DNA of 33,119 bases from Candidatus Gastranaerophilales bacterium (GTDB lineage Bacteria; Cyanobacteriota; Vampirovibrionia; Gastranaerophilales; Gastranaerophilaceae): the NCBI GenBank assembly GCA_023665105.1, contig JAMPEO010000003.1, positions 1-33,119 on the forward strand. Reading direction: 5' to 3'. Both the position numbers and the translations under genes were made by a program. Below, in pieces: positions 1-33,119 of the stretch (its first letter is position 1; every line of letters starts with the position of its first letter). A model generated the notes under the pieces. It saw only the letters and a program-made list of their open reading frames with translations, did no database searches and had not been told where the DNA came from.

Positions 1-225
1 TCAAAAGATAACAAATATATAAAAGTATATTTGGAAATAGATTGTATTTCGCATAAAAAAATTGAGGCAATAAAGCTAAGCTTAAGCCAATTAAACCAAT
101 AAACACATATATGTCAAAGATAAAAAACAGATAATGGGAATATAAATATAATTTTAATAATTTTTTAGATATTTTTATATTCATTATTTCATATTATACA
201 TAAAGATACAAAAATATAAATGTTT

Positions 226-1602
226 TTATTTATTTTGGGATTTCTGTTTCTTTTTGTTTGCCTTATTTTGTTTTACTTTAAGTTCTTCTTCTTGTTTTTT
301 TATTAGTTCTTCTCGTTCTTTGTTGAATTTTTCGTAATCGATATCCTGCCCGTTATCTATTGTGTCAGGGTTTACTGTCACTCCCTCTTCGTCACCTTTT
401 GATGTTGTGCCTTTTCGTTTACTTTTTTTGTATTCTTTCAGTTTTAATCGATATTGAGCATTTAGTTGTTTAAGTTTTTGTTTATATTCTTTTTTATGAG
501 CTTTCTTCATCTCCTTTTTTTGTTTTTCAAAATCCTTTTTTCGTTGCTCTTCAATTTTCTTTTCTCTGTCAGCTTCCCATTCAACAAGGTCACGTGAAAC
601 GTAACCATCAAATGCCAGTTTGAAACCGATAATACTTACATCATATTTGGTACCTTCAAGATCAATAAGTTCACAACGCTCGCCTTTTGTATCTATAGAC
701 CAAGTTCCTAAAAATCCCGGTTTATCGCCTGTATAAACATATCCGCAGACAAGGATTTTATCAGGATTGTTCTTATCAAACCCAAGCGGATATATATCCC
801 ACCTGTTCTCTGCTAAATCAACACCTGTCACATTATGCCAATAGTTTATGATTGCAGCACGAATTTCAGGCAGTTCTCTTGATTCTCCTGTTTCAAAATC
901 GTGCACAAGTAAATTAGTTTTCCATATACCGTCGTGATTCCATCCTATTTTTTCTTTGGCAATTATGTATCTGTTATCTTCAGAAAAGTCTATCGGTGTA
1001 ATTGTTCTAAAGGCACCTTCTGTAGTTATATCTGTATCTGTTTCAAAGATTGGTTTATCAATCTTTTTAGCTACGTTTGCTTTTTGAACACGTTCCAACT
1101 TGCTCAAACTGGTATCAAGCGGGATTACAAATACAGAACATGACGTACAATTTGCTTCAGCATAATAATACACTGTCGGATAAACTATCATTGTAAAATC
1201 ACCAGAAACAATTCCTTGAGCATTTATTTGTCTGTCAAAATTAAGCTTACGTGGCAGATTTAGCTCAGGTGAACCGGCAGGACTATTATATCTTACAAGT
1301 TTGTATGTCGGTTGCGGTACATATTTCATATCGCTTTTTTTGAATGGTACAGCTTCTTCTATTTTTAAATCTACACGAGGAATACCTTTAGATAATTCTT
1401 CATATTCTTCTGTCAGCATATAGCCTGATTTTGGCATATCACTTTTTTCATATTCTTCTTTTAAATCGGCTTTTTGAGCTTCGTGTTGATATTTAAACTG
1501 TCTTATAACAGGATCGTGTTCTTTAAACAGGATAGGCTGCAACTCGTCACGAACCAGTCTTACTGACACAATAAAACAAGCAGCAAGTATCCCCCAGAAC
1601 AT
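226..1602 (-). CDS. Membrane-anchored protein with lysine-rich coiled-coil tail, unknown function
   Basis: I do not recognise a family. The 458-residue product starts with a hydrophobic stretch (about residues 2-15, from FWGILAACF) that looks like a signal anchor. A globular part of about 90-345 follows, with beta-rich, propeller-like phrases such as PIDFSEDNRYII and LLVHDFETGESREL. A highly charged Lys/Glu/Gln tail (about 350-458) is predicted coiled coil or disordered. Its ATG follows the TAA of the upstream response regulator with no spacer, and the SD (GGAAGG) lies inside that gene's last codons, so translation is probably coupled. This makes it the third gene of a kinase-regulator operon. 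It could be an output or accessory protein of that system, but this is guilt by association. The middle domain has one CxxC-like pair (NCTSC). Confidence 0.75.
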   Translation of the reverse strand: MFWGILAACFIVSVRLVRDELQPILFKEHDPVIRQFKYQHEAQKADLKEEYEKSDMPKSGYMLTEEYEELSKGIPRVDLKIEEAVPFKKSDMKYVPQPTYKLVRYNSPAGSPELNLPRKLNFDRQINAQGIVSGDFTMIVYPTVYYYAEANCTSCSVFVIPLDTSLSKLERVQKANVAKKIDKPIFETDTDITTEGAFRTITPIDFSEDNRYIIAKEKIGWNHDGIWKTNLLVHDFETGESRELPEIRAAIINYWHNVTGVDLAENRWDIYPLGFDKNNPDKILVCGYVYTGDKPGFLGTWSIDTKGERCELIDLEGTKYDVSIIGFKLAFDGYVSRDLVEWEADREKKIEEQRKKDFEKQKKEMKKAHKKEYKQKLKQLNAQYRLKLKEYKKSKRKGTTSKGDEEGVTVNPDTIDNGQDIDYEKFNKEREELIKKQEEELKVKQNKANKKKQKSQNK

Positions 1603-2274
1603 TTATACCAAACCTTCCGTTATTGCTTTTTGTGTAGCTTTTGCTCTGGTTGCTGCTGAAAGTTTTTGTAAAACGCTGTGAACATGTGCTTTAGCCGTAG
1701 ATGTTGAAATTGTCAATTCTTCAGCTATTTGTACATTAGTTAAACCTTCTACAATTAGTGCAAGAACGCCCATTTCACGTTCTGTTAAACCATAATTTTG
1801 TTTGCCTGCTTGATAATTGATTTCTCCTGAAACTTTTGGTAAGTTTTGTTGTTTTGGTGATTGAAGATTAGACAAAACCAACTTTGCAATAGCAGGGTCA
1901 AGCCAAGCAACTCCTTCGCTTACTGATTTTATTGCCGTACAAATTTGTTCTCTTGATGCGTCTTTCATTACATATCCGTCTGCTCCGGATTGAAACGCTT
2001 CAAATATATCATCAGAGTCATCTCTTGAAGTAAAAATCAATATTTTGCAGTTTGGATTGAATGATTTAATACGTTTAGTTGCTTCTATTCCATCAATTAT
2101 AGGCAGACCAATATCCATAACAATAACATCCGGAAGAAGTGATTTTGCTAATTCTACCCCTTTTATACCGTTTTCTGCTTGACCAACGAGTTCAATATTC
2201 TCTGCTTGTTCGAGCATTATCGATAACCCCAAGCGTTCTAATTCGTGATCTTCTACCAGTAATGTTCTTATCAT
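1603..2274 (-). CDS. NarL/FixJ-type response regulator (REC + LuxR HTH)
   Basis: A DNA-binding response regulator of 223 residues, a typical length for the NarL family. The receiver domain (1-120) has the acidic pair E8/D9, phospho-acceptor D54 in VIVMDIGLP, T82 and K104. A linker of about 40 residues leads to a LuxR-type helix-turn-helix (about 163-223) with the usual GLTEREMGVLALIVEGLTN and TAKAHVHSVLQKL segments. It lies 19 bp downstream of a histidine kinase on the same strand, the likely cognate partner, and it abuts the next gene at TAA-ATG. The start has only a weak upstream AGG, so coupling to the kinase gene may help translation. Phosphorylation at D54 should control DNA binding. The target genes cannot be read from the sequence. 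Confidence 0.93.
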   Translation of the reverse strand: MIRTLLVEDHELERLGLSIMLEQAENIELVGQAENGIKGVELAKSLLPDVIVMDIGLPIIDGIEATKRIKSFNPNCKILIFTSRDDSDDIFEAFQSGADGYVMKDASREQICTAIKSVSEGVAWLDPAIAKLVLSNLQSPKQQNLPKVSGEINYQAGKQNYGLTEREMGVLALIVEGLTNVQIAEELTISTSTAKAHVHSVLQKLSAATRAKATQKAITEGLV

Positions 2275-2293
2275 TTTAAACCTGCTATTCTAT

Positions 2294-3850
2294 CTATTTA
2301 ATTCCAACTACTTTTTTGTCAACAATGACATCTGTTAATAAGAATGAAAATTCACTTCCTTTATTAACCTTGCTCTCAAGCCATATTTTACCATTGTGTG
2401 CTTCAATGATTTGTCTTGAAAGGTATAATCCCAATCCTGTACCTGTTGAACGTTTTTTGCTTGTTCCTTGTGAAAATCTTTTGAAAAGATGCGGAATGTC
2501 TTCCTGCGGTATTCCGTTACCGTTATCTTGTACTGTAAAAATCAAATCTTTATCTTGAGATTTAACCGTAACTGTAACTGTACCATTGTTATTTGTATAA
2601 TTTATGGCATTGCCACAGAGATTGCAGATAACACGACGAATTTCACCCCTATCTGCATTTATTTTTAAATCATCTGAAATATCATAACTAACATTAAATT
2701 CTATTTTTTTTGTTTCTGCAAGTGGTTTTAATTCAGAGAATGTTTGTTCTACTAACGATTTAAAATTAAAATCTGTTTTACAAAGATTTAGTTTAGCAGC
2801 ATCGTATTTATAAACTTCTAGCAATGCGTTTACAAGCCCTAATAAATCCTCATTACTTTTTTTCATTGTTGCAAGAAGTAATCTTTGCTTTTCTGAAATT
2901 TCTCCAATAGAACCATCTAAAAAGAACTTAATTGTCTGTATTGCTGCCAACAAAGGTGTTCTTAAATCATGTGTGAGTGTTGCAATAAAATCATCACGTA
3001 ATCTGTCTGATTCTTTCTGTTCTGTAATATCGTGGATTACACCAACAAACTTACGTATATTGTTATCTTCTGATACGCAGGCGAAACTTATATCAATAGG
3101 AATTTCTTTTTCGCTTAGAGAATTATACACAGAGCAATCTCTGATAAAAAATTCGTTATCATCAGAGTTAAGACTCTCTATGATATTTGTTTTTTGTGAG
3201 TGAATTATTTGGTTAAGTTTTTGTTTGATAATATTGCCTTCTGCCAGTCCTAGCATATTTTCACAAGCTTGGTTTACTTTTTCAATATTACCGTTCGCAT
3301 CAGTTAAAATAATCCCATCTGCACAGTTTTCAAAGATTCCGTTTAGTTTTGCATTGGATTCTGAAAGGTCAGCTGTTCTTTGTGCAACGATATCTTCAAG
3401 GTTATGTGAATAATCTTCCAGCTTTGATTTTGCATCTTCCAATTCGGAAATTTTTTGTCTTAATTGGCTTAATAAATAGCTTCTTTCAATACCGTTTTTT
3501 ATATTAAGTATTAAATCATCGTTGTCCCATGGTTTGGTAATATATTTGTACAAACCGACTTCGTTGATTGCTCTGATGGCATTTTCTTTGTCTGCATAAC
3601 CTGTAAGCAGTATTTTGCTCACTTCCGGATAGAGTTTGTTGGCTTCAGATAGGAACTCCAATCCATTCATATCCGGCATCATAAAATCAGATATAATCAA
3701 GTCCGGAATATTATCTTTAAGATATTCCAGTGCTTTAACCGGTTCACAAAAAAATTCTGCATTCGTAAACTCTTCAAGATAAAAAAGAGTTTTAAATGTA
3801 GATATCAAAGTTTCATCATCATCGACTACAACAATCTTCCCATTCTTCAT
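2294..3850 (-). CDS. Soluble REC-PAS-histidine kinase
   Basis: A sensor kinase of 518 residues with an N-terminal receiver. REC spans about 4-122 (D10-D12 acidic cluster, D55 acceptor in IISDFMMPD, T83, K106 in KPWD). Then come a coiled coil (about 125-165), a PAS domain (about 167-280), HisKA with H294 in THDLRTP and a HATPase domain with an N-box near NLCGNAINYTN, then DNGNGIP and GTGLGLYLS. No membrane segment is present, so sensing is cytoplasmic, or input comes by phosphotransfer to D55. REC-first kinases of this layout are common in cyanobacteria and relatives. It heads the operon with the NarL-type regulator. The ATG has no SD, but a strong promoter ends 6 nt before it, so the message is predicted to be leaderless. 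Confidence 0.93.
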   Translation of the reverse strand: MKNGKIVVVDDDETLISTFKTLFYLEEFTNAEFFCEPVKALEYLKDNIPDLIISDFMMPDMNGLEFLSEANKLYPEVSKILLTGYADKENAIRAINEVGLYKYITKPWDNDDLILNIKNGIERSYLLSQLRQKISELEDAKSKLEDYSHNLEDIVAQRTADLSESNAKLNGIFENCADGIILTDANGNIEKVNQACENMLGLAEGNIIKQKLNQIIHSQKTNIIESLNSDDNEFFIRDCSVYNSLSEKEIPIDISFACVSEDNNIRKFVGVIHDITEQKESDRLRDDFIATLTHDLRTPLLAAIQTIKFFLDGSIGEISEKQRLLLATMKKSNEDLLGLVNALLEVYKYDAAKLNLCKTDFNFKSLVEQTFSELKPLAETKKIEFNVSYDISDDLKINADRGEIRRVICNLCGNAINYTNNNGTVTVTVKSQDKDLIFTVQDNGNGIPQEDIPHLFKRFSQGTSKKRSTGTGLGLYLSRQIIEAHNGKIWLESKVNKGSEFSFLLTDVIVDKKVVGIK

Positions 3851-3856
3851 AATATA

Positions 3857-3885
3857 ATTGTATCTTAAAGCCTTGATGGTGACAA
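3857..3885 (-). promoter_or_regulatory. Promoter of the kinase-regulator operon, predicted leaderless
   Basis: On the minus strand TTGTCA (3880-3885) and TACAAT (3857-3862) are separated by 17 bp. The -10 ends 6 nt before the ATG at 3850, so +1 falls on the A of the start codon. No SD-like sequence is present. Confidence 0.65.
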
Positions 3886-3912
3886 ATTCGTAACAGAAAC
3901 GTAATAAATCTA

Positions 3913-4632
3913 CTATTTTCTTAGTTCTATATAGATAGGATGATAAGTTAATGTTATTTTCCCATTATTTAATTTTAAATAATCATCTTCAAATTGCTTT
4001 AAATCAGATTTTGTCCAATGCTCTTGGTTTATAGAGTTAACACCTGTATTTTTAATATGGTATAAAACGTCTTTTGGAGTTTGAAAGTTTAATGTGATGA
4101 TATCTTCTGATATTTTTAGGTTGAATTCATTAAAAATTTCTGCAAGTTCCTCATTAGAATAATATCTTAATGACTTTCCAGTAATAGTTTTTAATTCTTT
4201 AAAATTTTCTTTTCCAAATAAAGTGAAAACAAATAACCCATTATCAGCAAGATTATTTTTTATTTTTTTGACGAAACTTTCAAAATCTTCAAGCCATTGT
4301 AGAGATGCATTAGATATAATAAGGTTGTATTTTTTTTCTGTAGAATATTCTTCTATGTCAGTATTGATAAAATTTATTTTATTAGAGATTTGTTTTATAT
4401 AACTTTCACAGCCGTTTACAATGTCTACAGCATCATAGCTGCTAAATTTACAGTTTGCAGCTATTCTTTTTGTTACAAATCCTGTTCCACAGCCTAATTC
4501 TAAAATGTTTTCAAAAGTTAATCCTGATAAATTTTCACTTATTTTTTCTGCCATTTGTTTTTGTACAATGGCAGAGTCTTGGTAAGTATTAAGGCTTTTG
4601 GAAAAGCGTTGTTTTATAAGTTCTTTTATCAT
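3913..4632 (-). CDS. bioC: BioC-type malonyl-ACP O-methyltransferase
   Basis: A class I SAM-dependent methyltransferase that should methylate the free carboxyl of malonyl-ACP so that fatty-acid synthesis can extend it towards pimeloyl-ACP. The 239-residue product has a BioC-like N-terminus (IKQRFSKSLNTYQDSA) and SAM motif I at about 43-52 (ILELGCGTGF). It also has an acidic residue after beta-2 (YDAVDIV) and a post-motif segment LIISNASLQWLEDF. I chose ATG 4632 over ATG 4647 because it forms an ATGA overlap with the bioG stop and has GGCGG upstream, while 4647 has no SD. Its place directly after bioG and bioF supports BioC over other small methyltransferases. Confidence 0.9.
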   Translation of the reverse strand: MIKELIKQRFSKSLNTYQDSAIVQKQMAEKISENLSGLTFENILELGCGTGFVTKRIAANCKFSSYDAVDIVNGCESYIKQISNKINFINTDIEEYSTEKKYNLIISNASLQWLEDFESFVKKIKNNLADNGLFVFTLFGKENFKELKTITGKSLRYYSNEELAEIFNEFNLKISEDIITLNFQTPKDVLYHIKNTGVNSINQEHWTKSDLKQFEDDYLKLNNGKITLTYHPIYIELRK

Positions 4633-5237
4633 AGCAATTCCGCCCATTTTGTGTATAGTTTAAACGGACAATGCCCGGAATGAATGACTTCAGGTGTTTC
4701 CCAATAATTGAGTTGATTTGCAGTCGGAATTATTTTATCACTGTCGCCAACAATTATTCTTGTGTATTTAAATTTTTCATCAGCTTTATATTCTAACATT
4801 TTGACAAGTTCTGTCTTTTGACTTTCCAATGTACGATCAGAAAACTTATCAATATCAGGCTTTTCTAAAAACATTCTTGTCATAAATTTTTTTGCAGAAA
4901 GCTCATTAAACCCTTTTATTGTAATGTTATAAATTTTCTCAGGAATGCCATGCTGGTCGTCAATAGGTTTAGGTGTTCCACAGACTGCTGTTGCACTTGT
5001 TATTTCCCCGAAATTAAATAATGTAGCAATCATTACACCCATAGACCATGCAACAACATGTTTTTGTTGATATTCTGATAAATCAATGTCTATATCTAAA
5101 TTGTTGTAATCATAAAAAACAATTACATCATAATCACCACAATCAAGGTGTGACACGATAAAATCGTCCATCCCCCAACCGTTGAAGAAAATAATAAGTT
5201 CTTTTGAATTTGTTTTTTTAAGCCATTTATAATTCAT
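4629..5237 (-). CDS. bioG: BioG pimeloyl-ACP methyl ester esterase (DUF452)
   Basis: An alpha/beta-hydrolase of 202 residues of the BioG type. It removes the methyl ester from pimeloyl-ACP methyl ester, which ends chain extension in the BioC pathway. Visible features are the N-terminal FFNGWGMDD segment (oxyanion region), nucleophile S65 in VVAWSMGVM, a likely acid at D167 (GDSDK) and H189 in HSGHCPF near the C-terminus. The length fits BioG, which is shorter than BioH. It overlaps the end of bioF by 11 bp and the start of bioC by 4 bp, so the three genes are translationally linked. BioG is one of several interchangeable esterases (BioH, BioK, BioJ), and this one stands alone as a gene and is not fused to bioC. 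Confidence 0.9.
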   Translation of the reverse strand: MNYKWLKKTNSKELIIFFNGWGMDDFIVSHLDCGDYDVIVFYDYNNLDIDIDLSEYQQKHVVAWSMGVMIATLFNFGEITSATAVCGTPKPIDDQHGIPEKIYNITIKGFNELSAKKFMTRMFLEKPDIDKFSDRTLESQKTELVKMLEYKADEKFKYTRIIVGDSDKIIPTANQLNYWETPEVIHSGHCPFKLYTKWAELL

Positions 5238-6378
5238 CTTTAATATAATCTATAAGTGATTTTATGTTTTCAAAGTCTATATTAGCAGTCAATGATAATC
5301 TTAATCTGGAAGTGTTAGGCGGAACGGTAGGAGGTCTTATCGGTAAAATAAAATAACCCATACTTTTTAGTTGTTCAGCAACCTCTACAGTTTTTTTGTC
5401 ATCTCCAAATACAAGTGGAATTATTTGTGATTCAGACACTGTATCAATATTTGATGATTTTAAATATTTATGTGTACCTATCACAAGTCTTGCTAATTTC
5501 ATTTTTTGTTGTTGAATGAAATCTTGTTTTTCAGTTAACAACCATTTTGTCCACGCAATATTTATTGGCGGGATTGATGTTGAGAATATAAAAGAACGTG
5601 CTTTATTTATTAAATAATTTATTATTGTTTTGTTAGAAACAACAAACGCTCCAAACGAACCTAATGATTTTCCAAATGTCGCAGTTACTATATCAACATC
5701 TAACCCATCAGACAGACCCGCACAGTTATCATCTATTGAACAAAATGCGTGTGCCTCATCTATCATCAAAATCGCATTATATTTCTGTTTTAATTCTACT
5801 AATTTTCTTATATTAGCAATATCACCATCCATACTGAATAATGATTCTGATATGATTAAAGCTTTTTGATATTTGCTTCTATATTTTATCAAGAGTTCTT
5901 CTAAATGTTCATAGTCCAAGTGCCTGTATCTGTGAAAATCTGCTTCTGATAGTTTCATTCCGTCGATAATGCTAGCATGATTCAGTTTATCTGAAAATAT
6001 TATATCGCCTTTTCTTGCTATTGTTGATACAACTCCTAAATTACATTGATAACCAGTGTTAAAAATCAGAGCTGATTCTTTGCAGAATAAACCTGCAAGA
6101 ACTTTTTCCAATTCTCCGTAAACCGCTGTACTTCCACTTAATAGCCTTGCTGATGCTGATGAAAACTGTATTTTATAATCATCTTTTTCAAAAGAATTTA
6201 TGAATTCTTTTACAAGTTCTTCATTTGTACTTAAACCTAAATAGTCATTAGAAGATAAATTCAAAAGTTTTGAATTATCCATAACAACATACTCTCCCTC
6301 TTTTTCTAGAATTTGAGGAATTTGTCTATATGTATCAGTTTCTTTAAGTTTATCTAATTCTTGTTCAAAATAACTCAT
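5227..6378 (-). CDS. bioF: 8-amino-7-oxononanoate synthase
   Basis: A PLP-dependent enzyme (alpha-oxoamine synthase family) that condenses pimeloyl-ACP with L-alanine, the first ring-precursor step of biotin synthesis. The 383 residues match the family length. Seen in order are SSNDYLGLS (42-50), LLSGST (79-84), NHASIIDG with H134 stacking on PLP, DEAHAF with D207 and H210, and TATFGKSLGSFGAF with Schiff-base K237. The C-terminus keeps the IRPPTVPPNTSRLRLSLTA segment. First gene of bioF-bioG-bioC. The SD is poor (AAAGAATGG). The remaining biotin genes (bioA, bioD, bioB) are not in the window. KBL or another oxoamine synthase is less likely given the neighbours. Confidence 0.95.
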   Translation of the reverse strand: MSYFEQELDKLKETDTYRQIPQILEKEGEYVVMDNSKLLNLSSNDYLGLSTNEELVKEFINSFEKDDYKIQFSSASARLLSGSTAVYGELEKVLAGLFCKESALIFNTGYQCNLGVVSTIARKGDIIFSDKLNHASIIDGMKLSEADFHRYRHLDYEHLEELLIKYRSKYQKALIISESLFSMDGDIANIRKLVELKQKYNAILMIDEAHAFCSIDDNCAGLSDGLDVDIVTATFGKSLGSFGAFVVSNKTIINYLINKARSFIFSTSIPPINIAWTKWLLTEKQDFIQQQKMKLARLVIGTHKYLKSSNIDTVSESQIIPLVFGDDKKTVEVAEQLKSMGYFILPIRPPTVPPNTSRLRLSLTANIDFENIKSLIDYIKDEL

Positions 6379-6444
6379 TCAAACCATTCTTTCTATTTCC
6401 TTATCTATATAATATCAGGAAAAAGTCTTTTTGTATATCAAGAT

Positions 6445-6981
6445 TTACGGAAACCAGTCAATGAGCGAACGGCTTGGACCAAAATCCAATTTATATTTTT
6501 TTGCAAGCTTTGAGGTTGTTATCTCTAACAAGTTTAAATTTTCTTTTATTGGTTCTATTAGAAGTTCGTTATTCTCAAAGACTTTGCTGAAACATAAATT
6601 TTGATGAACGCATTCAGGGACTTTAACAGTTTTTTTATCACACAAATATGCAAGACCGAACGTTCTGCATGTAATTCCTCTGTATTTATAAACGCTGCAT
6701 TTGTTGTTGATTAGAAACGGACATTTATAAAAAAGGTGAGTTGTTACTCGATTATTTTTTACCTGCATAAGGTTATTTCTAACAAGTATTTGTGTGTCTC
6801 TCGGCAAGTTTTTGAAGCCATCCATTAAATACATCATTTCAAGTTGCGTAAATGGATAATCACCAATTTCACAACAACCTGAGCAACCTTCTTTGCAACA
6901 AATATGCTCAGATTGTTCTCTAAAGTATTTGGCTAATTTTTTATCAAACTCTTTTAGAAACTTTTCATATTTTTTTAACAT
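6445..6981 (-). CDS. YkgJ-type cysteine cluster protein
   Basis: A 178-residue protein of the YkgJ/CxxCxxCC family, thought to bind zinc or iron, with no settled function. A basic N-terminal helix leads to the cluster C28, C29, C33, C36, C37 (ICCKEGCSGCC). A second set follows in CPFLINNKCSVYKYRGITCR, and further cysteines occur around residues 110-130. The family often acts on or near modified proteins and in motility contexts, but nothing here decides this. The ATG has no SD. A TTGTAT-17-TATAAT promoter ends 6 nt before it, so a leaderless mRNA is predicted. bioF begins 66 bp downstream on the same strand and may be co-transcribed. Confidence 0.85.
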   Translation of the reverse strand: MLKKYEKFLKEFDKKLAKYFREQSEHICCKEGCSGCCEIGDYPFTQLEMMYLMDGFKNLPRDTQILVRNNLMQVKNNRVTTHLFYKCPFLINNKCSVYKYRGITCRTFGLAYLCDKKTVKVPECVHQNLCFSKVFENNELLIEPIKENLNLLEITTSKLAKKYKLDFGPSRSLIDWFP

Positions 6982-6987
6982 AATTTT

Positions 6988-7016
6988 ATTATATGAGATA
7001 AAACTATATTATACAA
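6988..7016 (-). promoter_or_regulatory. Promoter of the YkgJ-type gene, predicted leaderless
   Basis: Minus strand: TTGTAT (7011-7016), 17 bp, TATAAT (6988-6993). Six bases separate the -10 from the ATG at 6981, so transcription should start on the start codon itself. Confidence 0.65.
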
Positions 7017-7020
7017 ATAT

Positions 7021-7248
7021 TTATAGTGTTTTTAGATACTCAATAATATCATTAGATTCGTACATTTCGACACCATGTTCTTTATCTACAAGGAATGGCA
7101 CCTGTCTTTTCCCACCAAGCCTTATTAGTGCTTCTTCATTTTGTTGTTCAGCAATATCTATTTTTTTATATGGAATATTATTTTCATCAAGGTATGCCAT
7201 AACTTTTCTGCAATATCCGCAATGTTCTAGTATAAATAATTCAATCAT
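7021..7248 (-). CDS. Glutaredoxin-like thiol-disulfide protein
   Basis: A single-domain glutaredoxin of 75 residues. It starts MIELFILEHCGYCRK, with the redox pair C10-x-x-C13 (CGYC), followed by the cis-proline loop RQVPFLVD and the C-terminal YESNDIIEYL helix that usually helps bind glutathione or a partner. I start it at ATG 7248 and not at ATG 7260, because the first four codons of the longer form contain the GGAGGG ribosome-binding site. A TATAAT -10 box at 7269-7274 on the minus strand is plausible, though its -35 is weak. It may use thioredoxin reductase or another low-potential thiol in place of glutathione, since many anaerobes lack glutathione. Confidence 0.9.
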   Translation of the reverse strand: MIELFILEHCGYCRKVMAYLDENNIPYKKIDIAEQQNEEALIRLGGKRQVPFLVDKEHGVEMYESNDIIEYLKTL

Positions 7249-7345
7249 ATATCCCTCCAATATGTTACATTATATACTTACAGATAAAGAAATAGCTTTA
7301 ATCATGCGGGTATATCTTAAAGTATATTATTTTTTGGTTATATTA

Positions 7346-7374
7346 TTGATTTTTCAGGGAATATTATATATACT
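7346..7374 (+). promoter_or_regulatory. Promoter of surE
   Basis: TTGATT (7346-7351), 17-bp spacer, TATACT (7369-7374). Predicted +1 is near 7381, giving a 5' leader of about 24 nt with the SD GAGAGG before the surE ATG. Confidence 0.65.
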
Positions 7375-7404
7375 TGTACTACTGCATTTTAAGAGAGGTT
7401 TAAT

Positions 7405-8196
7405 ATGAACATACTAATTTCAAACGATGATGGTATTTTAGCAAATGGTATAAGAGCTTTAATGGAAGCCTTATCACCTTGTAATGATGTATATGTTGTA
7501 GCACCGGATAGAGAAAGAAGTGCTGCAGGACATTCGCTTACTCTTCATACGCCATTGAGGGTAGAAGAAGTTGATGCAAAATACGGTGCAAAACGTTGTT
7601 GGATGACAACAGGTACTCCCGGTGATTGTGTGAAAATCGCAGTTAATGCAATCCTTGCAAATAACGAGTTGCCTGATTTAGTGATTTCAGGTATCAATCA
7701 TGGCCCGAATTTAGGCGGTGATATTTTGTATTCAGGTACAGTTAGTTGTGCCATGGAGGGTGCTTTATTAGGCATTCCAAGTATTGCTGTTTCGCTTGCA
7801 AGTTTGCATTCTGATTATGAAGATTTTAAACTGGCAGCAGAATTTGTTGCAAAAATGATTGAACGTTTAGATAATTATAAAATTCCTCCAAAAACAGTTT
7901 TAAACGTAAATGTACCTGGTTTGGAAAAAGATGATATCGCCGGTGTTGCAGTTACTGAACTGGGGAAACGTATGTTTACAGATACTTATGAAAAAAGAGT
8001 TGATCCGAGAGGTAAAGTTTATTATTGGATGGCAGGTGAATTGATTACTGAACCTGAAGATGCAAAAACGGATATTGCAGCTGTTAGAAATAATAAAATC
8101 TCAATAACACCTATTACTTATGATTTAACCAGAAAAGGCTTTATGACAGAACTTGAAAGCGAGCTTGGCTGTACAAAAACAGGTTCTTGGTTCTAG
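7405..8196 (+). CDS. surE: 5'/3'-nucleotidase SurE
   Basis: A metal-dependent phosphatase that dephosphorylates nucleoside 5'- and 3'-monophosphates, tied to stationary-phase survival and nucleotide salvage. The 263 residues match the family. The metal-binding residues are all in place: D8 and D9 (LISNDDGI), S39 (APDRERSAAG) and N98 (SGINHGPNLG). The typical NHGPNLGGDILYSGTVS and AMEGALLGIPSIAVSL segments are also present. SD GAGAGG lies a short distance from the ATG, and a good promoter lies 30 bp upstream. It is transcribed away from the glutaredoxin gene. A palindromic repeat lies 12 bp after the stop. Confidence 0.96.
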   Translation: MNILISNDDGILANGIRALMEALSPCNDVYVVAPDRERSAAGHSLTLHTPLRVEEVDAKYGAKRCWMTTGTPGDCVKIAVNAILANNELPDLVISGINHGPNLGGDILYSGTVSCAMEGALLGIPSIAVSLASLHSDYEDFKLAAEFVAKMIERLDNYKIPPKTVLNVNVPGLEKDDIAGVAVTELGKRMFTDTYEKRVDPRGKVYYWMAGELITEPEDAKTDIAAVRNNKISITPITYDLTRKGFMTELESELGCTKTGSWF

Positions 8197-8208
8197 AAGT
8201 AAATAAGA

Positions 8209-8237
8209 GTAGTGTCGGCTTGGGAAAGCCGAACTAC
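8209..8237. repeat. Palindromic repeat, copy 1
   Basis: A hairpin with outer arms GTAGT/ACTAC, inner arms TCGGCTT/AAGCCGA, loop GGGA and one unpaired G. It sits between surE and the small secreted protein. It is nearly the same, in inverted orientation, as the hairpin at 8542-8561. It lacks a T-run on the plus strand, so it is a poor terminator. Confidence 0.8.
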
Positions 8238-8256
8238 AATAGAGTGAAGAAAATTT

Positions 8257-8532
8257 ATGAAAAAAATTTTTATTATTTCTTTATTAATGTTAGGTATATC
8301 ATTACCAACATTTGCTATAACACCAGAGGAATTAATTGATTGTGTTGATAAAATGAACGAGTCACAAAAAATAGAACTTATAGAGGTTCTTCTAAAACCA
8401 AGAAAACATTACGGTGTTTCGTATCCAAGTCAAACTCTTGAATTTTTCTCTCAGCAAATACTTTGGGCGTTGACTAATGGTAGTGATAAGAGCAAATTTC
8501 ATGATTCAGTGAAATATATTTTAAGTAAATAG
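8257..8532 (+). CDS. Small secreted protein, unknown function
   Basis: A 91-residue protein with a clear signal peptide: MKK, a hydrophobic core (IFIISLLMLGISLP) and cleavage probably after TFA, near residue 20. The mature part of about 70 residues is mostly helical by eye, has one cysteine and no motif I recognise. It begins ITPEELIDCVDKMNESQ, so it could be a small exported helical protein. The SD is weak (GTGAAG). Inverted copies of a palindromic repeat sit on both sides, and the downstream one doubles as a terminator. It may ride on surE read-through, since no promoter was seen in the 60-bp gap. Expression is unproven, but the signal peptide argues for a real gene. Confidence 0.7.
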   Translation: MKKIFIISLLMLGISLPTFAITPEELIDCVDKMNESQKIELIEVLLKPRKHYGVSYPSQTLEFFSQQILWALTNGSDKSKFHDSVKYILSK

Positions 8533-8533
8533 T

Positions 8534-8576
8534 AATAGTAGGTCGGCTTTACCAAGCCGACAATGTTACTATTTTT
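8534..8576 (+). terminator. Palindromic repeat, copy 2, acting as a terminator
   Basis: Outer arms AATAGTA/TACTATT and inner arms GTCGGCTT/AAGCCGAC (loop TACC), ending in TTTTT on the plus strand. Its core on the minus strand matches copy 1 over about 24 nt with two differences. It overlaps the last codons of rbgA on the other strand. Confidence 0.7.
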
Positions 8577-9444
8577 CATTTACTTCATCAATGTTATCTA
8601 AAATAAACTTTCCTATTTTGCCGTCACGGAAATCACGGAGCACATATTGTGATGTTCTTTCTATATCAGGTTCTCCGCCTGTAACTACCCAATTTCTGCT
8701 CGCAGAAATATTTTCAAGTGAAAGTTCCTCTGTTTCAACAACATTATAATACTCTTTGAATTTTGTTGTATATCTTGGATTTTCAATTATTAAAGATATA
8801 AGTTCTTTTGCTACAATTTCAGGTGAGTATGCATTTTCTGAAACAGAATTTACAAAAGCCAATTTTTTTGCACGTTCTTGGTCTTCCTGTTTCATAGGAA
8901 TAATCCCCGGTGTATCAAGCAAATCAATATTCGGGTTAATTCTCACCCATTGTTGTTGTCTTGTTACGCCGGCCTTTGCACCGGTTTTTGTTTTTGATGA
9001 TTTTGTTAATTTATTGATAATACTTGATTTTCCGACATTAGGAAGTCCCACAACAACAACTCTTGCAGGTCTTCTCAAAAGCCCTTTTGCCATCAAAGCC
9101 TGAATTCTTGGCTCACTTAATTCAAGCACTTTTTTTTCAATAATATTAAAATTTCTGTTGGTTTTTGTATCTATAGTGAGAACAGGACAGTTTTCACGTT
9201 CCTGAATAATATTTACCCAAGATTTAATCTCGTCAGATGATACCAAATCTGATTTATTCAACAAAAGAAGCCTTGGTTTATCACCCAAAAGCTTCTCTAT
9301 GTCGTTATAACTACTGCTTATTGGTAACCTTGCATCTAAAACTTCTATAACCACATCAACGAGATTAAGTTTCTCCTTGAGTGCCCGTTCTGCTTTAGCA
9401 ATATGTCCGGGATACCAATGAATATGTAACTTATCTTTTTTCAA
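8569..9444 (-). CDS. rbgA: Ribosome biogenesis GTPase YlqF/RbgA
   Basis: A circularly permuted GTPase needed for a late step of 50S assembly in bacteria that have it. The 291 residues begin with the family signature [12 protein letters not shown]. The G motifs appear in permuted order: G4 NKSD (63-66), then G1 GLPNVGKSS (133-141), a G2-like threonine (GVTRQQQ) and G3 DTPG (177-180). A C-terminal RNA-binding-type domain follows. The start codon is TTG at 9444, the only start that fits the family N-terminus, and it lies inside the last codons of rplS (14-bp overlap). Pairing with rplS fits its role in ribosome assembly. Confidence 0.94.
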
Positions 9445-9784
9445 TTTTTTCTCTAATACGAGTTGCCTTACCTGAACGTTCTCTTAAGTAGTATAATTTA
9501 GAACGTCTAACATCACCACGTCTAAGAACTGTAATCTTATCGATACGTGGAGAGTTTAGTAAGAATACTCTTTCTACACCGATACCTTGGAACACTTTTC
9601 TAACAGTAATAGTTTTGTTAATACCTGCACCGTGTTCTTTAATAACTGTTCCTTCGAATGCCTGAATTCTTTCTTTGTTACCTTCAACGATTCTAACAAA
9701 TACTTTAACTGTATCACCAGGATTCATATCAGGAATATTTTCTTTTTTATATTGGTTTTCCAATTCTGCGATTATAGGATTCAT
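9431..9784 (-). CDS. rplS: Ribosomal protein bL19
   Basis: Large-subunit protein L19 at the 30S-50S interface. I start it at ATG 9784, giving 117 residues ([19 protein letters not shown]), because AAGGA lies 8-9 nt upstream and family members start here. The longer reading adds 15 residues without family support. The conserved core is clear: [48 protein letters not shown] and a basic tail [15 protein letters not shown]. It is the first gene of an rplS-rbgA operon behind a good promoter. The leader of about 55 nt can form a small hairpin (AACG..CGTC/GACGTT), but I see no known regulatory motif in it. Confidence 0.96.
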
Positions 9785-9844
9785 TTTGCTATTCCTTATA
9801 TTTATAACTAGTACAAAATTCAACGTCAAAGACGCTCGTTACTT

Positions 9845-9873
9845 ATCCTAATTGAAAAATAAGAATATTGCAA
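9845..9873 (-). promoter_or_regulatory. Promoter of rplS-rbgA
   Basis: Minus strand: TTGCAA (9868-9873), 17 bp, TAGGAT (9845-9850), giving a leader of about 55 nt. Confidence 0.55.
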
Positions 9874-9915
9874 GTACATGTTTAAGTTTTGTTTAGAAAT
9901 ATATGGATTTTATTT

Positions 9916-9943
9916 TTGACTTGATAAAAAAAATAATTATAAG
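9916..9943 (+). promoter_or_regulatory. Sigma70-type promoter upstream of the flagellar rod operon
   Basis: TTGACT (9916-9921), 16 bp, TATAAG (9938-9943). A small hairpin (CATCT-AAAC-AGATG, 9956-9969) follows in the leader. Confidence 0.45.
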
Positions 9944-9987
9944 AAGAGTAAGACTCATCTAAACAGATGAAAAAATAACAAAACCCC

Positions 9988-10014
9988 TAATGATGTGAGT
10001 AGAAGTTCCGATAT
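9988..10014 (+). promoter_or_regulatory. Sigma28 (FliA/SigD)-like promoter of the flagellar rod operon
   Basis: TAAT (9988-9991), 15 bp, TCCGATAT (10007-10014). The SigD consensus is TAAA-N15-GCCGATAT, so 10 of 12 positions match with exact spacing. The flagellar ATG is 36 bp downstream. The match is visible. That a sigma28 factor exists in this organism is inference. Confidence 0.5.
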
Positions 10015-10049
10015 ATATAAAAACGGTTTAACTAACGAGAGAGGTAAAC

Positions 10050-10748
10050 ATGAAAATCAGTACAGGTATCAGGTATTGTGAGCCGGGTATAAGGTCATCA
10101 ATCAGAGCAATGCAGGTTTCTAATGAATTGCTTGGCATTACAAATGATAACGTTTCAGGTTTTGATAAAGTAGGTTATCAAAGAAAAGAAGCAGTTGTTT
10201 CATCGTTTACAGAATTTCTCGGTGTACACGGTATATCAACAAACGTTGATGAACAGGTAGGTCGTATTCAAGTTTCAGAAAGACCGCTTGATATTGCGAT
10301 TGCAACTAAAGGCTATTTTCAAATCCAATCAAAAGATGGTGTAAGGCTTACCCGTGACGGACGTTTCAAGCTTGATAAAGATGGTTATTTATTATCATTA
10401 GAAGATGGTAATGTACTATCAGATAGTGGCGTACCAATCAGATTACCGTTTGTACCTGATGATGTTAAAGAAATTAAAGTCGACAGAAAAGGTCGTTTGA
10501 GTGTTTTCAATAGAGATGCTCGTAAATTGAACTATGTTGCAACGCTTGGCGTTGTTGATTCTTCAGGTATGGCAGTTATGAAACCTGATATCAAACAAGG
10601 TTATAACGAGTATTCGAACGTATCTCTTCAAAATGAGTTCTTGGCGGTAATGCCTACAATAAGAGCGTTTGAAGCTAACAGACAAGTATTTATTATGCAA
10701 AGTACGAACTTACAAAAGGCGATAAGCCAATTAGGTTCAGCATCTTAG
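10050..10748 (+). CDS. Flagellar rod protein, FlgF/FlgG family (first copy)
   Basis: An axial rod protein of 232 residues, exported through the flagellar type III apparatus (no signal peptide). The N-terminal helix region (IRSSIRAMQVSNELLGITNDN) replaces the usual NLANVNT-GFKR box with NDNVSGFDKVGYQRKE. The middle holds the FlgE/F/G domain (ERPLDIAIATKGYFQIQ, LTRDGRFKLDKDGYLLS). The C-terminus has the NVSLQNEFLAVMPTIRAFEA helix typical of rod and hook proteins. SD GAGAGGT precedes the ATG. It leads a four-gene plus-strand operon. I cannot decide between FlgF (proximal) and FlgG (distal), since it is divergent from both. Confidence 0.88.
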   Translation: MKISTGIRYCEPGIRSSIRAMQVSNELLGITNDNVSGFDKVGYQRKEAVVSSFTEFLGVHGISTNVDEQVGRIQVSERPLDIAIATKGYFQIQSKDGVRLTRDGRFKLDKDGYLLSLEDGNVLSDSGVPIRLPFVPDDVKEIKVDRKGRLSVFNRDARKLNYVATLGVVDSSGMAVMKPDIKQGYNEYSNVSLQNEFLAVMPTIRAFEANRQVFIMQSTNLQKAISQLGSAS

Positions 10749-10761
10749 GAGGGTTCCCATT

Positions 10762-11478
10762 ATGATGTTTAACGCACAGGCTATTGTAAGAAAAAGTATA
10801 AACAATGCCACAACACAATTTGATAAACTCGGTTATGTAGGTAACGATTTAGCCAACTATAACACATACGGTTATAAATCAATCAGATTTGAACAAATGT
10901 TGAGAGAAGACGGTTATGTCGGCGGTGCTCAAAGAACTGATTGCAAACAAGGTGCGGTAAGGGTTACAGAAAATCCTTATGACGTAGCAATAGAAGGTCA
11001 TGGATATATTCCTGTAACTTCTGAAGATGGTGAAGTTCAATATACCCGTGACGGTTCTTTTACAAAAGGTAAAGACGGTTATCTATACACTAAAGATGGC
11101 TGGCTTGTTGGCGGTGGTATAAAATTACCTGCTAACAACTATAAATTTACTATTAACCAAAATGGTGATGTATATACTTATGATGAAGCAGGTTCACTTC
11201 CTAAAAGAGTAGGTACTATTCCTTTGGTTCAGTTTGCTAATCCCGAAAGACTTGAGCAAGGGGTTAACAATAAAATGGTAGCAACAGAAGATTCAGGAGA
11301 ACCGCAGTTGGTTCAAAATCATCGTTCATTCAGACAAAACTGTATTGAAGCATCAAACGTTAATATCTATGCTTCTGTAAATGAAATGTTGAGATTGAAC
11401 GCATCAATGATTGCGAGTATGCGTCTTTTGAAAGTAGCTGATGATATGTATAACAAAGGCATAAATATCAGAGAATAA
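10762..11478 (+). CDS. Flagellar rod protein, FlgF/FlgG family (second copy)
   Basis: A second rod or hook-basal body protein of 238 residues. The N-terminal motif is better kept than in its neighbour (NDLANYNTYGYKSIRFEQML). It is followed by ENPYDVAIEGHGYIPV, YTRDGSFTKGKDGYLY and a C-terminal amphipathic helix (EASNVNIYASVNEMLRLNAS). Two adjacent ATGs (10762 and 10765) follow a strong AGGAGG. It starts 13 bp after the previous gene, so the two are co-translated, and together they probably fill the FlgF and FlgG places. Sequence identity between the two is low by eye, so this looks like an old duplication and not a recent one. Confidence 0.88.
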   Translation: MMFNAQAIVRKSINNATTQFDKLGYVGNDLANYNTYGYKSIRFEQMLREDGYVGGAQRTDCKQGAVRVTENPYDVAIEGHGYIPVTSEDGEVQYTRDGSFTKGKDGYLYTKDGWLVGGGIKLPANNYKFTINQNGDVYTYDEAGSLPKRVGTIPLVQFANPERLEQGVNNKMVATEDSGEPQLVQNHRSFRQNCIEASNVNIYASVNEMLRLNASMIASMRLLKVADDMYNKGINIRE

Positions 11479-11500
11479 TAAACTTTGGAGGGTTTAACTA

Positions 11501-11851
11501 ATGGGTTTTGCAGCTTTAGGTTGTGTAGGAAAAACTTCACTAATGATGAACTTAATAGCACAGAGACAACGTTCACTTGGTTCTAACTTAGCAAACGTTG
11601 ATACTCCGGGTTATGTAAGACGTGACATTGATTTTAGCCAATATTTAGGTGGTGCGACAGCGGCTCTTGAAACGAAATTGGCTCAAAAAATCGGACCGTC
11701 ACCAATGTTCGATTATGAACAAAATGTGGAAATAAATCCTGCTGATGAACTAACAGAAATGCAGAAAAACTCATTGTTATACACAATGGCAACAAGAAGA
11801 ATGTCAAATATAATAACTCAAATGAAAACGGTAATTAACGTAGGAAAGTAG
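11501..11851 (+). CDS. flgB: Flagellar proximal rod protein FlgB
   Basis: FlgB builds the proximal rod next to the MS ring. The 116-residue product has the N-terminal rod motif (QRQRSLGSNLANVDTPGYVR, about 21-40) and a short middle. Its C-terminal helix (ELTEMQKNSLLYTMATRRMS) is where FlgB proteins pair with FlgC and FliE. Length is slightly below the usual 130 or so. GGAGGG lies upstream of the ATG, and flgC follows after 8 bp. The gene order, two FlgG-like genes then flgB and flgC, is unusual, as flgB more often comes first. Confidence 0.93.
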   Translation: MGFAALGCVGKTSLMMNLIAQRQRSLGSNLANVDTPGYVRRDIDFSQYLGGATAALETKLAQKIGPSPMFDYEQNVEINPADELTEMQKNSLLYTMATRRMSNIITQMKTVINVGK

Positions 11852-11859
11852 GTGCATAA

Positions 11860-12303
11860 ATGGGTATAATGGAGTCAATGGATATAGGTGCAAACGCACT
11901 AAAAGCACACGGTTTAAGAATGGATATTCACGCAAAGAACATTGCGAATATCGATACCCCGAATTATGTAAGAAGAATACCAATTTTAAACGCAACAGAA
12001 GATATTTCGTTCAGAGGTGTTCTAACTCAAATGAAAAACGATGTATTTGGAACAGGTACACTTCCATATTTACAAGGTGGTGTAGTATTTAACGGCGTTG
12101 TTGAAGACCCAACAATGGGAGAAAGATTATATATGCCGGGACACCCTGATGCTGATGCAAACGGATACATTCGTTCATCAAACGTAAATGCTATGGTTGA
12201 TATGGCTGACGCTGTAATGGCACAAAGAGCTTATGAAGCCAACCTTGCTGTAGTAAATATCACTAAAGCAATGGCGTCACGTGCAACTGAAATTGGAAAA
12301 TAA
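11860..12303 (+). CDS. flgC: Flagellar proximal rod protein FlgC
   Basis: FlgC is the second proximal-rod protein. The 147 residues match the family. The N-terminal box is almost canonical (DIHAKNIANIDTPNYVRR), the middle holds the FlgC-specific GVVEDPTMGERLYMPGHPDA segment, and the end has NVNAMVDMADAVMAQRAYEA, which polymerises with other rod proteins. SD is AGGTG. It is the last gene of the operon, closed by a terminator about 115 bp downstream. fliE, which commonly follows flgC, is absent here. Confidence 0.95.
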   Translation: MGIMESMDIGANALKAHGLRMDIHAKNIANIDTPNYVRRIPILNATEDISFRGVLTQMKNDVFGTGTLPYLQGGVVFNGVVEDPTMGERLYMPGHPDADANGYIRSSNVNAMVDMADAVMAQRAYEANLAVVNITKAMASRATEIGK

Positions 12304-12416
12304 TAACTAAATTGTAAGATTCAAAGATATACATTTATTTCGTCCAAAGTGGCGTGTGGAGAGGGAAAATAACCCTTCTAGATAAATTATAAGGAAAATA
12401 AAATCAAACCGTTTTC

Positions 12417-12450
12417 GGTCAAGTACCCCCTACTTGACCTTTTTATTTTT
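12417..12450 (+). terminator. Terminator of the flagellar rod operon
   Basis: A perfect 9-bp stem GGTCAAGTA/TACTTGACC with loop CCCCC, then TTTTTATTTTT. Confidence 0.9.
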
Positions 12451-12457
12451 ATTGAAT

Positions 12458-12481
12458 AATAGGTAGAAATCTACTATTTTT
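12458..12481 (+). terminator. Second, weaker hairpin with T-run
   Basis: AATAG-GTAG/CTAC-TATT with one bulged G and loop AAAT, followed by TTTTTA on the plus strand. It touches the stop codon of the minus-strand small gene. Probably a back-up terminator between convergent genes. Confidence 0.45.
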
Positions 12482-12674
12482 ATGCACGTTTAGTTATTGA
12501 CATAATACCTTTTGTAATACTACCTAATAAATCAAGGGCACTGTTTGAAACATTGCTGTTGACGTGTTCAAGTTTACTTTGGGCTTGATGACTTCTTAAA
12601 AGTATTTTTTGTCTTGTTGTTGCCATGAATGCCGGTGGTGTTGGTATCTTATTTGAAGCTAAAGTTTTATTCAT
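12480..12674 (-). CDS. Small protein of 64 residues, unknown
   Basis: I do not recognise this protein. The ATG at 12674 has a good SD (AAGGA, 7 nt spacing), which is the main reason to believe it. The product is basic and largely helical: a polar start with a proline pair (IPTPPAFM), a charged helix (RQKILLRSHQAQSKLEHVN) and an amphipathic end (LLGSITKGIMSITKRA) that could sit on a membrane surface. It has no signal peptide and no cysteines. It converges on the flagellar rod operon, with the terminator hairpins between them. A link to motility is possible only by location. Confidence 0.55.
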   Translation of the reverse strand: MNKTLASNKIPTPPAFMATTRQKILLRSHQAQSKLEHVNSNVSNSALDLLGSITKGIMSITKRA

Positions 12675-12878
12675 AGAATATCCTTAAATGATTTTATTAT
12701 TTATATCAAACATGCTAAAACAAAAAATTGCTATCAAATAGAAAAATTTACATATTTTAACAAAAGAAAACCTAGCTTTTTCAACAATAACCTTGTTTTG
12801 TTATGATATCATATATACAACCACAGAGGTTTTAAAAATATTCTTTACTCTCATAAAAACTTATGTTAATCTTGTTTT

Positions 12879-13020
12879 ATACTAATCTGCCAACTGGCGG
12901 GTTGTAATACGGGTATAATGTTTTTGTATCATACCCACAGCACGATACTCAGCGTGTTGGGATACATTTACAGATATCTGAAGGGGGATTGTATCTTTAT
13001 GATTGTTCCCTTTTCTTTTT
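12879..13020 (+). ncRNA. Candidate structured RNA or attenuator ending in a terminator
   Basis: A TATACT box at 12879-12884 could be a -10, but no clear -35 is seen. Downstream lie a stem GGGTAT/ATACCC (12911-12936), a stem CAGCACG/CGTGTTG with loop ATACTCAG (about 12937-12959) and a CAGATATCTG palindrome. A terminal hairpin GGGGA..TTCCC (12984-13010) is followed by TTTTCTTTTT. The GATAC at 12961-12965 can pair either with GTATC at 12926-12930 or with GTATC at 12991-12995, which lies inside the terminator hairpin, so alternative folds are possible. It resembles no RNA family I know (not SRP RNA, tmRNA, RNase P or TPP/B12 riboswitch). 6S RNA cannot be excluded by eye. Confidence 0.4.
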
Positions 13021-13055
13021 ATATAAAAATATTTTGTATTTTCTGTTAAAAATAC

Positions 13056-13083
13056 TTGTATTTTTTAATTATTTGTGTAGAAT
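13056..13083 (+). promoter_or_regulatory. Putative promoter of the SNF2 gene
   Basis: TTGTAT (13056-13061), 16 bp, TAGAAT (13078-13083), about 100 bp before the ATG. Confidence 0.4.
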
Positions 13084-13183
13084 AATATTAAAGGGCTGAG
13101 GGTTATTCAATTTTAGTGCCTTATGATGTTAGGAATAGCCATTTTATATTATTAAAAAACCCGAAAAGGATTGACTCAGTTAG

Positions 13184-16100
13184 ATGAGTAAAGTTTTTGA
13201 ATTTAATTACAAATTTATAAAAGATAATGCGTCTGCAGGTAGTTGGAGACGCGGATATGAATACTATAAAAAAGATATGCTGCTTGATTCTGCTCCTATC
13301 AAAAATTTTTACAAAGGTAGAGTTAAGGGGAATTTTCAGGATTATTACGCCACAGATTTAATTTTTAAGAAGACAAGTGTGGAAGCTCGTTGTAATTGCC
13401 CATTAAAAGAAGAATGGTGCAAACACTCTGTAGCTGTCGCACTAAAAGCTATTGATGAGCACGCTTATGAAGATTGGTTAGAAACAAAATATGGAACAGA
13501 GTTTGATTATCCCGATGAAAATACAGCGTTGACAGAAGTTCCTCAAGGAAACTATATTTTTCACTTCAATCCTAAACGTAGACAAAACTTCTTTTCAATT
13601 CTAATAAAAGATAGACATACCGGTAAGATTATCCGCTCATTAGAAAATATTTTGAGAGCATTGATTGAGGCTCAAAAGGTTGAAGGTGGATTTGAATTAA
13701 GCGAGGTTCAAAAGTCAGAACTTGCGGTATTCCATTTGATTTTGAAAATTGCAAGACAGGATAAAAAGGCGGGTTGGTATGATATTCCTATCACTAAATT
13801 TATGCCAATGTTCCCGTTATTAGCTCAAGTTGAAGAAGTTTTGGATGAAAAAACTAAACAAAGAATTAAATTTTTAGACAAACAATGGGACTTATCTCTT
13901 GATGTTAACGCAAATACAAATGGAACTTTATCTTTAGCACTATATTGGAACAGACCTGATAGTGATGAAGTTTATCCGTTTGAAGAGGTAAAATATTTTT
14001 CACGTCAACTAAAATGGGGACGATACAAAAATGTTATTTTCCCGATAAATGTTGCAATGAATGAACTTCCACAGTATATTATCAAATCAACATTTACGGA
14101 TTTGAAAGATTCTGAAGGCGGCAAGTTTATATATGAAGAATTGCCTAAAATCAGAGAAATAATGCCTGTTAATGTATCTGAACAGATTACTAAGTTAATG
14201 TTGGAAGAAAGACCACCTGTTAATGTTGTGACACTTGGTATTGATTATGACCAGTCATTAAAAGCAGAATTAGAATTTGAGTATGACGGAGTGAAAGTTC
14301 CTTATTCAAAACATGATGAGAAATCACCTTATGTTACAGTTACTAAAAAACAGGATGGTGAAGATTTTATTTATTGGATAAAAAGAAATTATCAACACGA
14401 ACAAGATGCTTATAGAATGCTTTTAGCTTGTAAGTTTGTTCCAATGCAGACTAATAATCTTGCATTAGAAAAAGAAACAGCCATTGATTTCTATAATTAT
14501 TATATGAAACAAGCTGGTGAAGGTTGGAGATTCGAAGAAAAAGACGATATGCAATTCTTTAAGCTTATGGAAGAACCTTTCACTATGTGTGCTAAGATTG
14601 ACTTCTGTGATGATGCGGTTGATGAATTTGAAATCCAATTATATGGTCGTGCCGGTGAAGAAGTTATTGACTTTGATACAATTTTTGAAACTATCCAAAA
14701 CGGTGAAAAATATAGCCGTGTCAGAAGTTTAGGTTTTGTTGAATATCCTGCACAAAATATCTATCAAATGATGAGATCATTCAACTCTTTTGATGCATAC
14801 AGGAACAATGAAAATAAATTCCGCATAAAATCATACAGAACAGGTCTTGTAAAAGAATTAGAAAATCTTGGCTTTGAACTTGTTATGAGTGAAAAATTCC
14901 AGAAATTCTGGGAACAAATCTCTACATTTTCAACTACAGAAACAACAGAATTACCAAAAGTTAATGCAGAATTCCGTGATTATCAGCTTAAAGGTTTCAG
15001 CTGGTTATGGTTTATGTATACATACGGTTTAAATGGTATTCTTGCTGATGATATGGGGCTTGGTAAAACATTACAGGCTTTGAGTTTACTTCAAAAGGCT
15101 AAAGAAGTTGATGGTCCTGAACCTACACTTGTTGTAGCTCCTACAACTGTTGTTTTCAACTGGGAATCTGAAATTGAAAAATTCACTCCTGATTTATCTT
15201 GTTTAAAATTGTCGGGTGTAGATAGAGCAAAATTATTCAAAGAAATTCCTAATCACGATATTGTTATTACAAGTTATGCATTGTTAAGACGTGATATAGC
15301 TAAATTTAGAAAATATAATTTCAGATATATTATTCTTGATGAATCTCAGAATATTAAGAATGCAACTTCTCAAACAGCTCAAGCCGTAAAAACGCTTAAT
15401 GCTACTCATAAGCTTGCATTATCAGGTACGCCTATTGAAAACAAACTCGAAGAATTATGGTCTGTATTTGATTTCTTAATGCCTGGATTCTTGTTTAGTA
15501 TGCCGGAATTTAACAGCAGATATGTTACACCTATTATGGAACGCCAAGACAAGACCGTTGAAAAACGTCTTAAACTTCAAATTTATCCGTTCATCTTACG
15601 CCGTATGAAACGTGACGTAGCTAAAGACCTACCGGATAAGGTTGAAAATATGGCATATTGTGAAATGACACCGGAACAAAAGGATTTCTATTTAGATGTT
15701 TTAGACAGCACGAAGGAAGAACTATTCAAGAGTATCGAAATGAATGGTTTGGAAAAGAGCAGAATGTCTATCTTCTCTGCGTTGCTTAGACTTCGTCAAA
15801 TCTGTTGTCACCCTAAACTTTATGATAAAGAACACGTTAAGGGTGTTATTCAATCCGGTAAATTTGAATACCTTAAAGGTATGCTTGAACAAATTATTGA
15901 AGAAAAACACAGGATACTTCTATTCAGCCAATTTGTTGATATGTTAGATATTATTAAAGGCTGGTTGGAAAGAAGCGGTATTGAGTATGAATATCTTACA
16001 GGTAAAACTAAAGATAGAAAAGCTGCAGTTGATAACTTCAACAATAATCCGAATGTTAAAATATTCCTTATCAGTTTGAAAGCCGGTGGTACAGGTTTAA

Positions 16101-16366
16101 ACCTTACCGGTGCGGATTATGTTATCCACTATGACCCTTGGTGGAACCCTGCTGTTGAAGACCAGGCTACTGACCGTGCTTATCGTATCGGACAAACTAA
16201 AAAAGTATTTGTATATAGAATCATTACTAAAAATACAGTTGAAGAAAAAATCCAAAAACTTAAAACAAGAAAACGTGACCTTGTTGACAGCGTAATTTCT
16301 GTTGATAGAAATATTACGAAGTCTTTAACTATGGAAGATATCAAAGAAATCTTCTCTGTAGATTAA
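13184..16366 (+). CDS. SWIM zinc-finger SNF2-family helicase
   Basis: A 1060-residue Swi2/Snf2-type DNA translocase. The N-terminus carries a SWIM zinc finger with exact CxCx6CxH spacing (C70, C72, C79, H81). Residues of about 100-590 form a long variable region (bacterial SNF2 helicase-associated type). The ATPase core has motif I [9 protein letters not shown] (621-629), motif II DESQ (719-722), motif III [13 protein letters not shown], and in the second lobe [30 protein letters not shown] and [11 protein letters not shown] (motif VI). Such proteins move on double-stranded DNA and may displace bound proteins or polymerase. The bacterial role is not settled. The SD (AAAAGGA) is about 13 nt from the ATG, further than usual. 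It is not next to methylase or nuclease genes, so a DISARM-like defence role is not supported. Confidence 0.92.
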   Translation: [1060 protein letters not shown]

Positions 16367-16466
16367 GAGTAGGAATAACTATTTAGGGGTAAATTTTTAG
16401 GGTAAATCTTTAGTGGCAATTATTAGAAATTATTGCAAAATATTTGTTAATATTTGCTAAATCTGC

Positions 16467-16495
16467 TTGCATGTAAGTTTTTTTTTACATAAAAT
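16467..16495 (+). promoter_or_regulatory. Promoter of rpsT
   Basis: TTGCAT (16467-16472), 17 bp with a run of nine T, TAAAAT (16490-16495). Predicted +1 near 16502. Confidence 0.65.
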
Positions 16496-16514
16496 AGTTT
16501 TACTCACAATCCTC

Positions 16515-16554
16515 GTAACGGATATGCGTCGTCATTAAACGCAAATTCCGATAC
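16515..16554 (+). promoter_or_regulatory. Structured leader of rpsT
   Basis: Outer stem GTA.CGGA/TCCG.TAC and inner stem TGCGT/ACGCA with a 9-nt loop, between the predicted +1 and the SD. It could be a site for autogenous control by S20, as many ribosomal-protein leaders are. It matches no leader motif I know. Confidence 0.4.
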
Positions 16555-16575
16555 AAATATGAAAGGTGAATAACA

Positions 16576-16842
16576 ATGGCAAACATTAAATCAGCAAAGA
16601 AAAGAGTTCTAATAGCAGAAGCAAACAGACAAAGAAACACAGCTTTCAAGTCTTCTATCAAAACTGCTGTTAAAAAAGTTCTTGCTTTAGCAGAAGGTGA
16701 AGATAAAGAAGCTTTAAATGCAGCATTATCTAAAGTTTATCAACTTTGTGACAAAGCTGTTTCTAAAGGTATTCTTCACAAAAATACAGCTGCTAGAAAA
16801 AAATCAAGACTTACTCTAGCTGTTAAAAAATTAGCTAAGTAA
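16576..16842 (+). CDS. rpsT: Ribosomal protein bS20
   Basis: Small-subunit protein S20, a helical bundle that binds 16S rRNA early in assembly. The 88-residue product has the family N-terminus MANIKSAKKRVLIAE, the basic helix RNTAFKSSIKTAVKKV and the C-terminal signature KGILHKNTAARKKSRLT. SD is AAAGGTGA. It is transcribed alone: a good promoter lies about 80 bp upstream and a strong terminator follows 22 bp after the stop. Confidence 0.97.
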   Translation: MANIKSAKKRVLIAEANRQRNTAFKSSIKTAVKKVLALAEGEDKEALNAALSKVYQLCDKAVSKGILHKNTAARKKSRLTLAVKKLAK

Positions 16843-16864
16843 TTGTTAGAATTATTAAGAGAGT

Positions 16865-16905
16865 ATAGCCGATAACTGAAATCAGTTATCGGCTATTTCG
16901 TTTTT
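16865..16905 (+). terminator. Terminator of rpsT
   Basis: A near-perfect 14- to 15-bp stem ATAGCCGATAACTGA/TCAGTTATCGGCTAT with a tiny loop, then TTTCGTTTTT. Confidence 0.92.
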
Positions 16906-16939
16906 ATAAGACTGGTATAAAAAGATAGATTTCAACAAA

Positions 16940-16968
16940 TTGCAATTACCACTGGTTCATAATAAAAT
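16940..16968 (+). promoter_or_regulatory. Promoter of the purD-like/phosphohexomutase operon
   Basis: TTGCAA (16940-16945), 17 bp, TAAAAT (16963-16968), 29 bp before the ATG. Confidence 0.6.
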
Positions 16969-16997
16969 AGATAAATAAAAGATAAGGGCATTTATAT

Positions 16998-18242
16998 ATG
17001 AAAAAAAATATTCTAATCATTGGAAATTCTGCAAAAGAATCTGCATTAGCAAAGATTTTATCCGAACAATTTGAGGTTTTTGTTGCACCTGGTAATGATG
17101 GGATGAAAGAGTTTGCAACAGTTGTTGATATAAGAGAAAACAACATAATAGAACTCTTAAATTTTGCAATGGAAAATGATATTACATTCACAATATGTTG
17201 TTCAGAATTAGCAATTAAACTAAATATCTCAGAGTTATTCAGTGATAACGGTTTAATGATTTTTGCACCAACCGCAGAATCTGCACTATTTACAACAAAC
17301 AGATCAGTTGCGAAGAAAATGTTTTATAAACTTAGACTTCCAACCCCGAGATTTGCAGTCTACGAAAAGAAAAATCTTGCACTGGATTATATTAAAAACT
17401 GCGAAATGCCTGTAATCATACGCACAGATGAGCATAAAGATAAAAATTCTATGATGGTTTGTCCATCTTTCAATATTGCTAAATCTTTTATTGAAGATTG
17501 TTTCTTTGGCGGCGAAAGTAAAGTAATCATAGAAGATTATGTATATGGAACAAATTTCTCTTTCTACGTAATCACTGATGGTTATAAAGCACTCCCTTTA
17601 GGAAGTGTAAAAGACTACAAATTTTCACTTGATGGAGATGGCGGAATATTAACCGAAGGAATGGGGGCTTGTTCACCATTCACAAAACTAACCTTTGACC
17701 ACGAAGATTATATAATGAATGAAATAGTTTATCCTATCATAAACTACCTTGCAGAAGGTTTAAAACCATTCATGGGTATAATCGGTTTTGAGGGAGTCTT
17801 AACACCCGAAGGCGATATTGCGATAACAGAATGTAATCCGTTCTTAAAAGACCACGACGCACAAGGTGTTTTAGCATTACTTGAAAACGATATTTTTGAA
17901 CTTATGCATGCCTGTGCAATCGGTTCTTTCTCCGATGAATATGATATGTTGGATTTTAAAGACGAGTTTGCTGTAAGCTGTGTATTATCAAGCGGTCAAG
18001 TTAAGAACGAAATCATACAAGGTTTAGATGAAGTTCAAGAGGATACACTGGTTGCCCATTTGAATACAAAACAAAACGAATATACAGAGTTCGAAACATT
18101 AGGTGATAGAACGCTTGTATTGACAACAACAGCAAAAACAATGAACAGAGCAAGTTCAAACTTATACGAAGAGATTGATGGTATAGAATTTAGAGGCAAA
18201 CATTATCGCAAAGACCTCTGCACAGTTCCGTCACATTTATAA
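16998..18242 (+). CDS. PurD-like ATP-grasp protein (phosphoribosylamine-glycine ligase family)
   Basis: An ATP-grasp protein of 414 residues laid out like PurD, which makes glycinamide ribonucleotide in purine synthesis. It begins KKNILIIGNSAKESALA (the GAR synthetase N-domain usually reads VLVIGSGGREHAL), then FAPTAESALFTTNRSVAKKM (close to the usual GP...A..E.SK.FAK). The ATP-grasp end holds KPFMGIIGFEGVLTPEGDIAITECNPF, and a family C-domain follows. It is clearly divergent. The usual EFNxRFGDPE box reads ECNPFLKDHDA, and the RE of GGREHA is changed to KE. It could be the only PurD of the organism or a paralogue with another amine-ligase role. SD is AAGGG. It forms an operon with the phosphohexomutase gene 11 bp downstream. 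Confidence 0.75.
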   Translation: MKKNILIIGNSAKESALAKILSEQFEVFVAPGNDGMKEFATVVDIRENNIIELLNFAMENDITFTICCSELAIKLNISELFSDNGLMIFAPTAESALFTTNRSVAKKMFYKLRLPTPRFAVYEKKNLALDYIKNCEMPVIIRTDEHKDKNSMMVCPSFNIAKSFIEDCFFGGESKVIIEDYVYGTNFSFYVITDGYKALPLGSVKDYKFSLDGDGGILTEGMGACSPFTKLTFDHEDYIMNEIVYPIINYLAEGLKPFMGIIGFEGVLTPEGDIAITECNPFLKDHDAQGVLALLENDIFELMHACAIGSFSDEYDMLDFKDEFAVSCVLSSGQVKNEIIQGLDEVQEDTLVAHLNTKQNEYTEFETLGDRTLVLTTTAKTMNRASSNLYEEIDGIEFRGKHYRKDLCTVPSHL

Positions 18243-18253
18243 GAAAGGCTGAC

Positions 18254-19639
18254 ATGACAAACATAAAATTTGGAACAGATGGCTGGAGAGCTATAGTAGG
18301 AGAAGATTTTACAGAAGAAAATGTTATATTGGTTGCAAATTCTATAGGTAAATATGTGTACGAAACCTATGGCATAACAAAACCAATCATAATAGGTTAT
18401 GACCCACGTAATATGGCTGATACTTTTTCAAAATTGACAGCAGATATTCTTGCAGGTTATGGTTTTGAGGTGTGTTACTCTTCTCGTGTTGTTCCTACTC
18501 CTGTTCTTGCATATTCTGCAAAACTCAGAAATGCCTGTGCAGTAATGTTTACGGCATCGCATAATCCGCCTGAATATCTGGGAATAAAATTTATACCTGA
18601 TTATGCTGGACCGGCAACTCAAGAAATTACTGACAAACTTATGGAAAATTTAGGACAAGAATTTTCTACAGATGAAAACGCAAAGGAAGTACAATACACA
18701 GACTTTGCATCAGAATATTATGAACATATTTCAACAATCATTGATTTTGATGCAATAAAAACGTTAGACAAAAATATTATTTTTGATGGATTGTATGCAG
18801 CTAGTATAGGATATTTTGATAAGTTATTATCTGATAACAACATTTCGTTCCAAACACTACACATGGAACACGACCCAAATTTTGGCGGCGGCATGCCGGA
18901 ACCTAAACCTAAGTTTTTAAAAGAACTTATATCAAAGGTAAAATCAGAACCTAATTCAGTTGGCTGTGCTAATGATGGTGATTCTGACAGATTCGGATTT
19001 ATCAACGAGAACGGAGAATATGTTACACCTAATGAAATAATCTCTATATTGCTTATTCACCTCGTAAAGAATAAAAAGCTAAGCGGATGTCTTGTTAAAA
19101 CTGTTGGTGCAAGTCTTATGCTTGATAAGACAGCAGAAAAACTTAATATTCCGGTTGTTGAAACTGCTGTTGGCTTCAAGCACGTTGGAGAAGCAATGAG
19201 ATTAAATGATTGTTTGATTGGCGGAGAAGAATCCGGAGGTTTAAGTATTAAAGGACACATTCCGGAAAAAGACGGTCTTTTAGCCAATCTTTTAATATTA
19301 GAGGCAATGGCATATTCTAAAAAATCAATGGTAGAACTTCAACAAGAGTTAAAAGACTTTGTTGGGGCAGAATACGTTAATGATAGAATAGATTTCAAAC
19401 TCAATGACCGCTCTGAGATAGAAACAGTTATCAATAAGATATCAGAAATCAAATCTGCAGGTGGTTTTGAACTAACACGTACAGATTATAAAGACGGTAT
19501 AAAAATATATCTTGGAGAAAACAGTTGGGTTCTTGCACGCCCAAGTGGAACAGAACCTCTTTTAAGAATATATTTTGAAAGTAACAGTTCAGATAACATC
19601 AAAAAATTGGAAGATGATATATTAGCAAAGATTAAATAG
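18254..19639 (+). CDS. Alpha-D-phosphohexomutase (phosphoglucomutase/phosphomannomutase family)
   Basis: Interconverts 1- and 6-phosphorylated hexoses. The 461 residues carry all four active-site loops: phosphoserine S102 in TASHNPPEYLGIK, metal loop DGDSDR (241-246), sugar-binding GGEESGG (323-329) and phosphate-binding RPSGTEP (429-435). The N-terminus KFGTDGWRAIVGEDFT is typical. The NPPEYLGIK sequence after the phosphoserine differs from the NPxxDNG of GlmM, so I favour a PGM/PMM role over GlmM, but substrate cannot be settled from sequence. SD AAAGG lies 6 nt from the ATG. It is co-transcribed with the PurD-like gene. Confidence 0.92.
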   Translation: MTNIKFGTDGWRAIVGEDFTEENVILVANSIGKYVYETYGITKPIIIGYDPRNMADTFSKLTADILAGYGFEVCYSSRVVPTPVLAYSAKLRNACAVMFTASHNPPEYLGIKFIPDYAGPATQEITDKLMENLGQEFSTDENAKEVQYTDFASEYYEHISTIIDFDAIKTLDKNIIFDGLYAASIGYFDKLLSDNNISFQTLHMEHDPNFGGGMPEPKPKFLKELISKVKSEPNSVGCANDGDSDRFGFINENGEYVTPNEIISILLIHLVKNKKLSGCLVKTVGASLMLDKTAEKLNIPVVETAVGFKHVGEAMRLNDCLIGGEESGGLSIKGHIPEKDGLLANLLILEAMAYSKKSMVELQQELKDFVGAEYVNDRIDFKLNDRSEIETVINKISEIKSAGGFELTRTDYKDGIKIYLGENSWVLARPSGTEPLLRIYFESNSSDNIKKLEDDILAKIK

Positions 19640-19646
19640 CAAAATA

Positions 19647-20276
19647 TTATACCAATAATTGAGGTATAAGTTGTGCTAATGTTTCACCTATTTTTCTATG
19701 CTCAAAACTCTTTACATGTACACAATCTTCAGAACATACTTGAACAATTTTGTTTAAATCGAAAAAATTACAATTTAATTTTTTTGCAAATAAACCTAAC
19801 TCTGTAGCAAAATCTTTTGATTTTTCAACCGATCTTTCATTAAACATGCAACCAAACTTACATCCTTGAACTTTTTCATCAATATAAGGCGGAGCAAGTA
19901 ATAAAATTTCTGTATTCTTATGATTTTCAGATGTTCTAATAAAATCAATAATAGTTCTTATCCCATCTAAAACAGCTTCTACACTGGCTCTGAATAATGT
20001 TTGAAAATCATTTGTACCCAGTAAAATAATAATCATATCTACATTAGGATATTTATTAAGACAATATGGTAAATAATCTACCCCACATGTTTTTATATCT
20101 GCAAAATCTTTGAAAATAACCGTTCGTGCATTATGAGCATCCTCAATAACATTATAGTTATCTCTTAACAACTCTTGTAAAACACCTGTCCAGCGTTCAT
20201 TGAGATTGTAACGTCCACCAGTTTCAGGATTAAAACCATAAGTATTACCATCTCCAAAACACAAAATATTCTTCAT
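19647..20276 (-). CDS. SGNH/GDSL-fold protein lacking the nucleophile serine
   Basis: An SGNH-hydrolase fold of 209 residues from ATG 20276 (MKNILCFGDGNTYGFNP). I prefer this to a start at 20333 because homologues begin here and because a terminator T-run sits only 10 bp upstream of 20333, leaving no room for a promoter. A TATTAT box ends 6 nt before ATG 20276, so this gene may also be leaderless, though its -35 (TGGAAT) is poor. Block III (LLGTNDFQ) and the C-terminal D-x-x-H (DCVH) are kept. The catalytic Ser of GDS is Gly (GAT GGT). If the base is right, ordinary esterase chemistry is lost, and the protein may bind rather than cleave, or be decaying. Confidence 0.8.
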   Translation of the reverse strand: MKNILCFGDGNTYGFNPETGGRYNLNERWTGVLQELLRDNYNVIEDAHNARTVIFKDFADIKTCGVDYLPYCLNKYPNVDMIIILLGTNDFQTLFRASVEAVLDGIRTIIDFIRTSENHKNTEILLLAPPYIDEKVQGCKFGCMFNERSVEKSKDFATELGLFAKKLNCNFFDLNKIVQVCSEDCVHVKSFEHRKIGETLAQLIPQLLV

Positions 20277-20342
20277 AAAACCATAATAATATTTTGATAA
20301 ATCTAATTCCATCCCAAATTGAATAATATCCATTTATACAAT

Positions 20343-20368
20343 AAAAAAACTGACCCCATCGGGTCAGT
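20343..20368 (-). terminator. Terminator of the ribbon-helix-helix gene
   Basis: Perfect 8-bp stem ACTGACCC/GGGTCAGT, loop GATG on the minus strand, then seven T. Confidence 0.9.
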
Positions 20369-20445
20369 CTTTATCCTAATTTCATTCCTTATAATTTTTC
20401 CTTGCGCCTTGTCGTTTCCGACTTTCCTATAAATTCCTTAGCCTC

Positions 20446-20634
20446 TTAATCTAATAAAGCCGCCAATTTTTCTGCATTTTCGTTAGCTAATGCTACGTTT
20501 CTAACTCTGTTTTTATGCATATACGTACGTAATGCTTCTCTAATTAATTCTGATCTTGAACGATTTTCACCTGCTGCAACGTTGTCAATTTCATCAAGAA
20601 AACGTTCAGGCATCGAAATAAGTACTCTTGCCAT
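20446..20634 (-). CDS. Ribbon-helix-helix (CopG/MazE-like) DNA-binding protein
   Basis: A short DNA-binding protein of 62 residues. ATG 20634 is set by a perfect AAGGAG SD with 7-nt spacing, and the longer reading adds an AT-coded N-terminus with no support. The fold is a beta-strand (MARVLISMP), helix 1 (ERFLDEIDNVAA), a turn GENRSRSE, helix 2 (LIREALRTYMH) and a charged tail. It resembles antitoxins of the EndoAI/MazE kind, but no toxin gene lies next to it, so it is more likely a free-standing regulator or an orphan antitoxin. An inverted repeat upstream (20692-20719) is a possible operator for self-control. A clear terminator follows. Confidence 0.85.
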   Translation of the reverse strand: MARVLISMPERFLDEIDNVAAGENRSRSELIREALRTYMHKNRVRNVALANENAEKLAALLD

Positions 20635-20691
20635 TGATTTCTCCTTATAATCTATCGTGTATATGCTCTGTATATATATATTAAAACTCTG

Positions 20692-20719
20692 ATATATAAA
20701 AAATTGCTTTTTTATATAT
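20692..20719. promoter_or_regulatory. 12-bp inverted repeat upstream of the ribbon-helix-helix gene
   Basis: Arms ATATATAAAAAA and TTTTTTATATAT with a 4-nt spacer, in the gap between hydG and the regulator gene. Candidate operator. It might also serve as a weak terminator of hydG. Confidence 0.4.
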
Positions 20720-20752
20720 ATATTGCTTAACATTAGTTAACAATACAAAAGA

Positions 20753-22171
20753 TTAAAATCTGAAATCACGCTTGCCATCTGATATTTCAGCCAAATAACG
20801 AGATGTGTTTTTACGAACATTTTCATCTTTAATTTTTGCTAATTCTGTTTCAATAATTTTCTCACCAACAATTTTTGTTTCTTCAGAAGCATAATCTTCC
20901 AGATATTCTTTAAGAGTTAAAAGTGCGTTCGGATGACAGAAGTTGTGGATTTTCTGTTCTTTACAAATTTTCATGAAATCAGCACCAACTCTGCCTGCAC
21001 GATAACAAGCAGTACAAAAACTAGGTACATAACCAAGTTCCATTAACCATTTCATAACTTCATCAAGAGAACGTCTATCCGTAACATCAAATTGTGCTGA
21101 TTCTTCATCTTCTTCAGATGGATTACAATATCCACCAACACTGGTCTTAGAACCGCCGCTAATCTGAGAAACGCCAAGTTTCAATACCTTTTCTCGACAT
21201 TCTTTTGATTCTCTGGTGGAAACAATCATGCCTGTATACGGAACAGCAATTCTTATACAAGCAATAATCTTAGTAAAAATATCATCATCAATAGCATTTA
21301 TAAATGAGTTTGGATCAATATCATCAGCAGGTCTGATTCTTGGAACACTAATAGTGTGAGGACCTACACCGTATCTTGCTTCAAGGTGTTCTGAATGCAT
21401 AAGCAAACCGGCAAACTCATAACGATAACTTTCTAATCCAAATAATACACCAAGCCCAACATCATCAATACCACCTTGCATTGCTCTATCCATAGCTTCT
21501 GTATGGTATTTATAATTATGTTTTGGACCTGTTGGATGTAGTTGTTCATAACTTTCTTTATTATATGTTTCTTGAAACAAGATATATGTGCCAATACCTG
21601 CATCGTGCAACTTTTTATAGTTTTCAACGGTTGTCGCTGCAATATTTACATTAACACGTCTTATTGCTCCGTTTTTATGCTTAATCCCGTAAATTGTTTT
21701 TATAGATTCAAGAACATATTCAATAGGATTGTTTACCGGATCCTCACCTGTTTCTAATGCTAAACGTTTATGACCTAAATCTTGGAGAGCTATAACCTCT
21801 CTTTTTATATCCTCTTGTGACATTTTTATACGTTTGATATGTTTATTTTTATAATGATATGGACAATAAACACAACCATTGACACAATAATTGGAAAGAT
21901 ATAGCGGTGCAAAAGTTACAATTCTATTGCCATAATATGCTTGTTTGATGTCATTCGCAAGTTGAAAAATTTCTTCATTTTTCTCAGGAATATCGCAATC
22001 TAACAAAACAGCAGCCTCACGATGAGTAAGCCCCTGCATTTTTTTAGCTTTTTCAAGGATTTCATCTATAAGTTTTTCATTATCTTTATTTTCAGATGCA
22101 TACTCAAGAGTAGATAAAATCTCTTCATTTGATATAAATTCTTCCGCTTCACTTGATTTAGGATTATACAT
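20753..22171 (-). CDS. hydG: [FeFe]-hydrogenase maturation radical SAM enzyme HydG
   Basis: HydG is a radical SAM tyrosine lyase that makes the CO and CN ligands of the [FeFe]-hydrogenase H-cluster. The 472 residues match the family. The radical SAM cluster motif is C96-x3-C100-x2-C103 (CVNGCVYC). The C-terminal cluster motif C386-x2-C389-x22-C412 (FCTACYRAG...FCHPNA) separates HydG from ThiH, which lacks it. Signatures such as LETGEDP and PHTISVPRIRP are present. SD GGGAGAG precedes the ATG. HydE, HydF and the hydrogenase itself are not in the window. Their presence elsewhere is implied, pointing to hydrogen metabolism by fermentation. Confidence 0.95.
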   Translation of the reverse strand: MYNPKSSEAEEFISNEEILSTLEYASENKDNEKLIDEILEKAKKMQGLTHREAAVLLDCDIPEKNEEIFQLANDIKQAYYGNRIVTFAPLYLSNYCVNGCVYCPYHYKNKHIKRIKMSQEDIKREVIALQDLGHKRLALETGEDPVNNPIEYVLESIKTIYGIKHKNGAIRRVNVNIAATTVENYKKLHDAGIGTYILFQETYNKESYEQLHPTGPKHNYKYHTEAMDRAMQGGIDDVGLGVLFGLESYRYEFAGLLMHSEHLEARYGVGPHTISVPRIRPADDIDPNSFINAIDDDIFTKIIACIRIAVPYTGMIVSTRESKECREKVLKLGVSQISGGSKTSVGGYCNPSEEDEESAQFDVTDRRSLDEVMKWLMELGYVPSFCTACYRAGRVGADFMKICKEQKIHNFCHPNALLTLKEYLEDYASEETKIVGEKIIETELAKIKDENVRKNTSRYLAEISDGKRDFRF

Positions 22172-22325
22172 ATAAATCTCTCCCTTATTTATATGCTAGA
22201 ACGATAATATATAAAAGTAAAGTAATTTTTATAAGCGAGAAATGAATAGAGTTTTCTTTTTTATTTACAACATTTAAATTTTGAACTAAGATACTATATG
22301 TATAAATTATGAGGAGGGATATAAT

Positions 22326-22970
22326 ATGGATTTGATAGAAAACAGAAAAAGTATAAGAAAATATCAGGAAAAAAATATCCCAAATGATATTTTGAAACAA
22401 GTACTGGATGCCGGACGCTTGGCACCATCATGGATAAATGTCCAACCATGGCACTTTATTGTTGTAAGAAAAAATAAAGAGTTATTGTCTGAATTAGCAA
22501 ATAATCAACCACACGTAAGATATGCAAATGCTGTAATTGTTTGTGTTGCAGATACAGGTGCGTGGAATAAAGACAGATTTTCTGCCGTAATGAAACAAAA
22601 AGGTATGCAAGATACCGGAATTGAATCAATAATGCAATTACCTGCCCTATATCCACCATTATTAGGTCCTCAAACAACTTTACTAAGAACGGTTGAACAA
22701 GTTACCTATGCTATTGCATATATGACATTAGAAGCAGAAAGACTAGGATTAGGAGCTTGTGTTATTGGTGCACTTGGGAACGAAGTTACACAAATTCTAC
22801 CTGACCTATCTCACAAAGTTAAAAAAGAACTTAACTTAAACGATGAACAATGTATAATATCTATGCTTACTTTAGGTTATCCGGATGATAACAGAGAAAC
22901 AATAAAAATAAGAAAAGATTTTGACGAAGTTATCTCAGAAGAAAAAATCGGACAAAAGTTCATTGTTTAA
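22326..22970 (+). CDS. Nitroreductase-family flavoprotein
   Basis: An FMN-dependent oxidoreductase of 214 residues. Its N-terminus is the family signature (LIENRKSIRKYQEKNIP then LAPSWINVQPWHFIVV). Later it has AIAYMTLEAERLGLGACVIG and ISMLTLGYP, which line the flavin site. Substrates of this family vary (quinones, nitro compounds, flavins), and nothing here narrows them. A strong AGGAGGG lies before the ATG. It is divergent from hydG with a gap of about 150 bp and is closed by a strong terminator. Confidence 0.93.
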   Translation: MDLIENRKSIRKYQEKNIPNDILKQVLDAGRLAPSWINVQPWHFIVVRKNKELLSELANNQPHVRYANAVIVCVADTGAWNKDRFSAVMKQKGMQDTGIESIMQLPALYPPLLGPQTTLLRTVEQVTYAIAYMTLEAERLGLGACVIGALGNEVTQILPDLSHKVKKELNLNDEQCIISMLTLGYPDDNRETIKIRKDFDEVISEEKIGQKFIV

Positions 22971-23002
22971 TAATTTAAAAAAACTTTTATTAAAGCAATA
23001 AC

Positions 23003-23032
23003 AAAAGGTCAAACATAATGTTTGACCTTTTT
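23003..23032 (+). terminator. Terminator of the nitroreductase gene, probably bidirectional
   Basis: A 13-bp perfect stem AAAAGGTCAAACA/TGTTTGACCTTTT with loop TAA. The T-rich 3' arm serves the plus strand. On the minus strand it may also end the HEAT-repeat gene. Confidence 0.88.
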
Positions 23033-23065
23033 ATGTAAAGTGAAATATTGTATCATCTTTTCTAA

Positions 23066-23923
23066 TTATTGAGCATTAGCAGGTTTCTTTTGTGCAGTAG
23101 CACCAGGAATAGACTGCCAATTAGCGGCCATAATCTTTTTGAAAGATTTAAGAGCTGTATCTTCTAATTCGCCCAATTCTTCAGCTTCCATAATCAATTC
23201 TCTTAATGGAAGTAAAGCTCTTTGATCACGAAGAACACCAAGAGCTGCAGCTGCACCTGCTCTTACTAATTCGTTTTCTTTGTGATTTTTCATAACTTCA
23301 ATCAAAGCAGGAACTGCTTTTGTATCATTTAATTTTCCTAATGAAGTTACTGCATAAATTCTTACGTTAACCCATTCGTCATATAACATGTTGATAATTT
23401 TATCAACAGCCTTTTTATTACCGATTTCACCTAATGCTCTTGTAGCATCACAACGTACATTAACTTTTTCGTGGTCTAAAGAACCCATTAAAGCATCTGT
23501 AGCAACATCACCAATTTCAATTAAAGCATCTGTCGCTGTAATACATACTTGTGGATTTTCATCATTTAATGCTTCTACTAACGGTTCAACTACGATTTTA
23601 CCGCCTAAACGACCTAAAGCACGTGCTGCACGAACTCTAACGTCAACGTTTCTATCTTCTCTAAGTGATTCAATTAAATATTCAGTTGCCTTAGAATCAC
23701 CTAACTCACCTAATGCTCTTGCTGCATACAAACGAACAGAACCATTTTTGTCATTTCTTAACACATCAATCAATGGTTCAACAGCTTTAGAATCGCCCAT
23801 TTCGCCTAATACACGAGCTGCATTATATCTAACTTTTTCAGAACTGCTTGTTCTTAAGTCTGATAATAGTTCTTCAAAAGATTTTTTAACTTGTTTTTTC
23901 TTTCCAATCACAGATATTGTCAT
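23066..23923 (-). CDS. HEAT/PBS-lyase-like repeat protein
   Basis: A 285-residue alpha-solenoid built of about seven HEAT repeats of the PBS-lyase type, with the repeat core AARVLGEMGDSKAVEPL recurring about every 31 residues between residues 33 and 250. Such repeats mediate protein binding and are common in cyanobacteria, where some attach chromophores, but no lyase role can be claimed here. It has no signal peptide. The C-terminus is disordered (GATAQKKPANAQ). SD GGAGG lies 9 nt before the ATG. It stands alone on the minus strand behind a gap of about 314 bp. The partner is unknown. Confidence 0.93.
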   Translation of the reverse strand: MTISVIGKKKQVKKSFEELLSDLRTSSSEKVRYNAARVLGEMGDSKAVEPLIDVLRNDKNGSVRLYAARALGELGDSKATEYLIESLREDRNVDVRVRAARALGRLGGKIVVEPLVEALNDENPQVCITATDALIEIGDVATDALMGSLDHEKVNVRCDATRALGEIGNKKAVDKIINMLYDEWVNVRIYAVTSLGKLNDTKAVPALIEVMKNHKENELVRAGAAAALGVLRDQRALLPLRELIMEAEELGELEDTALKSFKKIMAANWQSIPGATAQKKPANAQ

Positions 23924-24237
23924 TTAGATAACCTCCGACATACAATATTTAATAATCTACACTTTACTTCTATATAAAAACACCGTTGTTGAAATAATTG
24001 CGTTTTTTTTGTTGATTATGTACTTTTGTTAAGATTGTTTTCATATAGATTTTTGTTCCGTTTCCCTAAAGGGTAAAAATTACACTTTATTTCAGTAATA
24101 GTAGTTTATCACATTTTTCAGATTTTGGCTCTACCCTGTTAGCATTTTGTGTAACTAACTTAATCTTTGTTTAAACAAAACACTTGAAAGGCTGATATAG
24201 CTTAAAATACCATGTTACAAATTCTTTAAATTTACTA
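23924..24237. other. Intergenic region between two minus-strand genes
   Basis: AT-rich. It holds a 14-bp perfect palindrome TTTGTTTAAACAAA (24166-24179) and a short CCCTAAAGGG palindrome near 24064. No gene or clear promoter seen. The promoter of the HEAT-repeat gene should be here. Confidence 0.5.
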
Positions 24238-25890
24238 CTATCTAGGGATAGTAATAATGAACTCGCTTCCGACACCTAATTCACTTTTTACTTCAATTTT
24301 TCCATTGTGTTTTGCAATTATCTTTGATGAAATAGCAAGTCCCAAACCTGTACCAACTCCAACACCTTTTGTTGTATAACCTGCAAGAAAGATTTTTTCT
24401 ATATCTTTTATACCTTTACCATCATCTTTAATAGATATTTTTAGAAGATTTTTTGTATATGATGTTGTTATTAATATGGTACCTTCTTTTTCAATAGCCT
24501 GACACGCATTTACTAAAATATTCATAAATACCTGATTTAACATGTTAGGATAACACTTAATCTTTGGAATATCTCCATAATTCTTTTTAACAGTTATTCT
24601 ATGCTTTGTTTCATGACGAATTAAATCAAGCGTTAAATCAAGTTCTCTATTGATATCAGCCTCTTGAAGTTCTGCTTCATCCAAACGCACAAATTTTTTC
24701 AGAGAAATTACAAGTTGATTTATACGCTGAATAGCTTCTTTATCAGTAGAATTTATATCTTTTAATAAAACTGAAAGTTTTTCATCATCAATTTTCTGAA
24801 TAAGTTTGGTAAAGATTTCGTTGTTAGATTTAATTGCGGCAACCGGCGTATTTATTTCATGTGCAACACCGGCAATCAACTGACCTAATGATGCCATCTT
24901 TTCGGAATTTATTAGCTGTAATTGCGTATCATTCAATTCTTTCAGCGTTTCTTTAAGTTCTTGCACTGTTTCCAAATTCTTTTTATACAGATTTGCGTGA
25001 ACAATAGCTGTACCAAGCTGGGATGAAATATTCTCTAATATATCCAATTCTTCATTAAGTTCACGTTTTTGACGTGATACAAGAACAACAACACCAAGAA
25101 GTTCATTCATGTGAAAAAGAGGAAGAACTATTCTTTGAATAGATTCTTTGAAAGGTTTAGCAGACATGTATTCTTTAAGGCATCGAGTATGAGAAATTTC
25201 TTTATTACTAATTTTCCTCATAACCATACCATCAAACATTATTGGCATGCCTATTTCTTCTTCGTCAAGAGTTTGAGATATCTTAAATAAATTACTTTTA
25301 CTGTTATAAACCGCATAATATGCCCTAAATGCACTGAAAATAATGGACAATTCTTTTAATGTCGGTAAAATAATCGAAGATAAATCAATAGATTCTCGCA
25401 TAATGTTTGAAATTTTGTTAATTAAAGCCATTTTTATTGCTTGCGATTGTGCTTGTTGTTTTATTTGCTCCAAGCTTTTTATATCTTCATCCAATAATCG
25501 GCACTTCAAATCAACATCTTCTTTTTCTTGTAGGAGTTTATCATATTTGATTTGAGAAGTAACATCAACAAAAAATATAATAGTATATTTACGACGTTGA
25601 ATAGCATTTATATCATAATAACTATATTCATTATTCTTATGTTGATAACTGATATGCGTAACAAAACTTTCTTTGGAACGAATTGCTTGAATAATTGGAG
25701 AATGTAACTCCCAATCACTTGAGTCGAGCATACATATTTCACAATTTAATTTATGAGAGAATTTTCTCAAAGTTGTAAAATCAGAAAAGCATCTTTTAAA
25801 TGCATTATTTCTGTATTCAACCTCCATAGAATTTTTGTTCACTACCAGAACAGGATTATTAAATTTATTAAAAAACTCCAGTTTCTCCAT
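24238..25890 (-). CDS. Cytoplasmic PAS-GAF histidine kinase, orphan
   Basis: A soluble histidine kinase of 550 residues from ATG 25890. Layout: PAS (about 5-110), coiled coil (about 115-155), GAF (about 160-300), a second coiled coil, HisKA with catalytic H344 (GVAHEINTPVAAIK) and HATPase motifs NILVNACQAI, DDGKGI and GTGLGLAISSKI. This kind of HisKA is common in cyanobacteria and deltaproteobacteria. No response regulator is adjacent. The TTG at 25926 gives 12 more residues, but I prefer ATG 25890, since TTGGAC there serves better as a -35 box: a TATAAT box ends 6 nt before the ATG and no SD exists, so a leaderless mRNA is predicted. Confidence 0.9.
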   Translation of the reverse strand: MEKLEFFNKFNNPVLVVNKNSMEVEYRNNAFKRCFSDFTTLRKFSHKLNCEICMLDSSDWELHSPIIQAIRSKESFVTHISYQHKNNEYSYYDINAIQRRKYTIIFFVDVTSQIKYDKLLQEKEDVDLKCRLLDEDIKSLEQIKQQAQSQAIKMALINKISNIMRESIDLSSIILPTLKELSIIFSAFRAYYAVYNSKSNLFKISQTLDEEEIGMPIMFDGMVMRKISNKEISHTRCLKEYMSAKPFKESIQRIVLPLFHMNELLGVVVLVSRQKRELNEELDILENISSQLGTAIVHANLYKKNLETVQELKETLKELNDTQLQLINSEKMASLGQLIAGVAHEINTPVAAIKSNNEIFTKLIQKIDDEKLSVLLKDINSTDKEAIQRINQLVISLKKFVRLDEAELQEADINRELDLTLDLIRHETKHRITVKKNYGDIPKIKCYPNMLNQVFMNILVNACQAIEKEGTILITTSYTKNLLKISIKDDGKGIKDIEKIFLAGYTTKGVGVGTGLGLAISSKIIAKHNGKIEVKSELGVGSEFIITIPR

Positions 25891-25896
25891 TCTATA

Positions 25897-25926
25897 ATTA
25901 TAAGATAGCCAATCTAAAATGTCCAA
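25897..25926 (-). promoter_or_regulatory. Promoter of the PAS-GAF kinase gene, predicted leaderless
   Basis: Minus strand: TTGGAC (25921-25926), 18 bp, TATAAT (25897-25902), then 6 nt to the ATG at 25890. An 18-bp spacer is slightly long, but the -10 is perfect. Confidence 0.5.
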
Positions 25927-26054
25927 AAATTCTTATATTAAATATAATTTGTAACGGTTTAGAAACATAAGAGATATAATAATCCGAAAGAAAAATGTTG
26001 ATGTTATCATGTAGGTGTATGGAATTACACAGATAATATTATTGGAGAGATTTA

Positions 26055-27821
26055 ATGGAAAATTTTGATATATTTTCAATATTCGCACTATGCGGAGGGC
26101 TAGCATTTTTCTTATACGGAATAAATTTAATGTCATCAGGTTTAGAAAAAGTTGCAGGCGGAAAACTGGAGCAATTACTAAAGAAAATGACGTCTAACCC
26201 TATAAAAAGTTTTGCACTTGGTGCTGGTATAACAGCAGTAATTCAATCATCATCAGCTGTTACAGTTATGCTTGTAGGTCTTGTTAACTCAGGAATTATG
26301 GAGTTATCACAAACAGTGAGTGTAATCATTGGTTCAAACGTAGGTACTACATTTACAGCGTGGATATTGAGTCTAACAGGCTTAAATAGTGCAGCAGGTA
26401 TGGTTTTCAAATTTTTAAAACCAGAAAACTTTACACCTTTACTTGCTCTTATCGGTATAATTCTGATTATGGGTTCACGTACAAACAGACGTAAAAATGT
26501 TGGTGCAATCCTTATGGGATTTGCTATTCTTATGTTTGGCATGGTTGTAATGGCTGATTCAATGAAACCTTTAGCTGAGTTACCACAATTTGGTCAAGCC
26601 ATGTTAATGTTCCATAACCCATTACTAGGATTCTTGGTTGGTATGATTGTTACCATGATAGTTCAATCTTCTTCAGCATCTATTGGTATATTACAGGCTT
26701 TAACTATTACCGCAAGTGTACCTGTTGGTGTTGCTATCCCGATTATTTTAGGTCAAAATTTAGGTACTTGTATTTCCGCAATCCTTTCTGCAATCGGTGT
26801 AAGTACTAATGCAAGACGTGTTGCAGGAGTTCACGTAATATATAATATTCTTAGTGTAGGTACATTCTTGCCAATATTCATTATTTGGTCAAAACTATTC
26901 CCAACAGAATTTTTATCACAAAATATTAACCCTGCAAGTATTGCAGTTATTCATACCGTATATAACATTATTACAGCAGTTATGTTCTTCCCATTTGCTA
27001 AATTTATTGAAAAATTAGCAATCAGATTTATACCTGAAAAGAAAGATGAACATAAAGTATTTTTGGACGAAAGACTTATGCTTTCACCAAACTTAGCTAT
27101 TGCAGAAGCTCATAACAAAGCTATTAAAATGGCTTCTAAAGTAGAAAAGAATATTATTTATGCGACTAAATTACTTAAACGTTTTGAACCTAAAAAAGCA
27201 GAAGTTGTTAGTTTGAATGAAGAAAAAATTGATTTATATGAAGATAAACTGGAAGGTTTCTTGATCAAAGTATCAGGAAGAGATTTAGAAGAAGATTTAA
27301 GTGCTTCTATTGGTCGTTTATTATTGAATATTAGTGACTTTGAGAGAATCGGCGACCACGCTGCAAGTATTTTAAAAATTGCAGAAAGAATGAATGAGAA
27401 GAAATTAAGATTTTCTGATTCTGCCGTACAGGATATTAGAGTAATTGTATATGCAGTTCTTGATGTTTTAAAACTTGCAATGACCGCTTATCAAAACTCT
27501 GATGAAATTATGGCACTAGACGTTGAACCACTTGAACAAGTTGTTGACCGACTAATAAGAAAATCTAAAAAACGTCATATCAAACGTCTACAAGACGGTA
27601 TTTGTACTATAGAACTTGATTTAATGGTATCTGATTTATTTAATGATTTAGAACGTATTTCAGACCATTGCTCAAATATTGCTACATCGATTCTTCAGAT
27701 GAAAGATCCATCTTTAGATAAGCACGAACTTATCAATAGAATGCGTTCAATGGAAAATGTTGAATTTAGCAAGAAATACGATGAATACAAGGCTAAATAC
27801 CCACTTGTAGATATGAAATAG
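26055..27821 (+). CDS. Na+/phosphate cotransporter (NptA/YjbB type) with PhoU-like tail
   Basis: A 588-residue membrane protein of the Na/Pi cotransporter family II. The N-terminal half holds two inverted Na_Pi_cotrans repeats with the signature QSSSAVTVM (about 65) and QSSSASIGI (about 203). Glycine-rich helices such as GGLAFFLYGINLM and VIIGSNVGTTFTAWIL are also present. The C-terminal part (about 340-565) is a soluble PhoU-like helical domain with DFERIGDHAASI and DLERISDHCSNI, the metal-cluster motifs of PhoU. The E. coli homologue YjbB exports phosphate. Direction here is open. Start: GGAGAG precedes the ATG by about 7 nt. It is divergent from the PAS-GAF kinase gene, but no functional link is shown. 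Confidence 0.93.
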   Translation: MENFDIFSIFALCGGLAFFLYGINLMSSGLEKVAGGKLEQLLKKMTSNPIKSFALGAGITAVIQSSSAVTVMLVGLVNSGIMELSQTVSVIIGSNVGTTFTAWILSLTGLNSAAGMVFKFLKPENFTPLLALIGIILIMGSRTNRRKNVGAILMGFAILMFGMVVMADSMKPLAELPQFGQAMLMFHNPLLGFLVGMIVTMIVQSSSASIGILQALTITASVPVGVAIPIILGQNLGTCISAILSAIGVSTNARRVAGVHVIYNILSVGTFLPIFIIWSKLFPTEFLSQNINPASIAVIHTVYNIITAVMFFPFAKFIEKLAIRFIPEKKDEHKVFLDERLMLSPNLAIAEAHNKAIKMASKVEKNIIYATKLLKRFEPKKAEVVSLNEEKIDLYEDKLEGFLIKVSGRDLEEDLSASIGRLLLNISDFERIGDHAASILKIAERMNEKKLRFSDSAVQDIRVIVYAVLDVLKLAMTAYQNSDEIMALDVEPLEQVVDRLIRKSKKRHIKRLQDGICTIELDLMVSDLFNDLERISDHCSNIATSILQMKDPSLDKHELINRMRSMENVEFSKKYDEYKAKYPLVDMK

Positions 27822-27825
27822 AAGT

Positions 27826-28338
27826 CTATTGTAAATGTTGAACAAGATTTAAAACTTTACATTTGAAAGTTTCATAATCATCATTGTTGGTAATCACGTA
27901 ATCCCAATCATTGATGTCATCTAAACCTGTTTCAGTGATATCATCTTCACCAATAAGGTTTCCTCTTGATGCCCGTACCTCACGATTAGCCTCTATTCTT
28001 ATAGAGATTGCTCCTGCAGATTTAAACACTTCATATTCATGAGGAACTCTGACATCAGTTACCATAATATTTCCATCAGACTCTATTATTTTGTTTAACC
28101 AGTAATCAGGAGACTGGCTTCTTCCCCAATTTCCTAACTCTATTAAACCCGCTCTGTATTGTGATTTGTTTTGTTCAATTTCTTCATAAGTAAGATTATG
28201 TTTTTTACCATATTCAAATTTGATAATATCTCCCATTGCACAACGATGATAATCAGGCATTTCAGCCAACAAAATCTTTGCTGCTGTATCTTTGCCGGAA
28301 TATTGTTTACCTGAAAATATTATAATTTTATCTGCCAT
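27826..28338 (-). CDS. P-loop NMP-kinase-like protein
   Basis: A small P-loop kinase of 170 residues. The Walker A motif is FSGKQYSGKDT (near residues 7-17). A central LIELGNWGRSQSPDYW region and VTDVRVPHEYE match deoxynucleoside monophosphate kinases and the animal type of phosphomevalonate kinase, which share a fold. A dNMP kinase role is more likely in bacteria, but specificity cannot be read here. The start is ATG 28338, since GAGGA lies 7 nt upstream, and the TTG at 28344 is within the spacer. It converges with the phosphate transporter, with only 4 bp between stop codons. Its start region faces the cysteine-rich protein across a 208-bp gap. Confidence 0.82.
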   Translation of the reverse strand: MADKIIIFSGKQYSGKDTAAKILLAEMPDYHRCAMGDIIKFEYGKKHNLTYEEIEQNKSQYRAGLIELGNWGRSQSPDYWLNKIIESDGNIMVTDVRVPHEYEVFKSAGAISIRIEANREVRASRGNLIGEDDITETGLDDINDWDYVITNNDDYETFKCKVLNLVQHLQ

Positions 28339-28546
28339 ATACAATCCTCATTTTTATTATATTAGCATGCTATGAAAAATTTGGCATGAGATAAAGAAAA
28401 TAATTGTAATAATAATTTTCTCTATTATTTATATTCACCAATCGGTTAAAAATTTTATGTAGAGTCAGGTTATAGTTTTTTTCATTGAAGTCCATAGAAT
28501 AGAAATGTAACAAACGAGTTATGCAAAAACTTAAAAAGGAGAAATT

Positions 28547-28855
28547 ATGAAAAAAACATTATTAGCTACAACATTATTGATTGCATTATCTGCATCAACA
28601 TTATCAGCCAATGCATTTTCTTGGAGCAGTTTAAACCCTGCAAACTGGGGAACATGTCCTAAATGCGAAAGAACAGCGTCTTGTAAATGCAAGAAACAAA
28701 AATGTACACCATCTTGCGAAAAGAAAGAAAGAGTTTGTCCTGTTGAACAAAAAGCATCTTGTCCTTGCCAAACAACACCTAAATGCAATTCTTGCGGTCA
28801 ATCTGCACCTTGCGATGCTTGTGATAAACTACAACAACAAACAGAAAGAAGATAA
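28547..28855 (+). CDS. Cysteine-rich secreted protein, unknown
   Basis: A 102-residue protein with a clear signal peptide (MKKTLLATTLLIALSASTL, cleavage probably after SANA near 23). The mature part of about 79 residues has 13 cysteines, mostly as CxxC and CxC pairs (TCPKC, SCKC, CPC, CNSC, CDAC), mixed with Lys, Gln and Ser, and ends QQQTERR. No known domain. The pattern suggests metal binding or a set of disulfides, more likely the former if it stays reduced. SD AAAAAGGAG is strong and a terminator follows about 27 bp after the stop, so it is a one-gene unit and probably well expressed. It is not a known bacteriocin leader type by eye. Confidence 0.85.
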   Translation: MKKTLLATTLLIALSASTLSANAFSWSSLNPANWGTCPKCERTASCKCKKQKCTPSCEKKERVCPVEQKASCPCQTTPKCNSCGQSAPCDACDKLQQQTERR

Positions 28856-28881
28856 CACTTTAACTTTTTCTATATTATCGA

Positions 28882-28909
28882 CGACTGTCCTATCGGGCAG
28901 CCGTTTTTT
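28882..28909 (+). terminator. Terminator of the cysteine-rich protein gene
   Basis: Stem CGACTGTCC/GGGCAGCCG (one A-C mismatch, one G-T pair), loop TATC, then six T. Confidence 0.75.
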
Positions 28910-28911
28910 AT

Positions 28912-28940
28912 TTGAAACAAAGGTTAGATTATGGTAATAT
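28912..28940 (+). promoter_or_regulatory. Strong promoter of the NfnA/SudB-like gene
   Basis: TTGAAA (28912-28917), 17 bp, TAATAT (28935-28940), with an extended -10 (TGG just before it). It directly follows the terminator of the upstream gene. Confidence 0.75.
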
Positions 28941-28974
28941 TATTACTGTAATAAATGACAAAAGGATGAGAAAT

Positions 28975-29811
28975 ATGGGTTATAAAATTTTATCAAAAAA
29001 AGAATTGTGTCCTAATCAGTATGAAATAACTATTGATGCTCCTTACGTTGTAAGAAACGCAAGAGCAGGTCAATTTATTATTTTCAGAGCTGAAGAAAAC
29101 GGGGAAAGAGTTCCTCTAACTATTGCTGATGTTAATAAAGAAAAAGGTGAATTAACATTAGTATTTATGGCAGTAGGTTATTCTACAAAGAAATTAGCAG
29201 CATTAAATGTTGGTGACGAACTTGTTGACCTTGTTGGTCCATTAGGAAAACCAACCCATATAGAAAACTATGGTACTGCAGTATGTATTGCCGGAGGTTA
29301 TGGAGCAGCACCTTGCTATTTAATTGCTAAAGCTCTTAAAGATGCAGGCAATAAAGTTTACATGATTATGGGTGCAAGAACAAAAGACCTTATCTTCTGG
29401 CAAGACAAAATGAAAGATGCTTGCACTGAATTATACATTACAACAGATGACGGTTCTTTAGGTATTAAAGGATTTGGTACTACCGTTATGAAAGAAATTA
29501 TGGACAGAGAAAAGGTTGATTATGCTATTGCAGTAGGTCCTATGCCTATGATGAGAGCAGTTGCAGAACTAACAAGAGGAACAGGAATAAAAACAGAAGC
29601 ATCCATGAACCCAATTATGGTTGATGGCACAGGAATGTGTGGTGCTTGTCGTTTAACCGTTGGCGGAGAAACAAAGTTCGCATGCGTTGACGGACCTGAT
29701 TTTGATGCTCATAAAATTGATTTTGATGAAGTTATCAATAGAACAAGAATCTACAAAGATGAAGAGAAAAAACGCAGTGAAAATTGCAATCTTTTAAAAG
29801 CAGGTTCTTAG
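28975..29811 (+). CDS. NfnA/SudB-like FAD/NAD-binding protein (sulfide dehydrogenase/NfnAB small subunit type)
   Basis: A 278-residue ferredoxin-NADP-reductase-like flavoprotein. ATG 28975 has the SD AAAGGA. The longer reading starts upstream of the promoter's likely +1. Domains: FAD-binding barrel (1-95, PLTIADVN), NAD-binding fold (about 96-215, AVCIAGGYGAAPCYLIAKAL) and a [2Fe-2S] cysteine motif at the end (GTGMCGACRLTVGGETKFAC). The MVDGTGMCGAC motif is that of NfnA/SudB, also seen in PyrK. The catalytic large subunit (NfnB, GltD-like) is not next to it, so a partner encoded elsewhere is needed for electron bifurcation, or the protein works alone. It stands as a single-gene unit between promoter and terminator. 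Confidence 0.9.
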   Translation: MGYKILSKKELCPNQYEITIDAPYVVRNARAGQFIIFRAEENGERVPLTIADVNKEKGELTLVFMAVGYSTKKLAALNVGDELVDLVGPLGKPTHIENYGTAVCIAGGYGAAPCYLIAKALKDAGNKVYMIMGARTKDLIFWQDKMKDACTELYITTDDGSLGIKGFGTTVMKEIMDREKVDYAIAVGPMPMMRAVAELTRGTGIKTEASMNPIMVDGTGMCGACRLTVGGETKFACVDGPDFDAHKIDFDEVINRTRIYKDEEKKRSENCNLLKAGS

Positions 29812-29834
29812 TCTGAAATACAATAATAACTAAC

Positions 29835-29862
29835 AAAAAGCCCGATATAAATCGGGCTTTTT
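29835..29862 (+). terminator. Terminator of the NfnA/SudB-like gene
   Basis: A 12-bp perfect stem AAAAAGCCCGAT/ATCGGGCTTTTT with loop ATAA. Confidence 0.92.
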
Positions 29863-29959
29863 GTATTAAAATATGTAACAATATCTATAACATGACAAAA
29901 TAAAACACAAATTTTTGAATTTCGTTGTTTTAAAGAGAGAGTAGGAAATTTGTGTCACA

Positions 29960-30331
29960 ATGGAAAACAGTACTGATATAAAAAAAGACCAAATATTCAA
30001 GAACATTAGGTTCTATTATATGCCCGTTCCGTTCGGGCTTCCTATGTATGATCCGTATAATACAGGACCAATGTCAGAGCCTATTCTATCTCCTGTAGGC
30101 CCGCCTATTGCTCCGAGAAGAAATCCATATTATCCAAAACCTACAAATCCGTTTATAAATCCATATTCAACCCAAATGCGGACAGCAATGCGTTCTGCAT
30201 ATCTCCCGCCTGCACCATCTTATGGTATGGGAGGGATGGGATGCCCTCCGCCACGTGGGGGAATGCCGCCTATGGGACCGCCTCCAATGGGACCAATGGG
30301 AGGACCACCAATGGGTCCAAGAGCCTTTTAA
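29960..30331 (+). CDS. Pro/Gly/Met-rich protein, unknown
   Basis: A 123-residue protein that I cannot place. The first 20 residues are charged (MENSTDIKKDQIFKNIRFYY). Residues of about 20-85 are rich in Pro, Tyr, Asn and Arg (PIAPRRNPYYPKPTNPFINP). The end is a low-complexity Gly-Met-Pro array (GMPPMGPPPMGPMGGPPMGP). It lacks a signal peptide. The SD is poor (TAGGAAA is about 13 nt away). Such proline-rich tails often self-assemble or bind other proteins. It stands alone between a terminator and the dnaJ-like gene. The long uninterrupted frame in a compositionally biased stretch supports a gene, but the function is open. Confidence 0.6.
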   Translation: MENSTDIKKDQIFKNIRFYYMPVPFGLPMYDPYNTGPMSEPILSPVGPPIAPRRNPYYPKPTNPFINPYSTQMRTAMRSAYLPPAPSYGMGGMGCPPPRGGMPPMGPPPMGPMGGPPMGPRAF

Positions 30332-30358
30332 ATATCTAAGTATTAAAAAATAATTAAG

Positions 30359-30387
30359 TTTAATCAAATTAGCCTCATTTATATTAT
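30359..30387 (+). promoter_or_regulatory. Putative promoter of the dnaJ-like gene
   Basis: TTTAAT (30359-30364), 17 bp, TATTAT (30382-30387). The -35 is weak. Confidence 0.35.
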
Positions 30388-30407
30388 GATTAATATAGGA
30401 GACTATT

Positions 30408-31439
30408 ATGCAATACAAAGATTATTATGAAATATTAGGTGTAAAACGTGAAGCAACTGCAGCAGAAATCAAATCTGCATACAGAAAGCTTGCACGTAAA
30501 TATCATCCGGATGTAAATAAAACTCAAGAAGCAGAAACAAAGTTCAAAGATATTAATGAAGCTTATGAAGTGCTTGGTGACGAAGCAAAGCGCCAACGTT
30601 ATGACAGCTTAGGCTCAAACTGGCAAGGTGGTTCCGAATACACTCCACCACCTGGTTTTGAAAATTTTGGTTTCAATTTCAATCAAGGCGGAGCACAAAG
30701 CTTCAACTTTAATCAAGGTGCCGGTGGATTTTCTGACTTCTTCAGTTCATTATTCGGTGATTTTATGGCAGGCGGTCAAGCCGGAGCAAGTCAAGGTTTT
30801 GGAGGCTTTGATTTTAATCAAGGAAGAACAAATTCCAGAGCACAATCCCAACGTCCACCAAAATCTGAAAAACTTGATATTACAAAAAACTTAGATATTA
30901 CTGCAAAAGAACTGTTTGACAATAAACCAATAACCGTAAAATTCTCTGATTTAGAAAAATGTACTCAATGTCCGCCAAATGGTTTTTGTTCGCACTGCGG
31001 CGGCACAGGATTTGTTAACAATTCGAGTTCCGCAAAAATAAAGATTCCTAATAACGCCACAGAAGGTCAAAAAATAAAATTAAAAGGCAAAGGAAGAACT
31101 GACTCATACGGTCGCCGTGGTGACATGTATTTAGTTATCCATATCAAAGATAAAGAATATCAAATCGATGGAACAACCTTAACTAAAGAAGTCGAAATTA
31201 CACCAACAGAAGCTGTACTCGGTGGTCAAAAAGAAATCAACACCTTGCACGGTAAAATAAACATCAAGATTCCTGAACGTGTTTCATCAGGTCAGGCATT
31301 ACGTTTAAAAGAGCTTGGACTACCTGACAAAAACGGTAAATACGGTGATTTAAAAGTTAAAATGAAAATAGTTATTCCAAAAGATTTAACAGATAAGGAA
31401 ATCGAACTATATAAAAAATTATCCGAATTAAGAAAATAA
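30408..31439 (+). CDS. DnaJ/CbpA-like co-chaperone with a reduced zinc site
   Basis: An Hsp40 co-chaperone of 343 residues that should stimulate DnaK. The J-domain (1-68) has the HPD motif at 33-35. A Gly/Phe/Asn/Gln-rich linker follows (about 70-160, with repeats of FNFNQGG type). Next comes only a remnant of the four CxxCxGxG repeats: C185-x2-C188 and C194-x2-C197-GGTG. The C-terminal client-binding domains follow (about 205-343, [19 protein letters not shown] and [12 protein letters not shown]). True DnaJ has four repeats and about 375 residues, and CbpA has none, so this is in between. SD AGGAG. It is monocistronic, with no dnaK or grpE beside it. Confidence 0.92.
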
Positions 31440-31757
31440 TTTAAAATAACAAAAAAAAAGCCTTTCGCAAGGAAGGCTAAAATTTTAATTAGGAAGGGAA
31501 TTAGGGTATATAGGTTAAAATAAATTTTATATCGTTTTGTGTATCGTTATCGCTTACATATATATAAAGTATATACAAAATGTCCAATTTCAAGCACTGT
31601 TATTTTTGTTACAAAACTTAATAAAACTCTAAAAAGTCTTTCTTTTTTGAACGGTGCTACACGAAAGATTCCCCAATTTATCACATCCTACTGGTATATG
31701 AAATTTCTAATAACCATGTTATATTTTTCTTCATTCAGATGTAAAATTATCTTTGTT
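31440..31757. other. Intergenic region before the CapA-family gene
   Basis: Contains a weak hairpin near the end of the dnaJ-like gene (31459-31478) and AT-rich DNA. The CapA reading frame is open back to 31539, but that stretch has no SD, no signal-peptide logic and poor coding character, so I do not count it. A -35/-10-like pair (TTGTGT, 16 bp, TATATA) near 31535-31562 is weak. Confidence 0.5.
31459..31478 (+). terminator. Weak terminator after the dnaJ-like gene
   Basis: Stem AGCCTT/AAGGCT with an 8-nt loop, preceded by nine A and followed by AAAATTTT rather than a clean T-run. Confidence 0.4.
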
Positions 31758-32894
31758 ATGAAACCTTTAAAACCATTCGATATTAGCTTTTTTAAAATAT
31801 TCTTAGTAGTAATCTGTTTGTTTGGGACTTTAGTACATCCTCAACCCGCAAAAACACAAACTGATAGTTTTACTATAGATTTATCAATCATTGGAGACTG
31901 TTTATTGGCGACAGAAGAGGGTAAAGATTCCAATTATTCTTTTAGTTGGTACGCAAAAAACAGGCATCCGGAATATTTCTTTCAAAAAGTATCTTCTATA
32001 TTTCAAAACGATGATTTTACCATTGCCAATTTAGAGAACGTGTTAACAGATAGACCTTTAAAAAATAGAGATAAAGGAGAGGGTGCCTTTTGCTTTAAAG
32101 CACCATCAAAGAATACCGACATACTAAATAAAGGATATATCGATATAGTTTCAATAACTAATAATCATACTTATGACTACGGCAAAGAAGGTTATTTGGA
32201 TACTATACAAGCCCTTAATAATGCAAAAATATTATGGGGTAGTGAAAATAAAACCATTTATTTAAACAAAAATGGTTATACTATTGCTTTTATCCCTGCA
32301 AGCTTATATAACAGTTATCAAACCAGGAAAATAATTGATAATATAAAAATAGCATCTTCAAAGTCTGATTATCAAATTGTTTATTTTCACGGCGGGAAAG
32401 AAGGTATTTATGAACCGGAAACATGGAAAATAAATGCATGCCATAAGTTAGTTGATGCTGGTGCAGATTTAGTTATAGGTAATCATCCCCACAGATTACA
32501 ACCGCTAGAAATCTATAAGAATGTAAATATAATATATTCTCTCGGTAATTTTTGCTTTGGTGGCAATAACCACATGGTTAGTAATAGAACGATTATTTAC
32601 AAAACTATATTAAAGATAAAAGATGGCAAGTTGGTACAAGAAGAAACATGTTTAATTCCTTGTTATGTACAAGATGATTCTAAATATCAGAATAACTGGC
32701 AGCCTGATATAATAAAAAATGAAGAAGAAAGAAAACTTGTTATTGATTTCTTATTTGGAAAAACATGTTTACCACATGCTAAAACAGGTAATTCAAACAG
32801 TATTAACATAAACAATTACCTAAAAAACAGGGATAATATTCAGATTGACGAAGAATCCGGATATATATTGAAACATTACCCATTTAACACTTAA
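31758..32894 (+). CDS. CapA-family (PgsA-like) metallophosphatase, secreted or anchored
   Basis: A CapA/PGA_cap-type protein of 378 residues from ATG 31758 (MKPLKPFDISF). The N-terminus has a hydrophobic segment (FFKIFLVVICLFGTLV, about 11-26), a signal peptide or anchor. The calcineurin-like phosphatase motifs follow: DLSIIGDCLL (D47), ANLENVLTD, TNNHTYDYG, FHGGKEGIYEP and VIGNHPHRLQ, then NIIYSLGNFCFGG. These are the family's metal-binding blocks. CapA proteins are needed for capsular poly-gamma-glutamate in bacilli, but no CapB or CapC gene is here, so the cell-surface substrate is unknown. The start is uncertain, as no SD is seen near any in-frame ATG (31698, 31758). Confidence 0.85.
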   Translation: MKPLKPFDISFFKIFLVVICLFGTLVHPQPAKTQTDSFTIDLSIIGDCLLATEEGKDSNYSFSWYAKNRHPEYFFQKVSSIFQNDDFTIANLENVLTDRPLKNRDKGEGAFCFKAPSKNTDILNKGYIDIVSITNNHTYDYGKEGYLDTIQALNNAKILWGSENKTIYLNKNGYTIAFIPASLYNSYQTRKIIDNIKIASSKSDYQIVYFHGGKEGIYEPETWKINACHKLVDAGADLVIGNHPHRLQPLEIYKNVNIIYSLGNFCFGGNNHMVSNRTIIYKTILKIKDGKLVQEETCLIPCYVQDDSKYQNNWQPDIIKNEEERKLVIDFLFGKTCLPHAKTGNSNSININNYLKNRDNIQIDEESGYILKHYPFNT

Positions 32895-33004
32895 TGCTTG
32901 ATTTAATAAAGCTGAGCATTACTAAGTCACTGTTAGACAGTGCCTGACCTACTTTTTAAAACGTTAAAAAGCAAGGTTACAACCCTGAAAAAGCTTACTA
33001 TAAC

Positions 33005-33033
33005 AGAAAAAGAGCCTCATAATGAAGCTCTTT
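33005..33033 (-). terminator. Terminator of the tRNA-His gene
   Basis: Minus strand: AAAGAGCTTCA/TGAGGCTCTTT with one G-T pair and loop TTA, then TTTTTC. It sits 8 bp from the CCA end of the tRNA. Confidence 0.8.
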
Positions 33034-33040
33034 CAATAAA

Positions 33041-33117
33041 TGGGGCGCCAGATGGGATTCGAACCCATGCATATCGGAACCACAATCCGAGGTCTTAACC
33101 ACTTGACGACAGGCGCC
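33041..33117 (-). tRNA. tRNA-His (anticodon GTG)
   Basis: A cloverleaf is clear on the minus strand: anticodon stem TCGGA/TCCGA around TTGTGGT (anticodon GTG), T-arm ATGGG-TTCGAAT-CCCAT and an encoded 3' CCA. G at position -1 (33117) faces C73, the identity mark of tRNA-His. The acceptor stem has a T-T mismatch at 6-67, and 13-22 is A-A. Window end cuts nothing of the mature tRNA. Confidence 0.95.
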
Positions 33118-33119
33118 AT

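Follow-up and report, generated by a model that had tools for sequence, protein, structure and literature searches.

A candidate orphan small-RNA unit upstream of an SNF2-family helicase gene in a Gastranaerophilales genome

The intergenic element at 12879-13020, which lies between a group of flagellar genes and an SNF2-family helicase gene, is read here, with a probability of about 0.5, as an orphan, lineage-restricted small-RNA transcription unit, a candidate whose function is unproven. Its strand-specific fold, its terminator-like end, the absence of matching families or relatives and the presence of a separate promoter-like site for the SNF2 gene are direct results of the computations. The initial annotation had left a choice between a free small RNA and an attenuator; the former is the better supported, by the strand-specific fold, the terminator-like end, a promoter-like site and the lack of an Rfam family, while the attenuator is not supported and the claim of a functional RNA is unproven, because no relatives were found on which covariation could be examined.

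The window, that is, the whole stretch of 33,119 nt that was analysed, is a contig (C168) of a genome of 1.75 Mb in 234 contigs, estimated as 84.9% complete. Relatives of its SNF2 protein at 75-91% identity come mostly from contigs whose titles read Gastranaerophilales, Melainabacteria or uncultured gut bacteria, which places the genome itself in Gastranaerophilales. Upstream of the element there are flgF/flgG-like, flgB-like and flgC genes, and a pattern scan placed a strong terminator-like site at 12417-12439, 3' of the flagellar genes. Given this terminator-like site and the conserved SNF2 promoter-like site downstream, the stretch between them is left as a unit of its own, with the following features:

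12483-12674, minus strand: open reading frame of 64 aa, between the flagellar terminator-like site and the element
12844-12872, plus strand: promoter-like site TTTACT-17-TG.TAATCT (extended TG), predicted start near 12879
12879-13020, plus strand: candidate small RNA of about 140 nt, predicted from fold tests and hairpin analysis
12884-12903, plus strand: hairpin H1, loop AACT, with two U-G pairs that exist in the plus-strand RNA only
12911-12936, plus strand: hairpin H2, GGGTAT/ATACCC, in the local fold
12938-12959, plus strand: hairpin H3, CAGCACG/CGTGTTG, loop ATACTCAG, in both alternative folds
12960-12979, plus strand: linker, single-stranded in the local fold, from sequence and fold
12980-13020, plus strand: intrinsic-terminator-like hairpin H4 (12980-13015) with a T-rich tail

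In the proposed unit, RNA polymerase would use the site at 12844-12872 and start near 12879, and the RNA of about 140 nt would fold into three hairpins and a linker, a fourth hairpin and a U-run then stopping transcription near 13017. The unit would not feed SNF2, whose own promoter-like site lies about 40 nt beyond, and the RNA would be confined to a single species or a narrow lineage. If active, it may be a small RNA of the trans-acting or antisense type that works through its loops and linker. We infer that the RNA is transcribed, with the ends given above, and that it is stable; any target is speculative.

Fold and transcription signals of the element

The description of the stretch as about 140 nt with several stems, ending in a hairpin plus T-run, was borne out by folding and by shuffled controls. 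From 12879 to 13022 the minimum free energy is -45.6 kcal/mol, compared with a shuffle mean of -29.2 (z -5.24; none of 200 shuffles as good), and the element has the lowest z among 944 windows of 140 nt taken from both strands (-6.84, 20 shuffles), terminator regions elsewhere in the window reaching -5 to -6 in that scan. A test with 400 shuffles of 12884-13022 gave z -4.2 on the plus strand (-43.7 kcal/mol) and -2.87 on the minus strand (-30.5 kcal/mol), and after removal of the terminator hairpin the plus strand still gave z -3.1, with 3 of the 400 shuffles as good. The excess of fold stability is thus firm, and its magnitude varies with the shuffle used. G-U pairs, which exist on one strand only, make up 7 of the 43 pairs of the fold, and therefore the fold belongs to a plus-strand RNA. 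A stability greater than composition predicts, on one strand, is what a stand-alone small RNA should display. Fold z values below -5 were also seen at 16801-16940, just 3' of the gene for ribosomal protein S20, and at 29751-29960.

The architecture is a row of four hairpins, the last of which resembles an intrinsic terminator. H1 is the first to fold in a series of growing transcripts and then persists, although shortened in one prefix state. Two near-isoenergetic folds were obtained, a full-length one with a long-range helix (-43.7 kcal/mol) and a local one (-41.8 kcal/mol); in the former, pairing of 12911-12916 with 12974-12979 replaces H2 and is better by 1.9 kcal/mol. H1, H3 and the terminator stem are retained in both. 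The linker holds the sequence GATAC at 12961-12965 and most of a palindrome, CAGATATCTG (12971-12980). H4 consists of a stem of 9 pairs, GAAGGGGGA/TTCCCTTTT, around a large structured loop (-13.7 kcal/mol alone), and together with the T-run it provides the intrinsic terminator expected of a stand-alone small RNA; it is absent from the output of a simple terminator pattern scan, the rule of which admits only loops of 3-8.

The promoter-like site at 12844-12872, a consensus match, ranked 54 among 33083 plus-strand positions scored with a sigma70 matrix, and the promoter-like site of SNF2, with a similar score, ranked 72 in the same scan. Another site, TTTTCA-18-TG.TATGAT at 12778-12807, ranked 18 and would yield a longer RNA. 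At a stricter scan threshold the site at 12844-12872 was absent from the promoter list. The promoter-like and terminator-like signals stand in register around the element.

Searches for relatives and the case for non-functional DNA

The initial annotation had proposed conservation in relatives as a test, and the outcome was negative: no convincing relative appeared in 7 congeners, 98 relatives or 383 family genomes. At the DNA level, matches to the core of the element never exceeded 30 nt in the 382 other genomes of the family, two candidates being scored per genome. Seven family genomes had core matches of 19-30 nt, all of them to the A+T-rich section near 12901-12936 and, on visual inspection, mostly within reading frames; these were set aside as chance. 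A search based on the flanks, which are A+T-rich, again with two candidates per genome, was uninformative for the core. Plasmids, phages and, with one exact 19-mer, viral contigs yielded only short chance matches.

Covariance models built from the single sequence, which are insensitive, were run over three sets of genomes. Among 98 genomes, 11 gave a match, counting the one that holds the element itself, and none of the seven congeners had one at E up to 1; the matches in G022, G066, G011, G042 and G061 had E 0.4-1. The search of the genus returned matches in only three of the seven congeners, all with E above 1. In 383 genomes, with eight candidates scored per genome, four other genomes matched at E 0.016-0.095, which is within chance for so many genomes. 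G136 and G311 are among the weaker matches of the genus and 383-genome searches. The best match beyond the element itself (G051, E 7.8e-4) has two palindromes only in common with it, and was rejected as the 3' flank of a gene, where the middle hairpins are absent and only an unrelated palindrome plus a terminator-like hairpin occur. The matches in G058, G063, G065 and G099 appear by eye to overlap coding sequence or the ends of it. At this sampling the element is, as judged from sequence searches, an orphan. Missing conservation is common for young small RNAs.

The main rival to a small-RNA unit is that the stretch is non-functional intergenic DNA, the leftover of a decayed gene or of a rearrangement, which folds well by chance and has a terminator-like end. 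This is a possible reading, if a doubtful one. It accords with the finding of the element in one genome only among those searched and with a rearranged neighbourhood, in which the DNA upstream of the SNF2 promoter-like site differs from congener to congener and the small ORF occurs elsewhere in four congeners. The core also has coding-like composition, its G+C reaching 0.39 per 100 nt, the level of coding DNA, compared with 0.18-0.25 in the flanks, and three of the six frames are open across much of the element. However, none of these three frames matched a Pfam family, their only PHROG match had E 0.12, and the one frame searched against plasmids had no match to a plasmid-encoded protein. A relic is further opposed by the lowest fold z of the 944 windows, by the strong strand asymmetry and by promoter and terminator signals that lie in register.

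As to the small ORF itself (12483-12674, minus strand), it found no match in Pfam or NCBIfam, and by eye it carries the motif PPAFMATTRQKI. Its relatives in four of the seven congeners, at 37-47% identity and in differing contexts, have a similar A+T-rich motif upstream, which is TTTTAGCATGTTTGATATAA in the window. In one locus (L133, genome G002) the DNA 3' of the small ORF contains a TTTACCTCACACGCAGGGGTAAATGA unit in tandem copies.

The SNF2 gene, its promoter-like site and its leaders

The features of the helicase gene downstream of the element are:

13056-13083, plus strand: SNF2 promoter-like site TTGTAT-16-TG.TAGAAT, conserved in 8 of 8 genus genomes
13088-13183, plus strand: SNF2 leader, genus version, with AAGGGC..GCCTT, GGTTATTC/GGAATAGCC and AACCCGAAAAGGA before the ATG
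13184-16366, plus strand: SNF2-family helicase gene, 1060 aa, Pfam PF00176 (E 2.6e-76)

An SNF2 orthologue is present in all eight genus genomes, which have in common the promoter-like site and a leader some 85-130 nt long (13056-13183 in the window). The DNA 5' of the promoter-like site differs in every congener seen, the visible sequence 5' of the ATG being 311 nt in L210 and 228 nt in L211, where the position equivalent to the element is partly visible. On the strength of this conservation, SNF2 transcription appears to start from a separate site, about 40 nt past the terminator of the element.

This arrangement bears on the proposal that the element regulates the SNF2 gene as a transcription attenuator or a riboswitch, which we consider improbable. 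A terminator-like hairpin does lie upstream of SNF2 in the same orientation, and the two near-isoenergetic folds could in principle suit a switch. The initial annotation had suggested that GATAC at 12961-12965 pairs with either of two GTATC segments and thereby toggles termination. The letters are right, GTATC occurring at 12926-12930 and 12991-12995 (a second GATAC is present at 12944-12948), and pairing with 12926-12930 is predicted at 0.37-0.94 per pair. Pairing with 12991-12995, however, has a probability of 0.0 at all five pairs, and it would leave the basal stem of the terminator closed, because this GTATC sits in the apical part of the hairpin. Moreover, in 58.8% of 500 shuffles one or more 5-mers had at least two complementary partners, so that the two-partner pattern is at chance level. 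The GATAC/GTATC switch of termination was therefore rejected for zero occupancy and a chance-level pattern; mutually exclusive terminator and antiterminator folds were not found, the terminator stem being kept in the alternative folds listed. An attenuator is also at odds with the conserved promoter-like site and leader 3' of the terminator, and with the seven of seven congeners that have SNF2 with a leader and no convincing match to the element.

In the genus version of the leader, AAGGGC/GCCCTT and GGTTATT/AATAACC are possible pairings, with 97.9% of cells paired and no double changes in eight sequences, and they would allow a possible pseudoknot. Elsewhere in the family, within Gastranaerophilales, SNF2 orthologues have a structured leader (loci L027-L077 and L178-L204, for example L067:4908-4988), in which a helix P1, AAGGG/CCCTT, encloses a hairpin P2, TATAGA/TCTATA, accompanied by a conserved CCGAARTTTGTA and then by AAAGAAAGAGATACTC before the ATG. 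The model R2 of this leader matched 34 of 64 sources (the window and 63 loci) at E < 0.001, 32 of these 34 being the sequences from which it was built. Set A2 (32 sequences) has 91.9% of its cells paired, and double changes occur in 7 of the 12 pairs; shuffled versions averaged 2.5 such pairs, and none of 500 reached the observed number. In the model-fitted set A5, of 42 sequences (41 distinct), the paired share is 92.7% and double changes again occur in 7 of the 12 pairs, a number reached by one of 500 shuffles. When the partners were slid as a control, the paired share fell to 20-66%, although a slide of +2 still gave seven double-change pairs. Twelve loci of the family leader searched against Rfam had no match at the gathering score.

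Across 146 genomes R2 found one match each in 28, at E up to 0.01, and 27 of the 28 lie directly upstream of SNF2, the exception being L205 (E 0.0076); this search scored 32 of about 600-2400 first-look candidates per genome, so that copies at other genes may be missed. R2 had no match in the window at E up to 5 among the 64 sources, and its motif was found in none of the eight genomes of the window's own genus. A stem ACTC/GAGT at the start codon of the SNF2 leaders was dropped, with 18 of 59 fully paired compared with 11.8 expected from shuffled upstream sequence.

As a tentative wider reading, the SNF2 mRNAs in a large part of the family would begin with an uncatalogued, gene-specific cis-regulatory RNA, for which the genus of the window swapped in a diverged leader, and the orphan RNA might act in trans on SNF2 or flagellar mRNAs. 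The conserved SNF2 leader is a stronger lead for follow-up than the orphan element. If true, it would mean RNA-level control of a chromatin-remodeller-like helicase in bacteria, and it can be tested by covariation today, which makes it the more useful outcome of the two. The analysis also separates two things that a reading of the raw sequence would merge, namely an orphan hairpin unit and an SNF2 leader about 70 nt farther on.

Possible targets and comparison with known systems

With respect to targets of the proposed small RNA, the linker (12959-12981) was screened against the 32 gene starts of the window. Its best pairing, -17.5 kcal/mol, is with 10062-10085 at the beginning of the first flagellar gene (flgF-like, 10050), followed by -15.6 kcal/mol at the gene start at 10762. 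An energy of -17.5 kcal/mol was equalled by 18 of 3966 random stretches, or about 13% by chance for 32 starts, and the predicted pairing with the first flagellar gene is thus a weak lead only, if the best one for a target. By eye, the H3 loop UACUCA complements the SNF2 start UGAGUA over 6 nt. The sequence TGAGT occurs in 2 of the 32 gene starts.

Two further explanations fare worse. A small protein gene, in the form of an ATG-initiated frame of 43 codons (12918-13046) with a hydrophobic end and a structured mRNA of the sort known from type I toxins, is very unlikely: hydrophobic residues speak for it, whereas the frame crosses the terminator-like hairpin and the T-run, lacks an obvious ribosome-binding site on visual inspection and, as a 43-aa product, found no match in Pfam. 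The size and compact fold of the element might suggest a diverged representative of an established RNA family, for example 6S RNA, which the initial annotation had named as a check, but this is the least credible explanation of all, since Rfam gave no match at the gathering score (only two irrelevant weak ones at E up to 5) and the genome has a 6S-like locus on another contig. The separate 6S-like match (G000:C218:2561-2744) is full-length and scores 36 bits (E 7.4e-6), short of the 46.4 cut-off; counting this genome, 31 of the 38 genomes examined have such a match. Scores are similarly low in genomes of the same genus, and other families of the order exceed the cut-off. 6S looks divergent in family f1.

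If transcribed, the element would add a lineage-specific small-RNA candidate in Gastranaerophilales; of the papers found on small RNAs or riboswitches in this group or in Melainabacteria, none concerned such an RNA, as judged from titles and the opening parts of abstracts.

Compared with known systems, the element shares with 6S RNA (RF00013) its size class and intergenic position. It differs in being a row of hairpins instead of a single long hairpin with a central bubble, and 6S RNA was rejected for lack of a match to the RF00013 covariance model at the element. Like attenuators and terminator-type riboswitches, it is a structured RNA with a terminator-like hairpin at its end and a gene downstream, whereas here a conserved promoter-like site belonging to the gene itself lies downstream, and no fold rivals the terminator stem. 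Small RNAs that are intergenic, orphan and closed by an intrinsic terminator are a recognised general kind. The element, a candidate for which no convincing relative was found, resembles them in its length of about 140 nt, its promoter-like and terminator-like ends and its hairpins with accessible loops.
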